A DNA stretch of 64,000 nt from a virus, in the IMG/VR virus record IMGVR_UViG_3300032288_005778, positions 1-64,000 of that record. One strand, given 5' to 3'. Below the pieces are notes generated by a model. The model was not told where the DNA came from, ran no database searches, and was given only the letters and a program-made list of their open reading frames with translations. Below are positions 1 through 64,000 of this stretch, one piece after another (the first letter of the stretch is position 1; every line of letters begins with the position of its first letter). Made by a program: the position numbers and the translations under genes.

Positions 1-6
1 AATGAC

Positions 7-280
7 ATGAACAATTCAAACAGTACCATTACCAAGGAAAATGACATGAATAAATTACACAGTACCATTACCAAGGAAAATGACATGAATAAATTACACA
101 GTACCATTACCAAGGAGAACGATATGAATAAATTACACAGTACCATTACCAAGGAGAACGATATGAATAACTTAAACAGTACCATTACCAAGGAGAACGA
201 TATGAGTAACTTAAACAACATCATAATGGAAAACGATATGAATAATTCAAATCAGTTAAACAACATCATAATGGAGAATA
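7..280 (+). repeat. 39-bp tandem repeats carrying SD plus ATG
   Basis: Five 39-bp units begin at ATGs at 7, 46, 85, 124 and 163, followed by two diverged units at 202 and 238. Each encodes a 13-residue block of the STITKENDM type. Later units contain AAGGAG six bases before the next in-frame ATG, so every unit carries its own translation start signal. The array may continue to the left of the window. Confidence 0.9.
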
Positions 281-3003
281 ACGTGAATAATTCAAATCAT
301 GCTATTAATATAGCGCAATCAAATAACAATTGTCAAGACATTTTTGAACAATTTAAGAAAAAAGTTTTTACGGATTTTACTACAGGGAGTGGAATTGATC
401 CGGCACTATTTGAAAATGCTATTGAGTTTCATCGAGAATGCGAATGGACTGATGGAATGGATGCTTTGTACCCTATTCATGAGATCTTGGGATGGAAAAA
501 AACCCGATTCACACACAATATTTCCAAGAATGAATTATTAGGAGCTTTCCTGAAAAATGAGGATGGGAGTATTTGGCAGGTGATTGTCAACATCCCATCT
601 AAGCACAGGGAGTATTCATATTTTGCACCCAAGGGAATTGGGGACAAACCATACTTACCACCCGTGCCTAAGTCCATCAGGGAAAAAATTAATAAATCGT
701 GGGGAACTGATATTCCTATGAGCGGTAGTTTCTGGGATGCTATTAAAGAAGTGCCAGAAGTGCCTAGATTTTTAACAGAGGGTGGTAAAAAGGCATTGTC
801 AGGTTTAAGCACTGGGTTATGCGCGATCGCTCTTTATGGATGTTCCTGTGGGGGGAAAAAAGAGATTAGCCCAGCCCTTGAGCAATTTATTGGAGACGGA
901 TCTGCTATGATCCTGGCAATGGACAGAGACACCAAAAAAACAGCCGTCAAGGCTGTTCTGAAAGCTAATAGAAGATTTCACTATCTATTAAAAGATAGTG
1001 AGACCTATCTATTGGAAATGCGGTGGAAACCTGAACATGGTAAGGGTTTAGATGATTTAATCGCCAAAAACCCCAAGGAACTAAAAAAATCCCTCAAAGA
1101 GGTAAAAACGAGGTTGGACAAACTAAAACTTGAATTACACTTCCAGGAGAAGCGGAAAATCCCTACTCCTGATATTTTGGCAGCGGAAATCGCCGAAGAA
1201 TACCGAGATATTCTTGCATTCAACAATGCCAGTTTGCGTTGGATGCGCTACCAAGCAGACAGCCCAGGCGTTTGGGCCGTGGAGACTGATCAGTTCATTG
1301 CCAGTGCGGTGATGAACATTATTGAAGGCAAAGGATACACTGGATACGGTGGTGATGGGTACATCACTAACGTTACCAGAATGCTTAGGCATCATTTGAT
1401 TCAGCGTACTTGGGTAGAGCGATCGCCTAAAGAGCTACTCCCATTTAGAAATGGTGTCTTAGAAATTCAAACTGGAAGACTGATGCCTCATGCTCCTGGA
1501 TACAGACTGACATGGCAACTACCCAGGGAATATGACAGAGAGGCTAAAAACTGGGATAACATCAATGAGTTTTTAGAACATTTAAGCGGTGGCAACCAGC
1601 AGATAAAAGATCTGTTAATGTGCTATTGCAACGCCGTCATCAAGGGTCGCTCGGACTTACAGAAGTTTTTGCACTTAATTGGCTTGGGTGGCACGGGTAA
1701 AGGTACATTTACCCGGTTACTCGTATCTTTAATCGGTTCTCAGAACGTGCATACCAGTACCCTTGATGATTGGTGTAACAATAACTTTGAAGCTGCTAAC
1801 GCTTACCAGAAGCGGCTTGTGTTATTTCCTGATGAAGACAAGGCAACTGGAAAACTAGGAAAATTCCTCTCTTTAACCGGGGAGGATTTGCTACGTGCTG
1901 AGAACAAAGGACAAAAAGCATTTAGCTACCGCTACGACGGCATGGTAGTGGTCTGCTCTAACTTACCTGTATTTGCAGGTGACAGTGCTAGTCGGGTTAA
2001 GCGTCGGGTAATCACAGTGCCATGCAACAATACAGTCGGTATAGCCAAGCGGAAAAACCTTGAGGAATTGTTTGAGCCGGAATTAGCAGCTTTCACTAAT
2101 CACGTTCTGAGTTTTGACGACGACTATGTACGCAAGGTGTTGTCTGGTATCCAAGAGATACCAGAATGCACCCTTGAGTTCTGGGTTAACCGAATGCGTG
2201 TAGACTCGTTAGCTGACTGGTTAAACGAGAAGGTGATTTATGATCCTACAGCCATGACCCCTGTAGGCAGTAACAAGAATGAAGGTGCTGATGGTGGTCT
2301 CATTAAGACCCTCTTCGGCAGCTACTCTAGGCACTGTGCAGAGACAGGTAGCCAGGCCAAAGCGTCTAAAACCTTTAGCCCTGACTTAATTGAGTTGTGC
2401 AACTCAGTTCTGGGCTGGGGAGTGAAGCACAAGGCCACCAATACCGGCAAATTTATTGTTGGGTTGCGTTTGCGTCAAGTCGGTTTAGACGACGAAATTC
2501 CCACTCACGAACTACTTTTGTCTAGTTCCTTGACACATGACGGGAAAAGTTTAGAAGGCAGTGACGGGTCAGAAGTCTTGCTAGATAAGGCTTTTGAAGG
2601 TAGTGACGAGAACTCTTATACTCCAATGGAAATTAGAAATAATAATTCTAGCCTCCCTTCTCCCATATCCCCAATAGAGGATAGGAATATAGATCCTATA
2701 TATAGAGGGGATGTAGTATTGGATCTCCCGTCACCTTCCCCAAACCCTACCCAGGACAATGGTTCTGACCCGTCACCCCTCCTGGAAGAGAACCCATCAC
2801 CCGGTGATGTGGTTGAATTTTTTGTGGATGACCGGGCAAAAGAACTCAACTGCCCCATCCCAGGACCAATTAGAGAGGTCAACGAAGCTGGTTATGTAAT
2901 TAGTGTTTTCCAAAAAAATCCTGATGGAACAAGAGTCAGAAAGTTTTTATCCATTCCTGCTCGACTTGTTGTCCGCACATTAAAGCGAGCTACTAAGGTT
3001 TAG
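7..3003 (+). CDS. DUF3854/D5-type primase-helicase with tandem-repeat N-terminus
   Basis: Replication primase-helicase of the plasmid/phage P4 type. After a repetitive N-terminus (about residues 1-95) comes a TOPRIM-like DUF3854 region (about 240-400, with a MDRDTK acidic motif near 305). A D5_N-like segment follows, then a superfamily 3 helicase core with Walker A GLGGTGKGT near residue 559, Walker B-like LVLFPDED near 605 and a downstream arginine-rich sensor region near 660. The last 170 residues are Ser/Pro/Asp-rich and probably disordered. The reading frame is open to the left edge and the N-terminal repeats contain several equivalent ATGs, so the true start is uncertain. It probably unwinds and primes the element's own DNA. 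A decayed copy of its 3' part lies at 37710-37976 on the other strand. Confidence 0.85.
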   Translation: MNNSNSTITKENDMNKLHSTITKENDMNKLHSTITKENDMNKLHSTITKENDMNNLNSTITKENDMSNLNNIIMENDMNNSNQLNNIIMENNVNNSNHAINIAQSNNNCQDIFEQFKKKVFTDFTTGSGIDPALFENAIEFHRECEWTDGMDALYPIHEILGWKKTRFTHNISKNELLGAFLKNEDGSIWQVIVNIPSKHREYSYFAPKGIGDKPYLPPVPKSIREKINKSWGTDIPMSGSFWDAIKEVPEVPRFLTEGGKKALSGLSTGLCAIALYGCSCGGKKEISPALEQFIGDGSAMILAMDRDTKKTAVKAVLKANRRFHYLLKDSETYLLEMRWKPEHGKGLDDLIAKNPKELKKSLKEVKTRLDKLKLELHFQEKRKIPTPDILAAEIAEEYRDILAFNNASLRWMRYQADSPGVWAVETDQFIASAVMNIIEGKGYTGYGGDGYITNVTRMLRHHLIQRTWVERSPKELLPFRNGVLEIQTGRLMPHAPGYRLTWQLPREYDREAKNWDNINEFLEHLSGGNQQIKDLLMCYCNAVIKGRSDLQKFLHLIGLGGTGKGTFTRLLVSLIGSQNVHTSTLDDWCNNNFEAANAYQKRLVLFPDEDKATGKLGKFLSLTGEDLLRAENKGQKAFSYRYDGMVVVCSNLPVFAGDSASRVKRRVITVPCNNTVGIAKRKNLEELFEPELAAFTNHVLSFDDDYVRKVLSGIQEIPECTLEFWVNRMRVDSLADWLNEKVIYDPTAMTPVGSNKNEGADGGLIKTLFGSYSRHCAETGSQAKASKTFSPDLIELCNSVLGWGVKHKATNTGKFIVGLRLRQVGLDDEIPTHELLLSSSLTHDGKSLEGSDGSEVLLDKAFEGSDENSYTPMEIRNNNSSLPSPISPIEDRNIDPIYRGDVVLDLPSPSPNPTQDNGSDPSPLLEENPSPGDVVEFFVDDRAKELNCPIPGPIREVNEAGYVISVFQKNPDGTRVRKFLSIPARLVVRTLKRATKV

Positions 3004-3107
3004 TGGAATAGTCTAGTGGGTTTTCCCCACTAGATGCTTAGTAAAAATCTAAAAAATGACACCTTAAATATTGGTGTCTCTCTTAGGCTGTGCCTACATT
3101 TACTAAC

Positions 3108-3734
3108 ATGAATGGTAAGTTAATTGTTTTTGAAGGGGTAGAGGGTTGTGGGAAAACTACCCAGATGCACCTTTGCTCCCAATGGCTAGAAAGTTTGAGC
3201 ATACCTGTAGTGCTAACTCGTGAACCGGGAGGAACAGAACTGGGGGAAAGCTTGCGAGAGCTATTGTTGTCAAAGTCACCACATAAACCAATGAGTGAAG
3301 TTACAGAACTTCTATTGTATGCTGCTGACAGAGCGCAACATATCCAAGAGGAACTAAAACCAAACTTGGCCATGGGAAAATATATTCTGTGCGATCGCTA
3401 TACAGACTCTACTATTGCCTACCAAGGTTATGGCAGGGGCTTAGACATGAACTTGATCAATAATCTCAATCAGATTGCCACGGGAGGTTTACTGAGTAAT
3501 GTAACTATTTGGTTGGACGTGGATGTAGAGGTAGGTTTACTGCGTAAGCGCGGACAAGCCAAATTAGATCGCATTGAACAGGAGACAATAACTTTTCACC
3601 GTCGGGTACAAGCGGGTTATGCAGATTTGTACTTATCTCATCCATCTTCAACTATCCGAGTAGATGGTAGTGGTAGCCAAGAAGTTGTACAACTTCTTGT
3701 ACAAGAGATTTTGCAGAAACACTTGTCTTTATAA
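3108..3734 (+). CDS. tmk: Thymidylate kinase
   Basis: Phosphorylates dTMP to dTDP with ATP in the cytosol, the last committed step of dTTP supply. The P-loop GVEGCGKTTQ is at the N-terminus, the DRYTDST motif lies about 90 residues in, and an Arg-rich lid follows (LRKRGQAKLDR). About 208 residues is the normal family length. The ATG at 3108 is preferred; a GTG at 3090 would add six residues and neither start has a clear ribosome binding site. It follows the primase by about 100 bp. With the dCTP deaminase (12117) and the ThyA-like protein (23685) it makes a nucleotide-supply set. Confidence 0.95.
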   Translation: MNGKLIVFEGVEGCGKTTQMHLCSQWLESLSIPVVLTREPGGTELGESLRELLLSKSPHKPMSEVTELLLYAADRAQHIQEELKPNLAMGKYILCDRYTDSTIAYQGYGRGLDMNLINNLNQIATGGLLSNVTIWLDVDVEVGLLRKRGQAKLDRIEQETITFHRRVQAGYADLYLSHPSSTIRVDGSGSQEVVQLLVQEILQKHLSL

Positions 3735-3753
3735 ATATTTTTTCTAAAACCTA

Positions 3754-3782
3754 TTGACAATAAATAATAGATAGACTATACT
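3754..3782 (+). promoter_or_regulatory. Sigma-70 type promoter
   Basis: TTGACA (3754-3759) and TATACT (3777-3782) are separated by 17 bp. The sequence between them resembles the promoters at 4741-4770 and 4922-4951, including an ATAGACTAT palindrome at the -10. It drives the small acidic gene at 3810. Confidence 0.8.
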
Positions 3783-3809
3783 GATAATATCAACATGAGA
3801 TAAACAACC

Positions 3810-3977
3810 ATGAAATATAGATGGAGAAATGGAAAAGCCCAAGCGATCGCTTACGTGCCTGCGCTAGGCAGGTGTGCGGTCGTTAAAGAAGCCAGTAGCA
3901 TCCACGAACTCTACGGCGACGAAGATGAAGACGAAGATGAAGAAGACAGTGATGAAGAAGACGATGACGAATATTAA
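3810..3977 (+). CDS. Small acidic protein
   Basis: A 55-residue ORF with a basic N-terminus (MKYRWRNGK) and a C-terminus made almost wholly of Asp and Glu ending DDDEY. It has its own strong promoter and is followed directly by an intrinsic terminator, so it is a complete monocistronic unit. A HIP1 site lies inside the gene. The acidic tail could mimic DNA, but no family is recognised and no function is assigned. Confidence 0.65.
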   Translation: MKYRWRNGKAQAIAYVPALGRCAVVKEASSIHELYGDEDEDEDEEDSDEEDDDEY

Positions 3978-3992
3978 TCCATAGCAAATACA

Positions 3993-4021
3993 ACCCCCTT
4001 GACAATCAAGAGGGTTTTTTA
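3993..4021 (+). terminator. Intrinsic terminator
   Basis: A ten-pair stem (ACCCCCTTGA with TCAAGAGGGT, one mismatch) with a three-base loop is followed by six Ts. It ends the small acidic gene and overlaps the 3' end of the convergent HNH gene. Confidence 0.8.
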
Positions 4022-4347
4022 TTGAGCTTTAATTTCCGCAACCGCTGATAATTTCGTTTTAAGCGGGCTGTAAACTCAGGGGTATTATGATTCTTCCATT
4101 CTGGATTTGTGGGGTGAACAATCCAGTTTTTAGGACTATGGCAGGCGTTTTTATGACAGTGCTTACAAACGGGGAAAATATTAATCCCATACCTGTCTCC
4201 CGACTGCCTATAACTGGAATGATGCACCTGTTCAGATTTATTGATCAAGCACACGCAACATATCCCATGGGTTCTTGCGTGTGCGTTGTGGCACTTTTTT
4301 CTGTGCTTTTTGGCATTGTTCCCATATCGAACTTGGTAGTTAGTCAT
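4006..4347 (-). CDS. HNH-like zinc-binding protein
   Basis: A small HNH-fold protein with Cys pairs at HGICCVC and FPVCKHCH, and a VHHSSY segment that supplies the HNH His pair; the region after CKHCHKNACH keeps the family's KNWI signature. It is paralogous to the protein at 21030 (same CC.C, LHH, FPVC..CH and PKNWI pattern). It is probably a free-standing phage HNH endonuclease or a related zinc protein. The ATG at 4347 is chosen over a TTG further upstream. Its stop lies inside the terminator of the convergent gene. Confidence 0.65.
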   Translation of the reverse strand: MTNYQVRYGNNAKKHRKKCHNAHARTHGICCVCLINKSEQVHHSSYRQSGDRYGINIFPVCKHCHKNACHSPKNWIVHPTNPEWKNHNTPEFTARLKRNYQRLRKLKLNKKPS

Positions 4348-4385
4348 TTTGACAAATAGATCAACTACTATCAATGATAATAAAA

Positions 4386-4415
4386 AACCCGGTTAAATTA
4401 AGTTTTAACCGGGTT
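4386..4415 (-). terminator. Intrinsic terminator
   Basis: A perfect 12-bp stem (AACCCGGTTAAA with its complement) is followed on the minus strand by a T run. It terminates the gene at 4432. Confidence 0.8.
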
Positions 4416-4431
4416 AAGTGATTATTTATAT

Positions 4432-4707
4432 TTAAAATGGGATGTCGTCAGGGTCGCCCGACTTTTCGTATTCCGCCCAGTAAAAGGCATAGACTTCTTG
4501 GGCGTTTTTGATATACTCTGTATAAATAACTGGGACTGAGATTTCTAATTGAGAAATCTCCCAAGTAAATTCTATTTTTCCGTATTCAAGGTTCGACCCT
4601 TGGATAACCTCAATTTTAAGTGTAGGTAGCTTTACGAATTTGATGACAGTCAATCGCTTCCAGTACAGTTGGAAGTTGAGTTCACATAAATTAAATAGGT
4701 CTGTCAT
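4432..4707 (-). CDS. Small protein with SSB-like acidic tip
   Basis: A 91-residue protein of unrecognised family. It ends GDPDDIPF, which closely matches the C-terminal tip of bacterial SSB (DDDIPF), the peptide that recruits SSB partner proteins; the rest does not look like an OB fold at sight. Translation starts at the ATG at 4707, behind AGGAAACAAG. A longer frame reading MTINSEIDY is only the -35 region of the promoter at 4741-4770 read as codons. It is transcribed alone and terminated at 4386. Confidence 0.7.
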   Translation of the reverse strand: MTDLFNLCELNFQLYWKRLTVIKFVKLPTLKIEVIQGSNLEYGKIEFTWEISQLEISVPVIYTEYIKNAQEVYAFYWAEYEKSGDPDDIPF

Positions 4708-4740
4708 TTGCTTGTTTCCTTGTTTTTTGTTGATACTCTT

Positions 4741-4770
4741 AATATAGTCTATTTCACTATTTATTGTCAA
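4741..4770 (-). promoter_or_regulatory. Sigma-70 type promoter
   Basis: On the minus strand TTGACA (4765-4770) and TATATT (4741-4746) are 18 bp apart. The sequence from -35 to -10 is nearly identical to the plus-strand promoter at 4922, so the two genes share one control element. Confidence 0.8.
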
Positions 4771-4785
4771 GTGGTTTTAGAAAAT

Positions 4786-4921
4786 ATTTTTTAAATTCTT
4801 AAAACCCTTGATTTACAAGAGTTTGAGGGTTGTTGAGGTGCAATAGTCTAGCGATCGCCCAAGTCCCCAACCGTAAAATAGTTACACAAAGATATTTTTA
4901 AAAGTTCAGTACATAAACCTG
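4786..4921. repeat. Duplicated intergenic segment, copy 1
   Basis: This AT-rich spacer (TTTACAAGAGTT..., HIP1 site, CCGTAAAATAG, AAAAGTTCAGTACAT) recurs at 5760-5940 with the same order of landmarks. It lies between divergent transcription units and upstream of a small gene in both places. Confidence 0.75.
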
Positions 4922-4951
4922 TTGACAATAAATAGTGAAATAGACTATAGT
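4922..4951 (+). promoter_or_regulatory. Sigma-70 type promoter
   Basis: TTGACA (4922-4927) and TATAGT (4946-4951) are 18 bp apart. It is the twin of the minus-strand promoter at 4741-4770 and drives the gene at 4985. Confidence 0.8.
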
Positions 4952-4984
4952 AGTTACATACACAGGAAACGGGGAGACAGACAA

Positions 4985-5410
4985 ATGAAATTTACAATCA
5001 ACTTTCAAATCCGCACTATCAAGCACCAAATAAAAGCTACGTTAAAACTTATTGCAGACGGCATTAAATCTTATGTTGACCAGTTGGTTATTTTAGAGGG
5101 TGATTTAGAAAAATTAGAAGCATCTCTAGCACCTTCGTTAGCTGCATTGGGTAAAATCACAAAAAACATGATTAAGTCCGTGAAGGGCAATATTCACTTT
5201 ACATCGGTAGAAATTAAGGCTATAAAGTCTATTCTTGAATCTGGTCTTTTAGGTGAAGGACATACTCAATTTAGAGTAGGAAGAAAAGATTATTATTTCT
5301 TAGGAATTGAAGGAAAAGAAATAAAAGTGAGAATTGGTGAAAACAGAACACGCGATTACAGCAATGTCATGGATTATGTTTGCAGCAATGGTGTAGTAAC
5401 TCTTAAATAA
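4985..5410 (+). CDS. Hypothetical protein, IRTIKHQI N-terminal family
   Basis: A 141-residue protein that starts behind GGGGAG. Its N-terminal 45 residues (FQIRTIKHQIKATLK, VDQLVILEGDLEKLE) match the protein at 38649 (FKIRTVKHQIQACLR, VDRLIVLESRLEEL), so the helical N-terminal module is shared while the C-terminal parts differ. The C-terminal half here is short beta-rich sequence. Function unknown. The upstream frame beginning MTINSEIDY is promoter sequence, not protein. Confidence 0.7.
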   Translation: MKFTINFQIRTIKHQIKATLKLIADGIKSYVDQLVILEGDLEKLEASLAPSLAALGKITKNMIKSVKGNIHFTSVEIKAIKSILESGLLGEGHTQFRVGRKDYYFLGIEGKEIKVRIGENRTRDYSNVMDYVCSNGVVTLK

Positions 5411-5480
5411 ATATTTTTTAAAACTACTTGACAATAAACAAATAGTAAGATAGTCTATATATAAACAAAAATAAAAGAGT

Positions 5481-5747
5481 ATGAAAAAAGCAGCAAAGAA
5501 TCAATATCACATTGTTTATGGCAACAGCATTATTGCAGCAAAATTTACCGCGCACAACTTGTCGGATGTGTGGAGAAAATACAACCAACGCTGCGAAGAA
5601 TTGCTTGTGAATAAACAAGATATTCCTTCGCGTGAATCCTTCGGGAATTTAGCTTGGGCTGGAAATCTGAAAAAGGATTACAAACAAGTAATTTTGAGAT
5701 TAGCTCAAGTTACAGAATCGGGCTATGTGTTTGAAAACAAGGAATAA
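5481..5747 (+). CDS. Hypothetical protein
   Basis: An 88-residue protein with no recognised domain. A TTGACA at 5428-5433 and an AT-rich -10 region with the ATAGTCTAT palindrome precede it, like the other small genes of this cluster. A perfect 11-bp inverted repeat (5759-5792) follows and may act as its terminator. Confidence 0.6.
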   Translation: MKKAAKNQYHIVYGNSIIAAKFTAHNLSDVWRKYNQRCEELLVNKQDIPSRESFGNLAWAGNLKKDYKQVILRLAQVTESGYVFENKE

Positions 5748-5758
5748 ACGAGGAATAA

Positions 5759-5948
5759 GGTTTTAAGAATTTAAAAAATATTTCTTAAAACCTTTGATTT
5801 ACAAGAGTTCAAGGATTATTGCGGTGCAACTGAATAGCGAACTGCTTGCAGCAGCGCTTCGCTATCGCCCCAAGTACCCAACCGTAAAATAGCTACACAC
5901 AAATATTCTAAAAGTTCAGTACATACACAGGAAACAAGGGAGACACAA
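5759..5948. repeat. Duplicated intergenic segment, copy 2
   Basis: It begins with an inverted repeat (GGTTTTAAGAA and its complement, 5759-5792) and then repeats the landmarks of 4786-4990 as far as the ACACAGGAAAC ribosome-binding region of the next gene. In this copy the promoter segment is missing between the AAAAGTTCAGTACAT motif and the RBS. Confidence 0.75.
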
Positions 5949-6203
5949 ATGTTCATTGAATTTGAAACCAGCCAATCCCAGCTTATTACCATTGATGTCA
6001 GTGAGGTCAAATCCTGGGACAAAGAGTCTCTGGTCAGGTACGCAGCCGAACAACTAAGAACTGATTACATTGACTTTAAAGTCATCAGGAAACTAAAAGA
6101 TAGAGTAGTTACTAACATAGACTGGCGACCCCTAAAAGTCGCCTATAGACAAGAATGGTTAACAATAAAACGACCGCCCCGCAAGTTTCTTGTATCTATT
6201 TAA
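5949..6203 (+). CDS. Hypothetical protein
   Basis: An 84-residue protein behind AAGGGAGACACAA. It is mildly basic at the C-terminus (TIKRPPRKFLVSI). No domain recognised. It shares its leader with the gene at 4985, which implies duplication of the upstream region. A very strong bidirectional terminator follows. Confidence 0.6.
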   Translation: MFIEFETSQSQLITIDVSEVKSWDKESLVRYAAEQLRTDYIDFKVIRKLKDRVVTNIDWRPLKVAYRQEWLTIKRPPRKFLVSI

Positions 6204-6207
6204 TTTT

Positions 6208-6244
6208 AACCCCCCCCCGGATTAGCACTAATCCGGGGGGGGTT
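6208..6244. terminator. Bidirectional intrinsic terminator
   Basis: A long GC-rich hairpin (runs of eight or nine C and G closing GGATTAG with its complement, loop CAC) with T-rich sequence on both sides. It separates the converging genes at 5949 and 6257. Confidence 0.9.
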
Positions 6245-6256
6245 GTTTTTGAACGA

Positions 6257-7045
6257 TTAAATCACATCAACTACTGATGGATACCATTGTAACGACTGAA
6301 CAGTTTTGTTATGTCCCCTTGCAGTATCTAGAACCACTTGGGAATATTGTTTCCCCTCCTCTGTGGGTAGCCATAAAGGGTTATTGTTAGCAGTGTTTTT
6401 GACCTGTAAACCCTTTTCCGCTAATAATGAGTTCATCTTTTGTGCTGACAACTTCACCCCGGTTCTAGCTTCATATAGCTCCGCTAGTTTGCCTGGTCTG
6501 ATCAGCTTGTCTTCAATGGGAATACTTAGCAGCGACTTTGATTCTTCCATCGCCGAAGCGAGCGCCGGGTAAATCTTGGCTATTTGGTTAGCCTTCACTG
6601 CGGCTTGTAGTCGCACATCTACACTGGTAACAGCAAAAACAGTATCTATTGCTAAACCAATATCTTTTATGTCTGGCCTTCCTAAATCACTGCTTACATC
6701 GTGTTGATGTACCTTATGTTTAAGCGTGCGCTCACACTCAAGGAAATATTTTCTGATAATCCTTCCTTGTTCCGTACCAACCATCATACCTAGTGATTTA
6801 AAACAGTCTATGGTTAACTCTATTTTCTCGTAAGAATGGCTGAAAGTACCGTCCTGCTTAGTCTCACGCATTTGAGTAATACGGAAATCAAGACCATTAT
6901 CAAAGTTTCTAATTAGCTTGTCTTTGGCATTCTGTTTTTTGGCATATCCCAGCCACTGCCAAGCGTCATCAAAATCAACCGGAAAATTCTCTGTTGATTC
7001 ATAAAGTGCGATCGCTAATTCCTGATTAAATGTTAAAATGGTCAT
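6257..7045 (-). CDS. AntA-type antirepressor-like protein
   Basis: A 262-residue modular protein. The N-terminal half resembles AntA/MSV199 phage antirepressor domains (DDAWQWLGYAKKQNAKDKL, then FDNGLDFRI). The C-terminal half, ending HNKTVQSLQWYPSVVDVI, is almost identical to the C-terminus of the BRO protein at 32462 and probably forms the shared effector part. Such proteins usually relieve repression of phage lytic genes. Transcription begins behind the nested-hairpin leader at 7080-7131. Confidence 0.7.
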   Translation of the reverse strand: MTILTFNQELAIALYESTENFPVDFDDAWQWLGYAKKQNAKDKLIRNFDNGLDFRITQMRETKQDGTFSHSYEKIELTIDCFKSLGMMVGTEQGRIIRKYFLECERTLKHKVHQHDVSSDLGRPDIKDIGLAIDTVFAVTSVDVRLQAAVKANQIAKIYPALASAMEESKSLLSIPIEDKLIRPGKLAELYEARTGVKLSAQKMNSLLAEKGLQVKNTANNNPLWLPTEEGKQYSQVVLDTARGHNKTVQSLQWYPSVVDVI

Positions 7046-7079
7046 GACAGATTAACCCGCCTTTGCCGGGTGAAATGTT

Positions 7080-7131
7080 AACCAGTGATACAACCGTTCT
7101 GAGTGGTGACACACTCTTTACGGTGCTGGTT
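7080..7131 (-). promoter_or_regulatory. Nested-hairpin mRNA leader A
   Basis: In minus-strand RNA, AACCAG/CTGGTT encloses ACCGT/ACGGT, which encloses GAGTG/CACTC. A GTGCTATAAT -10 lies just upstream and a second short hairpin (ACCCG/CGGGT) lies just before the start codon of the gene at 7045. The same architecture with compensatory changes occurs at 33237 and 34847. Confidence 0.75.
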
Positions 7132-7186
7132 TTAATTATTATAGCACGTATTGCAAATATAACAATCTTTATTGACGTATTGATTA

Positions 7187-7225
7187 AAAACCCCTGGACT
7201 GTTGCTAGTCCAGGGGTTTTGTTTT
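7187..7225 (-). terminator. Intrinsic terminator
   Basis: A 14-bp perfect stem (AAAACCCCTGGACT and its complement) with a short loop and T-rich flanks. It follows the KilA-N/GIY-YIG gene (ends at 7317) on the minus strand. Confidence 0.8.
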
Positions 7226-7316
7226 TGACTAATTAAATCAGTCCTTTACTGACTGAATAACAAGTGTAGTTGTTTCGGGTAGAGCAATACCAGGGTAAGC
7301 AATACGCCAGGCGTTG

Positions 7317-7856
7317 TCAACAGAGCAAAAGGTCTACAATCTTCAAAACTTTATAGTCTTTCTTGTACCATTCCGTAGTATTTTTTATTTTGAATCGTTT
7401 TAGCTTTTCATGAATAATTGTTTCTTGACTAATAACACAAGGTTCATACACTTTTACTAATTCAAGAAATGGATTGCTAGTTTTATGCTGATTGTGTCGT
7501 TTTTTTAAATCAGTTGTAAATCCAATTTTATAAGCATTGTTGGCGTTATCCTCAAAGATATATATATACCCGTACTCTTTTTTTAATCTTCGCTTGTCTT
7601 GATCAAGCCATCTCTGTAATTCCTCTGCTAAACTAGGATGTCCCCAAGTACCACCATTTACTCCCTCTTCTGAATAAATTATTTCAGATGTGAGTGAGTT
7701 AGCTAAAATCCTTATGTAGTCTTGAGTTTGCTTTAGTCGCGTCCAGTTGTCAAGTCGTTTCCCGTTGGCTTGACACATCTGGGTAAGGTTGATGAACCCG
7801 TTTTGACGGCGAGAAATCGTTTGTCCGTTATAATCAAAAACTGCTAAATTATTCAT
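7317..7856 (-). CDS. KilA-N plus GIY-YIG/T5orf172 protein
   Basis: A 179-residue two-domain protein. The N-terminus (MNNLAVFDYNGQTISRR, FINLTQMCQANGKRLDNW) is a KilA-N-like DNA-binding region. The C-terminal part (GYIYIFEDNANNAYKIGFT, LKKRHNQHK, later TEWYK) is a GIY-YIG/T5orf172 nuclease-like domain. Such fusions are common phage regulators or selfish nucleases. Its leader at 7860-7920 has the nested-hairpin design of the other antirepressor-like genes. Confidence 0.75.
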   Translation of the reverse strand: MNNLAVFDYNGQTISRRQNGFINLTQMCQANGKRLDNWTRLKQTQDYIRILANSLTSEIIYSEEGVNGGTWGHPSLAEELQRWLDQDKRRLKKEYGYIYIFEDNANNAYKIGFTTDLKKRHNQHKTSNPFLELVKVYEPCVISQETIIHEKLKRFKIKNTTEWYKKDYKVLKIVDLLLC

Positions 7857-7859
7857 GTG

Positions 7860-7920
7860 ACCTCGGTGTTAGGTTACTTCCCCTGCGGACTTGGTGTTAG
7901 TCGCACCATCCGGCGAGGGG
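7860..7920 (-). promoter_or_regulatory. Nested-hairpin mRNA leader (KilA-N gene)
   Basis: Minus-strand RNA pairs CCCCT/AGGGG (880-884 with 916-920 of the 7 kb block), CGGA/TCCG inside it and GGTG/CACC innermost, then a small ACCT/AGGT hairpin just before the ATG. A GTGCTATAAT -10 lies upstream. The fold is like leader A but the primary sequence differs. Confidence 0.65.
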
Positions 7921-7966
7921 ATTACATAGTAATTATAGCACAGTTTTTAATACATTGCCAGAAAAC

Positions 7967-9010
7967 TTACAATAACCACTGACTAATTACCGCTTGTGCC
8001 ACCTTTTCCATCATGCGCGGTGGTACACTCATACCTACCATATACTTACCTATTCTTGTACTTCTAGCTTTGTAATCATCTGGAAATGAGCCTAAGCGTT
8101 TATATTCTCTATAAGTTAATTTTCTGCATACATCCCAATGCGTATATAGTTCCGGTGTAGAACTAAGCGTGTTTGCAGGGCAACTATCATTAAGCCTAAT
8201 ATTGTTAAAACAGGAATTACGCTTCTCTGCCTTTAATAAAAAAGTTCTGTACGCATCACCTTTGCGTGTATGCTCCCAACATTTAATATCATTGGGACTA
8301 GGACGGGTTTCTTTAATTTCATCCTGTGTAAGCACTTGCAAATCACTAGTAGCTTCTCCTGCGCTAATCCATCGGTGCTTAGGTGCTAATATCAGTTTAG
8401 GTTTATGGATATCGTTGCGTAGTGCAATAAAAAATACCCGTTCTCGTCTCTGCGGTACACCACAGTCAGCAGCATTAACTAAGAATAATTGGGGGCTGTA
8501 ACCAATAGCTTTGAACTTATCAATGATGAGTTCGCAATAACCTTTAGCATTACCTAATATTAACCCTTTGACATTTTCAGCGATCGCTACTTTGGGTTTT
8601 AGCTTTTCAACTAAGTTTAAATAATCAAAGAAGAGGTCATCTAACACTTGTACAGCTTGACCTTCCCGAAAGTGTTTTTTCTTCCCCCAGTCCTTTTCCC
8701 GATTACCTGATACTGAAAAATTAGAACAGGGTGGGCTACCATCTAATATGTCTAAATGATGGAGTTCACTGGGCAATGACTTCTTAACCAAGTCCTTAAC
8801 TGGACACAAGAAATAATGTTGAGGGTTAAGATTTAGCTTGTAATGATAAGCCATTTCCGGGTCAATGTCATTAGCAGCAATAACATCGCAACCTGTCAAT
8901 TTATAACCCAAAGAACTACCACCACCGCAACTAAAAGTAGACATTACTTTTAGTCCATTTTGGGGTACGAACTTTAAATCTTTTAAGTACCAAGCGTGGG
9001 GATTATTCAT
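7967..9010 (-). CDS. DNA (cytosine-5) methyltransferase
   Basis: Transfers a methyl group from SAM to C5 of cytosine at a short DNA site. Motif I FSCGGGSSLG, the catalytic PC loop GSPPCSNFS, the ENV motif (AENVKG) and QRRER are all present in order, followed by a target recognition region and the C-terminal GNS-like motif VGMSVPPRMMEK. About 347 residues. The start is placed at the ATG at 9010; an ATG at 9019 is possible. It overlaps the ParB-like gene. No cognate endonuclease is seen, so it is probably a solitary protective methylase. Confidence 0.88.
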   Translation of the reverse strand: MNNPHAWYLKDLKFVPQNGLKVMSTFSCGGGSSLGYKLTGCDVIAANDIDPEMAYHYKLNLNPQHYFLCPVKDLVKKSLPSELHHLDILDGSPPCSNFSVSGNREKDWGKKKHFREGQAVQVLDDLFFDYLNLVEKLKPKVAIAENVKGLILGNAKGYCELIIDKFKAIGYSPQLFLVNAADCGVPQRRERVFFIALRNDIHKPKLILAPKHRWISAGEATSDLQVLTQDEIKETRPSPNDIKCWEHTRKGDAYRTFLLKAEKRNSCFNNIRLNDSCPANTLSSTPELYTHWDVCRKLTYREYKRLGSFPDDYKARSTRIGKYMVGMSVPPRMMEKVAQAVISQWLL

Positions 9011-9557
9011 TTTTATCATTGTACTGAAAACCACATTTAGGACACTTGTGGTCAAATTCAAACTCATCTACATCAACTTCCTTGGTTGACGATTTTGGGG
9101 TAGGCTTGTCAACTTCTTCTTCCGGTTCGTCATCCAGAAAACTTAAATCTAGCAGATTGGATATCTCCAGTTCGCTAAACCCAGTTATCTCTAAATCAAA
9201 TCCACTGCTTTGTAGAAACTCAAAATCCAGTTTCAACAACTCAGGATCAAATCCAGTGTTCATGGTTAGCTTATTGTGCGTATCACGATAAGCCACCTTC
9301 TGTTCTTCTGTCAGTCCAGTAACTTGAATTACAGAAATAGTTTTATCGCCCCGTTGCTTGGCTGCTAAAAGGCGACCATGACCTGCTAGTATTTCACCAT
9401 TCTCATCTACCGCTATCGGGTCGAGGAAGGTAAATTCCCCAATGGATCTGGCTATCTGTTTTACATGGGAATCAGGATGTAATTTAGGATTGTTCCCGTA
9501 AGGAACAACGCGCTCAATACCCCATTCTTCAATCTGACTGCGTTTAATTTTGCTCAT
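9003..9557 (-). CDS. ParB/sulfiredoxin-fold protein with zinc ribbon
   Basis: The N-terminal 90 residues form a ParB-like (ParBc/Srx) domain: YGNNPKLHPDSHVKQIARSI, then DENGEILAGHGRLLAAKQ, which holds the GHGR phosphate-binding signature. An acidic linker leads to a C-terminal CPKCGF half zinc ribbon. In phages this domain is often fused to DNA methylases; here it is a separate gene overlapping the C5 methylase, which suggests that the two act together. It is probably a DNA-binding or nuclease-like accessory factor rather than a partition protein. Confidence 0.75.
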   Translation of the reverse strand: MSKIKRSQIEEWGIERVVPYGNNPKLHPDSHVKQIARSIGEFTFLDPIAVDENGEILAGHGRLLAAKQRGDKTISVIQVTGLTEEQKVAYRDTHNKLTMNTGFDPELLKLDFEFLQSSGFDLEITGFSELEISNLLDLSFLDDEPEEEVDKPTPKSSTKEVDVDEFEFDHKCPKCGFQYNDKNE

Positions 9558-9711
9558 TAAAATACCACCTGTAGGCTCTGTTCATTGTACGTTGTATCAT
9601 ACCATATTTGTCATTATTTAACCCCTTAAAGTCAATCAATTCTCTAATTTTTTCAGCAGGAATATCTCTGAATGATTGCCCAAGTGATTGACCTATAAAA
9701 ACATCAGTCAA
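9544..9711 (-). CDS. Small ORF, possibly the second half of a frameshifted gene
   Basis: A 55-residue frame (TTG start) with protein-like composition (FIGQSLGQSFRDIPAEKIRE) that ends inside the start of the ParB-like gene (stop overlaps ATGAGCAAAATTAA). It also overlaps the end of the ORF at 9704-9838 in another frame. The two may be one gene of about 95 codons interrupted by a frameshift, or two translationally coupled genes. Function unknown. Confidence 0.4.
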   Translation of the reverse strand: MTDVFIGQSLGQSFRDIPAEKIRELIDFKGLNNDKYGMIQRTMNRAYRWYFNEQN

Positions 9712-9838
9712 TGTTTCTACTCCCGTGCAATGATTCCTTATTTAACAAGTGGGGATGAATCAATCTGTATAAACTTTGCCCGCGTTCAATAGCGATCGCA
9801 CCATGTCCAGTAATATCAAAAACTTTAAATATCTTCAT
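9704..9838 (-). CDS. Small ORF overlapping the terminase-like gene
   Basis: A 44-residue frame, starting with MKIFKVFDITGHGAIAIERG, that begins 14 nt before the stop of the gene at 9825. The sequence looks like real beta-rich protein and contains a HIP1 site. Longer upstream readings consist only of the out-of-frame Asp/Glu repeat and are discarded. See the neighbouring ORF at 9544 for a possible frameshift. Confidence 0.4.
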   Translation of the reverse strand: MKIFKVFDITGHGAIAIERGQSLYRLIHPHLLNKESLHGSRNID

Positions 9839-10490
9839 CTTCATCTTCATCTTCATCTTCATCACCATGATCATTAAAATTATCTTTGTCATCATCAACA
9901 ACTACGTGATCAACTGAAATATTGGGATGATCGGCATCTCTCTTGCTTGGATCTATAATCTCATACCCTTCTCCTCTCACTTTCTGGGTGGCTGCATTCA
10001 TGTCGACGTGGTATCTGAGACCTAATATCTCACTGATAGCATCTGTCGAGCGTTTAAGCGCCTGTGACAAATTATTAATTTCTACTGAGGTATGTTTGGC
10101 GATCGCTTTTTTCTTGTATTCATCAGGTAGTTTTAAGTCCTGGGCTAGTTGAGCAACTTTTTGACTTATTAATCTTGCAATATAATTTCGGGTCATTTCA
10201 TGCACCTGGTAGTTTTCCGCAACTATTGACGAAAATTCGTTAGATATCTCAGTAGATACCTTTTCAATTATTTTTTTTCGCGTTGTTGTACCGAGTGATG
10301 ATTGAAAATGTATTCTCTGTTGATGCCAGTTGCGACCCTCAATTAATTCTGCCGACCACTTTTGAATAGTGCTAGGAGCACGCCCCGAAAGCTTTGCCAC
10401 GCCCCTAATTCCTATGTCGTCATCACATTCAACGTAACGACGGCGACACTGAGTTTTTGACCACGGCTTAGGCAGTTTTTCCCACTTCAT
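9825..10490 (-). CDS. HTH protein, possible terminase small subunit
   Basis: A 221-residue protein. The N-terminus (about residues 18-55) has a helix-turn-helix (GIRGVAKLSGRAPSTIQKWS), followed by a long helical middle and an acidic C-terminal tail of alternating Glu and Asp. HTH plus helical oligomerisation region plus acidic tail is the usual layout of phage terminase small subunits, which recognise the packaging site. No large subunit is in the window, so this is an inference. It heads an overlapping series that ends with the C5 methylase. Confidence 0.45.
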   Translation of the reverse strand: MKWEKLPKPWSKTQCRRRYVECDDDIGIRGVAKLSGRAPSTIQKWSAELIEGRNWHQQRIHFQSSLGTTTRKKIIEKVSTEISNEFSSIVAENYQVHEMTRNYIARLISQKVAQLAQDLKLPDEYKKKAIAKHTSVEINNLSQALKRSTDAISEILGLRYHVDMNAATQKVRGEGYEIIDPSKRDADHPNISVDHVVVDDDKDNFNDHGDEDEDEDEDEDI

Positions 10491-10650
10491 AATAAGACTT
10501 TTCCTGTTTTAATTTTTGGTGATCATACACAAATACTAATCAAGCCCACTATTTTTTTATTAATCTTAATACAATATTGCATTTTATTTAAGCGTAATTG
10601 ATAAACAAAAGCAGGTCAAGTATTAACCCGACCCGCTTGCTCAATGCCCG

Positions 10651-10944
10651 CTAATTATTTTGTTTCCAGTATTTAAGCTTTGTGTAATTCTCCTCTATAC
10701 TACTCACCACATCACTACCCGTTTTGGTTAATCGGTAGTAGCCCCGATTTTTACCTTTGACTACCATGCTGCTGACTTTTTCAATAAGTTCTTTTTCGGT
10801 TAATTTGTTTAGAGATGGGTACAGACTCCCGTAGCCAATGTTGTGTCCACAGCATTCACTGATTGCTTGTTTGATCTCAAGTCCGTACATCGTGCGATCG
10901 CGGATAGCCCTTAAAATCAATTCTTCGCTGATAGACAATTTCAT
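10651..10944 (-). CDS. PadR-family transcriptional regulator
   Basis: A 97-residue winged-helix protein of the short PadR type: SEELILRAIRDRTMYGLEI, the diagnostic GYGSLYPSLNKL recognition region, a wing (NRGYYRLTKTG) and a short C-terminal dimerisation helix. It probably binds a nearby operator as a dimer; the target is not evident. A terminator-like hairpin with T run lies downstream (about 10600-10640). Confidence 0.8.
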   Translation of the reverse strand: MKLSISEELILRAIRDRTMYGLEIKQAISECCGHNIGYGSLYPSLNKLTEKELIEKVSSMVVKGKNRGYYRLTKTGSDVVSSIEENYTKLKYWKQNN

Positions 10945-11091
10945 ACTCTTGTTACACCAATGGACAATCTCTTTTAATTGCCTTAATACAAAAACTGGTA
11001 GCTTATCGTTTAAGTATTTTTCCGCAATCTCTTTTGCTTTTCAGGGTTATCAGCTTTTAAGTACAGGGGGTTAACCAGGCACTCATTTTCT
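10945..11091 (-). pseudogene. Frameshifted remnant between PadR gene and small paralogue
   Basis: On the minus strand an open frame reading GTFLVAKENECLVNPLYLKA runs out of the gene at 11092 after a T8 run. It then continues in another frame (EIAEKYLNDKLPVFVLRQL) right up to the PadR start. Two single-base slips would join these into one protein, so this looks like a broken gene tail. Sequencing error in homopolymers is the alternative. Confidence 0.4.
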
Positions 11092-11355
11092 TTAGCTACT
11101 AAGAATGTTCCAAAAAAAAGTATCATCTCTCCAATTGCGAGGGGCTGCATCAATGTGATGCAACCACCAAGTAAAATTATTTTTAATAAAGGAAAATCCC
11201 CTTAAAAACCTGCTTTCCTTCTCTTCTTTTATCCTTGAAACTGACAAAAATTCTATATCTGGATGTTCAAGTTCCGTTTGAAGCATGGCAACAATATCCT
11301 CTTGTGAGAGGCTTGGATTAACTATAACGTTAATCTTTGCATTCCAAGTTTTCAT
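11092..11355 (-). CDS. Small hypothetical protein, extended paralogue
   Basis: Starts MKTWNAKINVIVNPSLSQED and is paralogous over its first 48 residues to the 50-residue protein at 11487. In that neighbour a stop codon ends the protein before the hairpin; here the stop has been lost and translation runs through the hairpin region (TWWLHHIDAAPRNW), ending after a T8 run. The extension is therefore probably not functional protein. Function unknown. Confidence 0.5.
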   Translation of the reverse strand: MKTWNAKINVIVNPSLSQEDIVAMLQTELEHPDIEFLSVSRIKEEKESRFLRGFSFIKNNFTWWLHHIDAAPRNWRDDTFFWNILSS

Positions 11356-11486
11356 GTTTTCAAACCTTCTTAATTTCCTGCTTATTGTGTATATCAAAAT
11401 ATGGACAAAGCATCATTTTTCCAGTTGCAGGGCTGCATCACATTGATACAGCCACCAGGTAAGGTTTTTAATAAAGGAAAATCCCT

Positions 11487-11639
11487 TTAGGCATCCGTTT
11501 CTTCTTCTTCTTTGATTTCCGAGACTTCCAAGGATTCTATATCTGAATGATCAAGCTCTGTTTGAAGTATGGTGACAATATCCTCCTCTGAAAGTTCTGG
11601 ACTGACCATAACATTAATTTTCAAATTCCAAGTTTTCAT
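11487..11639 (-). CDS. Small hypothetical protein (50 aa)
   Basis: A 50-residue ORF beginning MKTWNLKINVMVSPELSEED and ending in an acidic stretch (KEEEETDA). It is a paralogue of the gene at 11092 and the better preserved copy. AAGGGGATTTAAACC precedes the ATG. A hairpin (GGCTGTATCA with TGATGCAGCC, loop ATG, near 11432-11454) follows and is conserved with wobble changes in the other copy. Confidence 0.65.
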   Translation of the reverse strand: MKTWNLKINVMVSPELSEEDIVTILQTELDHSDIESLEVSEIKEEEETDA

Positions 11640-11703
11640 GGTTTAAATCCCCTTTTGGTTTCCTGTTTATTGATTTTTATTATATATCAAATTACGGATA
11701 ACG

Positions 11704-12033
11704 TCAAGGTCTGAATACTTGAATTAAACTTAGTTCTAACTCAAAAACAACTGCGCTTAAATAAGTGAATTTGAACGTCTCATAACGATAGAGGACCGAA
11801 TCAAGGTAGAACGGTCTACCTAAGTTTTCTGTTAAAAATTCATCTATTTCTAAATATTCAAACTGATTGTCTATAGTCAGGGTTAAAGTTTGGGTTGCTG
11901 TAGCTTGGTTAAGTTGATTTCTATTTCCCCTCTCGTCAACCCCACCCTGGTAATTCTGAGAAAGAAAACTAGATTCATGCTGTGCTGCATTATCCCACTT
12001 TAATTTTAAAGAACTAGGTGCAACTGCATACAT
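11704..12033 (-). CDS. Small protein resembling tail protein gpM
   Basis: A 109-residue beta-rich protein. The LTIDNQFEYLEIDEFLTENL, GRPFYLD, YRYETFKFTY and FELELSLIQVF segments resemble lambda gpM-type minor tail proteins, which have a similar length and strand order. It sits among replication genes, far from the tail block at 56-64 kb, so an orphan tail component or a fold resemblance are both possible. Confidence 0.4.
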   Translation of the reverse strand: MYAVAPSSLKLKWDNAAQHESSFLSQNYQGGVDERGNRNQLNQATATQTLTLTIDNQFEYLEIDEFLTENLGRPFYLDSVLYRYETFKFTYLSAVVFELELSLIQVFRP

Positions 12034-12047
12034 ATTTTAACGATAAA

Positions 12048-12070
12048 GCTGTTGGCTGATAACCAACAGC
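12048..12070 (-). terminator. Intrinsic terminator
   Basis: A perfect 8-bp stem (GCTGTTGG/CCAACAGC) with a seven-base loop, followed on the minus strand by TTTAT. It lies downstream of the dCTP deaminase gene. Confidence 0.65.
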
Positions 12071-12116
12071 ACCCTTAATTTATCAGAGTTTGACATTTAC
12101 AATTATATCACAAAAA

Positions 12117-12701
12117 TCAAACCTTGGCTACGGTTACAACCTCTAATTGATCTTGATATTTTCCCCTACGAGATTCATAGGTAACAGCACAAGGTTCACC
12201 TTCAAAAAATAGTAATTGTGCAACACCTTCATTGGCATAGATGCGGCAGTCAGCACTGCATGAATTAGAAAATTCTAAAGTTAAGTGACCACGCCATGCT
12301 GCTTCTGCTGGGGTCAAATTAGCAATGATTCCACATCGCGCATAACTACTTTTCCCAATACAGATTACAGTGATATTTGTGGGAACTTGCAATTTCTCCA
12401 AAGCCACGCCCAAGCCATAGGAATGAGCAGGAAGAATAAAATAACTACCCTGACTATCAGCATGTAGTGTGGCTGGTTCTAAGTTGTCAAGATTAAAGTT
12501 CTTAGGATCAATTACAGTCCCAGGAATGCGACGGAAAACGCAAAACTGAGATGGTGATAAACGAATATCATAACCATAAGAAGACAGCCCATAACTAATT
12601 ACAGGCTGGTTTTGAGGTGACTCTATCCTGCGAATCAAACTTGGTTCAAAAGGGGTGATCATGCCCTCTTGAGACTTGATCCAAACATCATTTTTAATCA
12701 T
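12117..12701 (-). CDS. dcd: dCTP deaminase
   Basis: Deaminates dCTP to dUTP, feeding dUMP and then dTMP synthesis. The family hallmarks are present in a homotrimeric dUTPase-like fold: SSYGYDIRLSP, GKSSYARCG and TPAEAAWRGHLTLEFSNS. The 194-residue length is normal. It overlaps the upstream secreted-protein gene by 8 nt and is followed by a terminator. Whether it is a bifunctional DCD/DUT cannot be told by eye. Confidence 0.92.
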   Translation of the reverse strand: MIKNDVWIKSQEGMITPFEPSLIRRIESPQNQPVISYGLSSYGYDIRLSPSQFCVFRRIPGTVIDPKNFNLDNLEPATLHADSQGSYFILPAHSYGLGVALEKLQVPTNITVICIGKSSYARCGIIANLTPAEAAWRGHLTLEFSNSCSADCRIYANEGVAQLLFFEGEPCAVTYESRRGKYQDQLEVVTVAKV

Positions 12702-13194
12702 TTGTTTTCTGGTTTTTTGAAAAGATAACCATTTCTAATTTAAGCTTACCGTCATCATGCACTGTTTTAAATGTCACCTCTTCTTCTTTGGTTTTCCAGC
12801 TTCTTCTAACGTATCTTCTGAGCGCTCCTGTGGGAGTAATCGTATCACCCACAGAATTTGTTTTTACCGGAGCATCTTTGTACTTTTTGGTTAAGTGTTC
12901 CAAGTGGGTGCTAACATCAGTAGACAATAATATTATTTCGCTTAATTGATTGCTATCAAAAACATAGCAAACAACGTAAACAGCGTTATAGCCAGTCCAG
13001 TAGGTATTGTAAACTTCTCTGTCTAACTTAAAGTCTTCACCGCAAGTACCTTTCATAATCTCAGGTTTGTTTGGCGCAACCTTGGATACTTGCTCCGGGG
13101 TCATTCCCCATTTAGCAGCACCCCATTCAGCTTTTGCTGGTGCTGCAATCAATAGTAAAGCTGATATTCCAATCCCTAGTGTTTTTAAAAACAT
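12694..13194 (-). CDS. Secreted protein with signal peptide
   Basis: A 166-residue protein whose N-terminus (MFLKTLGIGISALLLIAAPAKA) is a classical signal peptide cleaved after AKA. The mature part begins EWGAAKWGMTPEQV, a motif seen in bacterial periplasmic proteins, and contains Cys residues that may pair. The ATG at 13194 is chosen because AGGTGA lies six bases upstream; a GTG nine bases earlier is the alternative. A periplasmic protein in a phage suggests a role at the host envelope, such as exclusion or lysis timing, but this is inference. Confidence 0.65.
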   Translation of the reverse strand: MFLKTLGIGISALLLIAAPAKAEWGAAKWGMTPEQVSKVAPNKPEIMKGTCGEDFKLDREVYNTYWTGYNAVYVVCYVFDSNQLSEIILLSTDVSTHLEHLTKKYKDAPVKTNSVGDTITPTGALRRYVRRSWKTKEEEVTFKTVHDDGKLKLEMVIFSKNQKTND

Positions 13195-13267
13195 ATTTGT
13201 CACCTGGTTGTGTTTGTGCTAAAATTTAAAAATTGCCAGGAAGGTAGACCTGGCAAATGCAGATGGA

Positions 13268-13759
13268 CTAAATGATCTGGAGAAACAAATTTAACGTGGG
13301 AATAGGTACGGGGAGATGAGAGCAAAAGTCTGCCCCGTTTTTCTTTGCCCATCTTCTTAATGTCCGCGCAGATACTGATTTACCCAGATGTCTCTGCAAC
13401 CAGCTTGGCACATCCTTCCCTAGCACACCATCAATAATGACTCCATCCTTCAATTGCTGATCTACTATTGCTTTTATTACAGGTTGGTTCAACCTTTTAA
13501 TTATTTCTTTTAAATCAATACCAGACTGCCAACCAGCAGGGGGGTTATCCCCTCGTTTCTGTTCACACCGCATATATGCAAGCGCGAATAGTCGCTGGGC
13601 ATAAGTTTTGTCAAGCATTGGTTCAGTGCCTTTCGGGTTTTTGCGACCGTCCGGTACTCGACAAATACGTTTGTATTTCCGCCAGGTGCGATCGCATATT
13701 GCACCATCATAAAGTTCCACGCATTTAGCCCGTACCCACCGTTCAGGGTATTCATTCAT
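13268..13759 (-). CDS. Hypothetical protein with C-terminal HTH-like segment
   Basis: A 163-residue basic protein. The N-terminal part (ERWVRAKCVELYDGAICDRTWRK) and a C-terminal stretch (SVSARTLRRWAKKNG) look like helix-turn-helix elements, so DNA binding is likely. It overlaps the next upstream gene by 8 nt and belongs to the 13268-14822 operon. Family not recognised. Confidence 0.6.
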   Translation of the reverse strand: MNEYPERWVRAKCVELYDGAICDRTWRKYKRICRVPDGRKNPKGTEPMLDKTYAQRLFALAYMRCEQKRGDNPPAGWQSGIDLKEIIKRLNQPVIKAIVDQQLKDGVIIDGVLGKDVPSWLQRHLGKSVSARTLRRWAKKNGADFCSHLPVPIPTLNLFLQII

Positions 13760-13973
13760 AAACTACAATTGCCTCCATTAGTTCTTGTAATGTAGTAAAA
13801 CCGTGAGAATTGCTACGGTATTTTTCCGCAGTGTCTAGAATTTTCTCAGCTATATATTCGTTTTTGCAAATAATAACCAATGCTTCTAAAACCTTTCTTA
13901 CTTGATGATTCTTAAGATCATTGCACTCACTATTCAGGTATTGCAATACAGTCAACAATGGAACTTTCCACAT
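13752..13973 (-). CDS. Small helical protein; gene holds the protospacer of array spacer 3
   Basis: A 73-residue all-helical protein starting at the ATG at 13973 behind GGAGG. Codons for residues around IICKNEYIAEKI (13840-13876) are identical to spacer 3 of the CRISPR-like array at 26290, in the sense of the mRNA. It sits in a tightly packed operon between the HAD-like gene and the HTH-like gene. Function unknown. Confidence 0.65.
   Translation of the reverse strand: MWKVPLLTVLQYLNSECNDLKNHQVRKVLEALVIICKNEYIAEKILDTAEKYRSNSHGFTTLQELMEAIVVYE
13840..13877 (-). other. Protospacer identical to array spacer 3
   Basis: All 37 bases of spacer 3 (26467-26503), plus the first base of the adjoining repeat, are identical here. 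Read in the direction of the nuclease gene, the 5' flank of the protospacer is ATTGG and the 3' flank is TCTAGA. Coding position: middle of the gene at 13752. Confidence 0.9.
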
Positions 13974-13975
13974 AC

Positions 13976-14461
13976 TTACCTCCACTCATCAGCCCAAATA
14001 AAATCAATACCAGCAGATAAGGCGCATTGCTGATCATCTCTGTTTACACCTACCATTAAAGCATGAGTTAGCGGTAGTGATGTATAATCCTCAATAAATT
14101 GGTGAATCATGCCAGGTGCGGGCTTGCGGTAATTACGCCCAAAAGGCAATTCTACCCAGGCAGTATCGCGGTGACACCTATAAGCTGTACTTCCATCAAA
14201 GGTTGTACAAAAGTTAACAGAACTCAAGCTGGGTAACAATTCCATTGTGTAGATTTGTTCCTGAATGCAAGATGATAATGTCTTTTTACGTCCTTGTATT
14301 CCCACTTGATTGGTAATTCCAGTAATATCCCAATCTGAGTATTTACTAATGATGTCTATGACACCTGGTATTAATTCCTGGTCTCGTGGATTGAGAATAA
14401 TACTACTTCCCGATTTGGATTGCCTAATGGCGTTTAGAGATAAAAACAATATCTTACTCAT
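13976..14461 (-). CDS. HAD-IIIA-like protein lacking the nucleophile Asp
   Basis: A 161-residue HAD-superfamily protein of the HisB/GmhB/PNKP-phosphatase type. Motif II is visible as DITGITNQVGIQG, the Lys motif as RKPAPGMI and motif IV as VGVNRDDQQCALSAGI. Motif I, normally FLDRDG, reads FLSLNAIRQ, so the catalytic Asp and the general acid Asp are missing. The fold is probably kept for binding or regulation rather than phosphatase activity. It overlaps the gene at 14454. Confidence 0.6.
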   Translation of the reverse strand: MSKILFLSLNAIRQSKSGSSIILNPRDQELIPGVIDIISKYSDWDITGITNQVGIQGRKKTLSSCIQEQIYTMELLPSLSSVNFCTTFDGSTAYRCHRDTAWVELPFGRNYRKPAPGMIHQFIEDYTSLPLTHALMVGVNRDDQQCALSAGIDFIWADEWR

Positions 14462-14822
14462 CTTCTTTGGTTTTTGTGAAGTTTAATCTTTTTCGTCTGC
14501 TGACATTTTTGTAGTGACCAAAAGACTTCATCTGGATATCTTGTACTGATACTCCAAACTCAGCAGCCTTCTCTTGTTCGTGAGACTCAACTACTTGCTG
14601 TTCCTGTCTCCATAAAGTCGCTACTGCCATTTTGATTACGTCCGTTATGTCCATGCCATAGCACGCACCTATTCTTAGTACCTTGCGCTTTAACGCACTA
14701 GGGATTTTAGCGCGAATCTCTCTGGGTTCGTCGTTGATCACCTTTTTGCCGTTGATCAACCCCCGGTCAGGATGGGTGGCAATATCCTTTTCAATCTCTT
14801 CTCTTGTGCGCGGCTTAGTCAT
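14454..14822 (-). CDS. Ribbon-helix-helix-like DNA-binding protein
   Basis: A 122-residue basic protein. The EIRAKIPSALKRKVLRIGACYGMDITDV segment fits a ribbon-helix-helix strand and two helices, followed by an extended basic tail. It is first in the operon 14822 to 13268 and is preceded by a palindromic operator-like site (14843-14870), so autoregulation is likely. Confidence 0.55.
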   Translation of the reverse strand: MTKPRTREEIEKDIATHPDRGLINGKKVINDEPREIRAKIPSALKRKVLRIGACYGMDITDVIKMAVATLWRQEQQVVESHEQEKAAEFGVSVQDIQMKSFGHYKNVSRRKRLNFTKTKEDE

Positions 14823-14842
14823 ATAGAACCTAAAACTATTAT

Positions 14843-14870
14843 TTCCACTAATAGCACACTAATAGTGGAA
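14843..14870. promoter_or_regulatory. Palindromic operator-like site
   Basis: TTCCACTA and TAGTGGAA form an inverted repeat around two ACTAATAG direct repeats. It lies between the divergent genes at 14822 and 14954, the usual place for the operator of a small RHH repressor. Confidence 0.6.
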
Positions 14871-14889
14871 TATGCTATTTTTAAAATTA

Positions 14890-14924
14890 AAATCCCTCTA
14901 ATTGTTGAGAGCAATTAGAGGGAT
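14890..14924. promoter_or_regulatory. Leader hairpin
   Basis: A perfect 13-bp stem (ATCCCTCTAATTG with its complement) lies in the 5' region of the gene at 14954. It has no T run after it, so a leader or stability hairpin is more likely than a terminator. Confidence 0.5.
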
Positions 14925-14953
14925 ATGTCACCCCGCACAGGAGCTAACTAATT

Positions 14954-15199
14954 ATGGCACGAATGAAGCTAATTGAACCAGTTTTACCCCAAAAAGAGGC
15001 AAAAGCAGCCGGACTAAACCCCGGCGATCGCGGCTACCAAAAGTTTTGTATCAACTGGGTTGAGCAAAAAATATCTAAATATTATGAAGGAACTGGGCTA
15101 CAACCACCTGTAACCGCAACCGTCCAGAAATGGTTCTACGCCGACGAATTACCGGACTGGGTGGCTGTTTTCCTTCTGAATCTAGCTAAAAATAACTAA
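14954..15199 (+). CDS. Hypothetical protein
   Basis: An 81-residue protein (MARMKLIEPVLPQKEAKAAG) with a HIP1 site in the gene. No domain is recognised. It is separated by about 110 bp and a promoter-like TTGACG...TATAGT from the operon beginning at 15311, so it may be regulated separately. Confidence 0.6.
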   Translation: MARMKLIEPVLPQKEAKAAGLNPGDRGYQKFCINWVEQKISKYYEGTGLQPPVTATVQKWFYADELPDWVAVFLLNLAKNN

Positions 15200-15310
15200 T
15201 CCAAAGCCCCTTTAATTGTCAGCAAATGTGGGATTTCCCACATATCTATTGACGCTCTATTAGAGGGGTTTTATAGTAAGTACATACCGGACATAACCCG
15301 GACATGAAAG

Positions 15311-15601
15311 ATGAATCTACCAAAGATCAGCCGAAAACAGGCGGGAGCGACTTTAAGCGTAAGTCAAAGACAAGTACAGCGATATATCCGATTTGGGTAT
15401 CAATTTTTAGGGGTGTTTGAAAACTTTTTTAACACCCAATCAGAGGAACTAAATGGATTTCCTCTAACAGAAAAAGAACTTGCTGAACTGACTAAGATAC
15501 AGCAGTTAATACGTAAGTACAAAAACACAAAAAACAGTCACCAACAAATCAAAAAGGAGTTTGATAGTGGACAATGCACAAGTGATAATTTTAATCCGTA
15601 A
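15311..15601 (+). CDS. HTH protein, first gene of the membrane-ATPase operon
   Basis: A 96-residue protein with an N-terminal helix-turn-helix (ISRKQAGATLSVSQRQVQRY) and a lysine-rich C-terminus. It heads an unbroken plus-strand run of overlapping genes up to the ATPase at 18208. It may regulate that operon. Confidence 0.6.
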   Translation: MNLPKISRKQAGATLSVSQRQVQRYIRFGYQFLGVFENFFNTQSEELNGFPLTEKELAELTKIQQLIRKYKNTKNSHQQIKKEFDSGQCTSDNFNP

Positions 15602-15716
15602 ACCAGAAGGAGGCGGCTATATAGAGTGGAAAGCAACCGCACCGTTAAGCATCTTTACAGCCAAGGCTAAAAAAGAAATTGAGCAAATATTAGGAGTCAC
15701 CAATGAACGTATTTAA
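15567..15716 (+). CDS. Small hypothetical protein (49 aa, GTG start)
   Basis: A 49-residue ORF (MDNAQVIILIRKPEGGGYIE) with a GTG start seven bases after AAGGAG. It overlaps the genes on both sides, as expected in a translationally coupled operon. Too short for family assignment; a single beta-rich domain is possible. Confidence 0.6.
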   Translation: MDNAQVIILIRKPEGGGYIEWKATAPLSIFTAKAKKEIEQILGVTNERI

Positions 15717-16248
15717 TATTATCAGAAATTACGTAACTCAAGATATTTCTGATGAAGAATTAGAGGCAAAAGCCACGGCGATCGCCAATGAAGTCGAGTT
15801 AGACTTAAACAGTATTTACGACTCTGAATCTAAGACTTTTGATGAACCTAACGTCAAGTTTATTGCTGAAGAAATTGACAAGCGATCCGGATCAATAGCA
15901 TTAATTCCTGGTGGTAGTTCAATTGATTTAGTTACTCAAAAACCAGGAAAGAAAGCCCAAAATACTAAGAATAAAAACACTGGGCATAACCCTATTGGGG
16001 ATTTAAAACCAGTTATCATGCAACTAAATCAAGCAATATCTTTACGGGCAACAACCATGAAAGATATTGTTGCTAAAAAGGTTGAAGAAAAGGAGGATTC
16101 AATTGTAGATGATTTAGTTGGGATAACTAACGGCATGGAATCAAATATTGTAGAAAAGTTTACCACAGAACTCAAGAAGAGGTCGGAAGAAAACAAAAAC
16201 TTTCTCCAAGAATTTGAGTCAGCATTTGACGAGGTATGGGGTAATTAG
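15703..16248 (+). CDS. Hypothetical helical protein
   Basis: A 181-residue acidic, mostly helical protein with a flexible Gly/Lys/Asn linker near the middle. No catalytic motif seen. It overlaps both neighbours. Its place before a run of membrane proteins and an ATPase suggests a soluble component of the same apparatus. Confidence 0.6.
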   Translation: MNVFNIIRNYVTQDISDEELEAKATAIANEVELDLNSIYDSESKTFDEPNVKFIAEEIDKRSGSIALIPGGSSIDLVTQKPGKKAQNTKNKNTGHNPIGDLKPVIMQLNQAISLRATTMKDIVAKKVEEKEDSIVDDLVGITNGMESNIVEKFTTELKKRSEENKNFLQEFESAFDEVWGN

Positions 16249-16417
16249 TGGGATTATTAGCCCTTCCTATTGGCTGGTAGCAGCCATATTTGCTCAATTG
16301 TTCATAGCATCAGGAATAGTAATTTATGCAGTTTCCCAGCCATCTAGGGATAGAGGAGGATATCGAATATCAACCCCAGAAGAACCCACTAGAACTTACC
16401 GTGAAACCCAGTGGTGA
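16214..16417 (+). CDS. Small single-pass membrane protein
   Basis: A frame of up to 67 residues with one hydrophobic helix (YWLVAAIFAQLFIASGIVIY) and a polar tail. It overlaps the genes before and after in other frames. Only TTG starts are available upstream of the helix, so the N-terminus is uncertain. Confidence 0.45.
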   Translation: MSQHLTRYGVISGIISPSYWLVAAIFAQLFIASGIVIYAVSQPSRDRGGYRISTPEEPTRTYRETQW

Positions 16418-16679
16418 GTTTGCAGTCAAGGGTTCTGTTCCCGAAGATATCCTTGATAGGATCATCACCTCATCCGACTACCACAAAGATCAACAGTATC
16501 GCATTGAACAACAGATTCAGCGTGACGCAACCATAACTAATATCTTCACTGTTAGTTTTTTGGGATTGACCTTTTTTGTATTAATTCTTTGCGCATATTT
16601 AAGTATCAACAAATCAACCAACCAGGAGCATCAAAATGTTGGACAACGTATTCAAGGGACTTGCACCCAGCGGCAATAA
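16326..16679 (+). CDS. C-terminally anchored membrane protein
   Basis: A 117-residue protein with a soluble N-terminal part and one strongly hydrophobic helix near residues 76-100 (IFTVSFLGLTFFVLILCAYL), then a polar tail. It overlaps its neighbours by 92 and 44 nt. Function unknown; component of the membrane operon. Confidence 0.6.
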   Translation: MQFPSHLGIEEDIEYQPQKNPLELTVKPSGEFAVKGSVPEDILDRIITSSDYHKDQQYRIEQQIQRDATITNIFTVSFLGLTFFVLILCAYLSINKSTNQEHQNVGQRIQGTCTQRQ

Positions 16680-17076
16680 AACTGACTTAAAAGGAATTGG
16701 AACTAATGTCACAAAAATCGGGGACATGGGTAGCTCTTTAGCAAGAATTAAAGAGAGAATGATCCTTCCAGAATCAGTTTCCGCCCAACAAGTTTTAGAC
16801 GAAGCTAAACATATTGGAGAAATAGAAGCCCAATTAGAATTAGCAAGAGACATAGTTACCAGTAGAAGTCAGCAAATGGATCAGCTATTAAGACTTCATG
16901 AGTTGAATGTTCAACATACTCAAAAAGTAATGCAAGTTGATGAACGTTTAAGAGGGATTGAAGCTAGTCACGGCAAAGTTGTGTCCAAGTATCAACTAGG
17001 CGCAGCAGAAACTCAAGTTAACTTAAACGCCTACGAAACAGTCTATACGGTTCAAGCCACGGAGATATTTTCATGA
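16636..17076 (+). CDS. Coiled-coil hypothetical protein
   Basis: A 146-residue helical protein behind CCAGGAGCATCAAA. Residues 50-125 have the heptad pattern of a coiled coil (EIEAQLELARDIVTSRSQ). It overlaps the next membrane-protein gene by 4 nt (ATGA). Confidence 0.65.
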   Translation: MLDNVFKGLAPSGNKTDLKGIGTNVTKIGDMGSSLARIKERMILPESVSAQQVLDEAKHIGEIEAQLELARDIVTSRSQQMDQLLRLHELNVQHTQKVMQVDERLRGIEASHGKVVSKYQLGAAETQVNLNAYETVYTVQATEIFS

Positions 17077-17555
17077 TATTTAAGAGGAATAGTGAAGCCG
17101 ACGCTACTCTATTCCGATTCTTTAATAAAGTTGGTTGGGGTGTGCTTGTGTACAATGCTTACACCCTGTACCCACACTTTTATAACTTATTAAAGAGTGC
17201 GGAATATTGGCAAAGAATTTTTGCAAGTGCGGTAACAGTTGCCTTGATTTTGGGGATTGAATTATCTGTAACCACAGTTTTATTTGACCCCAAAATATTG
17301 GTTAAGATTTTGGAAAAACCTAGAGCAGATAAAGAGGTGAAGCAAATATTTGATGCAGTGTTTTTTGTTGGTATAACAGCTTTTTTGCTAATAGCAGCCT
17401 ACACTTTTTGGACTGATTATCAAATCAATTTAAAACAATTAGGCAATCCTTCCTTGATGTTTCTAAAAGTTCTGTGTGGGGTATTTGTTGTTGGTAGTGA
17501 ATTAGCTTTTGGCTGTGCAAATGTATTTTATTTAGCAAGCAGAGAGGAAGACTAA
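17073..17555 (+). CDS. Multi-pass membrane protein
   Basis: A 160-residue protein with about four hydrophobic helices (around residues 18-36, 47-67, 92-112 and 130-150). The loop between helices 2 and 3 is charged. It belongs to the membrane-ATPase operon. No family recognised. Confidence 0.65.
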   Translation: MIFKRNSEADATLFRFFNKVGWGVLVYNAYTLYPHFYNLLKSAEYWQRIFASAVTVALILGIELSVTTVLFDPKILVKILEKPRADKEVKQIFDAVFFVGITAFLLIAAYTFWTDYQINLKQLGNPSLMFLKVLCGVFVVGSELAFGCANVFYLASREED

Positions 17556-17556
17556 G

Positions 17557-17652
17557 ATGTTAATCCCAGACATTACAGGCGTGGTTACAATACTATTAAT
17601 CGCATTGTTCTTAGGCATGATTTTGTACTTACAATATGACATGAGAAGGTAA
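17557..17652 (+). CDS. 31-residue single-TM peptide
   Basis: A 31-residue ORF that is essentially one transmembrane helix (VVTILLIALFLGMILYLQY) with a short basic end (DMRR). It fits exactly between the stop of the upstream gene and the start of the next. Its size and topology resemble small coat-like or regulatory membrane peptides. Confidence 0.5.
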   Translation: MLIPDITGVVTILLIALFLGMILYLQYDMRR

Positions 17653-17655
17653 GTG

Positions 17656-17850
17656 ATGACAAAATATCAAGTTATTTTTCAAGGTGATTGGGAGACTCCC
17701 AGCCAAGAAGTATTGGAGCAACCCCTACCTTATGACGAAGCCATAAAAATGGCAGCATCACTACAAGCTGATATTTCTCTTGATGAGGATCTTTCAATCA
17801 AAGATATCTTTGAGTATCAAAGTTTTTTTTGTAGTGACTCCAATCTTTGA
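17656..17850 (+). CDS. Small acidic hypothetical protein
   Basis: A 64-residue soluble acidic protein (MTKYQVIFQGDWETPSQEVL). The ATG at 17656 follows AGAAGG; a GTG three bases earlier is possible. Middle gene of the membrane operon; function unknown. Confidence 0.55.
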   Translation: MTKYQVIFQGDWETPSQEVLEQPLPYDEAIKMAASLQADISLDEDLSIKDIFEYQSFFCSDSNL

Positions 17851-17860
17851 GGATTAACCA

Positions 17861-18148
17861 ATGGATAAAGAATTTTACGGGGGGTTACTGTTTTGTGGTT
17901 ACACAACCTTTCAGCTTTTGGGCTTTTTACTAAAAGCATTTCCCAGTACCACTGGAGGGGCGATCGCACTAATTGTTTTAGGATTATTACTAATAGTAAT
18001 TAGTGGGATTAATAACTGGCTGGGCTTGTATTACAAACATCACGGAATTGTCAACAAAACTCAAAACATAGTAGGTTTTGCACCTATTTACATATTAGGA
18101 AGTTTAGCTTTATTTGCAGTCATGGTAGGGATTTATGCAGCATCTTAA
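17861..18148 (+). CDS. Small multi-pass membrane protein
   Basis: A 95-residue protein with three predicted transmembrane helices (about residues 6-25, 32-52 and 70-92), starting behind GAGGATTAACC. Function unknown; immediately precedes the ATPase. Confidence 0.6.
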   Translation: MDKEFYGGLLFCGYTTFQLLGFLLKAFPSTTGGAIALIVLGLLLIVISGINNWLGLYYKHHGIVNKTQNIVGFAPIYILGSLALFAVMVGIYAAS

Positions 18149-18221
18149 CAAAACCTTAAAACGACTAAAACCTTACATAACATTAGCACCCAACTTATCA
18201 AAACCTTATGCAGATTCGTGA
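18135..18221 (+). CDS. Possible 28-residue linking ORF
   Basis: A short frame (MQHLNKTLKRLKPYITLAPN) that starts inside the previous gene and stops inside the ATPase gene. It would let ribosomes cross a 59-bp gap between them, so it may serve translational coupling rather than make a functional peptide. Confidence 0.3.
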   Translation: MQHLNKTLKRLKPYITLAPNLSKPYADS

Positions 18222-19758
18222 AACCCCTTTTACCAGGGATAGGGACAGCTTTCTCCCATTAATGATGACAGAACGATTATTGATGGGAACGCTGGCAATT
18301 ACAGCCATAGCAGGCACTTTTTCCCCTGTACTATTTTCCCATCAAAATAACTCGGTTAAGTTGGTTCAGCAAATATTTGGGCTATTCTCAGGTATTTGTT
18401 TTACTGGAGAATCTTGTCGCAGAAAGCAAAAAGAAAAATTCTACAACTCCATAGAACAGGCAAATTTAGCTATTGTCAACAATCAGCTTAAAGGGTCTTT
18501 TGCCTTTGAGCAGTGTCGAACTCAGATTGATTCTAATCGCGCATTAGCTTCTTATGTCAAGTTATTGCCAGAAATAGAGCGACCCCGGTGGACACAAGAA
18601 TTTGGGCTACATGGTTTAATTGAGTTGCCGCAGATACAGCAAGCAGTCCTTGAACAGCCTAAGCAGTTACCCGGTTCTCGTAGTATTCCTAACCCAGGGG
18701 TTGTCACCATTGATGAACAATCAGTGCAAGCAATTATCAATCCTAGCGTAAGACAACTACTGCAAGAATTAGCATCTCAGTATCCTGAATATGTGCGGAT
18801 AGACGATAAATGGATTGATGAATTATGCGAGAGTTCCGCTAGACAGAAGATGAGCGATCGCGCTAACCACCACTTTAGTTTTTGGGGTGAAACCCAGTCT
18901 GGTAAGTCAACATTAGCCGGTGTCATCATTAATGGAATCATTGCTTTATCTGGAAAACCATCTGTAGTGATTGGTTCAGATCCTAAGAATTTTTTAACAG
19001 CTTGGCTATGTAAATTTAGCCGTAAATTTGATGGTTTCAAAACCAGCTTAGATCAGTGGGTAACGTATGCCACGAGCGTTATAGACGCAAGACAGAACGA
19101 GTTCAAGAACAACCGCAGAGGTGAAGGACTTGGTGAAATATTCCTGGTTCAGGATGAAGTTAATGTTGTTTATGGTGAAGGGAAAGGACTAGTTGGACAA
19201 GTGCCGAAAGACACAGCAATGAACCTTTGCGCTATGTGGAATTATATTATTAATTTCACTGCAGCCATGAAAATTCACGGTATCTTCATGGGACAAAACC
19301 CATTAAGCACCTACACTGGTTTTAGTCGTCCTGCGCTTAAAAATATTTGCTTTTTGGCATTGGGAAAAGTGTCTAATTATGTACTTACTAAAATGCCAGA
19401 ATTGTTAAATGTCAAATCAGAAATATCTGATTTGTTTAGTCAAGTGTGTGAACTCTTAGACAAGGAACAGGTGAGATATGCCCTGGTAATTCCTACTCGC
19501 GGCAATCCTTTTGTAGCCTTAATTCCGGTATTTGATATTGATGCAATGGAACAGGTCAACGAACCCCAAGAAACCGCTCCTAAACAAGATGCAGTTAACT
19601 ATTACGAAATACTGATTGAGTGGATTAAAGAGTTAGAAAGATTCCCCACTAATGATGAACTAAAAGCAGCCTGGAAACAATTGACCGAGCAGGAATTAAA
19701 TGATAAAGGCGTTGAGTTACTAGCAGCCAAATTAAAAGAGGAATGGGAAGATGAGTAA
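18208..19758 (+). CDS. Membrane-anchored FtsK/HerA-like P-loop ATPase
   Basis: A 516-residue P-loop NTPase with an N-terminal hydrophobic region (about residues 24-66) that probably anchors it in the inner membrane. Walker A GETQSGKST is near residue 230 and the Walker B segment IFLVQDE near 312. The layout (TM anchor, then pumping ATPase) resembles FtsK/HerA, conjugative coupling proteins and filamentous-phage Zot assembly ATPases. With the preceding small membrane proteins it probably forms a DNA-moving or secretion apparatus. Which of these it is cannot be settled from the sequence alone. HIP1 site inside. Confidence 0.7.
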   Translation: MQIRETPFTRDRDSFLPLMMTERLLMGTLAITAIAGTFSPVLFSHQNNSVKLVQQIFGLFSGICFTGESCRRKQKEKFYNSIEQANLAIVNNQLKGSFAFEQCRTQIDSNRALASYVKLLPEIERPRWTQEFGLHGLIELPQIQQAVLEQPKQLPGSRSIPNPGVVTIDEQSVQAIINPSVRQLLQELASQYPEYVRIDDKWIDELCESSARQKMSDRANHHFSFWGETQSGKSTLAGVIINGIIALSGKPSVVIGSDPKNFLTAWLCKFSRKFDGFKTSLDQWVTYATSVIDARQNEFKNNRRGEGLGEIFLVQDEVNVVYGEGKGLVGQVPKDTAMNLCAMWNYIINFTAAMKIHGIFMGQNPLSTYTGFSRPALKNICFLALGKVSNYVLTKMPELLNVKSEISDLFSQVCELLDKEQVRYALVIPTRGNPFVALIPVFDIDAMEQVNEPQETAPKQDAVNYYEILIEWIKELERFPTNDELKAAWKQLTEQELNDKGVELLAAKLKEEWEDE

Positions 19759-19954
19759 GAAGCTAGAAGGTTTTGTCTTAGGGTCGGAACAGGGATTAAT
19801 CCATAAAGATACTGGACTTTATGACATTATTTTCACCGCTAAAATAAAGGAAGCAAGACTGTTTAATTCAAGGCACGAAGTTGATACTTTCAAAGCATTA
19901 AGAGGATTAGATTTGATGTCATTAACCTGTTATCAAATTCGTCAACAAACATAA
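19751..19954 (+). CDS. Small hypothetical protein
   Basis: A 67-residue protein (MSKKLEGFVLGSEQGLIHKD) overlapping the end of the ATPase gene by 8 nt and closing the operon, which ends at the terminator at 19971. Function unknown. Confidence 0.6.
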   Translation: MSKKLEGFVLGSEQGLIHKDTGLYDIIFTAKIKEARLFNSRHEVDTFKALRGLDLMSLTCYQIRQQT

Positions 19955-19970
19955 TGAATACTTTGTTAGC

Positions 19971-20005
19971 AAAAGAGTATATAATTACTCATATACTCTT
20001 TTTAA
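19971..20005 (+). terminator. Intrinsic terminator
   Basis: AAAGAGTATAT pairs with ATATACTCTTT around an eight-base loop, followed by Ts. It ends the 15311-19954 operon. Confidence 0.75.
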
Positions 20006-20113
20006 ACATTAAGAATTATCGTTATTTATGTTTGATTGCTTACGCTAATATATTATCGTATAATAACAGAAGTTCACTAATTTATTTTTTAATGTTGGTT
20101 TAAAGCAAAGATT

Positions 20114-20911
20114 ATGTTTAGTCCGCAGCAAGTATTAGACTACATAAAAATGCGTGGTGGCGATGTTGAACTAAGAGATTTAAGCCACTTTGGTAATAGC
20201 TTAATTAAAAGATTAGAAGCAGAAAGATATATCGAAATAACTGGTAGAGTAGGGCAACTCAAAGCATCTTTAATTTGCAGTAATTTTGACAGTAAACAAC
20301 AGAAAAATATTGAACCTACCAGAATCATTGTTCAACCCCAAAAGCGCACTGGGAAGACAAATCTAAAAGAACCTAAAACACCACGCAAGCAACTTAAACC
20401 CAAAAAAGAAAAGACCCCAGGGAGAAAAATTAAGTGTAAGTTTTTAAGAGAATCAATGCTAAATGAGATTAAAAAATCTGATAAGCCCATGTCTACAGAG
20501 GACATAAGAACAGCACTGACTTTAAGTATAAGCGTAAAAAGGGTTTACTACCATTTAAAAAGTCTTGAAAAACAGAATTTAATCACCTCATTTGACTGGC
20601 ATACCATCTTTTGGGTAAGTACAGAAAAAAAGGATTTACTTAATAAAGTTCCCATAAATTACGTAGCAAGAGACAAAAACAAATCTCTTGTTTTAAATGT
20701 TTTAAAAAACACAGATAAGGCATTGTCTGTGAAGGATGTTATTGCATTGTTATCCCCTAAATTGTCTGCAAATACAGTCAGAAAAATATTGTCAATGTTT
20801 ATTCAGGATGGTATTACTCAAAGCAATTCTGTTTTTAGCAACAAAAGAATTTATTATGCTTGTACTGATAATCCAAAAGCAATAACAAATCTGCAAAGAT
20901 TAAAAAAATAA
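20114..20911 (+). CDS. Multi-winged-helix DNA-binding protein
   Basis: A 265-residue basic protein with three predicted winged-helix units: residues 1-55, about 115-175 (LRESMLNEIKKSDKPMSTED, KRVYYHLKSLEKQNLI) and about 185-250 (SLVLNVLKNTDKALSVKD, ANTVRKILSMFIQDGI), separated by a Lys/Pro/Thr-rich linker. Probably a transcription factor or replication accessory protein of the element. Confidence 0.6.
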   Translation: MFSPQQVLDYIKMRGGDVELRDLSHFGNSLIKRLEAERYIEITGRVGQLKASLICSNFDSKQQKNIEPTRIIVQPQKRTGKTNLKEPKTPRKQLKPKKEKTPGRKIKCKFLRESMLNEIKKSDKPMSTEDIRTALTLSISVKRVYYHLKSLEKQNLITSFDWHTIFWVSTEKKDLLNKVPINYVARDKNKSLVLNVLKNTDKALSVKDVIALLSPKLSANTVRKILSMFIQDGITQSNSVFSNKRIYYACTDNPKAITNLQRLKK

Positions 20912-21029
20912 AGCTTTTTGCTCTAAATTAAGTTAAACTAAAAATAGTTTTTGAACCTACTCCCATGTCAAATCAACACTCACCTGAGTATTTTTCCCAT
21001 CAAAAAGATGAATTATGTAATGGGGAACT

Positions 21030-21371
21030 ATGAAAAATACTCGGTCAAAAATAGACTACAGTAAGCGATACGGAAACCCTAAAAAGTATCGCCAACAATG
21101 CGCGATCGCTCACAAATCAACCCACGGGTTATGCTGTTATTGTATTACCAGCAAATCAGATGAATTACATCATGCCTACTACGGCAAGGATGTCATAGGA
21201 AAATCAGTATTTCCTGTATGCTTACGTTGTCATCAAACCATCTGTCATGACCCCAAGAATTGGATTATAGACCACAAAGATCAATTGTGGAAAAATAGAA
21301 ACACCACTAAATTTTTAGAAAGACTGAAATTAGGCTACAGGCTATTATATGAAGGCATAAACCTGATATAA
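21030..21371 (+). CDS. HNH-like zinc-binding protein (paralogue)
   Basis: A 113-residue protein with the same framework as the one at 4006: HGLCCYC, ELHHAYY, FPVCLRCHQTICH and PKNWI. It is probably a small HNH endonuclease. A 22-codon frame (20965-21033) overlaps its start in ATGA fashion and may be a leader peptide. HIP1 site within the gene. A terminator follows. Confidence 0.65.
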   Translation: MKNTRSKIDYSKRYGNPKKYRQQCAIAHKSTHGLCCYCITSKSDELHHAYYGKDVIGKSVFPVCLRCHQTICHDPKNWIIDHKDQLWKNRNTTKFLERLKLGYRLLYEGINLI

Positions 21372-21395
21372 TATCAATGTGTAATAAGACCCCAG

Positions 21396-21424
21396 GATGG
21401 GAGCGCAGTTTCCCATCTTTTTTT
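21396..21424 (+). terminator. Intrinsic terminator
   Basis: GATGGGA pairs with TCCCATC, followed by seven Ts. Ends the HNH gene transcript. Confidence 0.75.
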
Positions 21425-21493
21425 GTTGCACACATTAATAAAAATAAATGGTATAATAAAAAAGTCTTTTGGCTGTTACCCTGTTGCGTAATT

Positions 21494-21519
21494 ACTCGCG
21501 TTTCCTCCGCGAGTTTTTT
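21494..21519 (+). promoter_or_regulatory. Attenuator-like hairpin in leader
   Basis: ACTCGCG/CGCGAGT hairpin followed by TTTTTT lies between a GGTATAAT -10 and the start of the gene at 21545. As a terminator placed inside a leader it could attenuate transcription of that gene. Confidence 0.55.
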
Positions 21520-21544
21520 GTTTCTCATCTAGTAGAGGTAATTT

Positions 21545-22351
21545 ATGAAAAAAGATAATTTATTAATACAATTGATAGCCCTGTCGTTAATGTTACAAAC
21601 AGCAATACATTCTGATCACAGAATCGCTCAAAAAACAATTGCAGCAAACGAGTCATACCTAATCAAAACTCAAGCACCTGTTTCTCAAAAAACAGAAGCT
21701 GAGAAAAAAGAAGATCACCATGAACTTCATGATGCACTAAGATCCCTTGACATCATCAAAGCCCTAATAATTCTTTCTGGGTGTATTTTTACAGCCATTG
21801 TATCGATGATGAGTGAGGCTTTGGTCAAGCGAGTTATTGAGCAAATTAAAAATATTGTTACTGAAGTTGTTGGTAGTCAGCAGATGTTTAATAACATATC
21901 TTCCTTAGAAATTGCAGAGATAAACGCAATGATGGAAAGGATTAGGTATGACTTAAAAGCAGTCAGGATATCTTTGTTTAAATTCCATCTAGACAATCAT
22001 TCTATATTTTTAGAAGTAGCATCTAGTGGCAAACATTCAATGTCTAGTCGCCCGCCGATTTCTAGGCATTTTTTTGATAGTGCCATTAAACCTATGATTG
22101 ACAATAAAATTTCCTACTCTTACTGCGGTAGTGAAGGTGAAGTTTGTTCCACTTGGTTAAGCAGTAGAGACACAGGACGTTATGCTATATATTTATTTTA
22201 TTATAAAGAAAATTTTGCTGGATTTATATTAATTGAATGGAGTAAATCTTTCTTTGAAAATTGGTTTTTTAATGAAGACATGGGAAAATGCGAACCACAA
22301 TTAAAGATGCTATCTACTATGATCGGTGAAGCGATAAAGGACAAAAATTAA
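21545..22351 (+). CDS. Membrane protein with GAF-like soluble domain
   Basis: A 268-residue protein with an N-terminal hydrophobic stretch, a second TM helix near residues 68-92 (IKALIILSGCIFTAIVSMMS) and a C-terminal soluble domain of about 160 residues. That domain (RISLFKFHLD, YCGSEGEVCSTWLS, YAIYLFYYKENFAGFILIEW) looks GAF-like, and the protein at 35048 has the same TM-plus-domain plan. Function unknown; a holin-like or sensory role is possible. Confidence 0.55.
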   Translation: MKKDNLLIQLIALSLMLQTAIHSDHRIAQKTIAANESYLIKTQAPVSQKTEAEKKEDHHELHDALRSLDIIKALIILSGCIFTAIVSMMSEALVKRVIEQIKNIVTEVVGSQQMFNNISSLEIAEINAMMERIRYDLKAVRISLFKFHLDNHSIFLEVASSGKHSMSSRPPISRHFFDSAIKPMIDNKISYSYCGSEGEVCSTWLSSRDTGRYAIYLFYYKENFAGFILIEWSKSFFENWFFNEDMGKCEPQLKMLSTMIGEAIKDKN

Positions 22352-22419
22352 ACTGTTGTAAAACCCTGGCAATGCACAATGAATTAAAGAGTAAAGTGAG
22401 CAACTACCAGGGTAAATAT

Positions 22420-23556
22420 TTAATCTCTTATTTGCACAGGCATAGTTAAATATGTCATTTTTAATCCACTTAACGGAGTAAAAATAACTGGTTGCAACCG
22501 ATGATTTAAGTGAATTTGAATCTCTGCTGAGGATAACTCTTTAAGTCCTTCTAAGAGATATTTAACATTAAACCCAACTTCAATATCAGTACCAGAAACT
22601 TGGGCTGGTATTGACTCTACAGCACTACCCACATCTTGAGTTTCGCAAGACAAGATTACCAGTTGATCGCTTTGATCTAAAGACAGCTTGACAATATTAT
22701 TTTTCTGACTAGCTAACACAGAAATCCGTTCTAAGGTGCTAATAAATTGTTTTCTGTCTATTGTTACTTCCCGCTCAAATTGCCTGGGAATTAATTGATT
22801 ATAAGCAGGGTAATAGCCTTCTAATGTGCGGCTAGTTAATCTTTGGCTTCCCCGCACAAATACTACTTGCGCCGGATCTATGTAAATCTCAACCCGCTCA
22901 GATGCAGAACCCTGGCTTAACATTTTTTGCAGTTCTCGCAACGCTTTAGCGGGAACTGTCACCTCTGATTCTTGGCTTTCATTTGACTCACGACTGGTTT
23001 CCACTACCGCTAATCTGTGTCCATCGGTAGAGGCAAATTCTATACCATCTTGTCTCAAGAAAAAATGCACACCGGTGAGAACCTGTTTGGTTTCATCAGA
23101 ACTAGTAGCAAATAAAGTACGTTGCAATCCATCGCTAAGTACCGAAGCAGAAACTTCAATTGGTTCTACCTCGTGAACTGTTGGCAACTCAGGAAACTCA
23201 TCGGCACTCATAGCACGGACTTGATAGCGACCGCTTTTAGGCTTTAAGGTGACGGTAATGCCACCGCCTTCTTCATCAGTGCTACTGATTGTAATGTCAC
23301 CCTGGGGTAACTTAGAAACAATATCTAAAAGTAGTTTAGAGGGTATGGTAATTTCACCACCCTCTGACACCTGAGCATCAAAAGCAGTACAAATACCTAA
23401 GCTTAAATCAAAGGAAGTTAATTCCACTTGATCAGTGTCGCTATTAGCCTTTAATAAAATATTAGCAAGTACCGGATGAGTTGGGCGTGAAGGAACAGCG
23501 CGACTAGCCAAAGAAAGATTGGCGTTAAGTTCAGATTGAGAGCAAATTAATTTCAT
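22420..23556 (-). CDS. dnaN: DNA polymerase III beta clamp
   Basis: Sliding clamp that holds the replicative polymerase on DNA. It is full length (378 residues) with three clamp domains. Recognisable landmarks are KLICSQSELNANLSLASRAV at the start, FASTDGHRLAVVE in the middle, LEGYYPAYNQLIPR, and the C-terminal TMPVQIRD in place of the usual MPMR. Closely follows the cyanobacterial chromosomal clamp in layout. A phage-encoded clamp implies that it recruits or replaces the host clamp. Confidence 0.93.
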   Translation of the reverse strand: MKLICSQSELNANLSLASRAVPSRPTHPVLANILLKANSDTDQVELTSFDLSLGICTAFDAQVSEGGEITIPSKLLLDIVSKLPQGDITISSTDEEGGGITVTLKPKSGRYQVRAMSADEFPELPTVHEVEPIEVSASVLSDGLQRTLFATSSDETKQVLTGVHFFLRQDGIEFASTDGHRLAVVETSRESNESQESEVTVPAKALRELQKMLSQGSASERVEIYIDPAQVVFVRGSQRLTSRTLEGYYPAYNQLIPRQFEREVTIDRKQFISTLERISVLASQKNNIVKLSLDQSDQLVILSCETQDVGSAVESIPAQVSGTDIEVGFNVKYLLEGLKELSSAEIQIHLNHRLQPVIFTPLSGLKMTYLTMPVQIRD

Positions 23557-23684
23557 AATCCGTGGGAATGTTACTCGTATTAATATTATATTTAATAATA
23601 ATATTAATTGATTAGTTTGTCAACAATGCTCTTGTTTTGTGGTATTATTTTTATAGAAATTAATAACTAAAATTAGTAAAAACT

Positions 23685-25130
23685 ATGACTGAAAAACCAG
23701 GGGAATACACAGCCAAATACAAGCCAACTCAATTAATTCAAGGGACTGGACAAACTGCATTAATAACAGGATGGACTATCAAAGAAGCAGTTCAAAAACA
23801 TTTAAGCAACCATGAATATGCAGTTATTGGGCAACTATACTCACCCACTAGAGGGATTAATTTAATAATTCGGAATCTGCTATTAAATCCCCATGTTAGA
23901 TACTTGGTAATTCTCAATGGAACTAAGGAAGACAAAAACGCAGGTGGCTGTCAATGTTTAGCCGACTTTTTTCGTCATGGTTTCAATAAAGGTATTAGTG
24001 ATATTGGTAGAAAAACCTGGGTAATTTCTTCTTCTATTACTGGTTATATTGACATTGAGATTGATATTAATGTTTTAGAAAAATTGCGTGAGTCTGTAGA
24101 AATCAAGGAAGTACAATCAATAGCCCAAGCTGTTAAAGCGGTCAAAGATTATGCCAACAAAAAAACCGCTGCACCTTGGGGAATGCCCTTAGAATTTCCC
24201 ATGAGTACAATTGAATCAAATACCCTACCAGGACCTCTCTATGGTCACAGAATAGAGGGTAAAACCATTGCGGAAACCTGGGTAAAAATCATCCATAGAA
24301 TTAAAACAACCGGGGTGATCCGACCCACTAGCCATGATGGAACGTGGCAGGAATTGATAGATTTAATGGCAATTATTACCAATGAACCTGATGATTTTTA
24401 CTTTCCTGAACCCAACTATTTGCCAGTAGATAGAAGTTTTTTGCAAGAATATATTTCTCAGATATTAGAGGACGCGCCTAGTCAAGAAGGGATAAAATAC
24501 ACCTATGGACAAAGGTTACGTTCCTGGTTTGGTAAAGACCAGGTTCAACAAGTAATTGATAAGCTAACCCATGACATTAATTCTGCCAGGGCTGTAATGT
24601 CTCTGTGGGATACCAAGGAAGACCACGATGAATCTAACCCCCCATGTTTAAATCATATTTGGGTAAGGGTAGTCAACGGTGAACTATCTTTAACTGCAGC
24701 CTTCCGTAGTAATGATATGTTCTCAGCATGGCCAGCCAATGCCATGGGTTTAAGGTCTTTGCAGAAATATATTTATAGTGTTTTATTAAGTTCCCACCAA
24801 TCCCTCAAACTAGGTCCATTGATTACCATTAGTCAGAGCGCTCATATTTATGATGATTGTTTTGAGAATGTCAGCAAGGTAATCTCATCTCAGTATAGTA
24901 AGATTGCCAAAAACCAGGATTACTGTGATCCTGTGGGGAATTTTATTATTAGCAATCAAGAGGGTAAGGTCGTGGTTGAGCATACCACCCCTGGCTCGGG
25001 AGAGGTGGTTAATTGTTATTCAAATAAGTCCGCTTATAGGGTGTCACAGGAAATAATGAGAGATTGTCCAGGACTACAAAACTCCCATGCCATGTATTTG
25101 GGATGGGAGTTGTGTAAGTTAAAGTATTAA
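23685..25130 (+). CDS. Thymidylate synthase family protein (archaeal/ThyA-like)
   Basis: A 481-residue protein of the ThyA/dUMP hydroxymethylase fold. The N-terminal 170 residues form an extra domain (LIQGTGQTALITGW, QLYSPTRGINLIIRNLL, LNGTKEDKNAGGC). The C-terminal half carries YTYGQRLRSWFG, the active-site segment NPPCLNHIW with the catalytic Cys, and FRSNDMFSAWPANAMGL for the dUMP/cofactor pocket. The arrangement is like archaeal putative thymidylate synthases. It probably methylates dUMP to dTMP, or hydroxymethylates a pyrimidine, working with dcd and tmk. Confidence 0.8.
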   Translation: MTEKPGEYTAKYKPTQLIQGTGQTALITGWTIKEAVQKHLSNHEYAVIGQLYSPTRGINLIIRNLLLNPHVRYLVILNGTKEDKNAGGCQCLADFFRHGFNKGISDIGRKTWVISSSITGYIDIEIDINVLEKLRESVEIKEVQSIAQAVKAVKDYANKKTAAPWGMPLEFPMSTIESNTLPGPLYGHRIEGKTIAETWVKIIHRIKTTGVIRPTSHDGTWQELIDLMAIITNEPDDFYFPEPNYLPVDRSFLQEYISQILEDAPSQEGIKYTYGQRLRSWFGKDQVQQVIDKLTHDINSARAVMSLWDTKEDHDESNPPCLNHIWVRVVNGELSLTAAFRSNDMFSAWPANAMGLRSLQKYIYSVLLSSHQSLKLGPLITISQSAHIYDDCFENVSKVISSQYSKIAKNQDYCDPVGNFIISNQEGKVVVEHTTPGSGEVVNCYSNKSAYRVSQEIMRDCPGLQNSHAMYLGWELCKLKY

Positions 25131-25226
25131 ATTGTGCTTCATTTCGTTTCAACCATCCTCAGTCTCTAGGCCCAGTTGCAAAGGCTGTGCCGATATAATT
25201 AAAACAATAATGCGATCGCATTATTG

Positions 25227-25565
25227 TTAGGCAATTATCCAGTTATCGTCATTAATGACAATTACTTCGTTATAGAAACCCTGTATAATGCAATCTCTTA
25301 TTTCTACTTTGAATTGAGTACCAACTGGCAACCATTCAAGCTTTAACCCCTCTGTGTCGCCACTGAAGCTAAAGATTCCTATTCCAGTTAGTAGATCGTG
25401 AACTGCCTCGTATTGCGCGGGTCCATTACTTTCTATTAAGTTGATTAATTCAGGGAGAAAAAGCAATCGCAAATCTTTATGTGCGGTGTACCAACCTTCA
25501 ATCTCGAAACTCTTGGCTAAAACAACGCCAACCTTGTCATCTTTTATTAGTTTTCTGATTTCCAT
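25227..25565 (-). CDS. Hypothetical protein downstream of the array
   Basis: A 112-residue acidic protein with no recognised domain. It starts behind GGAGAAAA. The 35 bases before its RBS are a degenerate copy of the array repeat (25591-25627) with the same AATTGCAAGGCAAGGC extension found before the gene at 25631, so both genes carry a repeat-derived 5' region and may belong to the array-bearing transcript. Confidence 0.55.
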   Translation of the reverse strand: MEIRKLIKDDKVGVVLAKSFEIEGWYTAHKDLRLLFLPELINLIESNGPAQYEAVHDLLTGIGIFSFSGDTEGLKLEWLPVGTQFKVEIRDCIIQGFYNEVIVINDDNWIIA

Positions 25566-25590
25566 TTTTCTCCTGCCTTGCCTTGCAATT

Positions 25591-25627
25591 CTTGCAATTA
25601 ACCCAGTTCTCCAAAGTCAGCCTGCTT
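25591..25627 (-). repeat. Degenerate copy of the CRISPR-like repeat
   Basis: The first 18 bases on the plus strand (CTTGCAATTAACCCAGTT) are identical to the array repeat; the second half is diverged. It lies between the stop of the gene at 25631 and the RBS of the gene at 25227. Confidence 0.75.
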
Positions 25628-25630
25628 CAG

Positions 25631-26260
25631 TCATCCCCAATACCCTGCTGCTATCTCTAAAGCTTTTATTAGTTTTAGCTGCTTTAGGATTTCTATCTCC
25701 CAGTCATCAACCACCTGAATATTTGGTACTACAAGCTGGTCTAAAACATACTTAAACTTATCCGACCAACTACTAAAATTATAAAAGTCAGCAGACGTAC
25801 TGAGTTTTCCTATCGTTGCATTTTGTTCAACTAACCTCTTGAGCCTTTCTTGGAGCGTGAAAGACTGTAAATTCACTTTATGATGCAAACTAGCAAGTAG
25901 CTGATAGTTATCAACCTCTACCTCTTTAATTTTCTGTGCTATCAACACCTCTTGCTCACAAAAGTATCCCACTGTGCCATCCTCATGTTGCACGGTAACT
26001 GTATCTTGGTTTGGGTGCATACTAGGTCTACAGAGAATATACACTTCCGCTCCAAACCATTTTTGTTTAGTCCCTTGAATTATGGGACTTACAACCCCAA
26101 CTGGCAGGTTAAACTTCAGTGGAACTTTGTTACTCTCCAGCCATTCAGCGTCAACTTCTATTAAAGAATGCAAATCGTCTGTTTTTTGCTTATTGCAATT
26201 CTTGCAATTAACCCAGTTCCCCAAGGTCGGTTTCACCGTTATTAGTTTTGATTCGCTCAT
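25631..26260 (-). CDS. Zinc-knuckle hypothetical protein next to the array
   Basis: A 209-residue protein starting at the ATG at 26260, four bases after AGGAGAATTT. Residues 9-20 (VKPTLGNWVNCK) are encoded by a near-copy of the array repeat (26201-26237) and lead into a CKNC motif that may bind zinc. The remainder is alpha/beta with no recognised family. It lies directly downstream of, and co-directional with, the nuclease gene and array; a role in that system is possible but unproven. Confidence 0.55.
   Translation of the reverse strand: MSESKLITVKPTLGNWVNCKNCNKQKTDDLHSLIEVDAEWLESNKVPLKFNLPVGVVSPIIQGTKQKWFGAEVYILCRPSMHPNQDTVTVQHEDGTVGYFCEQEVLIAQKIKEVEVDNYQLLASLHHKVNLQSFTLQERLKRLVEQNATIGKLSTSADFYNFSSWSDKFKYVLDQLVVPNIQVVDDWEIEILKQLKLIKALEIAAGYWG
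26201..26237 (-). repeat. Near-copy of the CRISPR-like repeat inside a gene
   Basis: 35 of 37 bases match the array repeat. It is read in frame as VKPTLGNWVNCK at the N-terminus of the gene at 25631. Confidence 0.85.
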
Positions 26261-26289
26261 AAATTCTCCTCTTGCCTTGCCTTGCAATT

Positions 26290-26540
26290 CTTGCAATTAA
26301 CCCAGTTCCCCAAGTCCGGTTTCACCTTTCAGATCCTTATTCTTAGTAATTGTTCTAATACTTGCAATTAACCCAGTTCCCCAAGTCCGGTTTCACCTCG
26401 ATTAATAGATCAAGGGCTTTATCGCTTAACTTGCAATTAACCCAGTTCCCCAAGTCCGGTTTCACCATTTTCTCAGCTATATATTCGTTTTTGCAAATAA
26501 TAACTTGCAATTAACCCAGTTCCCCAAGTCCGGTTTCACC
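26290..26540 (-). CRISPR. Four-repeat CRISPR-like array
   Basis: Four identical 37-bp repeats (26290-26326, 26361-26397, 26430-26466, 26504-26540) are separated by three unrelated spacers of 34, 32 and 37 bp. In the direction of the adjacent nuclease gene the repeat starts GGTGAAACCGGACTTG and ends GGTTAATTGCAAG. Spacer 3 (26467-26503) is identical to 13840-13876 in this window; no match to spacers 1 and 2 was found by eye. The nuclease gene's stop codon lies inside the fourth repeat, so one transcript would cover gene and array. No cas1/cas2 is present and internal dyad symmetry of the repeat is weak. Confidence 0.8.
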
Positions 26541-28274
26541 TGCCGTATCCCAGATCGTAAGCTGTGTAAAGGTTTCATCCCCCGATCGCGCGGATCTCTT
26601 ATTTTTCTTTGTTCCAGGCTTTTGAGTTTTCGCTGAATTAGCTGAAATGCTTACTGGGTAAGGTGCGCGGGTGCTTGGTAAATTGTCAAGGTTCAGATTG
26701 CTTACGGTGTCTGCTTTTGGGGTTATTTTCACGGCTTTAGAGGTTTTTACATCCCCCCTTCCGCGCTGAGTTCCCCTTTCGGGGTTTAATTGGGAGGAAT
26801 ATCCATCTTCCGGTGGTGCTTGCACACCTTCCTGGTGACATTCTTTCTCAGAATCAGAGCCAGGCTTTCGGGTTTCCCCATGTTCCCACGCCCAAGCGCG
26901 GTACACTGCTGATAATTGTTTTTTGCCTTTGAGTAAGATGTTCTTGGCTGCGTTAGAATCACGTCCTTCAGTGTGACCACATTCTGTACAGCGGTGAGTT
27001 CTTTCGCTCAATGCTTTCTTTATTTTAGCACCACATTTTGAACAGTCAACCGTAGTGAAATGAGCAGCAACTTTTACAAACTCTCTATCAGTATCTTTAC
27101 ACTTTGTTTCAATCTTACTGATTAAATCACCCAGCGCTGAATCAGCAAAACTTTTGTTTAACCCGGCTTTACGTTTTGCACCGTTCTGTTCATAGCCATT
27201 GCCGTCTTCACGCTTTTTGGCTTTGGGTTTACGGTTCAGATTTTGTATCTTTAAGTCTTCCATCACAATCCCAGAATACTCACGCACAACCTTAGTAGAT
27301 AACTTATGGTTAAAAGCGTTGCGGCTGCGGCGGATCTTCTCATGGTGTAGGGCTATTTTTTGATAGGTTTTCTTCTGATTACATCCTCCTTTCTTCTGCC
27401 TAGATGCTTTACGCTGTAACCGTTTTAGCTTGGTTTGTTGTTTCCTAAATAACTTAGGCGGCTCAACTTCTCTACCCTGATCTGTGGTAATAACTGACAG
27501 TAAACCCGGATCAATTCCCACTGATTTATCAGATTTTGGCAATGGGTCATTGGGAATATCAACACATACATGAAGATAATAACCTGATGGTTCTTTAACT
27601 ATTCTAGCTGACCCCCATTCCTGCCAATCATATCTATCAAATAATCCCTTAACTTTAATTTTACCAAGCTTAGGGAACTGGACATAACCATTATTTGAAC
27701 CGGGTATTTTTTCTGGTTTTAGTTCTTTGAGTAAACCCCCGGCATTGAGATTAACAAGTGACTTGATTTTATCATTTCTCCCTTTGAATTTTGGCTTTCT
27801 ACCGGGGTGTTTTGGGGTGACGTAAGCTTTCCATGATTTCTTTAAAGAATCAATCACCCCTGCCTTAAATTTAGTGGGAACATCTGCCATAAAGTCAGGA
27901 ATATTGTCACTCCTATAAAATTCACATTGCCCATATTTATCAGGGTTTTCAATGTGTAAATATTGCCTAATTTCACAATAGGGATGACCGTTCTTAGGTC
28001 TGATGACACCTGTACCAACCAAGCGGACTTTCTCCCATTTCTCAGTAGACTTACCCTTTTTATCTTCAGTAACAACCTTTCGCCATTTCCACTGTAGAAC
28101 CACACCATCGGGAATAACGCGATCGCCTATTTCTTTTTCTCTGTAATATTTCTGTCTTCCTGCTAACTTTAAGGATAGCCCTGTATTCCACACCCATTTA
28201 AGTTTGTTCAGCCATTGCTCAATAGTTTGTGCCTGGGCAATAGTAGGGTACATTTTAAATTCAAGGGTCTTCAT
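26511..28274 (-). CDS. TnpB/Cas12-like RuvC nuclease abutting the array
   Basis: A 587-residue protein, far longer than the usual 400 of TnpB. N-terminal OrfB-like helical region (MYPTIAQAQTIEQWLNKLKW), then an intact split RuvC: motif I VGIDPG (D255), motif II VMEDL (E339) and motif III GRDSNAAKN (D439). The zinc ribbon is C411-C414/C429-C432. The C-terminal 140 residues are polar and low complexity; QLTIWD near 571 resembles a clamp-binding peptide, and the last residues (GETGLGELG) are encoded by the array repeat. No tnpA and no IS200/IS605 hairpin ends are seen. It is best viewed as a TnpB-derived, type V-like effector; a plain TnpB beside unrelated repeats is the alternative. Confidence 0.8.
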   Translation of the reverse strand: MKTLEFKMYPTIAQAQTIEQWLNKLKWVWNTGLSLKLAGRQKYYREKEIGDRVIPDGVVLQWKWRKVVTEDKKGKSTEKWEKVRLVGTGVIRPKNGHPYCEIRQYLHIENPDKYGQCEFYRSDNIPDFMADVPTKFKAGVIDSLKKSWKAYVTPKHPGRKPKFKGRNDKIKSLVNLNAGGLLKELKPEKIPGSNNGYVQFPKLGKIKVKGLFDRYDWQEWGSARIVKEPSGYYLHVCVDIPNDPLPKSDKSVGIDPGLLSVITTDQGREVEPPKLFRKQQTKLKRLQRKASRQKKGGCNQKKTYQKIALHHEKIRRSRNAFNHKLSTKVVREYSGIVMEDLKIQNLNRKPKAKKREDGNGYEQNGAKRKAGLNKSFADSALGDLISKIETKCKDTDREFVKVAAHFTTVDCSKCGAKIKKALSERTHRCTECGHTEGRDSNAAKNILLKGKKQLSAVYRAWAWEHGETRKPGSDSEKECHQEGVQAPPEDGYSSQLNPERGTQRGRGDVKTSKAVKITPKADTVSNLNLDNLPSTRAPYPVSISANSAKTQKPGTKKNKRSARSGDETFTQLTIWDTAGETGLGELG

Positions 28275-28394
28275 GTCCGTTGTCTTCCTGTTGTTTTTGT
28301 CAATTGGTGTTAATACAAATAGCTACTCAAGTAATCTTGGGGTGTTTCCCTCTGATGCAGATATTAGCAAGTAATATTTGCCAATCATGTTCAT

Positions 28395-29282
28395 TCAGTT
28401 CACCATACTTATCTTTGAATTTTCAAGTAAAACAGCATCAGCATTATGTAGCCCGACAGAGCGAGTCCAGTAACGAAGCTGACAGGGTTTAATAATATAT
28501 ATGTTTTTACCCGCGTAAACCTTTAAATTACGTTGTGTAAAAACGTGATCAGCAAACTTTGATGGTACTTGTTTTGCAATACTTTCAAGCACGGTTATCA
28601 AGTCATCAGCGTGAACAGTTTGTATAATTTGCTCACGACCCGGATATGGTACTATACTAAATTTAACTACTTGCAGTGGTGCATCAGTAATATCAAATAT
28701 GTCCGCAGCTATGCTTTTTTCCTTGAGCGTATCAAAAAGTGGTTGAATCACACCCATAAAGCTCAAGGTGTATGCTTCTAGATCAGTAATTTCAGGTTTA
28801 TTGAATGTTACTGATGTCTTATTTATATACAGATGAGTTGTATCTTCAACTAAGACGCGCTCACCATTACTTAGTCCGTAGAGATCAAATACAGTCTGAT
28901 CCAATTGGTGTTTCAAATCTTCAACAGATTTAGGAAAAGATTCACGTAGCTTACTTTCTGCTTCAACGATTTGATTAATCAATCCTTTATTGTCTTCCGA
29001 GGGCTTAGGCACAGAAAGTCTCACCAAGTCCTGTGTTTTTGTTCCTAAGCACTCACTACTCAAGGTGGCAAAGATGAAGTAACTGGCAATTGACGAATTA
29101 ATTACCCCATTCAAGTAAGAGTAATTTTCTATTTCCTCAATTTTGGAGAATGAGTTTAATTTTTGGATTAAGTGCATATCCCTGGTTGTCACTACTACCT
29201 TGTCTTCTTGGATCTGCTTAACATATTCCTGAATCACATTAAATAATTGATAATAGGAATTTTCAATTTTGTTGATGCTCAT
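28395..29282 (-). CDS. Protein resembling the C-terminal part of a restriction-modification methylase
   Basis: A 295-residue protein. The middle (QLDQTVFDLYGLSNGERVLV) and the C-terminus (KNIYIIKPCQLRYWTRSVG, HNADAVLLE) resemble the end of type I/IIG DNA methylase or Eco57I-type proteins, but no SAM-binding or NPPY motif is present. The C-terminal block also occurs in the small protein at 45093. It may be a detached target-recognition or accessory module. It has a hairpin-rich leader (29308-29365). Confidence 0.5.
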   Translation of the reverse strand: MSINKIENSYYQLFNVIQEYVKQIQEDKVVVTTRDMHLIQKLNSFSKIEEIENYSYLNGVINSSIASYFIFATLSSECLGTKTQDLVRLSVPKPSEDNKGLINQIVEAESKLRESFPKSVEDLKHQLDQTVFDLYGLSNGERVLVEDTTHLYINKTSVTFNKPEITDLEAYTLSFMGVIQPLFDTLKEKSIAADIFDITDAPLQVVKFSIVPYPGREQIIQTVHADDLITVLESIAKQVPSKFADHVFTQRNLKVYAGKNIYIIKPCQLRYWTRSVGLHNADAVLLENSKISMVN

Positions 29283-29813
29283 GGTGTTTTGTGTTATATT
29301 ATCAGTTGCCGCTCCCCCAAACTAGCGGCTAAGTACCTGGTAATAGAAACGTGGTTATTGGTACTAACCGCGTTTTTGGGTATTTATTTAGAATAGCACA
29401 AATCTGGTAATTTAAAAATATTTTTTATATTAAAAATTAGACATTAACTGATAGTTGCATACACCTTAAATTTTTACCCCAGTCATGTTTCAACTGATCC
29501 CTGCTTTCTTTTGTAAGACAATAATGTCAGACAATGTAAACAATGTAGACAAATAAAAACAACCACAAAACCCGTCAATTTAACCACTGGGTTCTTATTA
29601 CTTATTGAGAATTGGTAGATTAATAAATGTCTGCTTAATCAGCAGACAGTATTGCACAGGTGACAACCAAGTTATTAGTATAGCATTTATAGCAAGTTAT
29701 TTATACAACAATTAAGCAGTTACAAAATTCCGTATACTTTAGGGTTGGCACTGGAAAACTATAAGGATATTATAGGGATATAGAGACAAGAGAGGCTAGG
29801 CTAAAATAACATT
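29283..29813. other. Intergenic region with leader hairpins and short repeats
   Basis: Right of the gene start at 29282 are two leader hairpins (GCCGCT/AGCGGC at 29308-29329; AGTACC/GGTACT at 29332-29365) and a GTGCTATTCTAAAT -10-like element. Further on are ACAATGTA direct repeats (about 29530-29555), a TGTCTGCT/AGCAGACA hairpin (about 29627-29647) and the promoter region of the gene at 29814. No convincing ORF. Confidence 0.5.
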
Positions 29814-30068
29814 ATGACTAGAAAACAAGAGAGTATCACGCTCTCCATATCTGAAGAAGAAAAATCAAAACTGGAGAAGCACTGCTTGGAGTTCGATTGC
29901 TATTGGGGGAAAGATAAGCCCAACATATCTAAACTGTTTAAGCAAGTAGCAAATGGAGACATAATTTTATCCCGTCCTGATGTCCCCAAGGACAAGCAAG
30001 CTTCTTTGATCAAGCAAGCGATCGCACTTATTCAAAAAGGATTGTCAATTTTAATAGAATTAATTTAG
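29814..30068 (+). CDS. Small plasmid/phage protein, possibly RHH-like
   Basis: An 84-residue protein beginning MTRKQESITLSISEEEKSKL, whose first strand and helices suggest a ribbon-helix-helix or similar small DNA-binding unit, ending in a hydrophobic helix. HIP1 site inside. A terminator (CGCTCT/AGGGCG plus T run, about 30078-30100) follows. Confidence 0.55.
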   Translation: MTRKQESITLSISEEEKSKLEKHCLEFDCYWGKDKPNISKLFKQVANGDIILSRPDVPKDKQASLIKQAIALIQKGLSILIELI

Positions 30069-30107
30069 TTTTTAAAGCGCTCTTGACAGGGCGTTTTTTG
30101 TTGTTTA

Positions 30108-30230
30108 ATGAAAGTGTTTGATAAATTTTGGGAACTTGAGGAATCCATAAAAGCCATTAGAGGGACTAGATTAATGGAGTTAATAATTACGTCGCTCAAC
30201 TACAATCAAGTGCCGTCGTGGCGGAAATAA
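30108..30230 (+). CDS. Small ORF, possibly frameshifted
   Basis: A 40-residue frame (MKVFDKFWELEESIKAIRGT) starting just after the terminator. From about codon 20 another frame becomes open (VAQLQSSAVVAEIKPIPVIP, ending near 30333), so the original gene may have been about 75 codons and shifted. Function unknown. Confidence 0.35.
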   Translation: MKVFDKFWELEESIKAIRGTRLMELIITSLNYNQVPSWRK

Positions 30231-30579
30231 AGCCAATTCCTGTAATTCCTGTTTCTCCCACGAGTCCAGACAAATCAAATCCAGTTCACTTACCGTCTGT
30301 TTTAGCAAAAACCCTTATAATTCCGATCCGTTAAAATCAACGCTGGAGTCCTTAAAATCAACATTGGAGTCGTTAATTTTAAGGTTTCATCTATACTATT
30401 AAACAATCTTAATTAACAATCTTAATTAAGGGTCTCTAGTTTAAGTACAAGTTAATAAAATGCTCACCAAGGTGCATGGTGAGCATAATATGTTGAAACC
30501 TACTCAATGCAAGTATAGCAAATTTAACCATAAAAATAAAAAACTATTATAATAAGAATAAATTTATCGTTTTTATTTT
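30231..30579. other. Repeat-bearing intergenic region
   Basis: Holds two 21-bp direct repeats of the type TTAAAATCAACGCTGGAGTC (30331-30351, 30352-30372), two exact 13-bp repeats ACAATCTTAATTA (30403-30415, 30416-30428) and an inverted repeat ATGCTCACC/GGTGAGCAT (30460-30486). Iteron, partition or operator use is possible. No confident gene apart from the possible tail of the ORF at 30108. Confidence 0.6.
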
Positions 30580-31041
30580 ATGTACTTTTTAACATTCTTC
30601 ATGGGATTTGATCGAGACAAGGGACTTGATAATGGCCGCTTAAACTTGCGACATCTTGAGTTGGGAACAATAAATACATGGGTTGCCACTAGCTCTGTAG
30701 AAAGTAAACAGGGTGCTGAGGATTTTCACGAAAGAGGTGGCTTAATTCCCCCTGAATATCGCGTCCCTGGTTTAAAGAACTGGACTGTAGCAACCAAGCC
30801 AATTCCCATGCCACAAACCAAGGGAGTAGAGGGCAATTTCTACAAAATTGATCCGCACAATGTAACGACTGACAAAGGTGGTACTAGAGGCGATTTTGGC
30901 ATACATTTAGATGCAAATGTACCTGGCAGTATGGGTTGTATTGTCATGACAAAAGAGCGATTTAACGATTTTGAAAAGCAGATGGATTTATTCGCTGACC
31001 AAGGCGTTAAGTCCATCCCTTTATTCGTAACCTACAGTTAA
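30580..31041 (+). CDS. L,D-transpeptidase/DUF2778-like cell-wall protein
   Basis: A 153-residue protein whose FGIHLDANVPGSMGCIV segment (His109, Cys120) fits the His/Cys active site of YkuD-fold L,D-transpeptidases and related peptidoglycan enzymes (pattern IH...GS.GCI). No signal peptide. In a phage it could act as an endolysin-type or wall-modifying enzyme. It converges on the C5 methylase gene, overlapping by 4 nt. Confidence 0.6.
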   Translation: MYFLTFFMGFDRDKGLDNGRLNLRHLELGTINTWVATSSVESKQGAEDFHERGGLIPPEYRVPGLKNWTVATKPIPMPQTKGVEGNFYKIDPHNVTTDKGGTRGDFGIHLDANVPGSMGCIVMTKERFNDFEKQMDLFADQGVKSIPLFVTYS

Positions 31042-32027
31042 ATTACATTTTTAATAGCTTCACAAATTCGTTGCATAAGCAATGGGGGAATGGAATTTCC
31101 AATTCCCCTAACATCAACCGCAGATTTACCCGACCATTTATAAGAATCAGGAAAAGATTGTATCCGTGCTAGTGCATGGGTACTTAAACTCTTGCAGGTA
31201 TCACCACAGACAATATCAATTATTTTAGAGCGGTTGCCATTGTGTCCATCGTCACCTAACACTGCACGAATAGTCCAACATGGTTCTACTGGTGTTTTTA
31301 CCTTGGGTTTATCACGATATCCAATTCGTTCTACTAATACCATTGAGTCGCCATAGAGTGCTACAGCGTCCTTCTGTCGGGGTGTTATCTGTGATTCGGT
31401 GAAGTGGGGAATCAGATCACAGATTACTTCATACCACCCAATCCAGTTTTTCTTAAATAGATTAATTTGCCCACTAATTGCTTTTCCGTACTCAGGAATG
31501 ATAGCAGGAAAGTCAAGTCCATCAGATACGGCAATACTTAAAAACCGCTTTCGGGATTGAGGTACGCCATAATCAGCAGCATTGTAAATACCTTTGCCAA
31601 TCCGATATCCTCTGTCTATTAAAAATGCTTCAAAGTCCAGATAAACCCTTGATTTAGAATAACTGGGGACGTTTTCTAAAACTATAAATTCAGGTTCATA
31701 TAAACTGTAAAATTCATGGGTTGCACTCAATATATTAGCGCGAACGCTGTCTTTATTGGTAGCTCCGTTAACCACTGAAAAATCTTGACAAGGTGGTGAA
31801 GTTTGGTGAACTAAAATATCGCCATTCCGGTCTTTTTTAGCGGGGATATCTAGATTCCTAAAGTTAACTTTGGCAATATCTTCTATTAATACATCCCCGC
31901 AATTAGTTTGATAAAGTTCTGCTATTTTAGGATCAAATTCAATAGCAGATATTGGTTTTAATGCAGTGGACATTGCACCTATAGTTGAGCCACCGCACCC
32001 TGAAAAATGAGTAGAGTAATAAATCAT
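31038..32027 (-). CDS. DNA (cytosine-5) methyltransferase, second copy
   Basis: A 329-residue C5 methylase: motif I HFSGCGGSTIG, PC loop TSPPCQDFS, ENV (VLENVP), QSRKRF and C-terminal RGIGNSIPPLL are all present. It is not closely related to the methylase at 7967, so a different recognition site is likely. No cognate nuclease nearby. It overlaps the small gene upstream by 4 nt (ATGA), so the two are co-translated. Confidence 0.9.
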   Translation of the reverse strand: MIYYSTHFSGCGGSTIGAMSTALKPISAIEFDPKIAELYQTNCGDVLIEDIAKVNFRNLDIPAKKDRNGDILVHQTSPPCQDFSVVNGATNKDSVRANILSATHEFYSLYEPEFIVLENVPSYSKSRVYLDFEAFLIDRGYRIGKGIYNAADYGVPQSRKRFLSIAVSDGLDFPAIIPEYGKAISGQINLFKKNWIGWYEVICDLIPHFTESQITPRQKDAVALYGDSMVLVERIGYRDKPKVKTPVEPCWTIRAVLGDDGHNGNRSKIIDIVCGDTCKSLSTHALARIQSFPDSYKWSGKSAVDVRGIGNSIPPLLMQRICEAIKNVI

Positions 32028-32287
32028 CTATGTTTCACCTGTATTGCACCTTGAATTATCAAAAATCTCCAATCAATATTATCTCTGATTTTGTTAGAAT
32101 CACGCTTAAACATGAACCAACTTTGAAGTAATGTTCCACGCCAAAATATTGTATCTAAAATCATAACAAAATGCTCTATGTTTAGGAGTTTTAAATAAAG
32201 CCCATCGGGCTTTAAGTTAAGAACAAAGATGGTTTGTCCATCTTTTTCTATTGCAAAACCTATGTCTTTAGTTCTTTGAATTTTCAT
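32024..32287 (-). CDS. Hypothetical protein coupled to the methylase
   Basis: An 87-residue protein (MKIQRTKDIGFAIEKDGQTI) of unknown family, overlapping the methylase by 4 nt. Its leader contains TAGGC/GCCTA and CCGCT/AGCGG hairpins behind a GTGCTAAAAT -10-like element. Possibly a methylase partner. Confidence 0.6.
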   Translation of the reverse strand: MKIQRTKDIGFAIEKDGQTIFVLNLKPDGLYLKLLNIEHFVMILDTIFWRGTLLQSWFMFKRDSNKIRDNIDWRFLIIQGAIQVKHR

Positions 32288-32429
32288 GTTTTTTAAGTTA
32301 ATTTACTATTGTTAAAAACAACATTACCGCTTACGTAGCGGTTTTGTTGCGGCAGTCTTACGACGACCCCTAGGCTGTGCCTATTTGAATTTTAGCACAT
32401 ACTTAGTTGGGTTTCATTGTTTTAAAAGT

Positions 32430-32453
32430 ACCCACTAATGCGTATTAGTGAGT
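32430..32453 (-). terminator. Intrinsic terminator
   Basis: ACCCACTAA pairs with TTAGTGAGT, with T-rich sequence on its minus-strand 3' side. It follows the BRO gene; a near-identical hairpin is at 34061-34084. Confidence 0.7.
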
Positions 32454-32461
32454 AGCCTTAA

Positions 32462-33211
32462 TTAAATCACGTCAACCACAGATGGATACCACTGTAGGGA
32501 CTGGACGGTTTTATTATGTCCTTTGGCAGTATCTAGAACTATTTGAGAATATTCCTTACCCTCTTCCGTTGGCAACCACAACGGGCTAGAACTGCTGGTA
32601 TTTTTAGTTTGCATCCCTTTTTCCATCAAGAGTAAATTCATCCTTCTAGCGGAAATTTCTAGCCCTGTTTTTTGAGCATAAAGTTCTGCCAATTTACCGG
32701 GACGCACCAGTTCCTTTTCCACAGGAATGCCTAAGAGGGTTTTTGATTCTTCCATGGCAGATGCTAACGCAGGATAGTTTTTGGCAATCTGATTAGCTTT
32801 GACCCCTGCTATTAAACGTAAGTCTATGACTGTACAAGCAAATACCAAGTCTATTGCTGTAGCTATTTGTTGCATTTCCGGTTGCATGGGAGTCACGCCC
32901 GGATAACTACCCGACTTCCTGATCGCTGGTAATACTTCCTCAAATACCCAATCTTGGAACTTTTCAGCACTTGGTAATTTAGAACTAAAGATGAGTTGGT
33001 AAATACCAGCTTCCTCAAGTACAGTCACAGACTGCATTCCGCCAGGGGTCTGGGTTTTACAGACCCCTTTATTTTTATCCTTCACTAGTCTAAAAACAGC
33101 ATCAGCGGGGTTTTTAAATCCCAATACTGTAGCTACATCATTAGCGACGGGTTTGCCGTCCACAAATCTAATTTCTTGACTGTCAAATTGAAAAACTGCT
33201 AAACTATCCAT
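32462..33211 (-). CDS. BRO-N family protein
   Basis: A 249-residue protein with an N-terminal BRO domain (residues 1-95: VFQFDSQEIRFVDGKPVAND, then SVTVLEEAGIYQLIFSSKLP and FQDWVFEEVLPAIRKSGSY) and a C-terminal domain shared with the AntA-type protein at 6257 (both end HNKTVQSLQWYPSVVDVI). Such proteins are typical phage antirepressor-like regulators. Leader B (33237-33289) precedes it. Confidence 0.85.
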   Translation of the reverse strand: MDSLAVFQFDSQEIRFVDGKPVANDVATVLGFKNPADAVFRLVKDKNKGVCKTQTPGGMQSVTVLEEAGIYQLIFSSKLPSAEKFQDWVFEEVLPAIRKSGSYPGVTPMQPEMQQIATAIDLVFACTVIDLRLIAGVKANQIAKNYPALASAMEESKTLLGIPVEKELVRPGKLAELYAQKTGLEISARRMNLLLMEKGMQTKNTSSSSPLWLPTEEGKEYSQIVLDTAKGHNKTVQSLQWYPSVVDVI

Positions 33212-33236
33212 ATTGGCCTACTTTACTTAGGTTGAT

Positions 33237-33289
33237 TACCAGTGATATCGCCGTTGGGAATGTTGATACCATTCTTAACGGTGCTGGTA
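33237..33289 (-). promoter_or_regulatory. Nested-hairpin mRNA leader B
   Basis: In minus-strand RNA, TACCAG/CTGGTA encloses CCGTT/AACGG, which encloses GAATG/CATTC, followed by a CCTA/TAGG hairpin near the ATG. Outer and inner stems differ from leader A by paired changes (A-T to T-A, G-C to A-T), which supports the fold. Confidence 0.75.
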
Positions 33290-33496
33290 TTTTAATTATA
33301 ACACTTAATCGCAAATATAACTACACTTATTGATATAATAATCATGTACTTTTATTGATAGCCATGGGTAATCAAAGGACTACAATCCAAGCTGATTAAT
33401 AACTGAAGATTTAGGTGGTTTTATTCTTCAGCAGATGCTTTTAAATAATTGACAAAAAAATTCTTCTGCATATTATTAAGTGATTTTTGTGGCTAG

Positions 33497-33886
33497 TCAA
33501 TCTTCAACAAATGATAGATAAAACTCGCCCGAGAACTTCCATCCATCAATCCTGGAATAGGCATTGCCATAGGAAAAGATATCTTTTTTGAATATTTTAA
33601 TAAAGCATTTACCATGTTTTTCCTCTTGGTAATCTTCAATAAAAACACCATTTAAACCAGTAATTGAAGGGCAAAATCTGACATAAGGAGGAGATATAAC
33701 AACTGCTAGTTTGGGAGTAGTCAGGGGAGGGCTAGAGCATTTGTAAGTTATTACTCCATACTCAGCTAATATATTAATAGCCGTCTCACCCCCAATCAGT
33801 CCTACGTCTTTTGCCTTTTGCAATGCGTAGTCCCAGTCAATTAAAACAGCTACATTGGTGTTTTTGAATGGATTTAAAGTTTTCAT
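33497..33886 (-). CDS. Hypothetical protein
   Basis: A 129-residue alpha/beta protein (MKTLNPFKNTNVAVLIDWDY) with no recognised motif. It has its own AT-rich promoter (TATAAT near 33966) and is flanked by duplicated spacer DNA (33290-33345 and 34010-34060 are near-identical). Confidence 0.55.
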   Translation of the reverse strand: MKTLNPFKNTNVAVLIDWDYALQKAKDVGLIGGETAINILAEYGVITYKCSSPPLTTPKLAVVISPPYVRFCPSITGLNGVFIEDYQEEKHGKCFIKIFKKDIFSYGNAYSRIDGWKFSGEFYLSFVED

Positions 33887-34060
33887 AGTTTTAGTTTGTT
33901 TGCTATTTAAATAGTGAAGCCGATTAATGAATAATGGATTTTATGTTAAAACTCTGTTGTAAATATTATAATATATTTAGATACTGGAACAAATACCATA
34001 AACAAAGTTTTAATATAACACTTAATTGCAAATATGACTACAGTTATTGATATAATAAAT

Positions 34061-34084
34061 ACCCACTAAAGCGTATTAGTGGGT
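34061..34084 (-). terminator. Intrinsic terminator
   Basis: Perfect ACCCACTAA/TTAGTGGGT hairpin followed on the minus strand by an AT-rich tract. Downstream of the gene at 34144. Confidence 0.65.
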
Positions 34085-34143
34085 ACAAAAGATTCAAGTT
34101 AAATCGTTAATCGAGTTTTGCGACGCTTAAATCTGTATTCGAT

Positions 34144-34497
34144 TCAAGGCATCAAGATATGCTTTCTTTGGGCATCCTGCTGCGGTATCTGCTCAAAGAT
34201 TTTATTAAGAACATCATAATCCAAGAACTGAAGATGTCCTTTGATTTCATCAATAAGGTGTTCCCTTGCTTGAAGACCCTCAATATTATCTAACTCATCT
34301 GATGTCAGAGTCCTTAGTATATACGGGTGTCTTGGATTGCCAACCATCCGTCCTGTTTTAATGTTGAACCTTCTTTCGTTTTGAACGATTATTTGAGCAG
34401 GCGTTTTACCTTGCACCTTGACAAGTTCTTTATAGCCTGAGAGGTTGCAGATAATAATGGCGTGATCGCCGGGGTAAAGTTCTTTCAATGTATACAT
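34144..34497 (-). CDS. Hypothetical protein
   Basis: A 117-residue protein (MYTLKELYPGDHAIIICNLS) with an N-terminal beta-rich part and a helical C-terminus. Overlaps the upstream gene at its start. No family recognised. Confidence 0.55.
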   Translation of the reverse strand: MYTLKELYPGDHAIIICNLSGYKELVKVQGKTPAQIIVQNERRFNIKTGRMVGNPRHPYILRTLTSDELDNIEGLQAREHLIDEIKGHLQFLDYDVLNKIFEQIPQQDAQRKHILMP

Positions 34498-34691
34498 CAT
34501 TTTACTTCCTTGACTGTGATATTTTGTTCATTGTGCCGACCAGCAGACATTATCCTTTTTGCAGCATTAGCAGCGATCGCCTCTGACTTATATTCTTTCG
34601 CCTTTGATTGCGAGTCATCCCAAGTTTTCCCAGTCCAATAATCACTAAAATTAAGATTTAGTGATTTATACTTTCTCATCAAAATGTACAT
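34497..34691 (-). CDS. Small hypothetical protein
   Basis: A 64-residue protein starting at the ATG at 34691 behind GAGGAAAGC (MYILMRKYKSLNLNFSDYWT). Its first codons overlap the end of the truncated BRO leader ORF at 34666. Function unknown. Confidence 0.5.
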   Translation of the reverse strand: MYILMRKYKSLNLNFSDYWTGKTWDDSQSKAKEYKSEAIAANAAKRIMSAGRHNEQNITVKEVK

Positions 34692-34821
34692 AGCTTTCCT
34701 CAATATTTGAAACCTTGAAAGTATTGCTGCTAAAGGATTCCGCCAAAATGGCGGAATCCAAATCAATCATCAAAACACGGACTTGATTGCTATTGAAACT
34801 AAAAACTGCTAAACTATCCAT
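34666..34821 (-). pseudogene. Truncated BRO N-terminus with intact leader
   Basis: A 51-codon frame beginning MDSLAVFSFNSNQVRV, matching the start of the BRO protein at 32462 (MDSLAVFQFDSQEIRF) and then diverging. The upstream sequence, including the leader hairpin and start region, is almost identical to that of the BRO gene. It is a duplicated 5' end whose remainder was lost; it may still be translated as a leader peptide for the gene at 34497. Confidence 0.65.
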
Positions 34822-34846
34822 ATTGGCCTACTTTACTTAGGTTGAT

Positions 34847-34900
34847 TACCAGTGATATCGCCGTTGGGAATGCTGACTACATTCCTGATGTGCGCTGGTA
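34847..34900 (-). promoter_or_regulatory. Nested-hairpin mRNA leader C
   Basis: TACCAG/CTGGTA outer stem and GGAATG/CATTCC inner stem are kept, while the middle stem of leaders A and B is lost. A GTGCTATAAT -10 lies just upstream. Confidence 0.65.
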
Positions 34901-34983
34901 TTTTGTTATTATAGCACACAGATAGAAAATATGACTAGATTTTGTTACAATAGATTTGGATGACTTGATTTAGTAGTTAGCGG

Positions 34984-35026
34984 TCAGGGTCGTTGGGAAC
35001 AACTGGGATATTCTTGACGACACTGA
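34984..35026 (+). promoter_or_regulatory. Nested-hairpin mRNA leader (plus strand)
   Basis: TCAG/CTGA encloses GTCGT/ACGAC around a GTTGGGAAC loop region, between a TTACAAT -10-like element and the start of the gene at 35048. Same plan as leaders A to C with different sequence. Confidence 0.5.
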
Positions 35027-35047
35027 TTTTATTAAGCAGGTTTTTTT

Positions 35048-35728
35048 ATGACAAAAGCCACTCAAGGTCAAGCACAAAGCATTTTTTATCCTACCAACAC
35101 TCATATATTTGTTGGTAATTCACTGATGGTTGCATTGACAGTTTTGTTGGTATACCTAATATATTTATGCCATAGTAAAATCATTCCATCGTTGCAATTA
35201 TTGAATAATAAAGCTTTTAGAAAAAATAATAACAGGCCACAATTATCCCCAGATCAGGAATCAAAGATCAAAGGATACATGAGAGAGATGTTAGCAATCA
35301 CAAGCTTCAATCGTGTGTCACTTTATTTTTTAGATTCACCCTATTTGTGCAATGGTTCTGTACAAGCGGAATCTTACACTTTGTGGATAGAAGCATCTCA
35401 AACTATTCCCATGCGAAAAGATACTAAATTATCTTTTGCTTATATCAGTGAAGAACTTAACCGTGCAATAGAAGCAAGAGCCAAGTACAAATACTACCAA
35501 TACGCTAAGGACGGATTGGTATGCCAGGTATGGTTGCGCGATCGCAAAACAGCAAGTTATACATTCTATATAATTCATAAGTTTTCATTTTTACTATTAG
35601 AAAGAACCTCTGTAAGCAACATTTTAACTAATCTTTTAAGACACAAAGAAAAAGATGATTATCTTAATCTTTGTGAATCTATTGAGTCTATTATTATCCC
35701 CAAACTTAATCCTATTGGTAGGCTGTAG
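35048..35728 (+). CDS. Membrane protein with GAF-like domain (paralogue)
   Basis: A 226-residue protein with one TM helix near residues 26-48 (LMVALTVLLVYLIYLCHSKI) and a C-terminal domain (MLAITSFNRVSLYFLD, YAKDGLVCQVWLRDRKTASY) built like that of the protein at 21545. Two such proteins in one element suggest a shared envelope or signalling role. HIP1 site inside. Function unknown. Confidence 0.55.
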   Translation: MTKATQGQAQSIFYPTNTHIFVGNSLMVALTVLLVYLIYLCHSKIIPSLQLLNNKAFRKNNNRPQLSPDQESKIKGYMREMLAITSFNRVSLYFLDSPYLCNGSVQAESYTLWIEASQTIPMRKDTKLSFAYISEELNRAIEARAKYKYYQYAKDGLVCQVWLRDRKTASYTFYIIHKFSFLLLERTSVSNILTNLLRHKEKDDYLNLCESIESIIIPKLNPIGRL

Positions 35729-35780
35729 TTATTGTGAATTTATTTTTTAGCAATGTCTGCGGGCTTGTCTTTTGCTTTCA

Positions 35781-36092
35781 TTACACATTGCGATCCAAAG
35801 ACATTACAGAATTAAGGCTAGTAGTCAATGTTGCCTTGATGGATCTATCCAAAGATTTGAGATAAGCATATACCAAAAAGCACGCAGTGTTAAAGCTTGC
35901 TCTTGACTCAATGGAGACTGAATAAACAATTTGTTTATTGATTGTAACCAAGCCACGGTAAACGCCATTTGAACCGCAAACGAGAATACAATAGCGTACT
36001 GTTTGCAGCATAAAATTAATCTGATTACCCTCAACCTTAAAATTGTCCTGGGTGCAGACAAAGTACCTAGATGCTGTTTCCAACAAGTCCAT
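35781..36092 (-). CDS. Hypothetical protein
   Basis: A 103-residue beta-rich protein (MDLLETASRYFVCTQDNFKV) located directly downstream of nblA on the same strand. No recognised domain. Confidence 0.55.
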   Translation of the reverse strand: MDLLETASRYFVCTQDNFKVEGNQINFMLQTVRYCILVCGSNGVYRGLVTINKQIVYSVSIESRASFNTACFLVYAYLKSLDRSIKATLTTSLNSVMSLDRNV

Positions 36093-36094
36093 AC

Positions 36095-36295
36095 TTATTC
36101 CTCTTGCTGAAGTGGCTCATCAAGTCCCCACTGATGGGCTAAAAGTTTTTCGTAGCTTAATCTTTGGATCTCGTGATGCTTAAACAAATTAATCAAAACC
36201 TGTTGAGTTTGTTCGTGGGACATCTGCTTAACCTGTTGCTCAAATGCAACTATCTTAAATTGTGAAGCAAGTGGTAATTCTTCAAATTGGCTCAT
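36095..36295 (-). CDS. nblA: Phycobilisome degradation protein NblA
   Basis: A 66-residue helical adaptor that directs the host's phycobilisomes to the Clp protease. The family core is clear: QFKIVAFEQQVKQMSHEQTQ, then YEKLLAHQWGLDE, which carries the KHQWGL-type C-terminal signature. The start at 36295 (MSQFEELPL) is preferred; a longer frame adds seven unrelated residues. It overlaps the upstream gene at 36282 by 14 nt. nblA is known from cyanobacterial phages, where it is thought to free amino acids or limit light damage during infection. Confidence 0.9.
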   Translation of the reverse strand: MSQFEELPLASQFKIVAFEQQVKQMSHEQTQQVLINLFKHHEIQRLSYEKLLAHQWGLDEPLQQEE

Positions 36296-36491
36296 AATAA
36301 GATCCCAGAAATACATCTAAAACTTCACCCAACACTTCATCAAAAATTTCCTCTACAGTCGCGCCCTGTTGAAGTTTACGACTCCAATGATCAACGACAG
36401 AATCTAAGTCCTGTGGCAACCAAAGATCAAGGGACGCGAGCCTTTTTCTTAACAAATCCTTTTGCCAATTAAACCAAAAATTGTCAATCAT
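36282..36491 (-). CDS. Hypothetical protein upstream of nblA
   Basis: A 69-residue helical protein (MIDNFWFNWQKDLLRKRLAS) that overlaps nblA and so is co-translated with it. The ATG at 36491 is chosen; an upstream hydrophobic reading is probably not translated. Function unknown; association with NblA is inferred from the overlap. Confidence 0.5.
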   Translation of the reverse strand: MIDNFWFNWQKDLLRKRLASLDLWLPQDLDSVVDHWSRKLQQGATVEEIFDEVLGEVLDVFLGSYYEPI

Positions 36492-36568
36492 ATTTAATTC
36501 CCAAACTATTAAACATATTATTGCAAATTTCTGGTAAAATAGCAAGCGAATTTTACACAGGTGTCATC

Positions 36569-37114
36569 ATGAAATACGTTAACTACATTAATGCAATCTC
36601 TAAAGAAATAAGATTTAAACCGCTAAACACAGTTGAAATAAAGATAATTGAATCATTATGTTTGGGCGAAACATACTTGCAGATAGCTACAGAGATAAAC
36701 TACGACCACGGGTATATTGGACAACTAGCCCGCGAGATTTACGGATTGATTGGACAAAAACACAAAGTAAAAATCAAAAGAGATAACTTTGTGGCTGTAT
36801 TAGATTCAGTCATGGGAGGGGAATTAGAGGATGATTTCTATGGCTGCCACGGGATTAATCCTAAAAGTATTTTTAACGCCAATGTTCTTGAATTTAAGCA
36901 AAGCGAGATATTAATTAACGTGACTACTTTTTGGAAATTTGATGCTAAAAATGAGTGCTTAGTTTTAAAGACCAAACATCCAATAATCTTAAAGTTAAGT
37001 GACCTAAAAACCAACTCATTCAACACAATTTTAAATGCAACTAGACAAGAACAAATGTCAGGAGATGCGCTACTGGAATTGTTTAAAATCTTAGATAATT
37101 ATTTCAATAAATAA
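36569..37114 (+). CDS. HTH protein of the vMAP/LuxR-like type
   Basis: A 181-residue protein with an N-terminal helix-turn-helix (FKPLNTVEIKIIESLCLGET, then LQIATEINYDHGYIGQLARE) like that of cyanobacterial vMAP/NB-ARC signalling proteins. The rest is alpha/beta without recognised motif. It is divergent from the nblA pair and could regulate it. Confidence 0.6.
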   Translation: MKYVNYINAISKEIRFKPLNTVEIKIIESLCLGETYLQIATEINYDHGYIGQLAREIYGLIGQKHKVKIKRDNFVAVLDSVMGGELEDDFYGCHGINPKSIFNANVLEFKQSEILINVTTFWKFDAKNECLVLKTKHPIILKLSDLKTNSFNTILNATRQEQMSGDALLELFKILDNYFNK

Positions 37115-37169
37115 CTTATTTATTGGTAAAATGATAATGTTTTAAAAAACCTACATCACGGCATTTACT

Positions 37170-37721
37170 ATGAGGATAAGTGAGCTTCCAATAGAGACAT
37201 TACAGATTATTTTGAAAGGGAGAACCTGCGATTTAGTTAATAAACTAAATCTACCAAGACACACAATTGATTACATCAGAAGAACAATTAAGAAGGGGAT
37301 AGCAAGGGTAGATTATTCAAAGCTAGACATAAATGCTACCCCTCAAAAAATAACAAACAAGGTCATTGAGTCTCGACCTTGGAGCAGAGAATCAGATAAT
37401 TTTCTGTTAGAAAAATCAGGCTTAAAAGACTTAAACTACATAGCTCGTTTTCTGAGAAGAAGCCTGGAAGACGTAGAGGCGCGGTTGGAATACTTAATAA
37501 AAATAGAGCAGCAAAAGTATCCAATTGAACGGATACTTGCTAATTATCCCAGTCTATTGCCAGGGCAGATTGAACAGGCTCGAAGCATATACAAATACAG
37601 CCCGGCAGGCGTAGTGGAATACTGCAAGATAGTGAGTGCCTATAAAAATCATCGGACTGAGTTAAACAAAACTTTTTCCAAGGAAGGCTGGGAACAATTA
37701 CGAAAGAAATTACAAAGGTAG
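37170..37721 (+). CDS. HTH/SANT-like DNA-binding protein
   Basis: A 183-residue basic, helical protein. The region PWSRESDNFLLEKSGLKDLN, then IARFLRRSLEDVEARLEYL, has the Trp-spaced pattern of a Myb/SANT-like helix-turn-helix, and the N-terminus (VNKLNLPRHTIDYIRRTI) suggests a second one. Probably a regulator of neighbouring genes. Confidence 0.55.
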   Translation: MRISELPIETLQIILKGRTCDLVNKLNLPRHTIDYIRRTIKKGIARVDYSKLDINATPQKITNKVIESRPWSRESDNFLLEKSGLKDLNYIARFLRRSLEDVEARLEYLIKIEQQKYPIERILANYPSLLPGQIEQARSIYKYSPAGVVEYCKIVSAYKNHRTELNKTFSKEGWEQLRKKLQR

Positions 37722-37976
37722 TGACGAGTCAAAAGCCTTATCCTGACTAGGTTTTAGCGGTAGTGACGGGGAAAGCTGACCTACATCCCTATATATAGGA
37801 TCATTTTTCTTCCCTGGGGTGTTAGTGGGGTGAATGGGAATGAGTGGGGATGTGGCTCTAAAAATTCTTTCTTTTACGCAATAGGACTTTAGTTCTCCTG
37901 TCACTATCCTTAAAACCCTTACAGAGAGGGACTTTTGACCCGTCACAGCTTCTAACATTTGACCTGCCACAGTTGA
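37710..37976 (-). pseudogene. Decayed copy of the 3' part of the primase gene
   Basis: On the minus strand the run of motifs TTAGAAGC.GTGACGGGTCA, AAGTC, GGTTTTAAGGATAGTGAC, GATCCTATATATAG and CCCGTCAC follows the same order as 2540-2760 of the primase gene. The translated fragments (NDPIYRDVGQLSPSLPLK) match NIDPIYRGDVVLDLPSPS there. Frame and length are not preserved, so this is a relic, not a gene. It implies a second related replicon or recombination in the past. Confidence 0.7.
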
Positions 37977-38042
37977 GTGAAGGATGACTCAAAAATATTT
38001 TTAAGTAAGTTTAGTGTATATATAAATTATTTATTTTCGGTA

Positions 38043-38071
38043 TTGACAGTTGTTTCTTTATGCTTTATTAT
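38043..38071 (+). promoter_or_regulatory. Sigma-70 type promoter, TTTCTTTATG family
   Basis: TTGACA (38043-38048), 17-bp spacer containing GTTGTTTCTTTATG, TATTAT (38066-38071). Nearly the same sequence recurs at 38591-38619 and, on the minus strand, at 42191-42219. Confidence 0.85.
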
Positions 38072-38102
38072 AGAAATATATAACAACAAGGAGACAAAAA
38101 CT

Positions 38103-38519
38103 ATGTTAATTTCAAAAAGTGAAGCATTAAATCTGTATCCCAGTCTAGGAATAGAACTTTCTGATTACGACAAAACAGAATCACAAGTATATAGCTTTGC
38201 AGGACTAACCTCTCACCAAAAACGCGCTGCTGTGTTAGCAGAAAAGAAAAGTGGATGGCACAGAGTTCATGTAATGGAAGTATGTCCAGCATCTCGCCCA
38301 CCCCTGGAATACAATCACACAGTAATGCTAAAGATGTCATTGGAAAAATGGCATCAAAGAGCGCATTACTGGGAAACCGAACACAAAAAAAGTGTGGAAC
38401 TCTTGTCCAAAGAATGGTCGGAGGAAATGAATAGCGGTCGGATGGATAGAGTGTTTGAGCCGCTTTGCACTAACTCGCAGGGATTAATAATTTCCGCCCA
38501 CGACAGCGAGCTTTACTAA
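38103..38519 (+). CDS. Hypothetical protein
   Basis: A 138-residue protein starting at the ATG at 38103 behind AAGGAGACAAAAACT; the longer upstream frame runs through the promoter and is discarded. The sequence is charged with many Lys, Glu and Trp (KKSGWHRVHVMEVCPASRPP). A strong terminator follows. Function unknown. Confidence 0.65.
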   Translation: MLISKSEALNLYPSLGIELSDYDKTESQVYSFAGLTSHQKRAAVLAEKKSGWHRVHVMEVCPASRPPLEYNHTVMLKMSLEKWHQRAHYWETEHKKSVELLSKEWSEEMNSGRMDRVFEPLCTNSQGLIISAHDSELY

Positions 38520-38524
38520 TCGTT

Positions 38525-38562
38525 AAACGAGTAAATCTTTAAGTGATTTACTCGTTTTTTTG
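38525..38562 (+). terminator. Intrinsic terminator
   Basis: A 13-bp perfect stem (AAACGAGTAAATC and its complement) with a seven-base loop and a T7 run. Confidence 0.85.
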
Positions 38563-38590
38563 TATATATAAAATTATTTTAATTTCAGTA

Positions 38591-38619
38591 TTGACAGTTG
38601 TTTCTTTATGCTTTATTGT
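38591..38619 (+). promoter_or_regulatory. Sigma-70 type promoter, TTTCTTTATG family
   Basis: TTGACA (38591-38596), 17-bp spacer, TATTGT (38614-38619). Copy of the promoter at 38043. Confidence 0.8.
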
Positions 38620-38648
38620 AGAAATATAGAACAACAGGGAGGCAACAA

Positions 38649-39197
38649 ATGACTGCTACCACTTCTTTTAAAATCCGCACTGTCAAGCATCAAATTCAAG
38701 CCTGCCTGCGGGCTATTAAGAATGGCTTGCGGTCATTTGTAGATAGACTAATTGTTTTGGAGTCCAGATTAGAAGAATTAACAATGAAGACCCAAGAAAC
38801 AACACGGCAGCCAGAGTCTACAAATTGCGGAAGTGGAGGCTTTGCTAAGTCACAAAAAACACAACAACCAATGAAAGTTCAGATCAAAACCGGATCTGAG
38901 CATCACACAACAAATTGGCGCTCTGCTATGGTTCGTGTCAATGGAAAGCCCATTTACGAAGTTTTGAAACCACTTTCTAAACCAGATTGGGAAATGGTTG
39001 GGAATAGGGGCAATCACGGGAAGTGGTGCGTTGCTGAATACGAATTGCCTGTAGGGGCAATAATTGAGTTTGTTGCAAAGGCAAATTCCCAACAACCAAT
39101 TGAGTTTAAATTCAAAGTTGGACAAGTTTCTTCAATTGATATTGAAGGATATAAATACGGTGGTGATATATGTGGATGGATTGTCACTATTGACTAA
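38649..39197 (+). CDS. Hypothetical protein, IRTVKHQI N-terminal family
   Basis: A 182-residue protein. Its first 45 residues share the helical module of the protein at 4985. A Thr/Ser/Gln-rich linker follows and then a beta-rich C-terminal domain (WRSAMVRVNGKPIYEVLKPL, GKWCVAEYELPVGAIIEF). Function unknown. Own promoter at 38591; stop overlaps the next gene by 1 nt (TAATG). Confidence 0.65.
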   Translation: MTATTSFKIRTVKHQIQACLRAIKNGLRSFVDRLIVLESRLEELTMKTQETTRQPESTNCGSGGFAKSQKTQQPMKVQIKTGSEHHTTNWRSAMVRVNGKPIYEVLKPLSKPDWEMVGNRGNHGKWCVAEYELPVGAIIEFVAKANSQQPIEFKFKVGQVSSIDIEGYKYGGDICGWIVTID

Positions 39198-39700
39198 TGA
39201 AATACAAAACTTTGATATACAGGGCAGTTCACGCCTACACAAGCTATGCCAGGCTTTCAGCCAAAGAAGCTGACAGGATAGCTTCTCAAAATTACAATGA
39301 CATACCAGATGTCATTGTAACAAACTTAGACAATATAGATATTGCTAATGATGTCTATATGGTAGATGCTTATGAGAACCCAGGAAAAACCTGGAATCAC
39401 AGCAAGAAATCCGATTGGTATACTCATGTACCAACCGGAATTAAAGTAAAAAAAGTAGTCAAAAAGTCCCATGACTACGACAAACCCAACGGAGAAGGGG
39501 TTTGTGAGACGACCCTAACAGTTAAAATCCCATTGCCATCCAGAAGGGGGCAAAACCCCAACTCTCACCACAACAGGGAAAAAACGGGAAATGTCTCCCG
39601 TAGCATCAGATTATCTGTAGAGGATTGGGAACTTTTAGCACTACTGGGAAATGGCAGCCACTCCCAGGGAATCAGGAACATCTTAAATTCCCGTAATTAA
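39197..39700 (+). CDS. Hypothetical protein
   Basis: A 167-residue protein coupled to the gene before it. The N-terminal 110 residues are alpha/beta; the C-terminal 40 (GNVSRSIRLSVEDWELLALL) look like a ribbon-helix-helix or similar small DNA-binding segment. Terminator at 39705. Confidence 0.6.
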   Translation: MKYKTLIYRAVHAYTSYARLSAKEADRIASQNYNDIPDVIVTNLDNIDIANDVYMVDAYENPGKTWNHSKKSDWYTHVPTGIKVKKVVKKSHDYDKPNGEGVCETTLTVKIPLPSRRGQNPNSHHNREKTGNVSRSIRLSVEDWELLALLGNGSHSQGIRNILNSRN

Positions 39701-40070
39701 TCAAAAACCCTGTAATTGACTTACAGGGTTTTATTTTGTCACTATTCAATCGTGCCGTTGACAAGTTTTTAACGAGAATGCGTTGTTTCAGCCGCGCCTC
39801 TAGCAGTGTCAATCATGCCAGATGATGATTCTATCGTTATCAATCGTGCCGTTTGTTCCTGGGGATTTTAAGAAGGGCAGCGTGAATCTATCGCTGTACA
39901 AGGGTTTTAGGCAGTGACAAGTGAACGGTACGATTGAATCATGAAATCAAAAGTGCCTGTTTTTGGGGTTTTCGGGTTCTTATTCCCATAAAAAACGCAA
40001 TCGCTCAACGGAAAAGCGATCGCGTTAAAGGTGTTTTCAGAAGGTACTACTATGCTATTGTAGCACAGCC
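39701..40070. other. Intergenic region with terminator and inverted-repeat cluster
   Basis: Starts with a terminator (AAACCCTGTAA hairpin with T run, 39705-39735), then the TTCAATCGTGCCGTT cluster (39745-39938), then HIP1-bearing palindromic sequence near 40000-40030. Only very short frames are present; no gene is called. Confidence 0.6.
39745..39938. repeat. Cluster of TCAATCGTGCCGTT motifs with inverted ends
   Basis: TTCAATCGTGCCGTTGACAAG (39745-39765) is matched by an inverted copy ending the segment (39918-39938, 18 of 21 bases). Two internal direct copies lie at about 39808-39820 (TCAATCATGCC) and 39839-39853 (ATCAATCGTGCCGTT). The outer pair looks like terminal inverted repeats of a 194-bp element; alternatively these are iterons or protein-binding sites. 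Confidence 0.65.
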
Positions 40071-40736
40071 TCATGGCTTAAAAATTAATGTTGATACTGA
40101 ATGGTTTTTTCCTAATCTAATATCAAAAACAGCGTCGTAACATTGACGACCACTGTTCATGAGAGGTTTTCCGTTCTTAAACTGCGGAACGCCATTAATT
40201 ATTTTTTGGCACTTACTCATGGGAATACCTTCCTTGAGGTAATCCACTCTATCCGCGATCGGATAGATGTGATGAATATGTGCGTCCAAAGCATCCCACA
40301 CTTTTGACTTTTCCTGAGAGCAATTCCAATCCAATGGCATTAGAAACAAGAGACGAGAATTGGGGCTATCATTGAGTAGTCGCAAAGATTTTGCAACTGC
40401 TTCAACGCACAAAGAAAAAGGTGGGTTGGTGATGATAAGGTCGCATCCCCATATAGAAACATCATTGAAAAAGCAGCCATTAACCCATGTAGCAAATGGG
40501 GCATTATTTATTCCTTGTAAAAATCGGGAATACTTGATTTCCACACACTCTACCGAGCGATCGCTCGGTAGGTATTTAGCTATTTGTCCAGAACCAGCAA
40601 AGGGTTCTAGTATCAGCCTGTCTGTGGGTAAGACCAGTCTAGACATGGCGACGGCAAGCCAGATAGGTGTTTCGTAGTCATCTTTTGTGAAGTCATCTGT
40701 GGTGACTTGTTCTTCAAAAAGCGCTAGTTGGTTCAC
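40071..40736 (-). CDS. DNA adenine (N6) methyltransferase-like protein
   Basis: A 221-residue methylase: SAM-binding motif ILEPFAGSGQIAKYL and catalytic motif IITNPPFSLC, with a C-terminal part about 100 residues long. The N-terminus begins MNQLALFEEQV; QLALF is the canonical beta-clamp-binding pentapeptide, so it may ride on the phage clamp (dnaN at 22420). HIP1 site inside the gene. No cognate nuclease found. Confidence 0.8.
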   Translation of the reverse strand: MNQLALFEEQVTTDDFTKDDYETPIWLAVAMSRLVLPTDRLILEPFAGSGQIAKYLPSDRSVECVEIKYSRFLQGINNAPFATWVNGCFFNDVSIWGCDLIITNPPFSLCVEAVAKSLRLLNDSPNSRLLFLMPLDWNCSQEKSKVWDALDAHIHHIYPIADRVDYLKEGIPMSKCQKIINGVPQFKNGKPLMNSGRQCYDAVFDIRLGKNHSVSTLIFKP

Positions 40737-40744
40737 GTGGTAAG

Positions 40745-41065
40745 CTACTCCTCTATAATTGCTAAAATACGCCGTACCTGATCCGGCGTGAGTAAATCTA
40801 ATCTTCTAAATGCAATCTCAAACTTTTTAAGGTTTTCTTTGTGTTTTAAATAGTCATTGAATAATTCTTGCGAATTAAACAGCATGCCACTGTATTCCTG
40901 GACGACAATAGGAAAGTCCCCCTCTATCTTGACTTTTATCAGGTCATATCCAACACGGACATAAAAGTATGTCCGTCCTATTTTTTCTATAATACCTTGA
41001 GAAATCTTACCTCTTGTTTTGTTGTAAGAGGTGTCCAAAAAGATCAAACTGTTACCGACTTCCAT
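40745..41065 (-). CDS. Hypothetical protein with beta-barrel N-terminus
   Basis: A 106-residue protein. Residues 1-60 are beta-rich in an SH3/KOW-like pattern (RGKISQGIIEKIGRTYFYVR), then two helices (LLTPDQVRRILAIIEE). It lies 8 bp before the adenine methylase on the same strand. Function unknown. Confidence 0.6.
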   Translation of the reverse strand: MEVGNSLIFLDTSYNKTRGKISQGIIEKIGRTYFYVRVGYDLIKVKIEGDFPIVVQEYSGMLFNSQELFNDYLKHKENLKKFEIAFRRLDLLTPDQVRRILAIIEE

Positions 41066-41087
41066 GCCTACTTTAAAAAAACTGAAT

Positions 41088-41112
41088 TTTAAACTTTACA
41101 GACTGCATAAAC
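41088..41112 (-). terminator. Hairpin, probable terminator
   Basis: CAGACT/AGTCTG stem near 41100, followed by T-rich sequence on the minus strand. Ends the gene at 41139. Confidence 0.5.
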
Positions 41113-41138
41113 AGTCTGTAATCAAACTTTGATGCAGG

Positions 41139-41540
41139 TTATGCTTGTTTTTCAGAATAATAAATAGCAGCAGCTATTACAATTATTTTTCCAAAGATTA
41201 GTCGTTCAGAGCGCTCTAAATCTTTGGGAATTTTTATTCCCAAAAGCAGGTTAATGCCTGGGCGGTACACACTCCACAAAACCTTTTGCAGCAAGCTTGT
41301 CTTTTCTGCTGACAGCAAATCAAATGTGGTCTCCCAGTCCAAATTTATGTCTTTTAAGCTTTTGTTGAAAAAACTTTCTTGCGGATTTACTCTTGCGAGT
41401 ATAGGCAATATTTTGTTCTCTGCAATACTCAAGACAAAGCTTGATGTTGCTTTGCTTTTGTTGCATTCTTGGAGAATGCAACGGACCGTTGCCTTGTCTT
41501 GTTCTGGTAGTTGGTTATAAATTGCTGTCAACGTTACCAT
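41139..41540 (-). CDS. Hypothetical helical protein
   Basis: A 133-residue helical protein (MVTLTAIYNQLPEQDKATVR) with a hydrophobic helix near the C-terminus (LIFGKIIVIAAAIYYSEKQA). May associate with membrane. No family recognised. Confidence 0.55.
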   Translation of the reverse strand: MVTLTAIYNQLPEQDKATVRCILQECNKSKATSSFVLSIAENKILPILARVNPQESFFNKSLKDINLDWETTFDLLSAEKTSLLQKVLWSVYRPGINLLLGIKIPKDLERSERLIFGKIIVIAAAIYYSEKQA

Positions 41541-41611
41541 ATAAAATACCCTTCATAGGTTTAATACTTTACAAGAGTTACTTGCGGATCATGAGAGATC
41601 CGCAAGTAAAG

Positions 41612-41839
41612 TTAAAATACATCAACTACGGGATTACCGTAGCCCCAGCGGGCATTCCAGGAAAGCCCTGACCAAGTGGTGATACGGGTAATTTTCCCGC
41701 TCTCTACTGTAATACTTGCCTGCTCTGTGGGAACTTCGCCAAAGTGAAATTCATCATTCTTGGGAAAATCAGCACCCAGTAAAGTGCGAAGTGCTGAAGC
41801 ACTCTTCCAATTAGCAATAATAAATTCTTTAACGTCCAT
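41612..41839 (-). CDS. Small hypothetical protein behind hammerhead 2
   Basis: A 75-residue protein starting at the ATG at 41839 (MDVKEFIIANWKSASALRTL) behind AGGAGACAGAC. A longer frame would run back through the ribozyme and is discarded. After ribozyme cleavage its mRNA would begin with a GTGGG/CCCAC hairpin just upstream of the ribosome binding site. Function unknown. Confidence 0.6.
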   Translation of the reverse strand: MDVKEFIIANWKSASALRTLLGADFPKNDEFHFGEVPTEQASITVESGKITRITTWSGLSWNARWGYGNPVVDVF

Positions 41840-41870
41840 GTCTGTCTCCTGTGGGGTGTAAATTTGGCTT

Positions 41871-41920
41871 CCCACTACTTGGTAGTTTCGTCCGGTAGCC
41901 AGCCGGACTCGTCAGGTGGG
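41871..41920 (-). ncRNA. Type I hammerhead ribozyme, copy 2
   Basis: Minus-strand RNA: stem I CCCAC/GUGGG, core CUGACGA (41909-41915), stem II GUCCGG-loop-CCGGAC, GAAA (41886-41889), a short stem III (CU/AG plus the A-U closing pair, loop ACCA), then the cleavage triplet GUA before position 41875. All conserved core bases of the hammerhead are present. It lies three bases after the stop codon of the gene at 41923. Confidence 0.85.
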
Positions 41921-41922
41921 GA

Positions 41923-42159
41923 TTAAAAGTGTTTAACACCCCTTCTTCTTCTGACTTTTTCTATGTCACTGTAGAAAAAGTCCTTGGCATCAAAACTAAC
42001 ACGATTACTGCGGGCAAAAGCCGCAGCTTTAATCGGACAATTAAAGAAGTGAAAAGAACACTGGTGTTCTTTATTTGCGTCAAGGTACTCAACTTGTACT
42101 TCCCAAAACTTCTGTTCTGGGGCTTTGCTTAAATAATCTGGTCTTTGTAGAGCTTTCAT
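41923..42159 (-). CDS. Small hypothetical protein between hammerheads
   Basis: A 78-residue basic protein (MKALQRPDYLSKAPEQKFWE) behind CAGGGAGACAAGCAAC. Driven by the promoter at 42191-42219. Hammerhead copy 2 follows its stop codon directly. Function unknown. Confidence 0.6.
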   Translation of the reverse strand: MKALQRPDYLSKAPEQKFWEVQVEYLDANKEHQCSFHFFNCPIKAAAFARSNRVSFDAKDFFYSDIEKVRRRRGVKHF

Positions 42160-42190
42160 GTTGCTTGTCTCCCTGTTCTTTGATATTTCT

Positions 42191-42219
42191 ATCTTATTCT
42201 ATAAAGAAACAATTGTCAA
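42191..42219 (-). promoter_or_regulatory. Sigma-70 type promoter, TTTCTTTAT family
   Basis: Minus strand: TTGACA (42214-42219), 17-bp spacer with TTGTTTCTTTATAG, TAAGAT (42191-42196). The same promoter family as at 38043 and 38591. Confidence 0.8.
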
Positions 42220-42282
42220 TACTGAAATTAAAATTATTTTATTTGACAAGTGTTTTTATTATAGTGGGTGTAAATTTGGCTT

Positions 42283-42339
42283 CCCACTACTACCAGGGCG
42301 GTAGTTTCGTCCGGTAGCCAGCCGGACTCATCAGGCGGG
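42283..42339 (-). ncRNA. Type I hammerhead ribozyme, copy 1
   Basis: Minus-strand RNA: stem I CCCGC/GUGGG, core CUGAUGA (42328-42334), stem II GUCCGG-CUGGCUA-CCGGAC (42309-42327), GAAA (42305-42308), stem III CUACC-GCCCU-GGUAG, then triplet GUA with cleavage between 42288 and 42287. Every conserved hammerhead base is present. It starts two bases after the stop codon of the gene at 42341. About 25 bp downstream both copies keep a TGTAAATTTGGCTT block. Confidence 0.9.
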
Positions 42340-42340
42340 G

Positions 42341-43585
42341 TTAAGCGGCTTGCAACCACTTTTCAAAAGATTTAATAGGGCGGTTGGCAGTCTCCTGAGT
42401 CTTTTTATAAGCCTCATAAGCTTCTTCTATCGCTCGTTTTTCGGCGAATTTTTTACTCGCTTCTTCTTGAAAGAAGCTTATCCGTGCCATGACAGCATCT
42501 CTATCAAAACCGATGGACACTGAAGTCCTGACTCTATTGGATAAACCGTGTGTCCGGTCGTCAAGGTGTTCCCACACCGTGCCGTCCCTTTCGCTCCAGT
42601 TGAATGAAACGACCATATCATCGCCAACCCAAAAGCGGTTTAAAAATTTGTTATAAACCTCTTTCCGAAACCATTCTGGTTCAGGTATAGCCAACTTGGC
42701 AGCTTCTTCAGATGCTATTTTTGCCAGTCTATCTTGCTCCCAACGAGCGCGGATAGACTCTATCTTGAACACCAACTCAGCAAATGTAATCTTCTCACGT
42801 TTACAATATTCGTACACATACCCTTGCATCAATGCAAGGATTTGTTCTTCAGTGTTAATTTGAAGAAGATTAAGCTTTTCGCTGCACCACAGAGTACGCC
42901 CATCTGCATGGGCGTACTCCCAGACGGTATAGTAGGTTTTATCTGAGTAGATGTCCCCTGAAAAACTTAGGGACTGATTGTAAGTTGATTTAGTTCTTTC
43001 CTTTCCCGTGGGAACAAAGGTTTCCCCCCAGTATTTTCTGGGGAGGTCATGGCAGTAGATGTCTACTGCTGACTCCAAAGATTTTTGGTTAAACATAGCG
43101 CACGGTGCAGCGCTATGATGATATTTATGCCAGTCGTTCAAGCAGGTCAACGCTGACCGAACTTCTTTCAATAGAGGATCAATTTTTTGCTTTTCCTGGA
43201 CTTTATCCCAGGAAACACATTCGTGTAACCTATCAGAATCGCTATCAATATCGCCATAGATAGCGACTTCTAAGTCGTACCAATCCAAATCTTCTGGATT
43301 TAGGCTGGTGGTAATAACAGCCTTTAGTCCAGAGGTGTTTAGCACTCCATTTAATTCATCTGCTAATTTTTTTTGAATTTCAGGGTGAAGTTCACTTACA
43401 TTTATTTTAAACATTATTTTTGTCTCCTGTTTTTGCTGTACCTGTTTTGTCTGTTCCTGTTGCTCAATCTGAGCATCAATACTGATTAACTCATCTACCC
43501 AGCGGTAGATGTTTTGTTGTCCCCTCCCGACGCGGGAGATCAAGTTTACTAGCACCTGTCTTCTGTTTACCAAGTCCATGTCCAT
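42341..43585 (-). CDS. Large hypothetical protein with SAP-like N-terminus
   Basis: A 414-residue protein behind GGGAGGGTT. The N-terminal 45 residues (RQVLVNLISRVGRGQQNIYR, then WVDELISIDAQIEQ) resemble a SAP/HeH-like helix pair, also seen in the protein at 51708. A Gln/Glu-rich linker follows, then a charged alpha/beta body with many Trp and Tyr. No enzyme motif recognised. It follows an RHH gene and a promoter, the same gene order as at 51392-52517. Confidence 0.6.
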   Translation of the reverse strand: MDMDLVNRRQVLVNLISRVGRGQQNIYRWVDELISIDAQIEQQEQTKQVQQKQETKIMFKINVSELHPEIQKKLADELNGVLNTSGLKAVITTSLNPEDLDWYDLEVAIYGDIDSDSDRLHECVSWDKVQEKQKIDPLLKEVRSALTCLNDWHKYHHSAAPCAMFNQKSLESAVDIYCHDLPRKYWGETFVPTGKERTKSTYNQSLSFSGDIYSDKTYYTVWEYAHADGRTLWCSEKLNLLQINTEEQILALMQGYVYEYCKREKITFAELVFKIESIRARWEQDRLAKIASEEAAKLAIPEPEWFRKEVYNKFLNRFWVGDDMVVSFNWSERDGTVWEHLDDRTHGLSNRVRTSVSIGFDRDAVMARISFFQEEASKKFAEKRAIEEAYEAYKKTQETANRPIKSFEKWLQAA

Positions 43586-43617
43586 AACCCTCCCGCGTCG
43601 TCTGTTTCTATATTTCC

Positions 43618-43646
43618 ATTATGTATGGATAGAATTATTTTGTCAA
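43618..43646 (-). promoter_or_regulatory. Sigma-70 type promoter
   Basis: Minus strand: TTGACA (43641-43646), 17-bp spacer, CATAAT (43618-43623). It overlaps the last codons of the RHH gene at 43643 and drives the gene at 42341. Confidence 0.75.
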
Positions 43647-43849
43647 GTCTTTTCTGAAACTTTTTTTTCGCTTTCCAGAAAAGCAGCCATACCCCTTGCT
43701 ACATCTGGGTTTCGGACGAGTCTCTCAATTAGCTCACCAAAGGCTATACATAAATGATCAGCGTAGCACTGATATACACATTTAGCTGTTGGAGTAAGCC
43801 TAAGCGTAAGTTTTGCCTTGTTTTTAGCGTAGTCTGATTGTCGTGCCAT
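43643..43849 (-). CDS. Ribbon-helix-helix-like protein
   Basis: A 68-residue protein (LTLRLTPTAKCVYQCYADHL, then ELIERLVRNPDVARGMAAFL) with an RHH-like strand and helices. The C-terminal RNPDV.RG.A.F block is shared with the protein at 51392. Likely a DNA-binding regulator of the adjoining large gene. Confidence 0.6.
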   Translation of the reverse strand: MARQSDYAKNKAKLTLRLTPTAKCVYQCYADHLCIAFGELIERLVRNPDVARGMAAFLESEKKVSEKT

Positions 43850-43857
43850 AGTCTTCC

Positions 43858-44220
43858 TTAATTGTTGGTGTCTGTCAATTCTATCATTACATCTTGCTTA
43901 CTGCTCAAATATTCAACATACTTAGCAGTTATTAGAGAGATTAATCGTTGCTGCTCTATGGGTGGTAGTCCCAAGACCACACCTAAAACATCTTCTGCTG
44001 TTTTGGGTTTTGCCTTGCCTAAGCCCAAATATTGATCCAACTCAAAACCAGGACGGCAGCCCAAAGCTAAACACAACTCTATGTATTTCTCTAATCCTGG
44101 AGATACCTTACCTGACTGCCATTCACTAAGCGTGCCTTGAGACACGCCAGATAACTTTGCGGCTTTATTTGTGCTTTGAGCGCGTTTGCATATACTAGTA
44201 ATCAATGCGCCTAAGTTCAT
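43858..44220 (-). CDS. XRE-family HTH regulator
   Basis: A 120-residue protein with a Cro/CI-type helix-turn-helix (NKAAKLSGVSQGTLSEWQSG, KVSPGLEKYIELCLALG) and a C-terminal helical tail (GLPPIEQQRLISLITAKYV). It overlaps the double-HTH gene upstream by 4 nt. Together they look like a lysogeny or copy-control switch. Confidence 0.75.
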   Translation of the reverse strand: MNLGALITSICKRAQSTNKAAKLSGVSQGTLSEWQSGKVSPGLEKYIELCLALGCRPGFELDQYLGLGKAKPKTAEDVLGVVLGLPPIEQQRLISLITAKYVEYLSSKQDVMIELTDTNN

Positions 44221-44828
44221 AACAACCTGATGTAGAAATCATCCCCACTGGCAATATCTATGAAGTTGTAGATATCCAGTACGCTACCAGTATTGTCCTC
44301 AAAGAGTTCAGTATCAGCGATCGCCTCTAAGGTATTGAAACTAGGAATAACCCGACCACTTTCAATAGTCCAGATGGTTCTAGAAATCAAGGAAAAATCT
44401 TGAGAAGAACACATATCTGCTAATACTTGCTTAGTTATTCCCTTCTTTTCCCTAGTGGATTTAATTAATCCCCCTAACCTGTACAACCCGTCCTTGACCC
44501 ATCTTTTTCTTTGCTTAGATACAGGGAATTCAACGTAGGGTGTTTGGCTAATAATATCTATGCACTCATAAATGCCTAAGAGCTTACCTGAATCATCACG
44601 AAGTAAACCTGATGCTGCTATAGCTTCTATTAGGTTATACGCAGGACAAGTTTTCCCCTGTTCCATTTGCTTTAGCGCAGTGTAATTAACCGCAAAAAAC
44701 TTGTCAGAACATATCTGCGAGAAGTACCGCAGACTCATTTTTGCATCCTGGCGAGAACGTTTGACCATTACTCCCAGTTTAGCCATTCCCTCTTTTGTCC
44801 ATTTTTTTCTGTATCCTGTTCTGTTCAT
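44217..44828 (-). CDS. Regulator with duplicated HTH domain
   Basis: A 203-residue protein built of two homologous halves. Each begins with RKKWTKEGMAKLGVMVKRSR or RKRWVKDGLYRLGGLIKSTR, has an XRE-like helix-turn-helix and ends in LLGIYECIDI or VLDIYNFIDI. The tandem HTH could let one chain bind both halves of a palindrome. It is divergent from the gene at 44939 across the palindrome at 44885-44926. Confidence 0.7.
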   Translation of the reverse strand: MNRTGYRKKWTKEGMAKLGVMVKRSRQDAKMSLRYFSQICSDKFFAVNYTALKQMEQGKTCPAYNLIEAIAASGLLRDDSGKLLGIYECIDIISQTPYVEFPVSKQRKRWVKDGLYRLGGLIKSTREKKGITKQVLADMCSSQDFSLISRTIWTIESGRVIPSFNTLEAIADTELFEDNTGSVLDIYNFIDIASGDDFYIRLL

Positions 44829-44884
44829 ATTTTTTTACCGTTCACATATTCACACAAAATATCATAAATTTTTGTAATTCTCTT

Positions 44885-44926
44885 GTGTATCATGAGATAT
44901 TATGGTATTATGATATTGTGATACAC
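44885..44926. promoter_or_regulatory. Palindromic operator between divergent genes
   Basis: GTGTATCA and TGATACAC bound a 42-bp segment, with ATATTATG/CATAATA-like symmetry inside and repeated TATGATAT. It overlaps the likely promoters of both the double-HTH regulator and the RHH gene at 44939, so it is probably the operator of the HTH regulators. Confidence 0.7.
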
Positions 44927-44938
44927 GAATAAGGAGAA

Positions 44939-45130
44939 ATGAATTTAACAAGAATCAAAGCTAGAGACAAACAACAGATTAGGATTGACCCTAAATTGCA
45001 CCAAAGAATTAAGATTTTAGCCGCAGAACATCACACTGAAATAGGTTTATTAGCTGAACAATTAATTCTTTTAGGCATAGAAAGCTTGAAAGATGAAAGT
45101 ACAAGACATGATCAAAAATCATCGCGGTAG
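44939..45130 (+). CDS. Arc-like ribbon-helix-helix protein
   Basis: A 63-residue protein (IKARDKQQIRIDPKLHQRIK, ILAAEHHTEIGLLAEQLILL) with the strand-helix-helix pattern of Arc/CopG regulators. Starts behind AAGGAGAA. First gene of a rightward run and directly next to the palindromic operator. Confidence 0.65.
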   Translation: MNLTRIKARDKQQIRIDPKLHQRIKILAAEHHTEIGLLAEQLILLGIESLKDESTRHDQKSSR

Positions 45131-45470
45131 TGGTCGTTTAGAAGCTTATGCAGTGGCTTTCTCAAAAGAAGTTAGTCAATGGTTTCAGGTTGGTTTAAAG
45201 TTCCTTGAGAGCGATCGCACTATAGTCAAGATTGATTATCTTGATTCAGCGGTAGAGCCAACAATAGAGTTTGATTGTCAAGAGTTACTTGAAGAATATC
45301 CATTGTCTGTTACCAGCAATAACTACAACGGAAAAACCATTATTATTCAATTTCCGTATATATGGATTGTAAAGCCAAGTGATTTAATTTTTTGGAGTAG
45401 TGAAGTGGGAAAAAAAGATGCTCAATTCATATTAAGAAAAACAGGTCGCATTAAGTCAGTATCTAACTAA
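45093..45470 (+). CDS. Protein with R-M-like C-terminal block
   Basis: A 125-residue protein overlapping the RHH gene by 38 nt. Its C-terminus (IIIQFPYIWIVKPSDLIFWS, KKDAQFIL) matches the end of the larger protein at 28395 (YIIKPCQLRYWTRSVGLHNADAVL), a block typical of methylase C-termini. HIP1 site inside. Function unknown. Confidence 0.55.
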   Translation: MKVQDMIKNHRGSGRLEAYAVAFSKEVSQWFQVGLKFLESDRTIVKIDYLDSAVEPTIEFDCQELLEEYPLSVTSNNYNGKTIIIQFPYIWIVKPSDLIFWSSEVGKKDAQFILRKTGRIKSVSN

Positions 45471-45722
45471 ATGATACCACCATTAAGATTACCGCCAAAG
45501 GATTTTGCTATCCTACCGCGCCCAACCAATCCCCAACCTTGGGAACGGATATCAAAGCCAGCTTATTGGTTTGGAGACAGGCTAAGGACAAATCTAGGAT
45601 GGGGAATATGTTCAGGAGTTAAACGTATAAGCGCAGGGGATTGGCTTTACTACATTGACTTAGACGATAGCTTTTGTCCACATCCGTTTGCAGAATCAGA
45701 AATTAAGGAGAAATTAAAATGA
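45471..45722 (+). CDS. Hypothetical protein, possibly DUF1392-like
   Basis: An 83-residue Pro-rich protein (ILPRPTNPQPWERISKPAYW, FGDRLRTNLGWGICSGVKRI). The AYWFGDR...GICSG pattern recalls a cyanobacterial domain of unknown function (DUF1392), with low certainty. Overlaps the next gene by 4 nt. Confidence 0.5.
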   Translation: MIPPLRLPPKDFAILPRPTNPQPWERISKPAYWFGDRLRTNLGWGICSGVKRISAGDWLYYIDLDDSFCPHPFAESEIKEKLK

Positions 45723-46243
45723 GACAAATTGCCAAAATCAAAACAAAGAGAAACGATGATGCAGAAATGGTAACAATTGCTTACACCATTTTTAACGAAG
45801 ATAGTGAAGAGCAAAAAACCGTGACTGTACGCAGCAAAGAAGAAGCATCGGAGAGTTTTTACCAGGCACTAGACAGCCTAAGAAGCATTTTGATAGATGC
45901 AGTGGGATTAGATGCTGATATCTGGAAGGAAGGATTTGTTACTGATTTTGCAATCAAAGATAAAAAGGATTTGGTAGCAATTGGCATTGGCGGAACATGT
46001 GAGATACAAGGCAGATTTGTCACCGTTTTCAGTAAAGATGTATTGATTGAGAAATCTGCTTATGAACACAAGATTGTGTCTGCGGTACTAGTTGAAGCTT
46101 CTGAATATTTGGATGGTGAACGCGATGGTTGGAAACAGCCCTCTTTGTTCACAATGGAAAGCCTAGTCAATGCTGATGAAGACGAAGATGAAGGCGTTGA
46201 AGCAGAAGAAGAAAAAGTGGCGGAACTAGCTATTGGCTTTTAG
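45719..46243 (+). CDS. Acidic hypothetical protein
   Basis: A 174-residue protein with a compact alpha/beta body and an acidic tail (ADEDEDEGVEAEEEKVAELA). Last gene of the short operon; terminator at 46256. No family recognised. Confidence 0.6.
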   Translation: MRQIAKIKTKRNDDAEMVTIAYTIFNEDSEEQKTVTVRSKEEASESFYQALDSLRSILIDAVGLDADIWKEGFVTDFAIKDKKDLVAIGIGGTCEIQGRFVTVFSKDVLIEKSAYEHKIVSAVLVEASEYLDGERDGWKQPSLFTMESLVNADEDEDEGVEAEEEKVAELAIGF

Positions 46244-46255
46244 TTTGTATACAAA

Positions 46256-46285
46256 AAACTCCGTTGTTTGACGGAGTTTAAAAAA
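46256..46285 (+). terminator. Intrinsic terminator
   Basis: AAACTCCGT/ACGGAGTTT hairpin with A-rich 5' and T-rich 3' flanks. Confidence 0.75.
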
Positions 46286-46324
46286 CAAACAAAAAATATT
46301 AGCATCTATTATCTTGTCAAAAAT

Positions 46325-46531
46325 ATGGTACAAACAACAATCAAAGAAAGTGATTACAAAGTAGGGGATAAAGTTGAGTACAAACATCCTAGTGATGGGT
46401 GGTTGAAAGGTGTTTTTATTGGTTTCCATACCCCAGGATTAGCCCCTCCGGGGTGTAGATGGAGTTTTATAGAGATTTGTATCAACGGGAAATTACACAA
46501 GGCTTATTCTTTAAATCAGATTAGAAAATGA
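46325..46531 (+). CDS. Small hypothetical protein
   Basis: A 68-residue protein starting at the ATG at 46325 (MVQTTIKESDYKVGDKVEYK); the longer frame runs into the terminator. The KVGDKVEYKHPSDGWLKGVF segment suggests a small SH3/Tudor-like barrel. Overlaps the next gene by 4 nt. Confidence 0.6.
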   Translation: MVQTTIKESDYKVGDKVEYKHPSDGWLKGVFIGFHTPGLAPPGCRWSFIEICINGKLHKAYSLNQIRK

Positions 46532-46755
46532 AAAGCTGTTTAAATTGTACCCTGTCAGGGTTTATCATTGAGAAACATGGCGAAATTTACACTTACGAAG
46601 GCGACTGCAACAATACTTATTTCCCTCTCACGGAAATAATCAAAGTTCTTAAATGTAAAAAGGATGATAAGCAAGAACTGAAAAATGAACTAGAACCAAT
46701 ATTTGCAAAAGTCGGGAGCAAGTGCAGGTTTTACGATCCTGTATCCCAACAATAA
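46528..46755 (+). CDS. Small Cys-containing hypothetical protein
   Basis: A 75-residue protein with CLNC near the N-terminus and single Cys residues at CNN, CKK and CRF, possibly a metal site. Terminator (AGCCACC/GGGTGGCT, 46764-46783) follows. Confidence 0.55.
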   Translation: MKSCLNCTLSGFIIEKHGEIYTYEGDCNNTYFPLTEIIKVLKCKKDDKQELKNELEPIFAKVGSKCRFYDPVSQQ

Positions 46756-46840
46756 GAGTTAGCAGCCACCTAAGCGGGTGGCTTTTATTTGCACAAGTGT
46801 CTTAAAAGCGGAGTGTATAAAATTAATATGCAATCACTTA

Positions 46841-46870
46841 TTGACAAACGGTAGTGAACGGTAGTAAGAT
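46841..46870 (+). promoter_or_regulatory. Sigma-70 type promoter with direct repeats
   Basis: TTGACA (46841-46846), 18-bp spacer containing two ACGGTAGT repeats, TAAGAT (46865-46870). The repeats between the boxes could bind a repressor. Confidence 0.7.
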
Positions 46871-46897
46871 AATCTTATTCAATAAAATAGGGTGGTT

Positions 46898-47152
46898 ATG
46901 AGTAAGAAAAATGAGTTCGATTACAGTACAATTGATACTTATGGAGTAGCCGTCATTGTAGTATTGGCAGTGTCAGGTCTCTTTGCGATTTTTTTAATCT
47001 TTGCCATATCCCAGCTTCAGTTTCAGGCAAATAATTCAAACCCTGAAGTAGTTGCACAAAAAGCAGGAGATTTTCGTGCAAAAAACTCTGATACGGAAGA
47101 GTTGATCTTTCATAATTTTGTTTTAAACGAAGCCATTAGCAATGATTGGTAA
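46898..47152 (+). CDS. Single-pass membrane protein
   Basis: An 84-residue protein with one TM helix (VAVIVVLAVSGLFAIFLIFA) after a polar N-terminus, and a soluble C-terminal tail. Function unknown. Confidence 0.6.
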   Translation: MSKKNEFDYSTIDTYGVAVIVVLAVSGLFAIFLIFAISQLQFQANNSNPEVVAQKAGDFRAKNSDTEELIFHNFVLNEAISNDW

Positions 47153-47173
47153 ATTTTTTGGAATAAAGGCAGC

Positions 47174-47563
47174 ATGATAGACAGTAAGGGATCTGGAGAA
47201 ATTGGTGTAAATCCACGCACACCAGATAAATGGTATCTGGTTTTCCAACAAGAGCCTGGTTTTTTAACAACTCTTTGTTTTGATCCAGAAACACGCAAGA
47301 TTTACCCGCAGGAAATCACTGACGAAAATTTTGTTGCTTCACTGGAAGTACCAGAGGATATCGTCGGGATATTCAAAACGATGTTAAATCAAAGCGGTTG
47401 GACTAGAATAGCAAATAAATTAGGTGGTGAGCCAAAAAAAGTAACTTGGAAGGATGGGGAATACAAGCTTTGCTTGACCTGCAAGAAGCAGGGGATGGAA
47501 ACCAGAACCAGGAGCAAAACTGGTTACTGTCGCAAACATAGACCAAATCCAAAATATTTGTAG
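47174..47563 (+). CDS. Hypothetical protein with C-terminal zinc-ribbon-like motif
   Basis: A 129-residue protein. The N-terminal 80 residues are alpha/beta; the C-terminus carries CLTCKKQGMETRTRSKTGYC followed by RKH, a possible zinc-binding motif for DNA or RNA binding. Family unknown. Confidence 0.6.
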   Translation: MIDSKGSGEIGVNPRTPDKWYLVFQQEPGFLTTLCFDPETRKIYPQEITDENFVASLEVPEDIVGIFKTMLNQSGWTRIANKLGGEPKKVTWKDGEYKLCLTCKKQGMETRTRSKTGYCRKHRPNPKYL

Positions 47564-47574
47564 GAGCAAAAGTA

Positions 47575-47826
47575 ATGACTCATTTTATTTGTGTACCAAG
47601 AGGATCTGACAATGACCTTATTGGTGGTTTTCAACTCGACGCTATGAAAGCGTATCAATATACTCCCAAAGGTTTTATCGACAAAGCATTAGATAAAGCC
47701 AGGGAAACAGCATTGTTGAAAATTGTGATTGGACCAGAAAATCAAACACTTTATTTCTTTGGGGAAATAGCTGATAATCTTTTATCTCAAATAGAGGATA
47801 AGCTTTTTGACAAATTAAATAAATAA
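47575..47826 (+). CDS. Small hypothetical protein
   Basis: An 83-residue alpha/beta protein (MTHFICVPRGSDNDLIGGFQ). It is followed by a terminator hairpin (AAAAGCCC...GGGGCTTTT, 47848-47876). Function unknown. Confidence 0.55.
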   Translation: MTHFICVPRGSDNDLIGGFQLDAMKAYQYTPKGFIDKALDKARETALLKIVIGPENQTLYFFGEIADNLLSQIEDKLFDKLNK

Positions 47827-47977
47827 TTAATATTCAACTCAAACATACAAAAGCCCTGGATGATTCCGGGGCTTTTCTTTTGCAAAACTATTAGATAGCA
47901 TCAAAACCATGTATATCAATGGTGGTTTTAGTTAATTCTTTAAACTAGCCTTTAGTTTTCATCTTTTATTCTCCAAA

Positions 47978-48268
47978 TTATTGACTTCTAAGGACTGATG
48001 AGTTGTATTCTTTTTCTGTAATTGGCTGCCACCCGCCAGGGACTTTCTTTAAATTCGTACAGCAGCACGGTATTTGTCTAAAGCTATGGCACATCCACAC
48101 TTTTTGAGATTTAATCATTTCCCTTATTTCCCAGGGGTCAGGGATTCCGCAGGCTTGTCCAGCACCTTCAAAAGGGCAATATTCGTCACAGGGTAATCTA
48201 TTCTCATCCACTAATTCTGGGTCTATAGACCCTAATGTATCAGCATCAAGACCATATGTATTAATCAT
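47978..48268 (-). CDS. Cysteine-rich hypothetical protein
   Basis: A 96-residue protein with nine Cys or so in the pattern PCDEYCPFEGAGQACGIPD, then VWMCHSFRQIPCCCTN. The spacing suggests an Fe-S cluster or two zinc sites. It is the only minus-strand gene in this stretch. Function unknown. Confidence 0.6.
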   Translation of the reverse strand: MINTYGLDADTLGSIDPELVDENRLPCDEYCPFEGAGQACGIPDPWEIREMIKSQKVWMCHSFRQIPCCCTNLKKVPGGWQPITEKEYNSSVLRSQ

Positions 48269-48454
48269 GTTTTTAGTTATTTAATGCGTCCCAAACTATA
48301 AACAATAATAACAGGAAAACAATTCAGGTCAACCTCTTTTAGCAAAGGATCACCTTTACTTATTTTCCACTTAGTATATAAAAATCTTTTATGGTACTAT
48401 CCCCAAGTTACTAGCGATTAAGTTATTGTAGTTTTGTTGAACCTCAAAAAAGTT

Positions 48455-48643
48455 ATGGCAAATAAGAATGCTGTGCCACCTAAAGAAGCACAGTTTAAAC
48501 CCGGATGGAAGTCCGGCAAAACCAAGGCTATCAAAGTTCCAATGGCTTTGGAGAAGGAAATTAGAGCGATCGCTTTAATACTGGACGAAAACCCCAGTAT
48601 TTTCCCTGAAATACTAGAATTTGCCAAAACACTGGCGAAATAG
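48455..48643 (+). CDS. Small basic protein, RHH-like
   Basis: A 62-residue protein from the ATG at 48455 (MANKNAVPPKEAQFKPGWKS), whose KTKAIKVPMALEKEIRAIAL segment fits a ribbon-helix-helix. It resembles small cyanobacterial DNA-binding proteins. HIP1 site inside. Confidence 0.6.
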   Translation: MANKNAVPPKEAQFKPGWKSGKTKAIKVPMALEKEIRAIALILDENPSIFPEILEFAKTLAK

Positions 48644-48729
48644 TATAATATACAAAAAGCCACCGCACTGTTGTCAGCAGCACGATGGCAGCCCCTACTC
48701 ACGTCTTTATAACTAGGAGCATCTTAATC

Positions 48730-48786
48730 ATGAATCAAAATCAAAAAATTGTCAACAGACTGTTGCACGTCCGTAGAGGTGTGTAA
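48730..48786 (+). CDS. Leader peptide coupled to the initiator gene
   Basis: An 18-residue frame (MNQNQKIVNRLLHVRRGV) ending TAATG, where the ATG is the start of the initiator at 48786. It lies behind a nested-hairpin leader (GCCA/TGGC enclosing CTGTT/AGCAG, about 48659-48691) and TAGTATAAT promoter element. Translational coupling is the likely role. Confidence 0.45.
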   Translation: MNQNQKIVNRLLHVRRGV

Positions 48787-49847
48787 TGGGGGAAACAATA
48801 AGAGTCCAGCATTCCAAGAACTATACTGTAATAGCCAACGCGGCTATTAGAGATACGCGGTTGAGCTTCAAAGCGCGTGGACTACACCACTTGTTACTTT
48901 CTTATCCAGATGGATGGAAAGTCAGTATAGAACATCTGTCTACACAGTCCATAATGGACGGCGAAACAGCCGTGAAAACAGGTCTTCAGGAACTAGAAAG
49001 ACTTGGGTACTTAACCCGTGAACAAGTGCGAGAAAAGGGGAAAATCGTGGGATACGAGTCCACGATCAGAGAAGTACCGAGCGAAAATCCGCCTGCGCCC
49101 AAAAGCAGGCGAGGTAAACCACAAGTGGAAAATCCACAAGTGGAAAATCCACAAGTGGAAAATCCACAAGCGGAAAATCCACAAGCGGAAAATCCACAAG
49201 CGGAAAATCCAGTACATAATAAATACTTATTCCAAGAAGTATTTAAGAAAGAAATATCTAAAGAAAGCACAGAAGAGGATTTAAGCGGACAAGAGTTAAC
49301 TGGACAAGAGTTAAACCTAAACCACTCTAGACCTTCTGATTTAAAAGGAAGTCTTTCCCATAAACAGATATCCCCTCTAGAGGGTCAATTTGCGCCCGCC
49401 GCGCCGGGGCGTCTTGACAAAGCGAATATTGCTGAACCGTTTGGAAGACCGCGCAAGACGGCTAAAGAAATAGCCTGGGAATGGCTACCAGATGGGCCGT
49501 GGAAGAAAGAAGGACAACTGGACAATGAGTTTTGGCAATGGCTCGCGCTGCAGTGGATGTCGCAGTTTGCCACTGACATCCACCAGGCGAGGGCTAACGT
49601 CTACAGCCACTTCAAAAAAGACAGTAACAACCTAGAAATCCGATGGAAGGAATATTCCATCAAAACTAAAAAAGAAGTGGCTTTAGTCCCTCTTCCTGAA
49701 GCTGTATTGATATGGCAGCCAGGGCAGCACCAAAGAAGATGGGAGCAGTACATCAACTGCAAAAGCCTAGAAGAATTTTACCAACAATGCAGTTGGAATC
49801 AAGCGTATTTGGAGTACGCATTAATCAATCAACCCAGTTTTGATTAA
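48786..49847 (+). CDS. O-like replication initiator with internal iterons
   Basis: A 353-residue protein. The N-terminal 100 residues are a winged-helix domain of the phage/plasmid replication type (LSFKARGLHHLLLSYPDGWK, LGYLTREQVR). Then a linker of six PQVENP/PQAENP repeats, and a C-terminal helical domain (WQWLALQWMSQFATDIHQAR) that could load helicase. It is followed by dnaB, the lambda O-P or initiator-helicase order. The 15-bp repeats coding for the linker could be the replication origin, as in the lambda O gene. Confidence 0.7.
   Translation: MGETIRVQHSKNYTVIANAAIRDTRLSFKARGLHHLLLSYPDGWKVSIEHLSTQSIMDGETAVKTGLQELERLGYLTREQVREKGKIVGYESTIREVPSENPPAPKSRRGKPQVENPQVENPQVENPQAENPQAENPQAENPVHNKYLFQEVFKKEISKESTEEDLSGQELTGQELNLNHSRPSDLKGSLSHKQISPLEGQFAPAAPGRLDKANIAEPFGRPRKTAKEIAWEWLPDGPWKKEGQLDNEFWQWLALQWMSQFATDIHQARANVYSHFKKDSNNLEIRWKEYSIKTKKEVALVPLPEAVLIWQPGQHQRRWEQYINCKSLEEFYQQCSWNQAYLEYALINQPSFD
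49119..49208 (+). repeat. Six 15-bp iterons inside the initiator gene
   Basis: Six in-frame copies of CCACAAGTGGAAAAT (three exact, three with GCG for GTG). They encode PQVEN/PQAEN repeats and are a candidate origin by analogy with lambda. Confidence 0.85.
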
Positions 49848-49892
49848 TCCAAGCATTTATCCGCATAACAATTAACAGCACCCAGGTCAACC

Positions 49893-51230
49893 ATGTTTAC
49901 TCAAGAAACTTTAGTACCCCCTCAAAGCATTGAGGCTGAAGAAGCTATTTTAGGCGGGATCTTATTAGATCCCGAAGCTATTGGACGGGTGCGCAACCTT
50001 TTGATACCCGAAGCTTTTTATGTTGATGCACACGCAGCCCTTTATAAGGCTGCTTTATACCTTCATGCTCAACACAAACCTACAGATTTACTGTCTATGG
50101 CTAATTACTTAGCTGATAACGATCAACTAACAAGAGTTGGCGGTAGGAATAAATTAGCTACATTGATAGACCGTACCGTTTCGGCTGTCAACATTGACGC
50201 TTTAGCAGGGTTGGTTGTGGAAAAATACCAGCGACGACAACTAATCAAGACCCTTAACGAGTCATTAAAAATAGCATGGGACGCTTCTTTACCTATCCAT
50301 GAAGCTATTGAAGAATGTCAACGGAAGATTCTGGATACAAGCACTACCGAAACAAAATCAGAATTAGTCCACATCAGTAGTGCTGTGACATCTTTGTACA
50401 CAGAAAAATACGAGATTCAAAAAGGGGAGCAACCCGCCCCTATCAAAACAGGATTTTATGATTTAGACAATCGTTTAGGAGGGCTGCATAAAAAATTACT
50501 TTACATCTTGGCCGGGAGACCAAGTATGGGGAAAACCGCTTGTGCCATGGCGATCGCGTGGCACGTTGCTAACTCTTTAAGAGAAAATGTTTTTGTATTT
50601 TCCTTGGAAACATCCAAGGAAGATTTAGCGGTTAGGTTAGCCGCCAAGATCACTCGAACCTGCCTAAATCAGTTTGTAAAAAACCAACTCACCCAAAGTG
50701 AATGGAATGAGTTTTTCAGTCTAACTCAGTCACAAATACTTGCTGATTCAAGACTGTTTGTTTGTGACAATTTTAGTATCTCTCCTATGGAAATGAGAAA
50801 TACAATTAGGCAAAAAAGAGCCAGGACTGGGGACGTGGGACTGATTGTGGTGGATCATCTCACCTTGCTTGCTAGAAATGACAAGTCCAACGGCAGGGAC
50901 TTTCGGATCAAAGTTGGTGACACGAGCCGGATGCTTAAAGAATTAGCAGGAGAACTTAATTGTCCGGTGCTGGCTTTGTCTCAATTGAATCGAGCTACTG
51001 AAAGCCGAACAGACAAGAGGCCTACCATGGGTGACTTATCCGAAAGCGGGAATATTGAACAGGATGCAGATGCAATCACGATGATCTATCGTGATGAATA
51101 CTATAATAGAGAAACCACAGATGTAGGTGTAGCTGAATTGATTACCACAAAGGCACGTAACGCCGAAACGGGAACAGATAGGCTGCTATTTGACGGACAG
51201 TATTCTGAATTTAAGAACTTAGCTTACTAA
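49893..51230 (+). CDS. dnaB: Replicative DNA helicase DnaB
   Basis: A 445-residue hexameric 5'-3' helicase. N-terminal collar (PPQSIEAEEAILGGILLDPE) followed by the RecA-like domain: Walker A GRPSMGKT near residue 210, FSLETSKEDL, Walker B region VGLIVVDHLTLL, and NRATESRTDKRPTMGDLSES. It is continuous, with no intein. The order initiator then helicase points to theta-type replication of the phage genome. Confidence 0.95.
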   Translation: MFTQETLVPPQSIEAEEAILGGILLDPEAIGRVRNLLIPEAFYVDAHAALYKAALYLHAQHKPTDLLSMANYLADNDQLTRVGGRNKLATLIDRTVSAVNIDALAGLVVEKYQRRQLIKTLNESLKIAWDASLPIHEAIEECQRKILDTSTTETKSELVHISSAVTSLYTEKYEIQKGEQPAPIKTGFYDLDNRLGGLHKKLLYILAGRPSMGKTACAMAIAWHVANSLRENVFVFSLETSKEDLAVRLAAKITRTCLNQFVKNQLTQSEWNEFFSLTQSQILADSRLFVCDNFSISPMEMRNTIRQKRARTGDVGLIVVDHLTLLARNDKSNGRDFRIKVGDTSRMLKELAGELNCPVLALSQLNRATESRTDKRPTMGDLSESGNIEQDADAITMIYRDEYYNRETTDVGVAELITTKARNAETGTDRLLFDGQYSEFKNLAY

Positions 51231-51256
51231 CACATCAACAAAAGTAAATAATTACC

Positions 51257-51288
51257 AATTACCCGCTTATACCAAAGTGGGTAATTTT
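51257..51288 (+). terminator. Intrinsic terminator
   Basis: AATTACCC/GGGTAATT stem with T run, downstream of dnaB. Confidence 0.75.
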
Positions 51289-51391
51289 ATCTATATGTCT
51301 ATAAACGTATTTTTATTCCTATAAGTATTTAACATTTGATTTTATCATGCTAGATTGATTGCATCCATACACAATCACAAAGCGAGAATTT

Positions 51392-51613
51392 ATGAGCGGA
51401 AAGCCAGAATACGGTGAGATCAAGACTCCTAAGCAAATTATGATTACCAACGACGCTAAACAAGCCTATAGTGCTTATGCACGTTCTATAGGCACTAGCA
51501 GAAATGACTTGATTGAGCAAATGGCGCGAAACCCTGATGTATTAAGGGGTTTAGCCGATTTTGTGGAAAACAGAAAAAGTTTTCCAAAACCACTTGACAC
51601 TTCCATCTTGTAA
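51392..51613 (+). CDS. Ribbon-helix-helix-like protein
   Basis: A 73-residue protein from the ATG at 51392 (MSGKPEYGEIKTPKQIMITN). AYARSIGTSRNDLIEQMARN and PDVLRGLADFV match the protein at 43643. The end of the gene overlaps the promoter at 51594, as in the other copy. Probable local regulator. Confidence 0.6.
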   Translation: MSGKPEYGEIKTPKQIMITNDAKQAYSAYARSIGTSRNDLIEQMARNPDVLRGLADFVENRKSFPKPLDTSIL

Positions 51614-51622
51614 TGATATTAT
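51594..51622 (+). promoter_or_regulatory. Sigma-70 type promoter
   Basis: TTGACA (51594-51599), 17-bp spacer, TATTAT (51617-51622), overlapping the 3' end of the RHH gene and driving the gene at 51708. A GC-rich leader (CGACCGCCCCTCCGACC) follows. Confidence 0.85.
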
Positions 51623-51707
51623 AGATATATAAACAAAAACGACCGCCCCTCCGACCAAGAAGTAAGCAGCCGCTTTGTTTTTATCCCATAAACAGGAATA
51701 GTTTATC

Positions 51708-52517
51708 ATGGCACATCAAGTCTATACTGTCAAGTTTTTACTTAAAAAAGGAATTAGCTACTGCAAAATGGTAGCTAAAGAGTTAGGTGTTACCCCAGAG
51801 GGTGACAAAAGACAATTATTCACCTGGGCTGATGCTATCGTCAGTCACCAGGCTAATTTACAGTTTGTAGAAACTCAAAAACAGCAGGTTGTTATTGAAT
51901 ACATCAAAGGTTTGACAACCTGCGACTTGGCAGCGTATGTCGTCAAAGATTTAGACGGGAAAATTGTCAGAGACGATTTTCGCACTTATCTCAGTGCGGA
52001 GTCTTGGGCTGCCAAGAGATTTAAAATAGTTGAGCAACAAACTATCGCCCAACAAGAGATTGTGAATCTCTTGGAAGAACAAATTAATGAAGTCACCGAA
52101 AAGGTGACAATTCATGAAATAGACTTCGGCGTAACCGAAGTCCGTCAAGGACAAGACATTGTAGCTACCATTAGCCACAATCTTGATAATGGGAACTGGG
52201 ATGTCCAGTTCTTTGATAGACTTGAAAGTTTTTTAACCTACGCAGAGGCAGAAGCCTTTGCAATTAATTACATGGATGATGGGCGGGGTAGCGGCAGGAT
52301 TCTACCTATATCCCAAGCTGAAAATTATACTCTTGAAGATCAGCGGGTCTGTGATCCGCTGGGCGAGCGCTACACAGTTCGCTTAATGGGACATTTAGCA
52401 GGTAATATCTGGCTAGATATTGACAGAGGGTGGACACTCGGGAGTGACTACTATAGCGACCCAATGCAAGCCGCCAAAGCACTAGCTCTTTTAACTAGAA
52501 GAGAGTTGGTAGCATGA
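51708..52517 (+). CDS. Hypothetical protein with SAP-like N-terminus
   Basis: A 269-residue protein. The N-terminal 45 residues (MVAKELGVTPEGDKRQLFTW, ADAIVSHQ) look like a SAP-type DNA-binding helix pair and are similar in plan to the start of the protein at 42341. The C-terminal half is beta-rich and aromatic. It follows an RHH gene plus promoter, the same module as at 42341-43849. Confidence 0.6.
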   Translation: MAHQVYTVKFLLKKGISYCKMVAKELGVTPEGDKRQLFTWADAIVSHQANLQFVETQKQQVVIEYIKGLTTCDLAAYVVKDLDGKIVRDDFRTYLSAESWAAKRFKIVEQQTIAQQEIVNLLEEQINEVTEKVTIHEIDFGVTEVRQGQDIVATISHNLDNGNWDVQFFDRLESFLTYAEAEAFAINYMDDGRGSGRILPISQAENYTLEDQRVCDPLGERYTVRLMGHLAGNIWLDIDRGWTLGSDYYSDPMQAAKALALLTRRELVA

Positions 52518-52729
52518 AAACAACCAAAACCAGAGCCTACCAAAAGGCTTTAGAAAATGCTGGAGTGCCAAAAAATCTAGCCCGCAACGCAGCCGTTGTG
52601 CTGCGGGCTGATGAGTTCAAAGTTCCCCGTACAGAGCGGGGACAAAGGATAATTGAAGAGTTATTCACCCAGCATCCCAAGACGCTGTTTATGATATCGA
52701 AGATCAGACGAGTTTTGTTCTCATCATAA
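52514..52729 (+). CDS. Small hypothetical protein
   Basis: A 71-residue basic helical protein (MKTTKTRAYQKALENAGVPK) overlapping the gene before it by 4 nt. Function unknown. Confidence 0.6.
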   Translation: MKTTKTRAYQKALENAGVPKNLARNAAVVLRADEFKVPRTERGQRIIEELFTQHPKTLFMISKIRRVLFSS

Positions 52730-52917
52730 AAACAGTGAAACTACTGGGAATAGTGGTATACTATCCAGCAGTTCCAAGCTCCAAAGAACCCTTTCTTTGC
52801 GAGCAATATCAGAGGACAAAGGACTCTGATTACCTTCCTTTTTAATCCGACTAGGCTGGGTGCGATGCCTTTATATCCGCACACTTGAAACAATGAATCA
52901 GGCAAGAAACCAAGATT

Positions 52918-53784
52918 ATGTTAACCCTAGATGTTCTGGCTCAAGACGAATTTCGTGGAAACGTTGGCAAGCTTCCAGTTTGCCAACTATTAAATGACAA
53001 ATCAAAACCGGGCTTGTTTATCAAACTGAAAGACGCTAAGTTAGCGGGCTGGACTGAAAAAAGCCAAGTAGAGGTGTATACCCATACCTATAACGACGAA
53101 TCTTCAGAAGCGGGGTATTTTTTTTCCAACCCCAAAATCCACATCCTGGGTATCAGCCCCAGGCTGGTCGAAGTGACCAAAAAAGGCGCTCAAGACAAAA
53201 CCTTCCCGTTTTGGGAACAAGGTACACTCATAGCAAATTATGAAACCCCTGAAGGTCAGGTGGTACACCACAATAAATTAACTAAATATTGTACAACCCT
53301 TCGCACCTACTACTTAATTCAGCTACTCGATGCTGAAAATGAGTTTTTCCACAAACTCCCGTTATTGTTGAGTGTCAAAGGCGCGGCTGCTGCCGAGTTT
53401 GGCAAGGCCTACACTGCATTCTGTCAGATGGCCGAGGCAGCGTTAACTCAACTGAAGTCTCCTGATGGGACTTACTTGACGTTGAACGATCAGGCTAGAG
53501 CAGTCCTAATATTTAGCCCCAAGTTTAAGTGGGTGTTAGCAGGGGATAAAGAAAAGTCGCCAGTATGTGCCGTTGAGTCCTTTTTAGAGCCTAGCGGCAA
53601 AGACGAAGCTGAGTTAAACAAAAGCTTTAATTTAGCCAAAAGTAAGCAAATTGTGGGAACTCAAAAATCGTTCCAATCTTTCACAATTGCTGCTCTCAAA
53701 CAACTGGAGCGATTTCATCCTGTACCTGAAAACATTGACCTTGGACTTAGATCAGCGCTACCACCAAGCGACGTTGATTGGTAA
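52918..53784 (+). CDS. DUF5895-like phage/plasmid protein
   Basis: A 288-residue protein of a type found in cyanobacterial phages and plasmids (tentatively DUF5895). Beta-rich N-terminus (AQDEFRGNVGKLPVCQLLND, GLFIKLKDAKLAGW), helical C-terminus, ending PPSDVDW. Its size, position after dnaB and acidic end suggest a single-strand-binding or recombination role, but this is inference. A 188-bp leader with a TATACT-bearing palindrome (about 52755-52776) precedes it. Confidence 0.55.
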   Translation: MLTLDVLAQDEFRGNVGKLPVCQLLNDKSKPGLFIKLKDAKLAGWTEKSQVEVYTHTYNDESSEAGYFFSNPKIHILGISPRLVEVTKKGAQDKTFPFWEQGTLIANYETPEGQVVHHNKLTKYCTTLRTYYLIQLLDAENEFFHKLPLLLSVKGAAAAEFGKAYTAFCQMAEAALTQLKSPDGTYLTLNDQARAVLIFSPKFKWVLAGDKEKSPVCAVESFLEPSGKDEAELNKSFNLAKSKQIVGTQKSFQSFTIAALKQLERFHPVPENIDLGLRSALPPSDVDW

Positions 53785-53873
53785 TTAGCAATACAGCGTT
53801 AGTCAAGTTAACAGATTTGACTAACGCTACAAAGTAGTCAATTTAACAATAAATCCGCCCTAAGCGTCAAACC

Positions 53874-54083
53874 ATGAAAAAGCAATACAGAATTGACGAA
53901 AGCGTAACCAAGCCCGATTGGTGGCGCGAAGAAGACAAGCTAAATGAGAGTAATCCAAATAACAAGATATGGGTTGAAGAAGGCGTGATGATTTTTGGTC
54001 AAATTCATTACACAGAAAAGTATCGATTGATATCCCGAAAAAAATGGAAATTACTAAGCCAGCAGAAAAATAAGTTTGGTTAG
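53874..54083 (+). CDS. Small hypothetical protein
   Basis: A 69-residue charged protein (MKKQYRIDESVTKPDWWREE). No recognised domain. First of several short genes packed on the plus strand. Confidence 0.55.
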   Translation: MKKQYRIDESVTKPDWWREEDKLNESNPNNKIWVEEGVMIFGQIHYTEKYRLISRKKWKLLSQQKNKFG

Positions 54084-54175
54084 ATACAGCAACGATGGTA
54101 AACCCATATCTCCCATATCTGAGTTTTTCTTGTCGTTACATTTTTGGTAGTAATTGAAGTATTTGGAGTTCAAAA

Positions 54176-54505
54176 ATGTTGATTAATGATTCAGACTTAG
54201 AGCTTACTGAAAAGCTAAAAGCAGCAAGAGGAAAGCAGTTTTTAGTTTTATTAGATATGGCGATTGATAAAATTGGTCCATATCTTCAGGCTGAAATTAA
54301 AAAAAGAAACGGAAAAGTAACTGTTTTAGATATAGCACAGTTAAGTGTAAGCTATAACTTACACTTTAAAACCTGTACTGAAATGTTGGAAAAATTAAAA
54401 ATATTGCCGACGGGTACTTTCTTGTCTCTAAAAGACAGAGGACTCAATGTTAAAAAAGTCATGGCGGAAGCCGCTAAAAAAGATGTAAATGAGCAAAATA
54501 CTTAA
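54176..54505 (+). CDS. Hypothetical helical protein
   Basis: A 109-residue protein (MLINDSDLELTEKLKAARGK) with a possible winged-helix region (VTVLDIAQLSVSYNLHFKTC). Function unknown. Confidence 0.55.
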   Translation: MLINDSDLELTEKLKAARGKQFLVLLDMAIDKIGPYLQAEIKKRNGKVTVLDIAQLSVSYNLHFKTCTEMLEKLKILPTGTFLSLKDRGLNVKKVMAEAAKKDVNEQNT

Positions 54506-54531
54506 AAGTTAAAACAAGGGTAACAACATTA

Positions 54532-54579
54532 TGTCTAGCATAAATACAGGCATTGAATGAACAGGATTGGAAACTAAAC
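54532..54579 (+). pseudogene. Decayed start of a Gp37/Gp68 gene copy
   Basis: ATG TCT AGC ... reads MSSINTGIE then a stop where the intact gene at 55736 reads MASTNTGIEW, with TGA for the Trp codon. DNA similarity continues for about 30 bp and then ends. It is a vestige of a duplicated 5' end that now acts as leader for the gene at 54580. Confidence 0.55.
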
Positions 54580-54942
54580 ATGAACATTGACTTAATAGAG
54601 CAAACCATTAAAACTGGTTTAAGCTTTTACGACACAGTCTTGAGTCCTGGGTTTACTTCAGACAGCCAAGACCCTAATCATTCAATAAAACTCAACATGG
54701 TCAGGGAAGTTTTAATGCTAAAAGCCGAAGCTGAATCTGAAAATATTGCTTGGGAAACAGCAGTATTGATGATGAATGTTTACAAAGCAAGAAAGACGTA
54801 TTCTAGAAACGATGAAGACGATTATTTCTTCAGTCTTTTGATGTTTAAGATGGGAAACGAACTGGGAATAAGTATAAACCTCAGTTTTTCCCTTAACGTT
54901 ATTTCGATTGCCAAACTATACAATAAGATGGAGTTGTTTTAA
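54580..54942 (+). CDS. Hypothetical helical protein
   Basis: A 120-residue protein from the ATG at 54580 (MNIDLIEQTIKTGLSFYDTV). Mostly helical; no recognised motif. Stop and next start overlap as TAATG. Confidence 0.55.
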   Translation: MNIDLIEQTIKTGLSFYDTVLSPGFTSDSQDPNHSIKLNMVREVLMLKAEAESENIAWETAVLMMNVYKARKTYSRNDEDDYFFSLLMFKMGNELGISINLSFSLNVISIAKLYNKMELF

Positions 54943-55286
54943 TGTACAATCTACAGGATATTCCGCATTACGAACGCTCAGTGCTTTATCATATTATCAA
55001 GGTCTCTTTAAACGAGCAAATAGCATTGATGGATAAAGAGGCAACTTCAGAAAGATGGAATTTCATAAAACTCCATTATCAAGTTTTGGAGAAATTAACT
55101 GACATCACCTCTCCGTTAATGGTTCTTCAAGAAGAACTGGATTTCATGGTATTCATCGGGCAAACAATGATGAATACTAGCTCACCAGTATTAGAGCAAA
55201 ATAGAAGATTAGCAGAAAAACTTGTCACCAAGTGGACGTCTCAAGCCTGGCTTCAAAAACAGGCAAAAAGGGCATTTAGTGTATAA
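54942..55286 (+). CDS. Hypothetical helical protein
   Basis: A 114-residue helical protein (MYNLQDIPHYERSVLYHIIK), coupled to the gene before by TAATG. Function unknown. Confidence 0.55.
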   Translation: MYNLQDIPHYERSVLYHIIKVSLNEQIALMDKEATSERWNFIKLHYQVLEKLTDITSPLMVLQEELDFMVFIGQTMMNTSSPVLEQNRRLAEKLVTKWTSQAWLQKQAKRAFSV

Positions 55287-55323
55287 GGAAACAAAGCTTA
55301 AGTTAATCCAAAGTGAGGAAAAA

Positions 55324-55458
55324 ATGATCTATTCAGATTACATGAATTATCTTCATGAGTTATATCTTGAAGAACAGTACGAAGATATAAAAATGCGCGA
55401 ACGCGCACTCTACCACAAGGCAATTTTGTTCTTTGTGTGTCAACTGATTACAGACTAA
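55324..55458 (+). CDS. Small hypothetical protein
   Basis: A 44-residue peptide from the ATG at 55324 (MIYSDYMNYLHELYLEEQYE) behind GTGAGGAAAAA. Two HIP1 sites follow it (55465-55500). Function unknown. Confidence 0.45.
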   Translation: MIYSDYMNYLHELYLEEQYEDIKMRERALYHKAILFFVCQLITD

Positions 55459-55516
55459 TTAATTACGCGATCGCCCAACAAAAGAGCGATCGCACTCACA
55501 GTAACCAAAGGAAAAA

Positions 55517-55714
55517 ATGCAGCAGTACATTGGATACCTTTTGATTGACAAGGAGAAAATAAAAGTCCTTGTTAAAGAAGGACAAGCATACCGCTCCTTA
55601 AAAATCAGGGAAACTGGATCGGACAGTAACTTTCTCCAGAGAGAAAGCGATCTTTTTTCTAATTATCCCTCTATGATCAGGGAGCCAAAAATGGGAAGGC
55701 AGATTTTTGTTTAA
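55517..55714 (+). CDS. Small hypothetical protein
   Basis: A 65-residue beta-rich protein (MQQYIGYLLIDKEKIKVLVK). Located just before the Gp37/Gp68 gene. Function unknown. Confidence 0.5.
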   Translation: MQQYIGYLLIDKEKIKVLVKEGQAYRSLKIRETGSDSNFLQRESDLFSNYPSMIREPKMGRQIFV

Positions 55715-55735
55715 AAATAAGTTAACAGAGGTAAC

Positions 55736-56494
55736 ATGGCTAGTACAAATACAGGTATTGAGTGGACAGATAAAACCTGGAATCCTACCACAGGTTGTGA
55801 TAAAGTTAGCCCAGGTTGCGTACATTGTTACGCAGAGATTTTAACTAACCGATTCTCCAAATCTTTTCCTTATGGATTTGATTTAACCCTATATCCAGAA
55901 AGATTGAAAGAGCCTTTAAAATGGCGTACTCCCAGTAAAATCTTTGTTAATAGCATGAGTGATCTTTTTCATGAAAAAGTACCTTTAGATTTTATTCAAG
56001 AGGTCTTTAAAGTCATTCAAGCTACCCCTCACCATGTCTATCAAATATTAACAAAAAGACCGGAGCGATTAGTTGAATTATCACCACATCTAGAATTTCA
56101 TAAAAACATCTGGTTAGGTGTATCAGTGGAAAATCAAAGTTATGTTTCTCGTATTGACTTACTGCGTCAAGTGCCGGCAAATGTGCGGTTTCTATCCTGT
56201 GAACCATTGCTAGGTTCATTAACCCTTGACCTCGCAGGCATTGATTGGGTCATTGTTGGTGGGGAATCTGGACAAAAACACCGTCCGATGAAAATTGAAT
56301 GGGCTGAAAGTATCCGTGATCAATGCCAAAAAGCAAAAGTAGCATTTTTCTTCAAACAAGTTGGTGGTAGTACATCTAAAGCTGGTGGCAATCGCTTAAA
56401 CGGGGAGTTGCTGCAAAACTTCCCGCCAGCCTGGGAAAAACACCAAGCTACTGCTTGGCTTAAACAGCCTAAGCAAGTTGCTTTATTTAACTAG
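55736..56494 (+). CDS. Phage Gp37/Gp68 family protein (DUF5131), radical-SAM-like
   Basis: A 252-residue protein of the Gp37/Gp68 family common in phages and plasmids. The N-terminus TGIEWTDKTWNPTTGCDKVS leads into PGCVHCYAE; the three Cys (C-x6-C-x2-C) are probably ligands of a radical-SAM-like Fe-S cluster. Further on are VNSMSDLFHEKVP, LTKRPERL and VGGESG motifs. The biochemical role of the family is not settled. A decayed copy of its 5' end is at 54532. Confidence 0.85.
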   Translation: MASTNTGIEWTDKTWNPTTGCDKVSPGCVHCYAEILTNRFSKSFPYGFDLTLYPERLKEPLKWRTPSKIFVNSMSDLFHEKVPLDFIQEVFKVIQATPHHVYQILTKRPERLVELSPHLEFHKNIWLGVSVENQSYVSRIDLLRQVPANVRFLSCEPLLGSLTLDLAGIDWVIVGGESGQKHRPMKIEWAESIRDQCQKAKVAFFFKQVGGSTSKAGGNRLNGELLQNFPPAWEKHQATAWLKQPKQVALFN

Positions 56495-56559
56495 TTCAAA
56501 AGGGTAGGTTTTGCCTGGCGGACACCTACTGCCATTAAAGTTACAGGAAGGTGAACAAA

Positions 56560-56763
56560 ATGACTGATTACATCGCCCAATTTGCCTATTGTTACATAGA
56601 TGAAGATGACTCACCGACTGAGGAAGAAATGCAGGTGAGACTGAGCCTGGCAGAATATTATCTAGATATCCCTTTCGACACAGACGGAAACACTGAAAGA
56701 CAATATCAAAGTATGATAAGCCTTTGTTTTAAAAGATGGGATTCTCGCCCAGTGATTGATTAG
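56560..56763 (+). CDS. Small acidic hypothetical protein
   Basis: A 67-residue protein (MTDYIAQFAYCYIDEDDSPT) starting behind GGAAGGTG. Last plus-strand gene before the terminator; converges with the tail operon. Confidence 0.5.
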   Translation: MTDYIAQFAYCYIDEDDSPTEEEMQVRLSLAEYYLDIPFDTDGNTERQYQSMISLCFKRWDSRPVID

Positions 56764-56807
56764 CCACTAACCAGCCAATCCCTTGACCCGTTTCTTCCCT
56801 GATACGA

Positions 56808-56836
56808 AACCCGCTAGTAGTAGCGGGTTTTTTTAA
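56808..56836 (+). terminator. Intrinsic terminator
   Basis: AACCCGCTA/TAGCGGGTT hairpin plus seven Ts. It separates the rightward early genes from the leftward tail operon. Confidence 0.85.
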
Positions 56837-56843
56837 TGATTAA

Positions 56844-57338
56844 TTACGGATTAGCGATCGCACTAATTTGATGTATGCGTTTTACTAGTAGTCCGTTGTC
56901 TATTTCCGCTTGCTGCTTTTCCAGTGCTAGTGTGCTTAGTTGCTCACTCAATTGTTTTAGCTGTAGTAGTAATTGTCCATACTTGTCCTGAGTTTCAAGT
57001 AACTCTGTCTGTAATTTTTCCTTCTCAGATTGCAATTGATTAATCTGCGTTTGTAATTGCAAATTGTGTTTAAAACTGATAATTCCTCTTACTTCATCTA
57101 AGTCGCAATCATAATTAGGGACTACCCAAGATTCAACAGGAAGAAAAGCACCATCACGAGATAAAGAGTAGTCCGCTAAAAATACCCTGTCTTGAGGCGT
57201 GGGTGGCAATTCAATAGTAATTTCCCCTTCATTAATTTCATAGGTATTAATGCCCGCCGTTACCCCAAGAAATGGAATATTTGGCTTGAGTCTAACAAAG
57301 CCTCGCTGAATATCTAATGACCCTGATATTTTGACCAT
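56844..57338 (-). CDS. Tail-associated coiled-coil protein
   Basis: A 164-residue protein. The N-terminal 90 residues are beta-rich (SGSLDIQRGFVRLKPNIPFL); residues 95-155 form a clear coiled coil (QTQINQLQSEKEKLQTELLE). Last gene of the tail operon, 1 bp after the gpL-like gene. Probably a minor tail or fibre-associated component. Confidence 0.6.
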   Translation of the reverse strand: MVKISGSLDIQRGFVRLKPNIPFLGVTAGINTYEINEGEITIELPPTPQDRVFLADYSLSRDGAFLPVESWVVPNYDCDLDEVRGIISFKHNLQLQTQINQLQSEKEKLQTELLETQDKYGQLLLQLKQLSEQLSTLALEKQQAEIDNGLLVKRIHQISAIANP

Positions 57339-57339
57339 C

Positions 57340-57972
57340 TTAACCTCTTATCCTTGCAACTGCGGGGAAACCACCAAATTTAAGTGTGTGGCTATGATAC
57401 TGCTTACACATCTCTAAATCCTTGCGACAGGCTCTTTTGTCTGATGTTGTTGTTTGCCCAAAGATATCAAAATGTACATTAGTGGATGCTTGGCAATCAC
57501 CATCACTTAAAGTATACTGACATCTTTTAGAGTAAGTCCGGGCTGGTAGCTTTTTCCTTTCTAGGGAGTAGGGAGAAAGGGCAAAGCTAAATTGATTTTG
57601 ATACTCACCTGTATACTGAGATACCTCTAGTAGAAGCGGGAAAAACTGACTGCTATCTGCCGTGGGTTGTCCGTCTAAAAACATCGGTAATGTTTGCTTA
57701 ACAGCAACTTCAGCCTTAATAACTTCGTGAGCATCAATGATATCCCCTACTAATCCAGAAATATCGGATACAATCAAGGAAGTACGCGCCTCAACGCTTT
57801 CCCCACTTCTACCAAAGCTCCCTAGTTGGCAGGGGTAGCCTTGGTAGAAAACACCACCAAAGGATACCGAGCCATAATTGCAGATTTTAATATCAAAGTC
57901 GTTGGTTTTGATTTGAATCAAGTCAATCAAGACCTCAGAATCTAATGATTGGTTGGCTGCTATTAATGTCAT
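57340..57972 (-). CDS. Minor tail protein L-like (Fe-S cluster motif)
   Basis: A 210-residue protein like lambda gpL, which joins the tail tip. Four Cys in the C-terminal part (KRCQYTLSDGDCQA, RACRKDLEMC) fit the Fe-S cluster ligands of gpL, and the end KFGGFPAVARIRG is the family signature. In lambda L precedes J; here it lies downstream of TipJ, an unusual order. Overlaps the gene upstream by 4 nt. Confidence 0.8.
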   Translation of the reverse strand: MTLIAANQSLDSEVLIDLIQIKTNDFDIKICNYGSVSFGGVFYQGYPCQLGSFGRSGESVEARTSLIVSDISGLVGDIIDAHEVIKAEVAVKQTLPMFLDGQPTADSSQFFPLLLEVSQYTGEYQNQFSFALSPYSLERKKLPARTYSKRCQYTLSDGDCQASTNVHFDIFGQTTTSDKRACRKDLEMCKQYHSHTLKFGGFPAVARIRG

Positions 57973-58409
57973 GATTGCGATTTTAATTCCTCAATCTCGT
58001 GGACATAAACAACATCAAAACCTGCTAATTCTGTATCACTTCTTTCTATAAAAGGCTGATAATTTGGGTCGGGTTCGATGCGTTGCAATAAAGCAAAAAT
58101 AGCGTTAAAAGTTTCTTCTGAAATTAGTTCACCTTCTTTTAAAATTACAAGATTTGCCAATGCAAAATCAATTGATCTACTTTGGATTGATTCTACAAAT
58201 CTTTCGTAGGTTTTTGTTTCGACAACTTTTATTGTATTCTCGTCAATCCCAATTTTAATTATGTCTTCTAGCGTGGGAACTATTGATATTTGCTCCTGTG
58301 GTTTAGGATTGGGGATTAACTTTTTTTCATTCAATTTTCCAGTTAATTCCCTGGCGGATAATTCAGGGAATTGTGCGATTTGAGAAAGTAGCCATTGTTG
58401 TTTTGTCAT
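57969..58409 (-). CDS. Hypothetical tail-operon protein
   Basis: A 146-residue acidic helical protein (MTKQQWLLSQIAQFPELSAR). Co-transcribed with the tail genes and overlapping gpL by 4 nt; may be a chaperone or minor tail component. No recognised motif. Confidence 0.55.
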   Translation of the reverse strand: MTKQQWLLSQIAQFPELSARELTGKLNEKKLIPNPKPQEQISIVPTLEDIIKIGIDENTIKVVETKTYERFVESIQSRSIDFALANLVILKEGELISEETFNAIFALLQRIEPDPNYQPFIERSDTELAGFDVVYVHEIEELKSQS

Positions 58410-58421
58410 GGTTTTAAATTT

Positions 58422-59174
58422 TTAAATATACGGGGGTGAGAATTTAAAAGGATGGTTGTTTACTAAGTTTGCTTGTAGTTCCCATCGCCAAGCAAAATAA
58501 CCTTCAAAGTGCTGGCGGTTTGCAGTGGAGAGCGCGGACCTGATTAGCAAAAGTTCCGAAATATTTGCGTTAAGAAATTGGGCAGACCAAGACCTCCTCC
58601 CAATTTCTATTGTGCTGTCATTAGCCGTGTTTATGCTATTTGGAGCCGCTGTTATTTGCTGCAACAAAGTCCCGTTTCTGTGCCCTTGTCTAACCCCGGC
58701 ATTAAAAGAGTAGCTTTGTATATCTGCGTTGTCAGTAAAAGGGATATTGATTGGTGCAGTATTGTTGATCCAAAAGGCACCGCCCGACTCGATGCTAAAT
58801 TGTGAGCCGTTGTTACCGGTGGTATTGATTAGAGTACCAGAAGTACCTCTTATGACGGTTGATATTGTCAAACCGCTCAGTCCAGAAATTAAACCATCCC
58901 ACCCCGAAGAAGACAAAAAATCATCGACCCCGTCAAACGTCAGCACAGGCTTCCCGTTTAGTCCATTGGGTGTGTATGTTGGCTGGTTTGCTTTGGTTGC
59001 TTGTGTTGCGTGCCTGCCATTTCCTGATATATCTCTCCACTGAGAAACCGTTGTACCATTAAGAATCACGCTACTTGATTCCATAGCATCAAACCATGCA
59101 GTAATATTAATTCCTGGTATTTTATCAGGAGTCAGTAGCCTTCTCGTTATCACAATCAATTTATTGTTTCTCAT
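58422..59174 (-). CDS. LamG/concanavalin-like tail protein
   Basis: A 250-residue protein with a laminin-G/concanavalin jelly-roll pattern (WFDAMESSSVILNGTTVSQW, RDISGNGRHATQ, then FDGVDDFLSSSG, and the C-terminal ISELLLIRSALSTANRQHFE). Such domains bind carbohydrate; in a tail operon this suggests host-surface recognition by a fibre or tip protein. Confidence 0.7.
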   Translation of the reverse strand: MRNNKLIVITRRLLTPDKIPGINITAWFDAMESSSVILNGTTVSQWRDISGNGRHATQATKANQPTYTPNGLNGKPVLTFDGVDDFLSSSGWDGLISGLSGLTISTVIRGTSGTLINTTGNNGSQFSIESGGAFWINNTAPINIPFTDNADIQSYSFNAGVRQGHRNGTLLQQITAAPNSINTANDSTIEIGRRSWSAQFLNANISELLLIRSALSTANRQHFEGYFAWRWELQANLVNNHPFKFSPPYI

Positions 59175-59175
59175 G

Positions 59176-60030
59176 TTATGCCAAGAAAGAATTTACAGTG
59201 ATTGTACCTGTCTCTGCACCGCTTGTGGGTGTAAATGCGTTTGGAGTTACTACGTACGCCCACAAAGAAGTGCTATTTATGGCTAATTTAACCTGTCTGT
59301 TGATGTTTGATGCCATAGCAAAAAAGCTACCACCACCTCTCATCGTTGCAATTGATAAAATAATTCCATCTTCAGTTAAGTGAAAATCTCTATCAGCAGA
59401 TGCACCATTAAAAACAAGATTATCGGCGATCGCAGATGGAGGTGAAGCGCTGTATAAATAAATTACAAGGGTAGTCATTCCACTAGGAGGCGTGGAAGTA
59501 TTGAACATGATTTTTATATTATTAATAAAAATATTACCCCCACTAGGACCAATATTTGATAACTGGATTATTGAGCCATATACGTCATTAGCTGTATAAG
59601 CAGTTGCTCCTGATGGTCTTTGAATAGTTGCGGTACTAGCAAATCCAGTTCCGTTGCTTAGTGTCCTAAAGATAGCTGATAGCCACCCTAAAATACCTCC
59701 CCCGCCCGCAGGCATGGTTGCATCGGTGATTTGAGTACCAAAACTAATTTGATTCGTTACGTCTACTGGTAATCTGTTATTTATCGGTGAAGGTAATCTG
59801 TCGGTAATTGTTTTCCAAATTCCAGACAGCCACCCTAAATTACCTACACCACCCGCGGGCATGGTTGCATCGGTGATTTGAGTACCAAAGTCTGCTGTAG
59901 TAGTACCACCTCCCCCTGTACCACCACCTTCTACTTGAACAATGGGAATATAAGGAGATTCAGGCGTACCTTCTCCTGTAGCCTTAACATATTCCGCCGT
60001 TCCTCTTACTCCTAAAATAGGCTGATTCAT
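59176..60030 (-). CDS. Tail fibre-like protein with internal duplication
   Basis: A 284-residue Gly/Thr-rich protein. The block FGTQITDATMPAGG.G.LGWL occurs twice (about residues 48-70 and 97-119). The C-terminal 150 residues (YTANDVYGSIIQLSNIGPSG, SGMTTLVIYLYSASPPSAIA) are paralogous to the protein at 61485. Probably an adhesin or fibre component. N-terminus MNQPILGVRGTAEYVKATG is also shared with that protein. Confidence 0.65.
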   Translation of the reverse strand: MNQPILGVRGTAEYVKATGEGTPESPYIPIVQVEGGGTGGGGTTTADFGTQITDATMPAGGVGNLGWLSGIWKTITDRLPSPINNRLPVDVTNQISFGTQITDATMPAGGGGILGWLSAIFRTLSNGTGFASTATIQRPSGATAYTANDVYGSIIQLSNIGPSGGNIFINNIKIMFNTSTPPSGMTTLVIYLYSASPPSAIADNLVFNGASADRDFHLTEDGIILSIATMRGGGSFFAMASNINRQVKLAINSTSLWAYVVTPNAFTPTSGAETGTITVNSFLA

Positions 60031-60077
60031 TGCTTTGTTTTACAAGAATATTGGTTCAATGTTAGCACAGAACCATC

Positions 60078-61001
60078 TTAATTTGCTACTCTCATTAATA
60101 TGTAATCTCCCGTTAGATCCTGTGCATTAGTATTACCTAATCTACCAACTACAACACAATGAATTACGCCATGGTTTTTGTATGCTGATGTGGCATTAGC
60201 CATATTTAAAGATACAATATCCCCTAGTTGGGGGGCTGGTTCAGTGCCGTCAACCTTCCATTTAAAAACATTAGGAATATATCCTAATGGAACCGTGTTT
60301 AAAGTTGGTCGCCTGAGATATAATTCAACCTCGCTTTGAGTGGCTGTACCATTAGTTTTTGTGTGAGCATAGTTAGCGATCGTCCCTGTAGTTGCCACCA
60401 ACAGATTGTCTACTAAAGTCCCCGCCAGACACTGATTTTGGCTTGACGCATTAAAAAATCCATCAGATGCTTTTCCAGTATAAAAACAATAGGAATTAAG
60501 CGGAAAAGCAAAATCTGAATTACTCAAAACTCCGTTGCTAAAAAAGTAATAATTATTTGCATTTTTAAATATGAAAATGCTAAAAGACGAATTGTTTGCA
60601 ACCATCCAACAAATTACTTGAGAATTTGTTGATGGATTCATCACAGGCGTACTACTGTAAGTCCTGACTAAATTTCCGTGAATTATAGCACTTGCATTAA
60701 CTGCTCCCCCGTTCCCCATCTGAAAAACAAATCTAGTTGTATCTGTATTTACAGAAATAGGTATATATTGCGGGGAAGCAGCTATAGCTCCGGCAAGGGT
60801 TTCTTGAGTAATATTCGGTCTCCAATCAATTCTAAAAAAGAAGTTATATGTGTTAGAATTATCGCCAAAAGCCCCATTAGCTCTATCATTAGAACCTAGT
60901 GCCTGTCTGATACAAGTTAATATTTCAGCCCAATCAATAGGAGTAGTCCCAATTTTATTACCTATATAATGATTTCCAAAAGCATCATTAAAAATAGTCA
61001 T
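60078..61001 (-). CDS. Tail operon protein, probable fibre/adhesin
   Basis: A 307-residue beta-rich, Asn/Ser/Thr-rich protein (FFRIDWRPNITQETLAGAIA) without recognised family. It overlaps the gene upstream by 4 nt. Composition and place suggest an extracellular tail component. Confidence 0.6.
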   Translation of the reverse strand: MTIFNDAFGNHYIGNKIGTTPIDWAEILTCIRQALGSNDRANGAFGDNSNTYNFFFRIDWRPNITQETLAGAIAASPQYIPISVNTDTTRFVFQMGNGGAVNASAIIHGNLVRTYSSTPVMNPSTNSQVICWMVANNSSFSIFIFKNANNYYFFSNGVLSNSDFAFPLNSYCFYTGKASDGFFNASSQNQCLAGTLVDNLLVATTGTIANYAHTKTNGTATQSEVELYLRRPTLNTVPLGYIPNVFKWKVDGTEPAPQLGDIVSLNMANATSAYKNHGVIHCVVVGRLGNTNAQDLTGDYILMRVAN

Positions 61002-61483
61002 GATAAGTCCCCTTTGTTTTGTTCTTCAAAGTTTAGTAAACTAACTTGCTGTGATATAAATATTTTTTGTTCTGTAAAGGTTGCGGTTATTTCCCATAAG
61101 TTAGTTCCTTGATTTGTGGCACTCCATTTATCACAGATAAAATCTTTGTATCTAAAAGCATCACTGGGTCGCCACTGAAATCTAGCAAACCCCCCATACT
61201 GTTTAAATGTAGATACAATTTCATCTTTTAAGATTGTACTTAAATTGGGGATTGCTATTTCATAAGCTATCCTCGTAGATGCAGGATTAATCAGTATTTG
61301 GCTATAGTTATCCCCTAATCTTGTGGTTTGCTGAAATATTGTTTTATTACCAGAATAACTCCATTTTATAGGTGGTAAATTCAAGATAGGTGCATTGGAA
61401 CTGGGTGGTGGAAAAAATGTCGTGCCACTTATTGCACCCTTACTTTGTTCCTCAAATTCTAGTGCGGCTATTGGATTAATCAT
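60998..61483 (-). CDS. Tail protein, gpM-like
   Basis: A 161-residue protein. The core (ILINPASTRIAYEIAIPNLS, FARFQWRPSDAFRYKDFICD, WEITATFTEQKIF) resembles lambda gpM-type minor tail proteins. The motif LEFEEQSKG near the N-terminus recurs as LNFEEQNKG at the C-terminus. Probably part of the tail tip. Confidence 0.6.
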   Translation of the reverse strand: MINPIAALEFEEQSKGAISGTTFFPPPSSNAPILNLPPIKWSYSGNKTIFQQTTRLGDNYSQILINPASTRIAYEIAIPNLSTILKDEIVSTFKQYGGFARFQWRPSDAFRYKDFICDKWSATNQGTNLWEITATFTEQKIFISQQVSLLNFEEQNKGDLS

Positions 61484-61484
61484 A

Positions 61485-62057
61485 CTACTTAGCGTATAAT
61501 CGAACTATGAAACTACTACTAGCATTGTGACTAAAAGCAGATAAACTTACCAAATATCCCCATAGAGATGTACTGGCATTGGCTAACTTAAACACTGAAT
61601 TAATTAAGATTGTTTCAGCGACAACCGTTCCTCCGCCCCTGGCTAAGTTTGCGGTTAAGTTAATTCCATTTAATGTTAACAAGGATGCTCTGTTGTTGGT
61701 AGGAACACTAAATAATTCATTGTTAGCAAATGCAGTTGCAGGACTAGAATTAAATAAGTACAATGCAAACTCGCTCATACCAGCGGGTAAAGTTGCTAAG
61801 TCAAAGATGATGCTCATACTGGTTAATTCAATGATTCCCCCGCTACTTCCAATATTAGGAATTTGGAATAAGTTGCCATAAACTTTGTTAATATCATAAG
61901 CTGTTGTTGTGGCTGGTTTAGTGACAGCAACCTCAGAAAAATATTTTAGCCCATTAGCGAGGGAAAACACTGGTATGTAAGGTGTAGCTAAACTTCCATT
62001 GCCGGTCGCTTCTCTGTATTCTGTGTTTCCGTTTGATCCGATGTAAGGTTGTGGCAT
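61485..62057 (-). CDS. Tail fibre-like protein (paralogue)
   Basis: A 190-residue protein (MPQPYIGSNGNTEYREATGN) whose body (YDINKVYGNLFQIPNIGSSG, AGMSEFALYLFNSSPATAFA) matches the C-terminal domain of the protein at 59176. Its start overlaps the stop of TipJ (TAATG). Probably a tail-tip adhesin. Confidence 0.65.
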   Translation of the reverse strand: MPQPYIGSNGNTEYREATGNGSLATPYIPVFSLANGLKYFSEVAVTKPATTTAYDINKVYGNLFQIPNIGSSGGIIELTSMSIIFDLATLPAGMSEFALYLFNSSPATAFANNELFSVPTNNRASLLTLNGINLTANLARGGGTVVAETILINSVFKLANASTSLWGYLVSLSAFSHNASSSFIVRLYAK

Positions 62058-64000
62058 TAGAAATCCCCTGCAAAAAATGAGTTATTTTTGTTGTCAAAAG
62101 ATGCTATTAATTTATTAATACTAACAGCTTGAATGTATTGACTAACCTTGTTATTTGTGGTAACTGCGGCTATTCTTACAATATAATCCCCTGGACTTAA
62201 ATTATCCCATGCTGCGAATAAATCGTTAACTTCTAACAAGCTACTCCATTCAGAATTATTTGATTTTTTGTACTGCAATCTGTAGGATTTTGTGTAGCTT
62301 TCTTCTGTCAATCTTACAGCAGTAATAGTCCCGGTAGCAGGGTTGACGGTTGAGTTATTGAAAGGAAATGTAAATTGAGTATTGCTGATTTTAGTAATGA
62401 TAAATTTATCATTGTAAATGCTTTGATTTGACCCGCTAATCAAGATTAAATCATTACTTTGATAGTTGTGAGTAGTTGACGTGGTAACGGTTGCTATCCC
62501 TTGGGAGAAACTCAAATTAGAAACAGCAAATTTAGTTCCCACCTGTTCTTTCAAGGGTCGTTGCCAGGATGCAACTAAAGAGTAAGTGTCATTACCATTA
62601 ACTACAACTTTTAATAATTGTACAGAGAAATTATTAGGCGGATTAACCTCAGTTGGGAGTGGGTTTTGATCGCTATCACTAGGTATCTTGATTCCTGTTT
62701 CTACTTGGGTAAAAAAATCTTCACTGTAGGTTTTAGCCGTTACCTCAAACAAGGATCTATTTTCGCCATCAGGAACTACATCCGTGATCCTGTACAGCTT
62801 TACTCTGCTAATTTCATCTACTATCTGCCATGGTGAGTGTACAAGCGGTAATGTAGTCAATGGTGTACTGAGATTAATTTCCGTGAAAGTTCCGGCGGGG
62901 TTAGCGATCGCTCTCTCAATTACAGATTCATCAGGAAGGGTTAAATAAATCTTTTTTCCTGTATTTGCGGTCAGTGTAATAGGTGCATCTAAAGTAATTT
63001 TATTGGCTGTGACCGCAGACACCAATCCCCCAACCCTAACTTTGTTCCTGGCGGTATCAGATACTTGGATCACGTCACCAGGTTGGAAAAACATAGCCCG
63101 CGCTCTAATCTTGCAAGTCAAGGTAATGACGTTAGGTAAAGAGCTTAAAATAGTCCTGCGCCCCGATCTAATAGCAGCGGCTCGCCTAGTTTCTCCTAAT
63201 AGCGCATATTCTTCCGTTTGATACCCGTACTTGTCAATAGAAGCTGGTTCTTCGACGATCTCTGGAACTAACTCCCAATCCTCAATGGTTGACTGGTAAG
63301 ATACCTTGGCTACAGTGGTTACGGCATTCAGTTCCCTGGTTTGGTAAATAAATTTCCCTTCCTCTACATCTGCGTTAGTCAATATTTTTGGTAAGGCACT
63401 CATTGGACGCTCCTGCCAAAAGCTGATTTGTGAGCCATTCCAATAAGGTTTGACGTACATTGTGGAACAAATAGCCCGCACCATTTCTAGTACTGATTCT
63501 TGACCCCCAGAACCCAGGATAGTATTAAATAAAAATCTTCTTTCTGTTCCCCCGTCGCCATTGGAAACAAATTGGTTGTTGTACACACTGCATTGATAGA
63601 GTGCAAATTTATCAATATAGGATTCAGGTATGCCTAATCTAGATCTGGGGTTAGTCAGCAAGTAGTAAACAATCCAGGCAGGGTCTGCGGTTGCTTTACT
63701 GGGCGTGTACAGCGTCCCATCCCAACCACCATTAAAGTCTGTTCCTCTGTCAGTTGTGTTAATAGTTGCGTTACTGGGTATCTTGCAATCCTTGATGCCT
63801 TTAACCTTTGCCCAAACTTCTGGATTAGATTCAAAAGTTTTAGCAGGAAAAGCCAAGGACAATAATGCAGTGTTTGAATAAAGCACTTGGTCCAAGGAAA
63901 CTTCAGTGTAGTCCGCCCATTTTACCACTACTATATGTTTATCTTTTCTTTCGTCAGGATTTGGTGGCTCTTCTGGCAAAGTTTTCTTGACTCTAACCTC
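62057..64000 (-). CDS. Tail tip protein J (TipJ), 5' end outside the window
   Basis: C-terminal 645 or so residues of a gpJ/TipJ-type host-specificity protein. Visible are the conserved hub region (WADYTEVSLDQVLYSNTALL, GGWDGTLYTP, WIVYYLLTNPRSRLGIP, VLEMVRAICSTMYVKPYWNG), a beta-rich middle (QPGDVIQVSD) and a C-terminal fibronectin-III-like part (WQRPLKEQVG, SYRLQYKKSNNSEWSSLLEV). The frame is open at the right edge; the TTG at 63979 is not a real start. It forms the tip that contacts the host receptor and heads the tail genes seen here. Confidence 0.88.
   Translation of the reverse strand, partial: EVRVKKTLPEEPPNPDERKDKHIVVVKWADYTEVSLDQVLYSNTALLSLAFPAKTFESNPEVWAKVKGIKDCKIPSNATINTTDRGTDFNGGWDGTLYTPSKATADPAWIVYYLLTNPRSRLGIPESYIDKFALYQCSVYNNQFVSNGDGGTERRFLFNTILGSGGQESVLEMVRAICSTMYVKPYWNGSQISFWQERPMSALPKILTNADVEEGKFIYQTRELNAVTTVAKVSYQSTIEDWELVPEIVEEPASIDKYGYQTEEYALLGETRRAAAIRSGRRTILSSLPNVITLTCKIRARAMFFQPGDVIQVSDTARNKVRVGGLVSAVTANKITLDAPITLTANTGKKIYLTLPDESVIERAIANPAGTFTEINLSTPLTTLPLVHSPWQIVDEISRVKLYRITDVVPDGENRSLFEVTAKTYSEDFFTQVETGIKIPSDSDQNPLPTEVNPPNNFSVQLLKVVVNGNDTYSLVASWQRPLKEQVGTKFAVSNLSFSQGIATVTTSTTHNYQSNDLILISGSNQSIYNDKFIITKISNTQFTFPFNNSTVNPATGTITAVRLTEESYTKSYRLQYKKSNNSEWSSLLEVNDLFAAWDNLSPGDYIVRIAAVTTNNKVSQYIQAVSINKLIASFDNKNNSFFAGDF

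Follow-up and report, generated by a model that had tools for sequence, protein, structure and literature searches.

Hypervariable in-frame tandem repeats at the head of a viral primase gene, interpreted as an amplified translation-initiation region

Based on the collective evidence assembled here, the tandem repeats at the 5' end of a viral primase gene are understood as hypervariable, in-frame copies of the gene's own translation-initiation region, comprising the SD, spacer, start codon and first ~10 codons, a reading to which we assign a probability of about 0.6. The part established from sequence comparison comprises the homology between leader and unit, the strictly in-frame change in length and the confinement of turnover to the array. 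In the mechanism proposed, slippage or unequal recombination would add and remove units, and such change would be tolerated because its steps are whole codons and the encoded N/T-rich tail precedes the conserved domains. Redundant start sites may be provided by several units, in which case the primase would form as a ladder of proteins with N-termini 11-15 residues apart.

The primase gene and its array at the record edge

The window, that is, the whole 64-kb stretch of DNA analysed, opens a linear virus record of 82,388 bp, hence base 1 is a contig end. Because the assembly cuts the array at this base, the true start of the primase gene is absent from the record; for the same reason, the ATG at position 7 has no visible SD. 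The open reading frame at 7-3003 (998 codons) is followed by a thymidylate kinase gene. Its product is a P4/D5-type phage-plasmid primase, for which the Pfam profiles DUF3854 (85.9 bits; cut-off 23), DUF5906 (58.5; 27.6) and D5_N (38.7; 22.4) exceed their curated cut-offs, all matching at residues numbered at least 301. AlphaFold modelling of the N-terminal 298 amino acids gave a mean pLDDT of 32, the repeats being without predicted structure. The features are as follows.

7..3003, + strand: reading frame encoding the P4/D5-type primase, its 5' end lost at the contig edge (ORF list and Pfam)
1..299, + strand: in-frame tandem array, read as copied translation-initiation regions, cut at base 1 (TRF and eight complete relatives)
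34..48, + strand: SD-start junction AAGGAA-AATGAC-ATG (sequence; SD energy -5.2)
73..87, + strand: SD-start junction AAGGAA-AATGAC-ATG (sequence; SD energy -5.2)
112..126, + strand: SD-start junction AAGGAG-AACGAT-ATG (sequence; SD energy -8.3, SD plus opening -5.2)
151..165, + strand: SD-start junction AAGGAG-AACGAT-ATG (sequence; SD plus opening -4.7)
190..204, + strand: SD-start junction AAGGAG-AACGAT-ATG (sequence; SD plus opening -3.5)
226..240, + strand: weakened junction ATGGAA-AACGAT-ATG (sequence; SD energy -3.3)
271..285, + strand: variant junction ATGGAG-AATAAC-GTG (sequence; SD energy -6.4)

TRF assigns a period of 39 bp to positions 4-217 (5.5 copies, 94% match) and one of 45 bp to 211-299 (2 copies), and every array start is in frame with the open reading frame. 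With at most three mismatches allowed, the core AAGGAGAAYGAYATGAAYAA is matched seven times in the 64 kb, always within 34-290, compared to 0.03 matches expected by chance. An earlier note on this DNA had described 39-bp units, each with AAGGA(G/A), six further bases and an ATG in one shared frame, at the start of the primase gene. Five junctions, with SDs starting at 34, 73, 112, 151 and 190, agree with it, as does the common frame; the final two units, however, measure 36 and 45 nt, the weaker cores ATGGAA (226) and ATGGAG (271) replace AAGGAR in them, and the last start codon is GTG. The array does lie at the 5' end of the gene, but its relatives place the conserved start upstream of the record edge.

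A hydrophobic antisense open reading frame at 3-224 was rejected as a gene, as it represents the array repeats read in reverse. Elsewhere in the window, a promoter-like element, TTGACA ... TATACT, occurs in dispersed direct and inverted copies (3729-3815, 4704-4795, 4897-4988 and 5403-5441), and translation across this element accounts for the open reading frames that start with MTINSEIDY. At 3915-3971 and 9831-9874 lie simple repeats of the GATGAA type, opposed to each other, which would encode acidic (Asp/Glu) runs.

Array turnover among relatives and the origin of the units

The primase recurs at 95-96% identity in eight IMG/VR contigs, of which seven have the complete primase body and one (L009) only its first third. 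All eight hold the full 5' region, in which a common start, AAGGATAAGACC-ATG-AAC, is followed by an in-frame array of 60-134 codons (copy numbers from metagenomic contigs may still be wrong in their exact values). The array differs in nearly all relatives, those of L002 and L009 being identical; L007, for instance, has 5 unit starts and L005 has 11. As the earlier note had anticipated, unit number varies; number and composition both do so strongly, the changes in length always being multiples of three. Uniform 39-bp units that each carry an SD did not hold up: unit lengths are 33, 36, 39, 42 or 45 nt, several older units in the relatives are without an SD (GTAGAA, ATCGAA, ACAAAG) and one start has become ATA. 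The 2,700 nt after the array contain zero indels in the seven relatives with full coverage, with 93-94% DNA identity and a dN/dS of ~0.09. With a body free of indels next to an array of variable length, turnover is confined to the array, and the combination of whole-codon copy-number variation among close relatives with stable flanks is that of an in-frame coding VNTR.

The record ends inside the array and all sequences are metagenomic contigs, so that repeats, or a repeat number, arising from short-read misassembly must be considered. We regard such an artefact as extremely improbable: a complete array, bordered by unique sequence at either end, is present in each of the eight other contigs, the same array was recovered in L002 and L009, all arrays are in frame, and the units carry distinguishing bases.

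Regarding the origin of the units, an ungapped alignment of the 5'-UTR start site with the second unit gives 27 identities over 33 positions, and 12 of these 33 positions precede the first ATG. The best match of any other 33-mer in the virus anchored on ATG or GTG (4,179 compared) is 21/33. Given this resemblance of the leader start site to the second unit, the array is understood as repeated in-frame copying of the gene's native translation-initiation region; in our reading, a region that included the 5'-UTR SD would have been duplicated and then passed through further rounds. The four closest full-length homologues, from Nostocales (51% identity), have ~22-61 amino acids of unconserved N-terminal sequence. 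The array is absent from these cellular homologues and from the plasmid homologues compared, and thus appears to have arisen where length was tolerated and to be confined, so far, to this virus group. A profile scan for more viral relatives found none beyond the known ones, a DNA search against annotated phages gave zero matches, and exact-pattern scans with unit and leader returned the eight relatives plus scattered single matches that were taken as chance. Judged from the sequences, the hypervariable in-frame amplification of the translation-initiation region is real.

Upstream of the start, three consecutive hairpins are predicted in the primase leader (six leaders folded; about 4567-4656 in L002), with a third loop that varies among relatives (GGGGAAC versus AGTCCTC); no Rfam family was found in this leader.

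The repeats had also been suggested to be iterons, in which case the array would act at the DNA level, bound by a replication initiator, and would mark an origin inside the primase gene. Tandem DNA repeats within a replication gene are consistent with that role, and lambda O offers a precedent for an origin inside a gene. Iterons are regularly spaced, conserved repeats, whereas the units here are irregularly spaced at 33-45 nt and variable in their core, which the rest of the window lacks. Moreover, an O-like replication initiator gene at 48786-49847 has its own array, a 15-bp direct repeat of 6.2 copies at 49119-49211, and its counterpart in a relative (L063, about 2130-2210) differs in having an unrelated repeat of ~21 bp at a similar place. 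The suggestion is thereby weakened to one we consider very improbable. By analogy with lambda O, the O-like gene is the better candidate for an in-gene origin.

Predicted initiation within the array and selection on it

The array presents in-frame internal start codons with SDs at functional distance, and many units are predicted to be competent, in line with the earlier suggestion that internal units are potential starts. Of 9 testable window starts, 6 have an SD energy at or below -5 kcal/mol, compared to 37 of 322 internal ATGs of the virus (binomial P 1.4e-4), and resampling of synonymous codons attains the observed count of strong SDs in ~2% of runs, although both tests overstate significance inasmuch as the units share ancestry and are not independent. 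When the energy of opening is added to that of the SD, the best internal array sites score -3.5 to -6.3, compared to a median of +3.9 (10th percentile -1.2) for 47 gene starts and of +10.0 for 110 internal ATGs. Several internal sites thus outscore ~90% of the virus's gene starts, which makes internal initiation plausible; the conserved first start scores -1.9 to +0.3 in four relatives. On these predictions, we consider initiation inside the array at a measurable level to be quite probable. The host is likely a cyanobacterium, given an excess of HIP1 (GCGATCGC; 32 copies in the whole window versus 0.14 expected) together with cyanobacterial homologues. A caveat to initiation within the array is that Cyanobacteria, the likely host phylum, have a small fraction of SD genes and make little use of the SD (PMC5397173). 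In the virus itself, a strong SD is present at 33 of 93 leftmost starts of open reading frames, as delimited by simple ORF calling rather than gene curation.

Whether the array is maintained as an initiation device or as a peptide is approached through its pattern of variation. The distance between SD and start is constant despite differing spacers, and length changes only outside that interval. The Lys codon is AAG in 43 of 43 SD contexts compared to 3 of 25 other array positions; the residue of the first SD codon varies (K, M, V), and the GGA core is mostly kept. In an ordinary coding minisatellite, any selection on the N-terminal peptide repeat (~MNNLNSTITKEND) would be for a protein tail, and SD and ATG would ride along because K-E-N-D-M happens to be encoded by AAGGAGAAYGAYATG, a descendant of the start site. 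Several features fit this explanation: some SDs have decayed, several core codons show wobble-only changes, and synonymous changes dominate among 11 distinct 39-nt units, whose pN/pS of 0.19 suggests protein-level constraint on the peptide, a figure that is weak because the independent changes are few. A scan for triple SD-ATG stretches across viral and bacterial contigs likewise gave no enrichment of functional spacing (39 stretches across viruses, versus 60 at the non-functional spacing used as control), clustering at gene starts was absent in both spacing sets, and most of the long in-frame arrays among the matches listed are peptide repeats with K-E/D-x-x-M. On the other hand, the unit peptides vary by class (KENT, KEYQ, KEND, MEND) and yet SD and spacing persist, and the first copy of the motif sits in the untranslated leader. 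Taken together, the minisatellite explanation appears unlikely, though of some weight, compared to amplification of the translation-initiation region.

As judged from these patterns, the evidence for a selected multi-start device is mixed and leaves adaptive tuning unproven. It is doubtful that selection for more, or for tuned, initiation maintains the array; it would otherwise be a tolerated by-product. The fullest form of the idea, in which the slippage-varied number of tandem in-frame starts sets the translation rate as a frame-safe rheostat and generates a ladder of N-terminal proteoforms, is rather improbable.

Relation to known systems

If the internal starts work, a phage replication gene would have its expression tuned, with the frame preserved, by how many copies of a coding repeat it contains, a repeat-based variation unlike on/off phase variation. 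At minimum, the array exemplifies a start site seeding a fast-evolving coding repeat, and it explains the failure of start-codon annotation and of assembly at this place. A second, independent array of 39-bp in-frame start sites (AAGGAGGACAAG-ATG) was found in IMGVR_UViG_3300037311_000166 (L065 1-123; L092 13953-14074), an unrelated virus with an unrelated gene and unit, and indicates that such arrays can arise more than once. It sits at a true gene start, the first copy overlapping the stop codon of the upstream gene, and the record has the array at each of its two ends. A gene further downstream, whose product has a similar N-terminus, carries just one start site.

Direct repeats near start codons are also represented by the TAACTGA heptamers of Beggiatoaceae and Cyanobacteria, for which a translational role was proposed (PMC4679880); unlike the primase units, these are mostly intergenic, have little SD character and do not copy a start site in frame. 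No described case of a tandem in-frame start-site array was found in the open-access literature.

The primase-helicase gene 4A/4B of phage T7 has one internal in-frame start, the use of which is established and which removes a functional domain. The likeness consists in a replication gene with an SD and a start inside the frame, from which co-terminal proteins could arise; here, by contrast, there are ~4-10 further, putative starts, arranged in tandem and upstream of all recognised domains. In-frame coding minisatellites (VNTRs) occur in bacteria and phages, and the primase array shares with them whole-codon tandem units, a copy number that differs between close relatives, and stable flanks. 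The distinction is that the primase unit appears to be the gene's own start site, untranslated SD included, with each copy a potential start. Coding VNTRs and internal in-frame starts are thus kinds already known, and the primase array is best viewed, from its sequence, as a variant of both.
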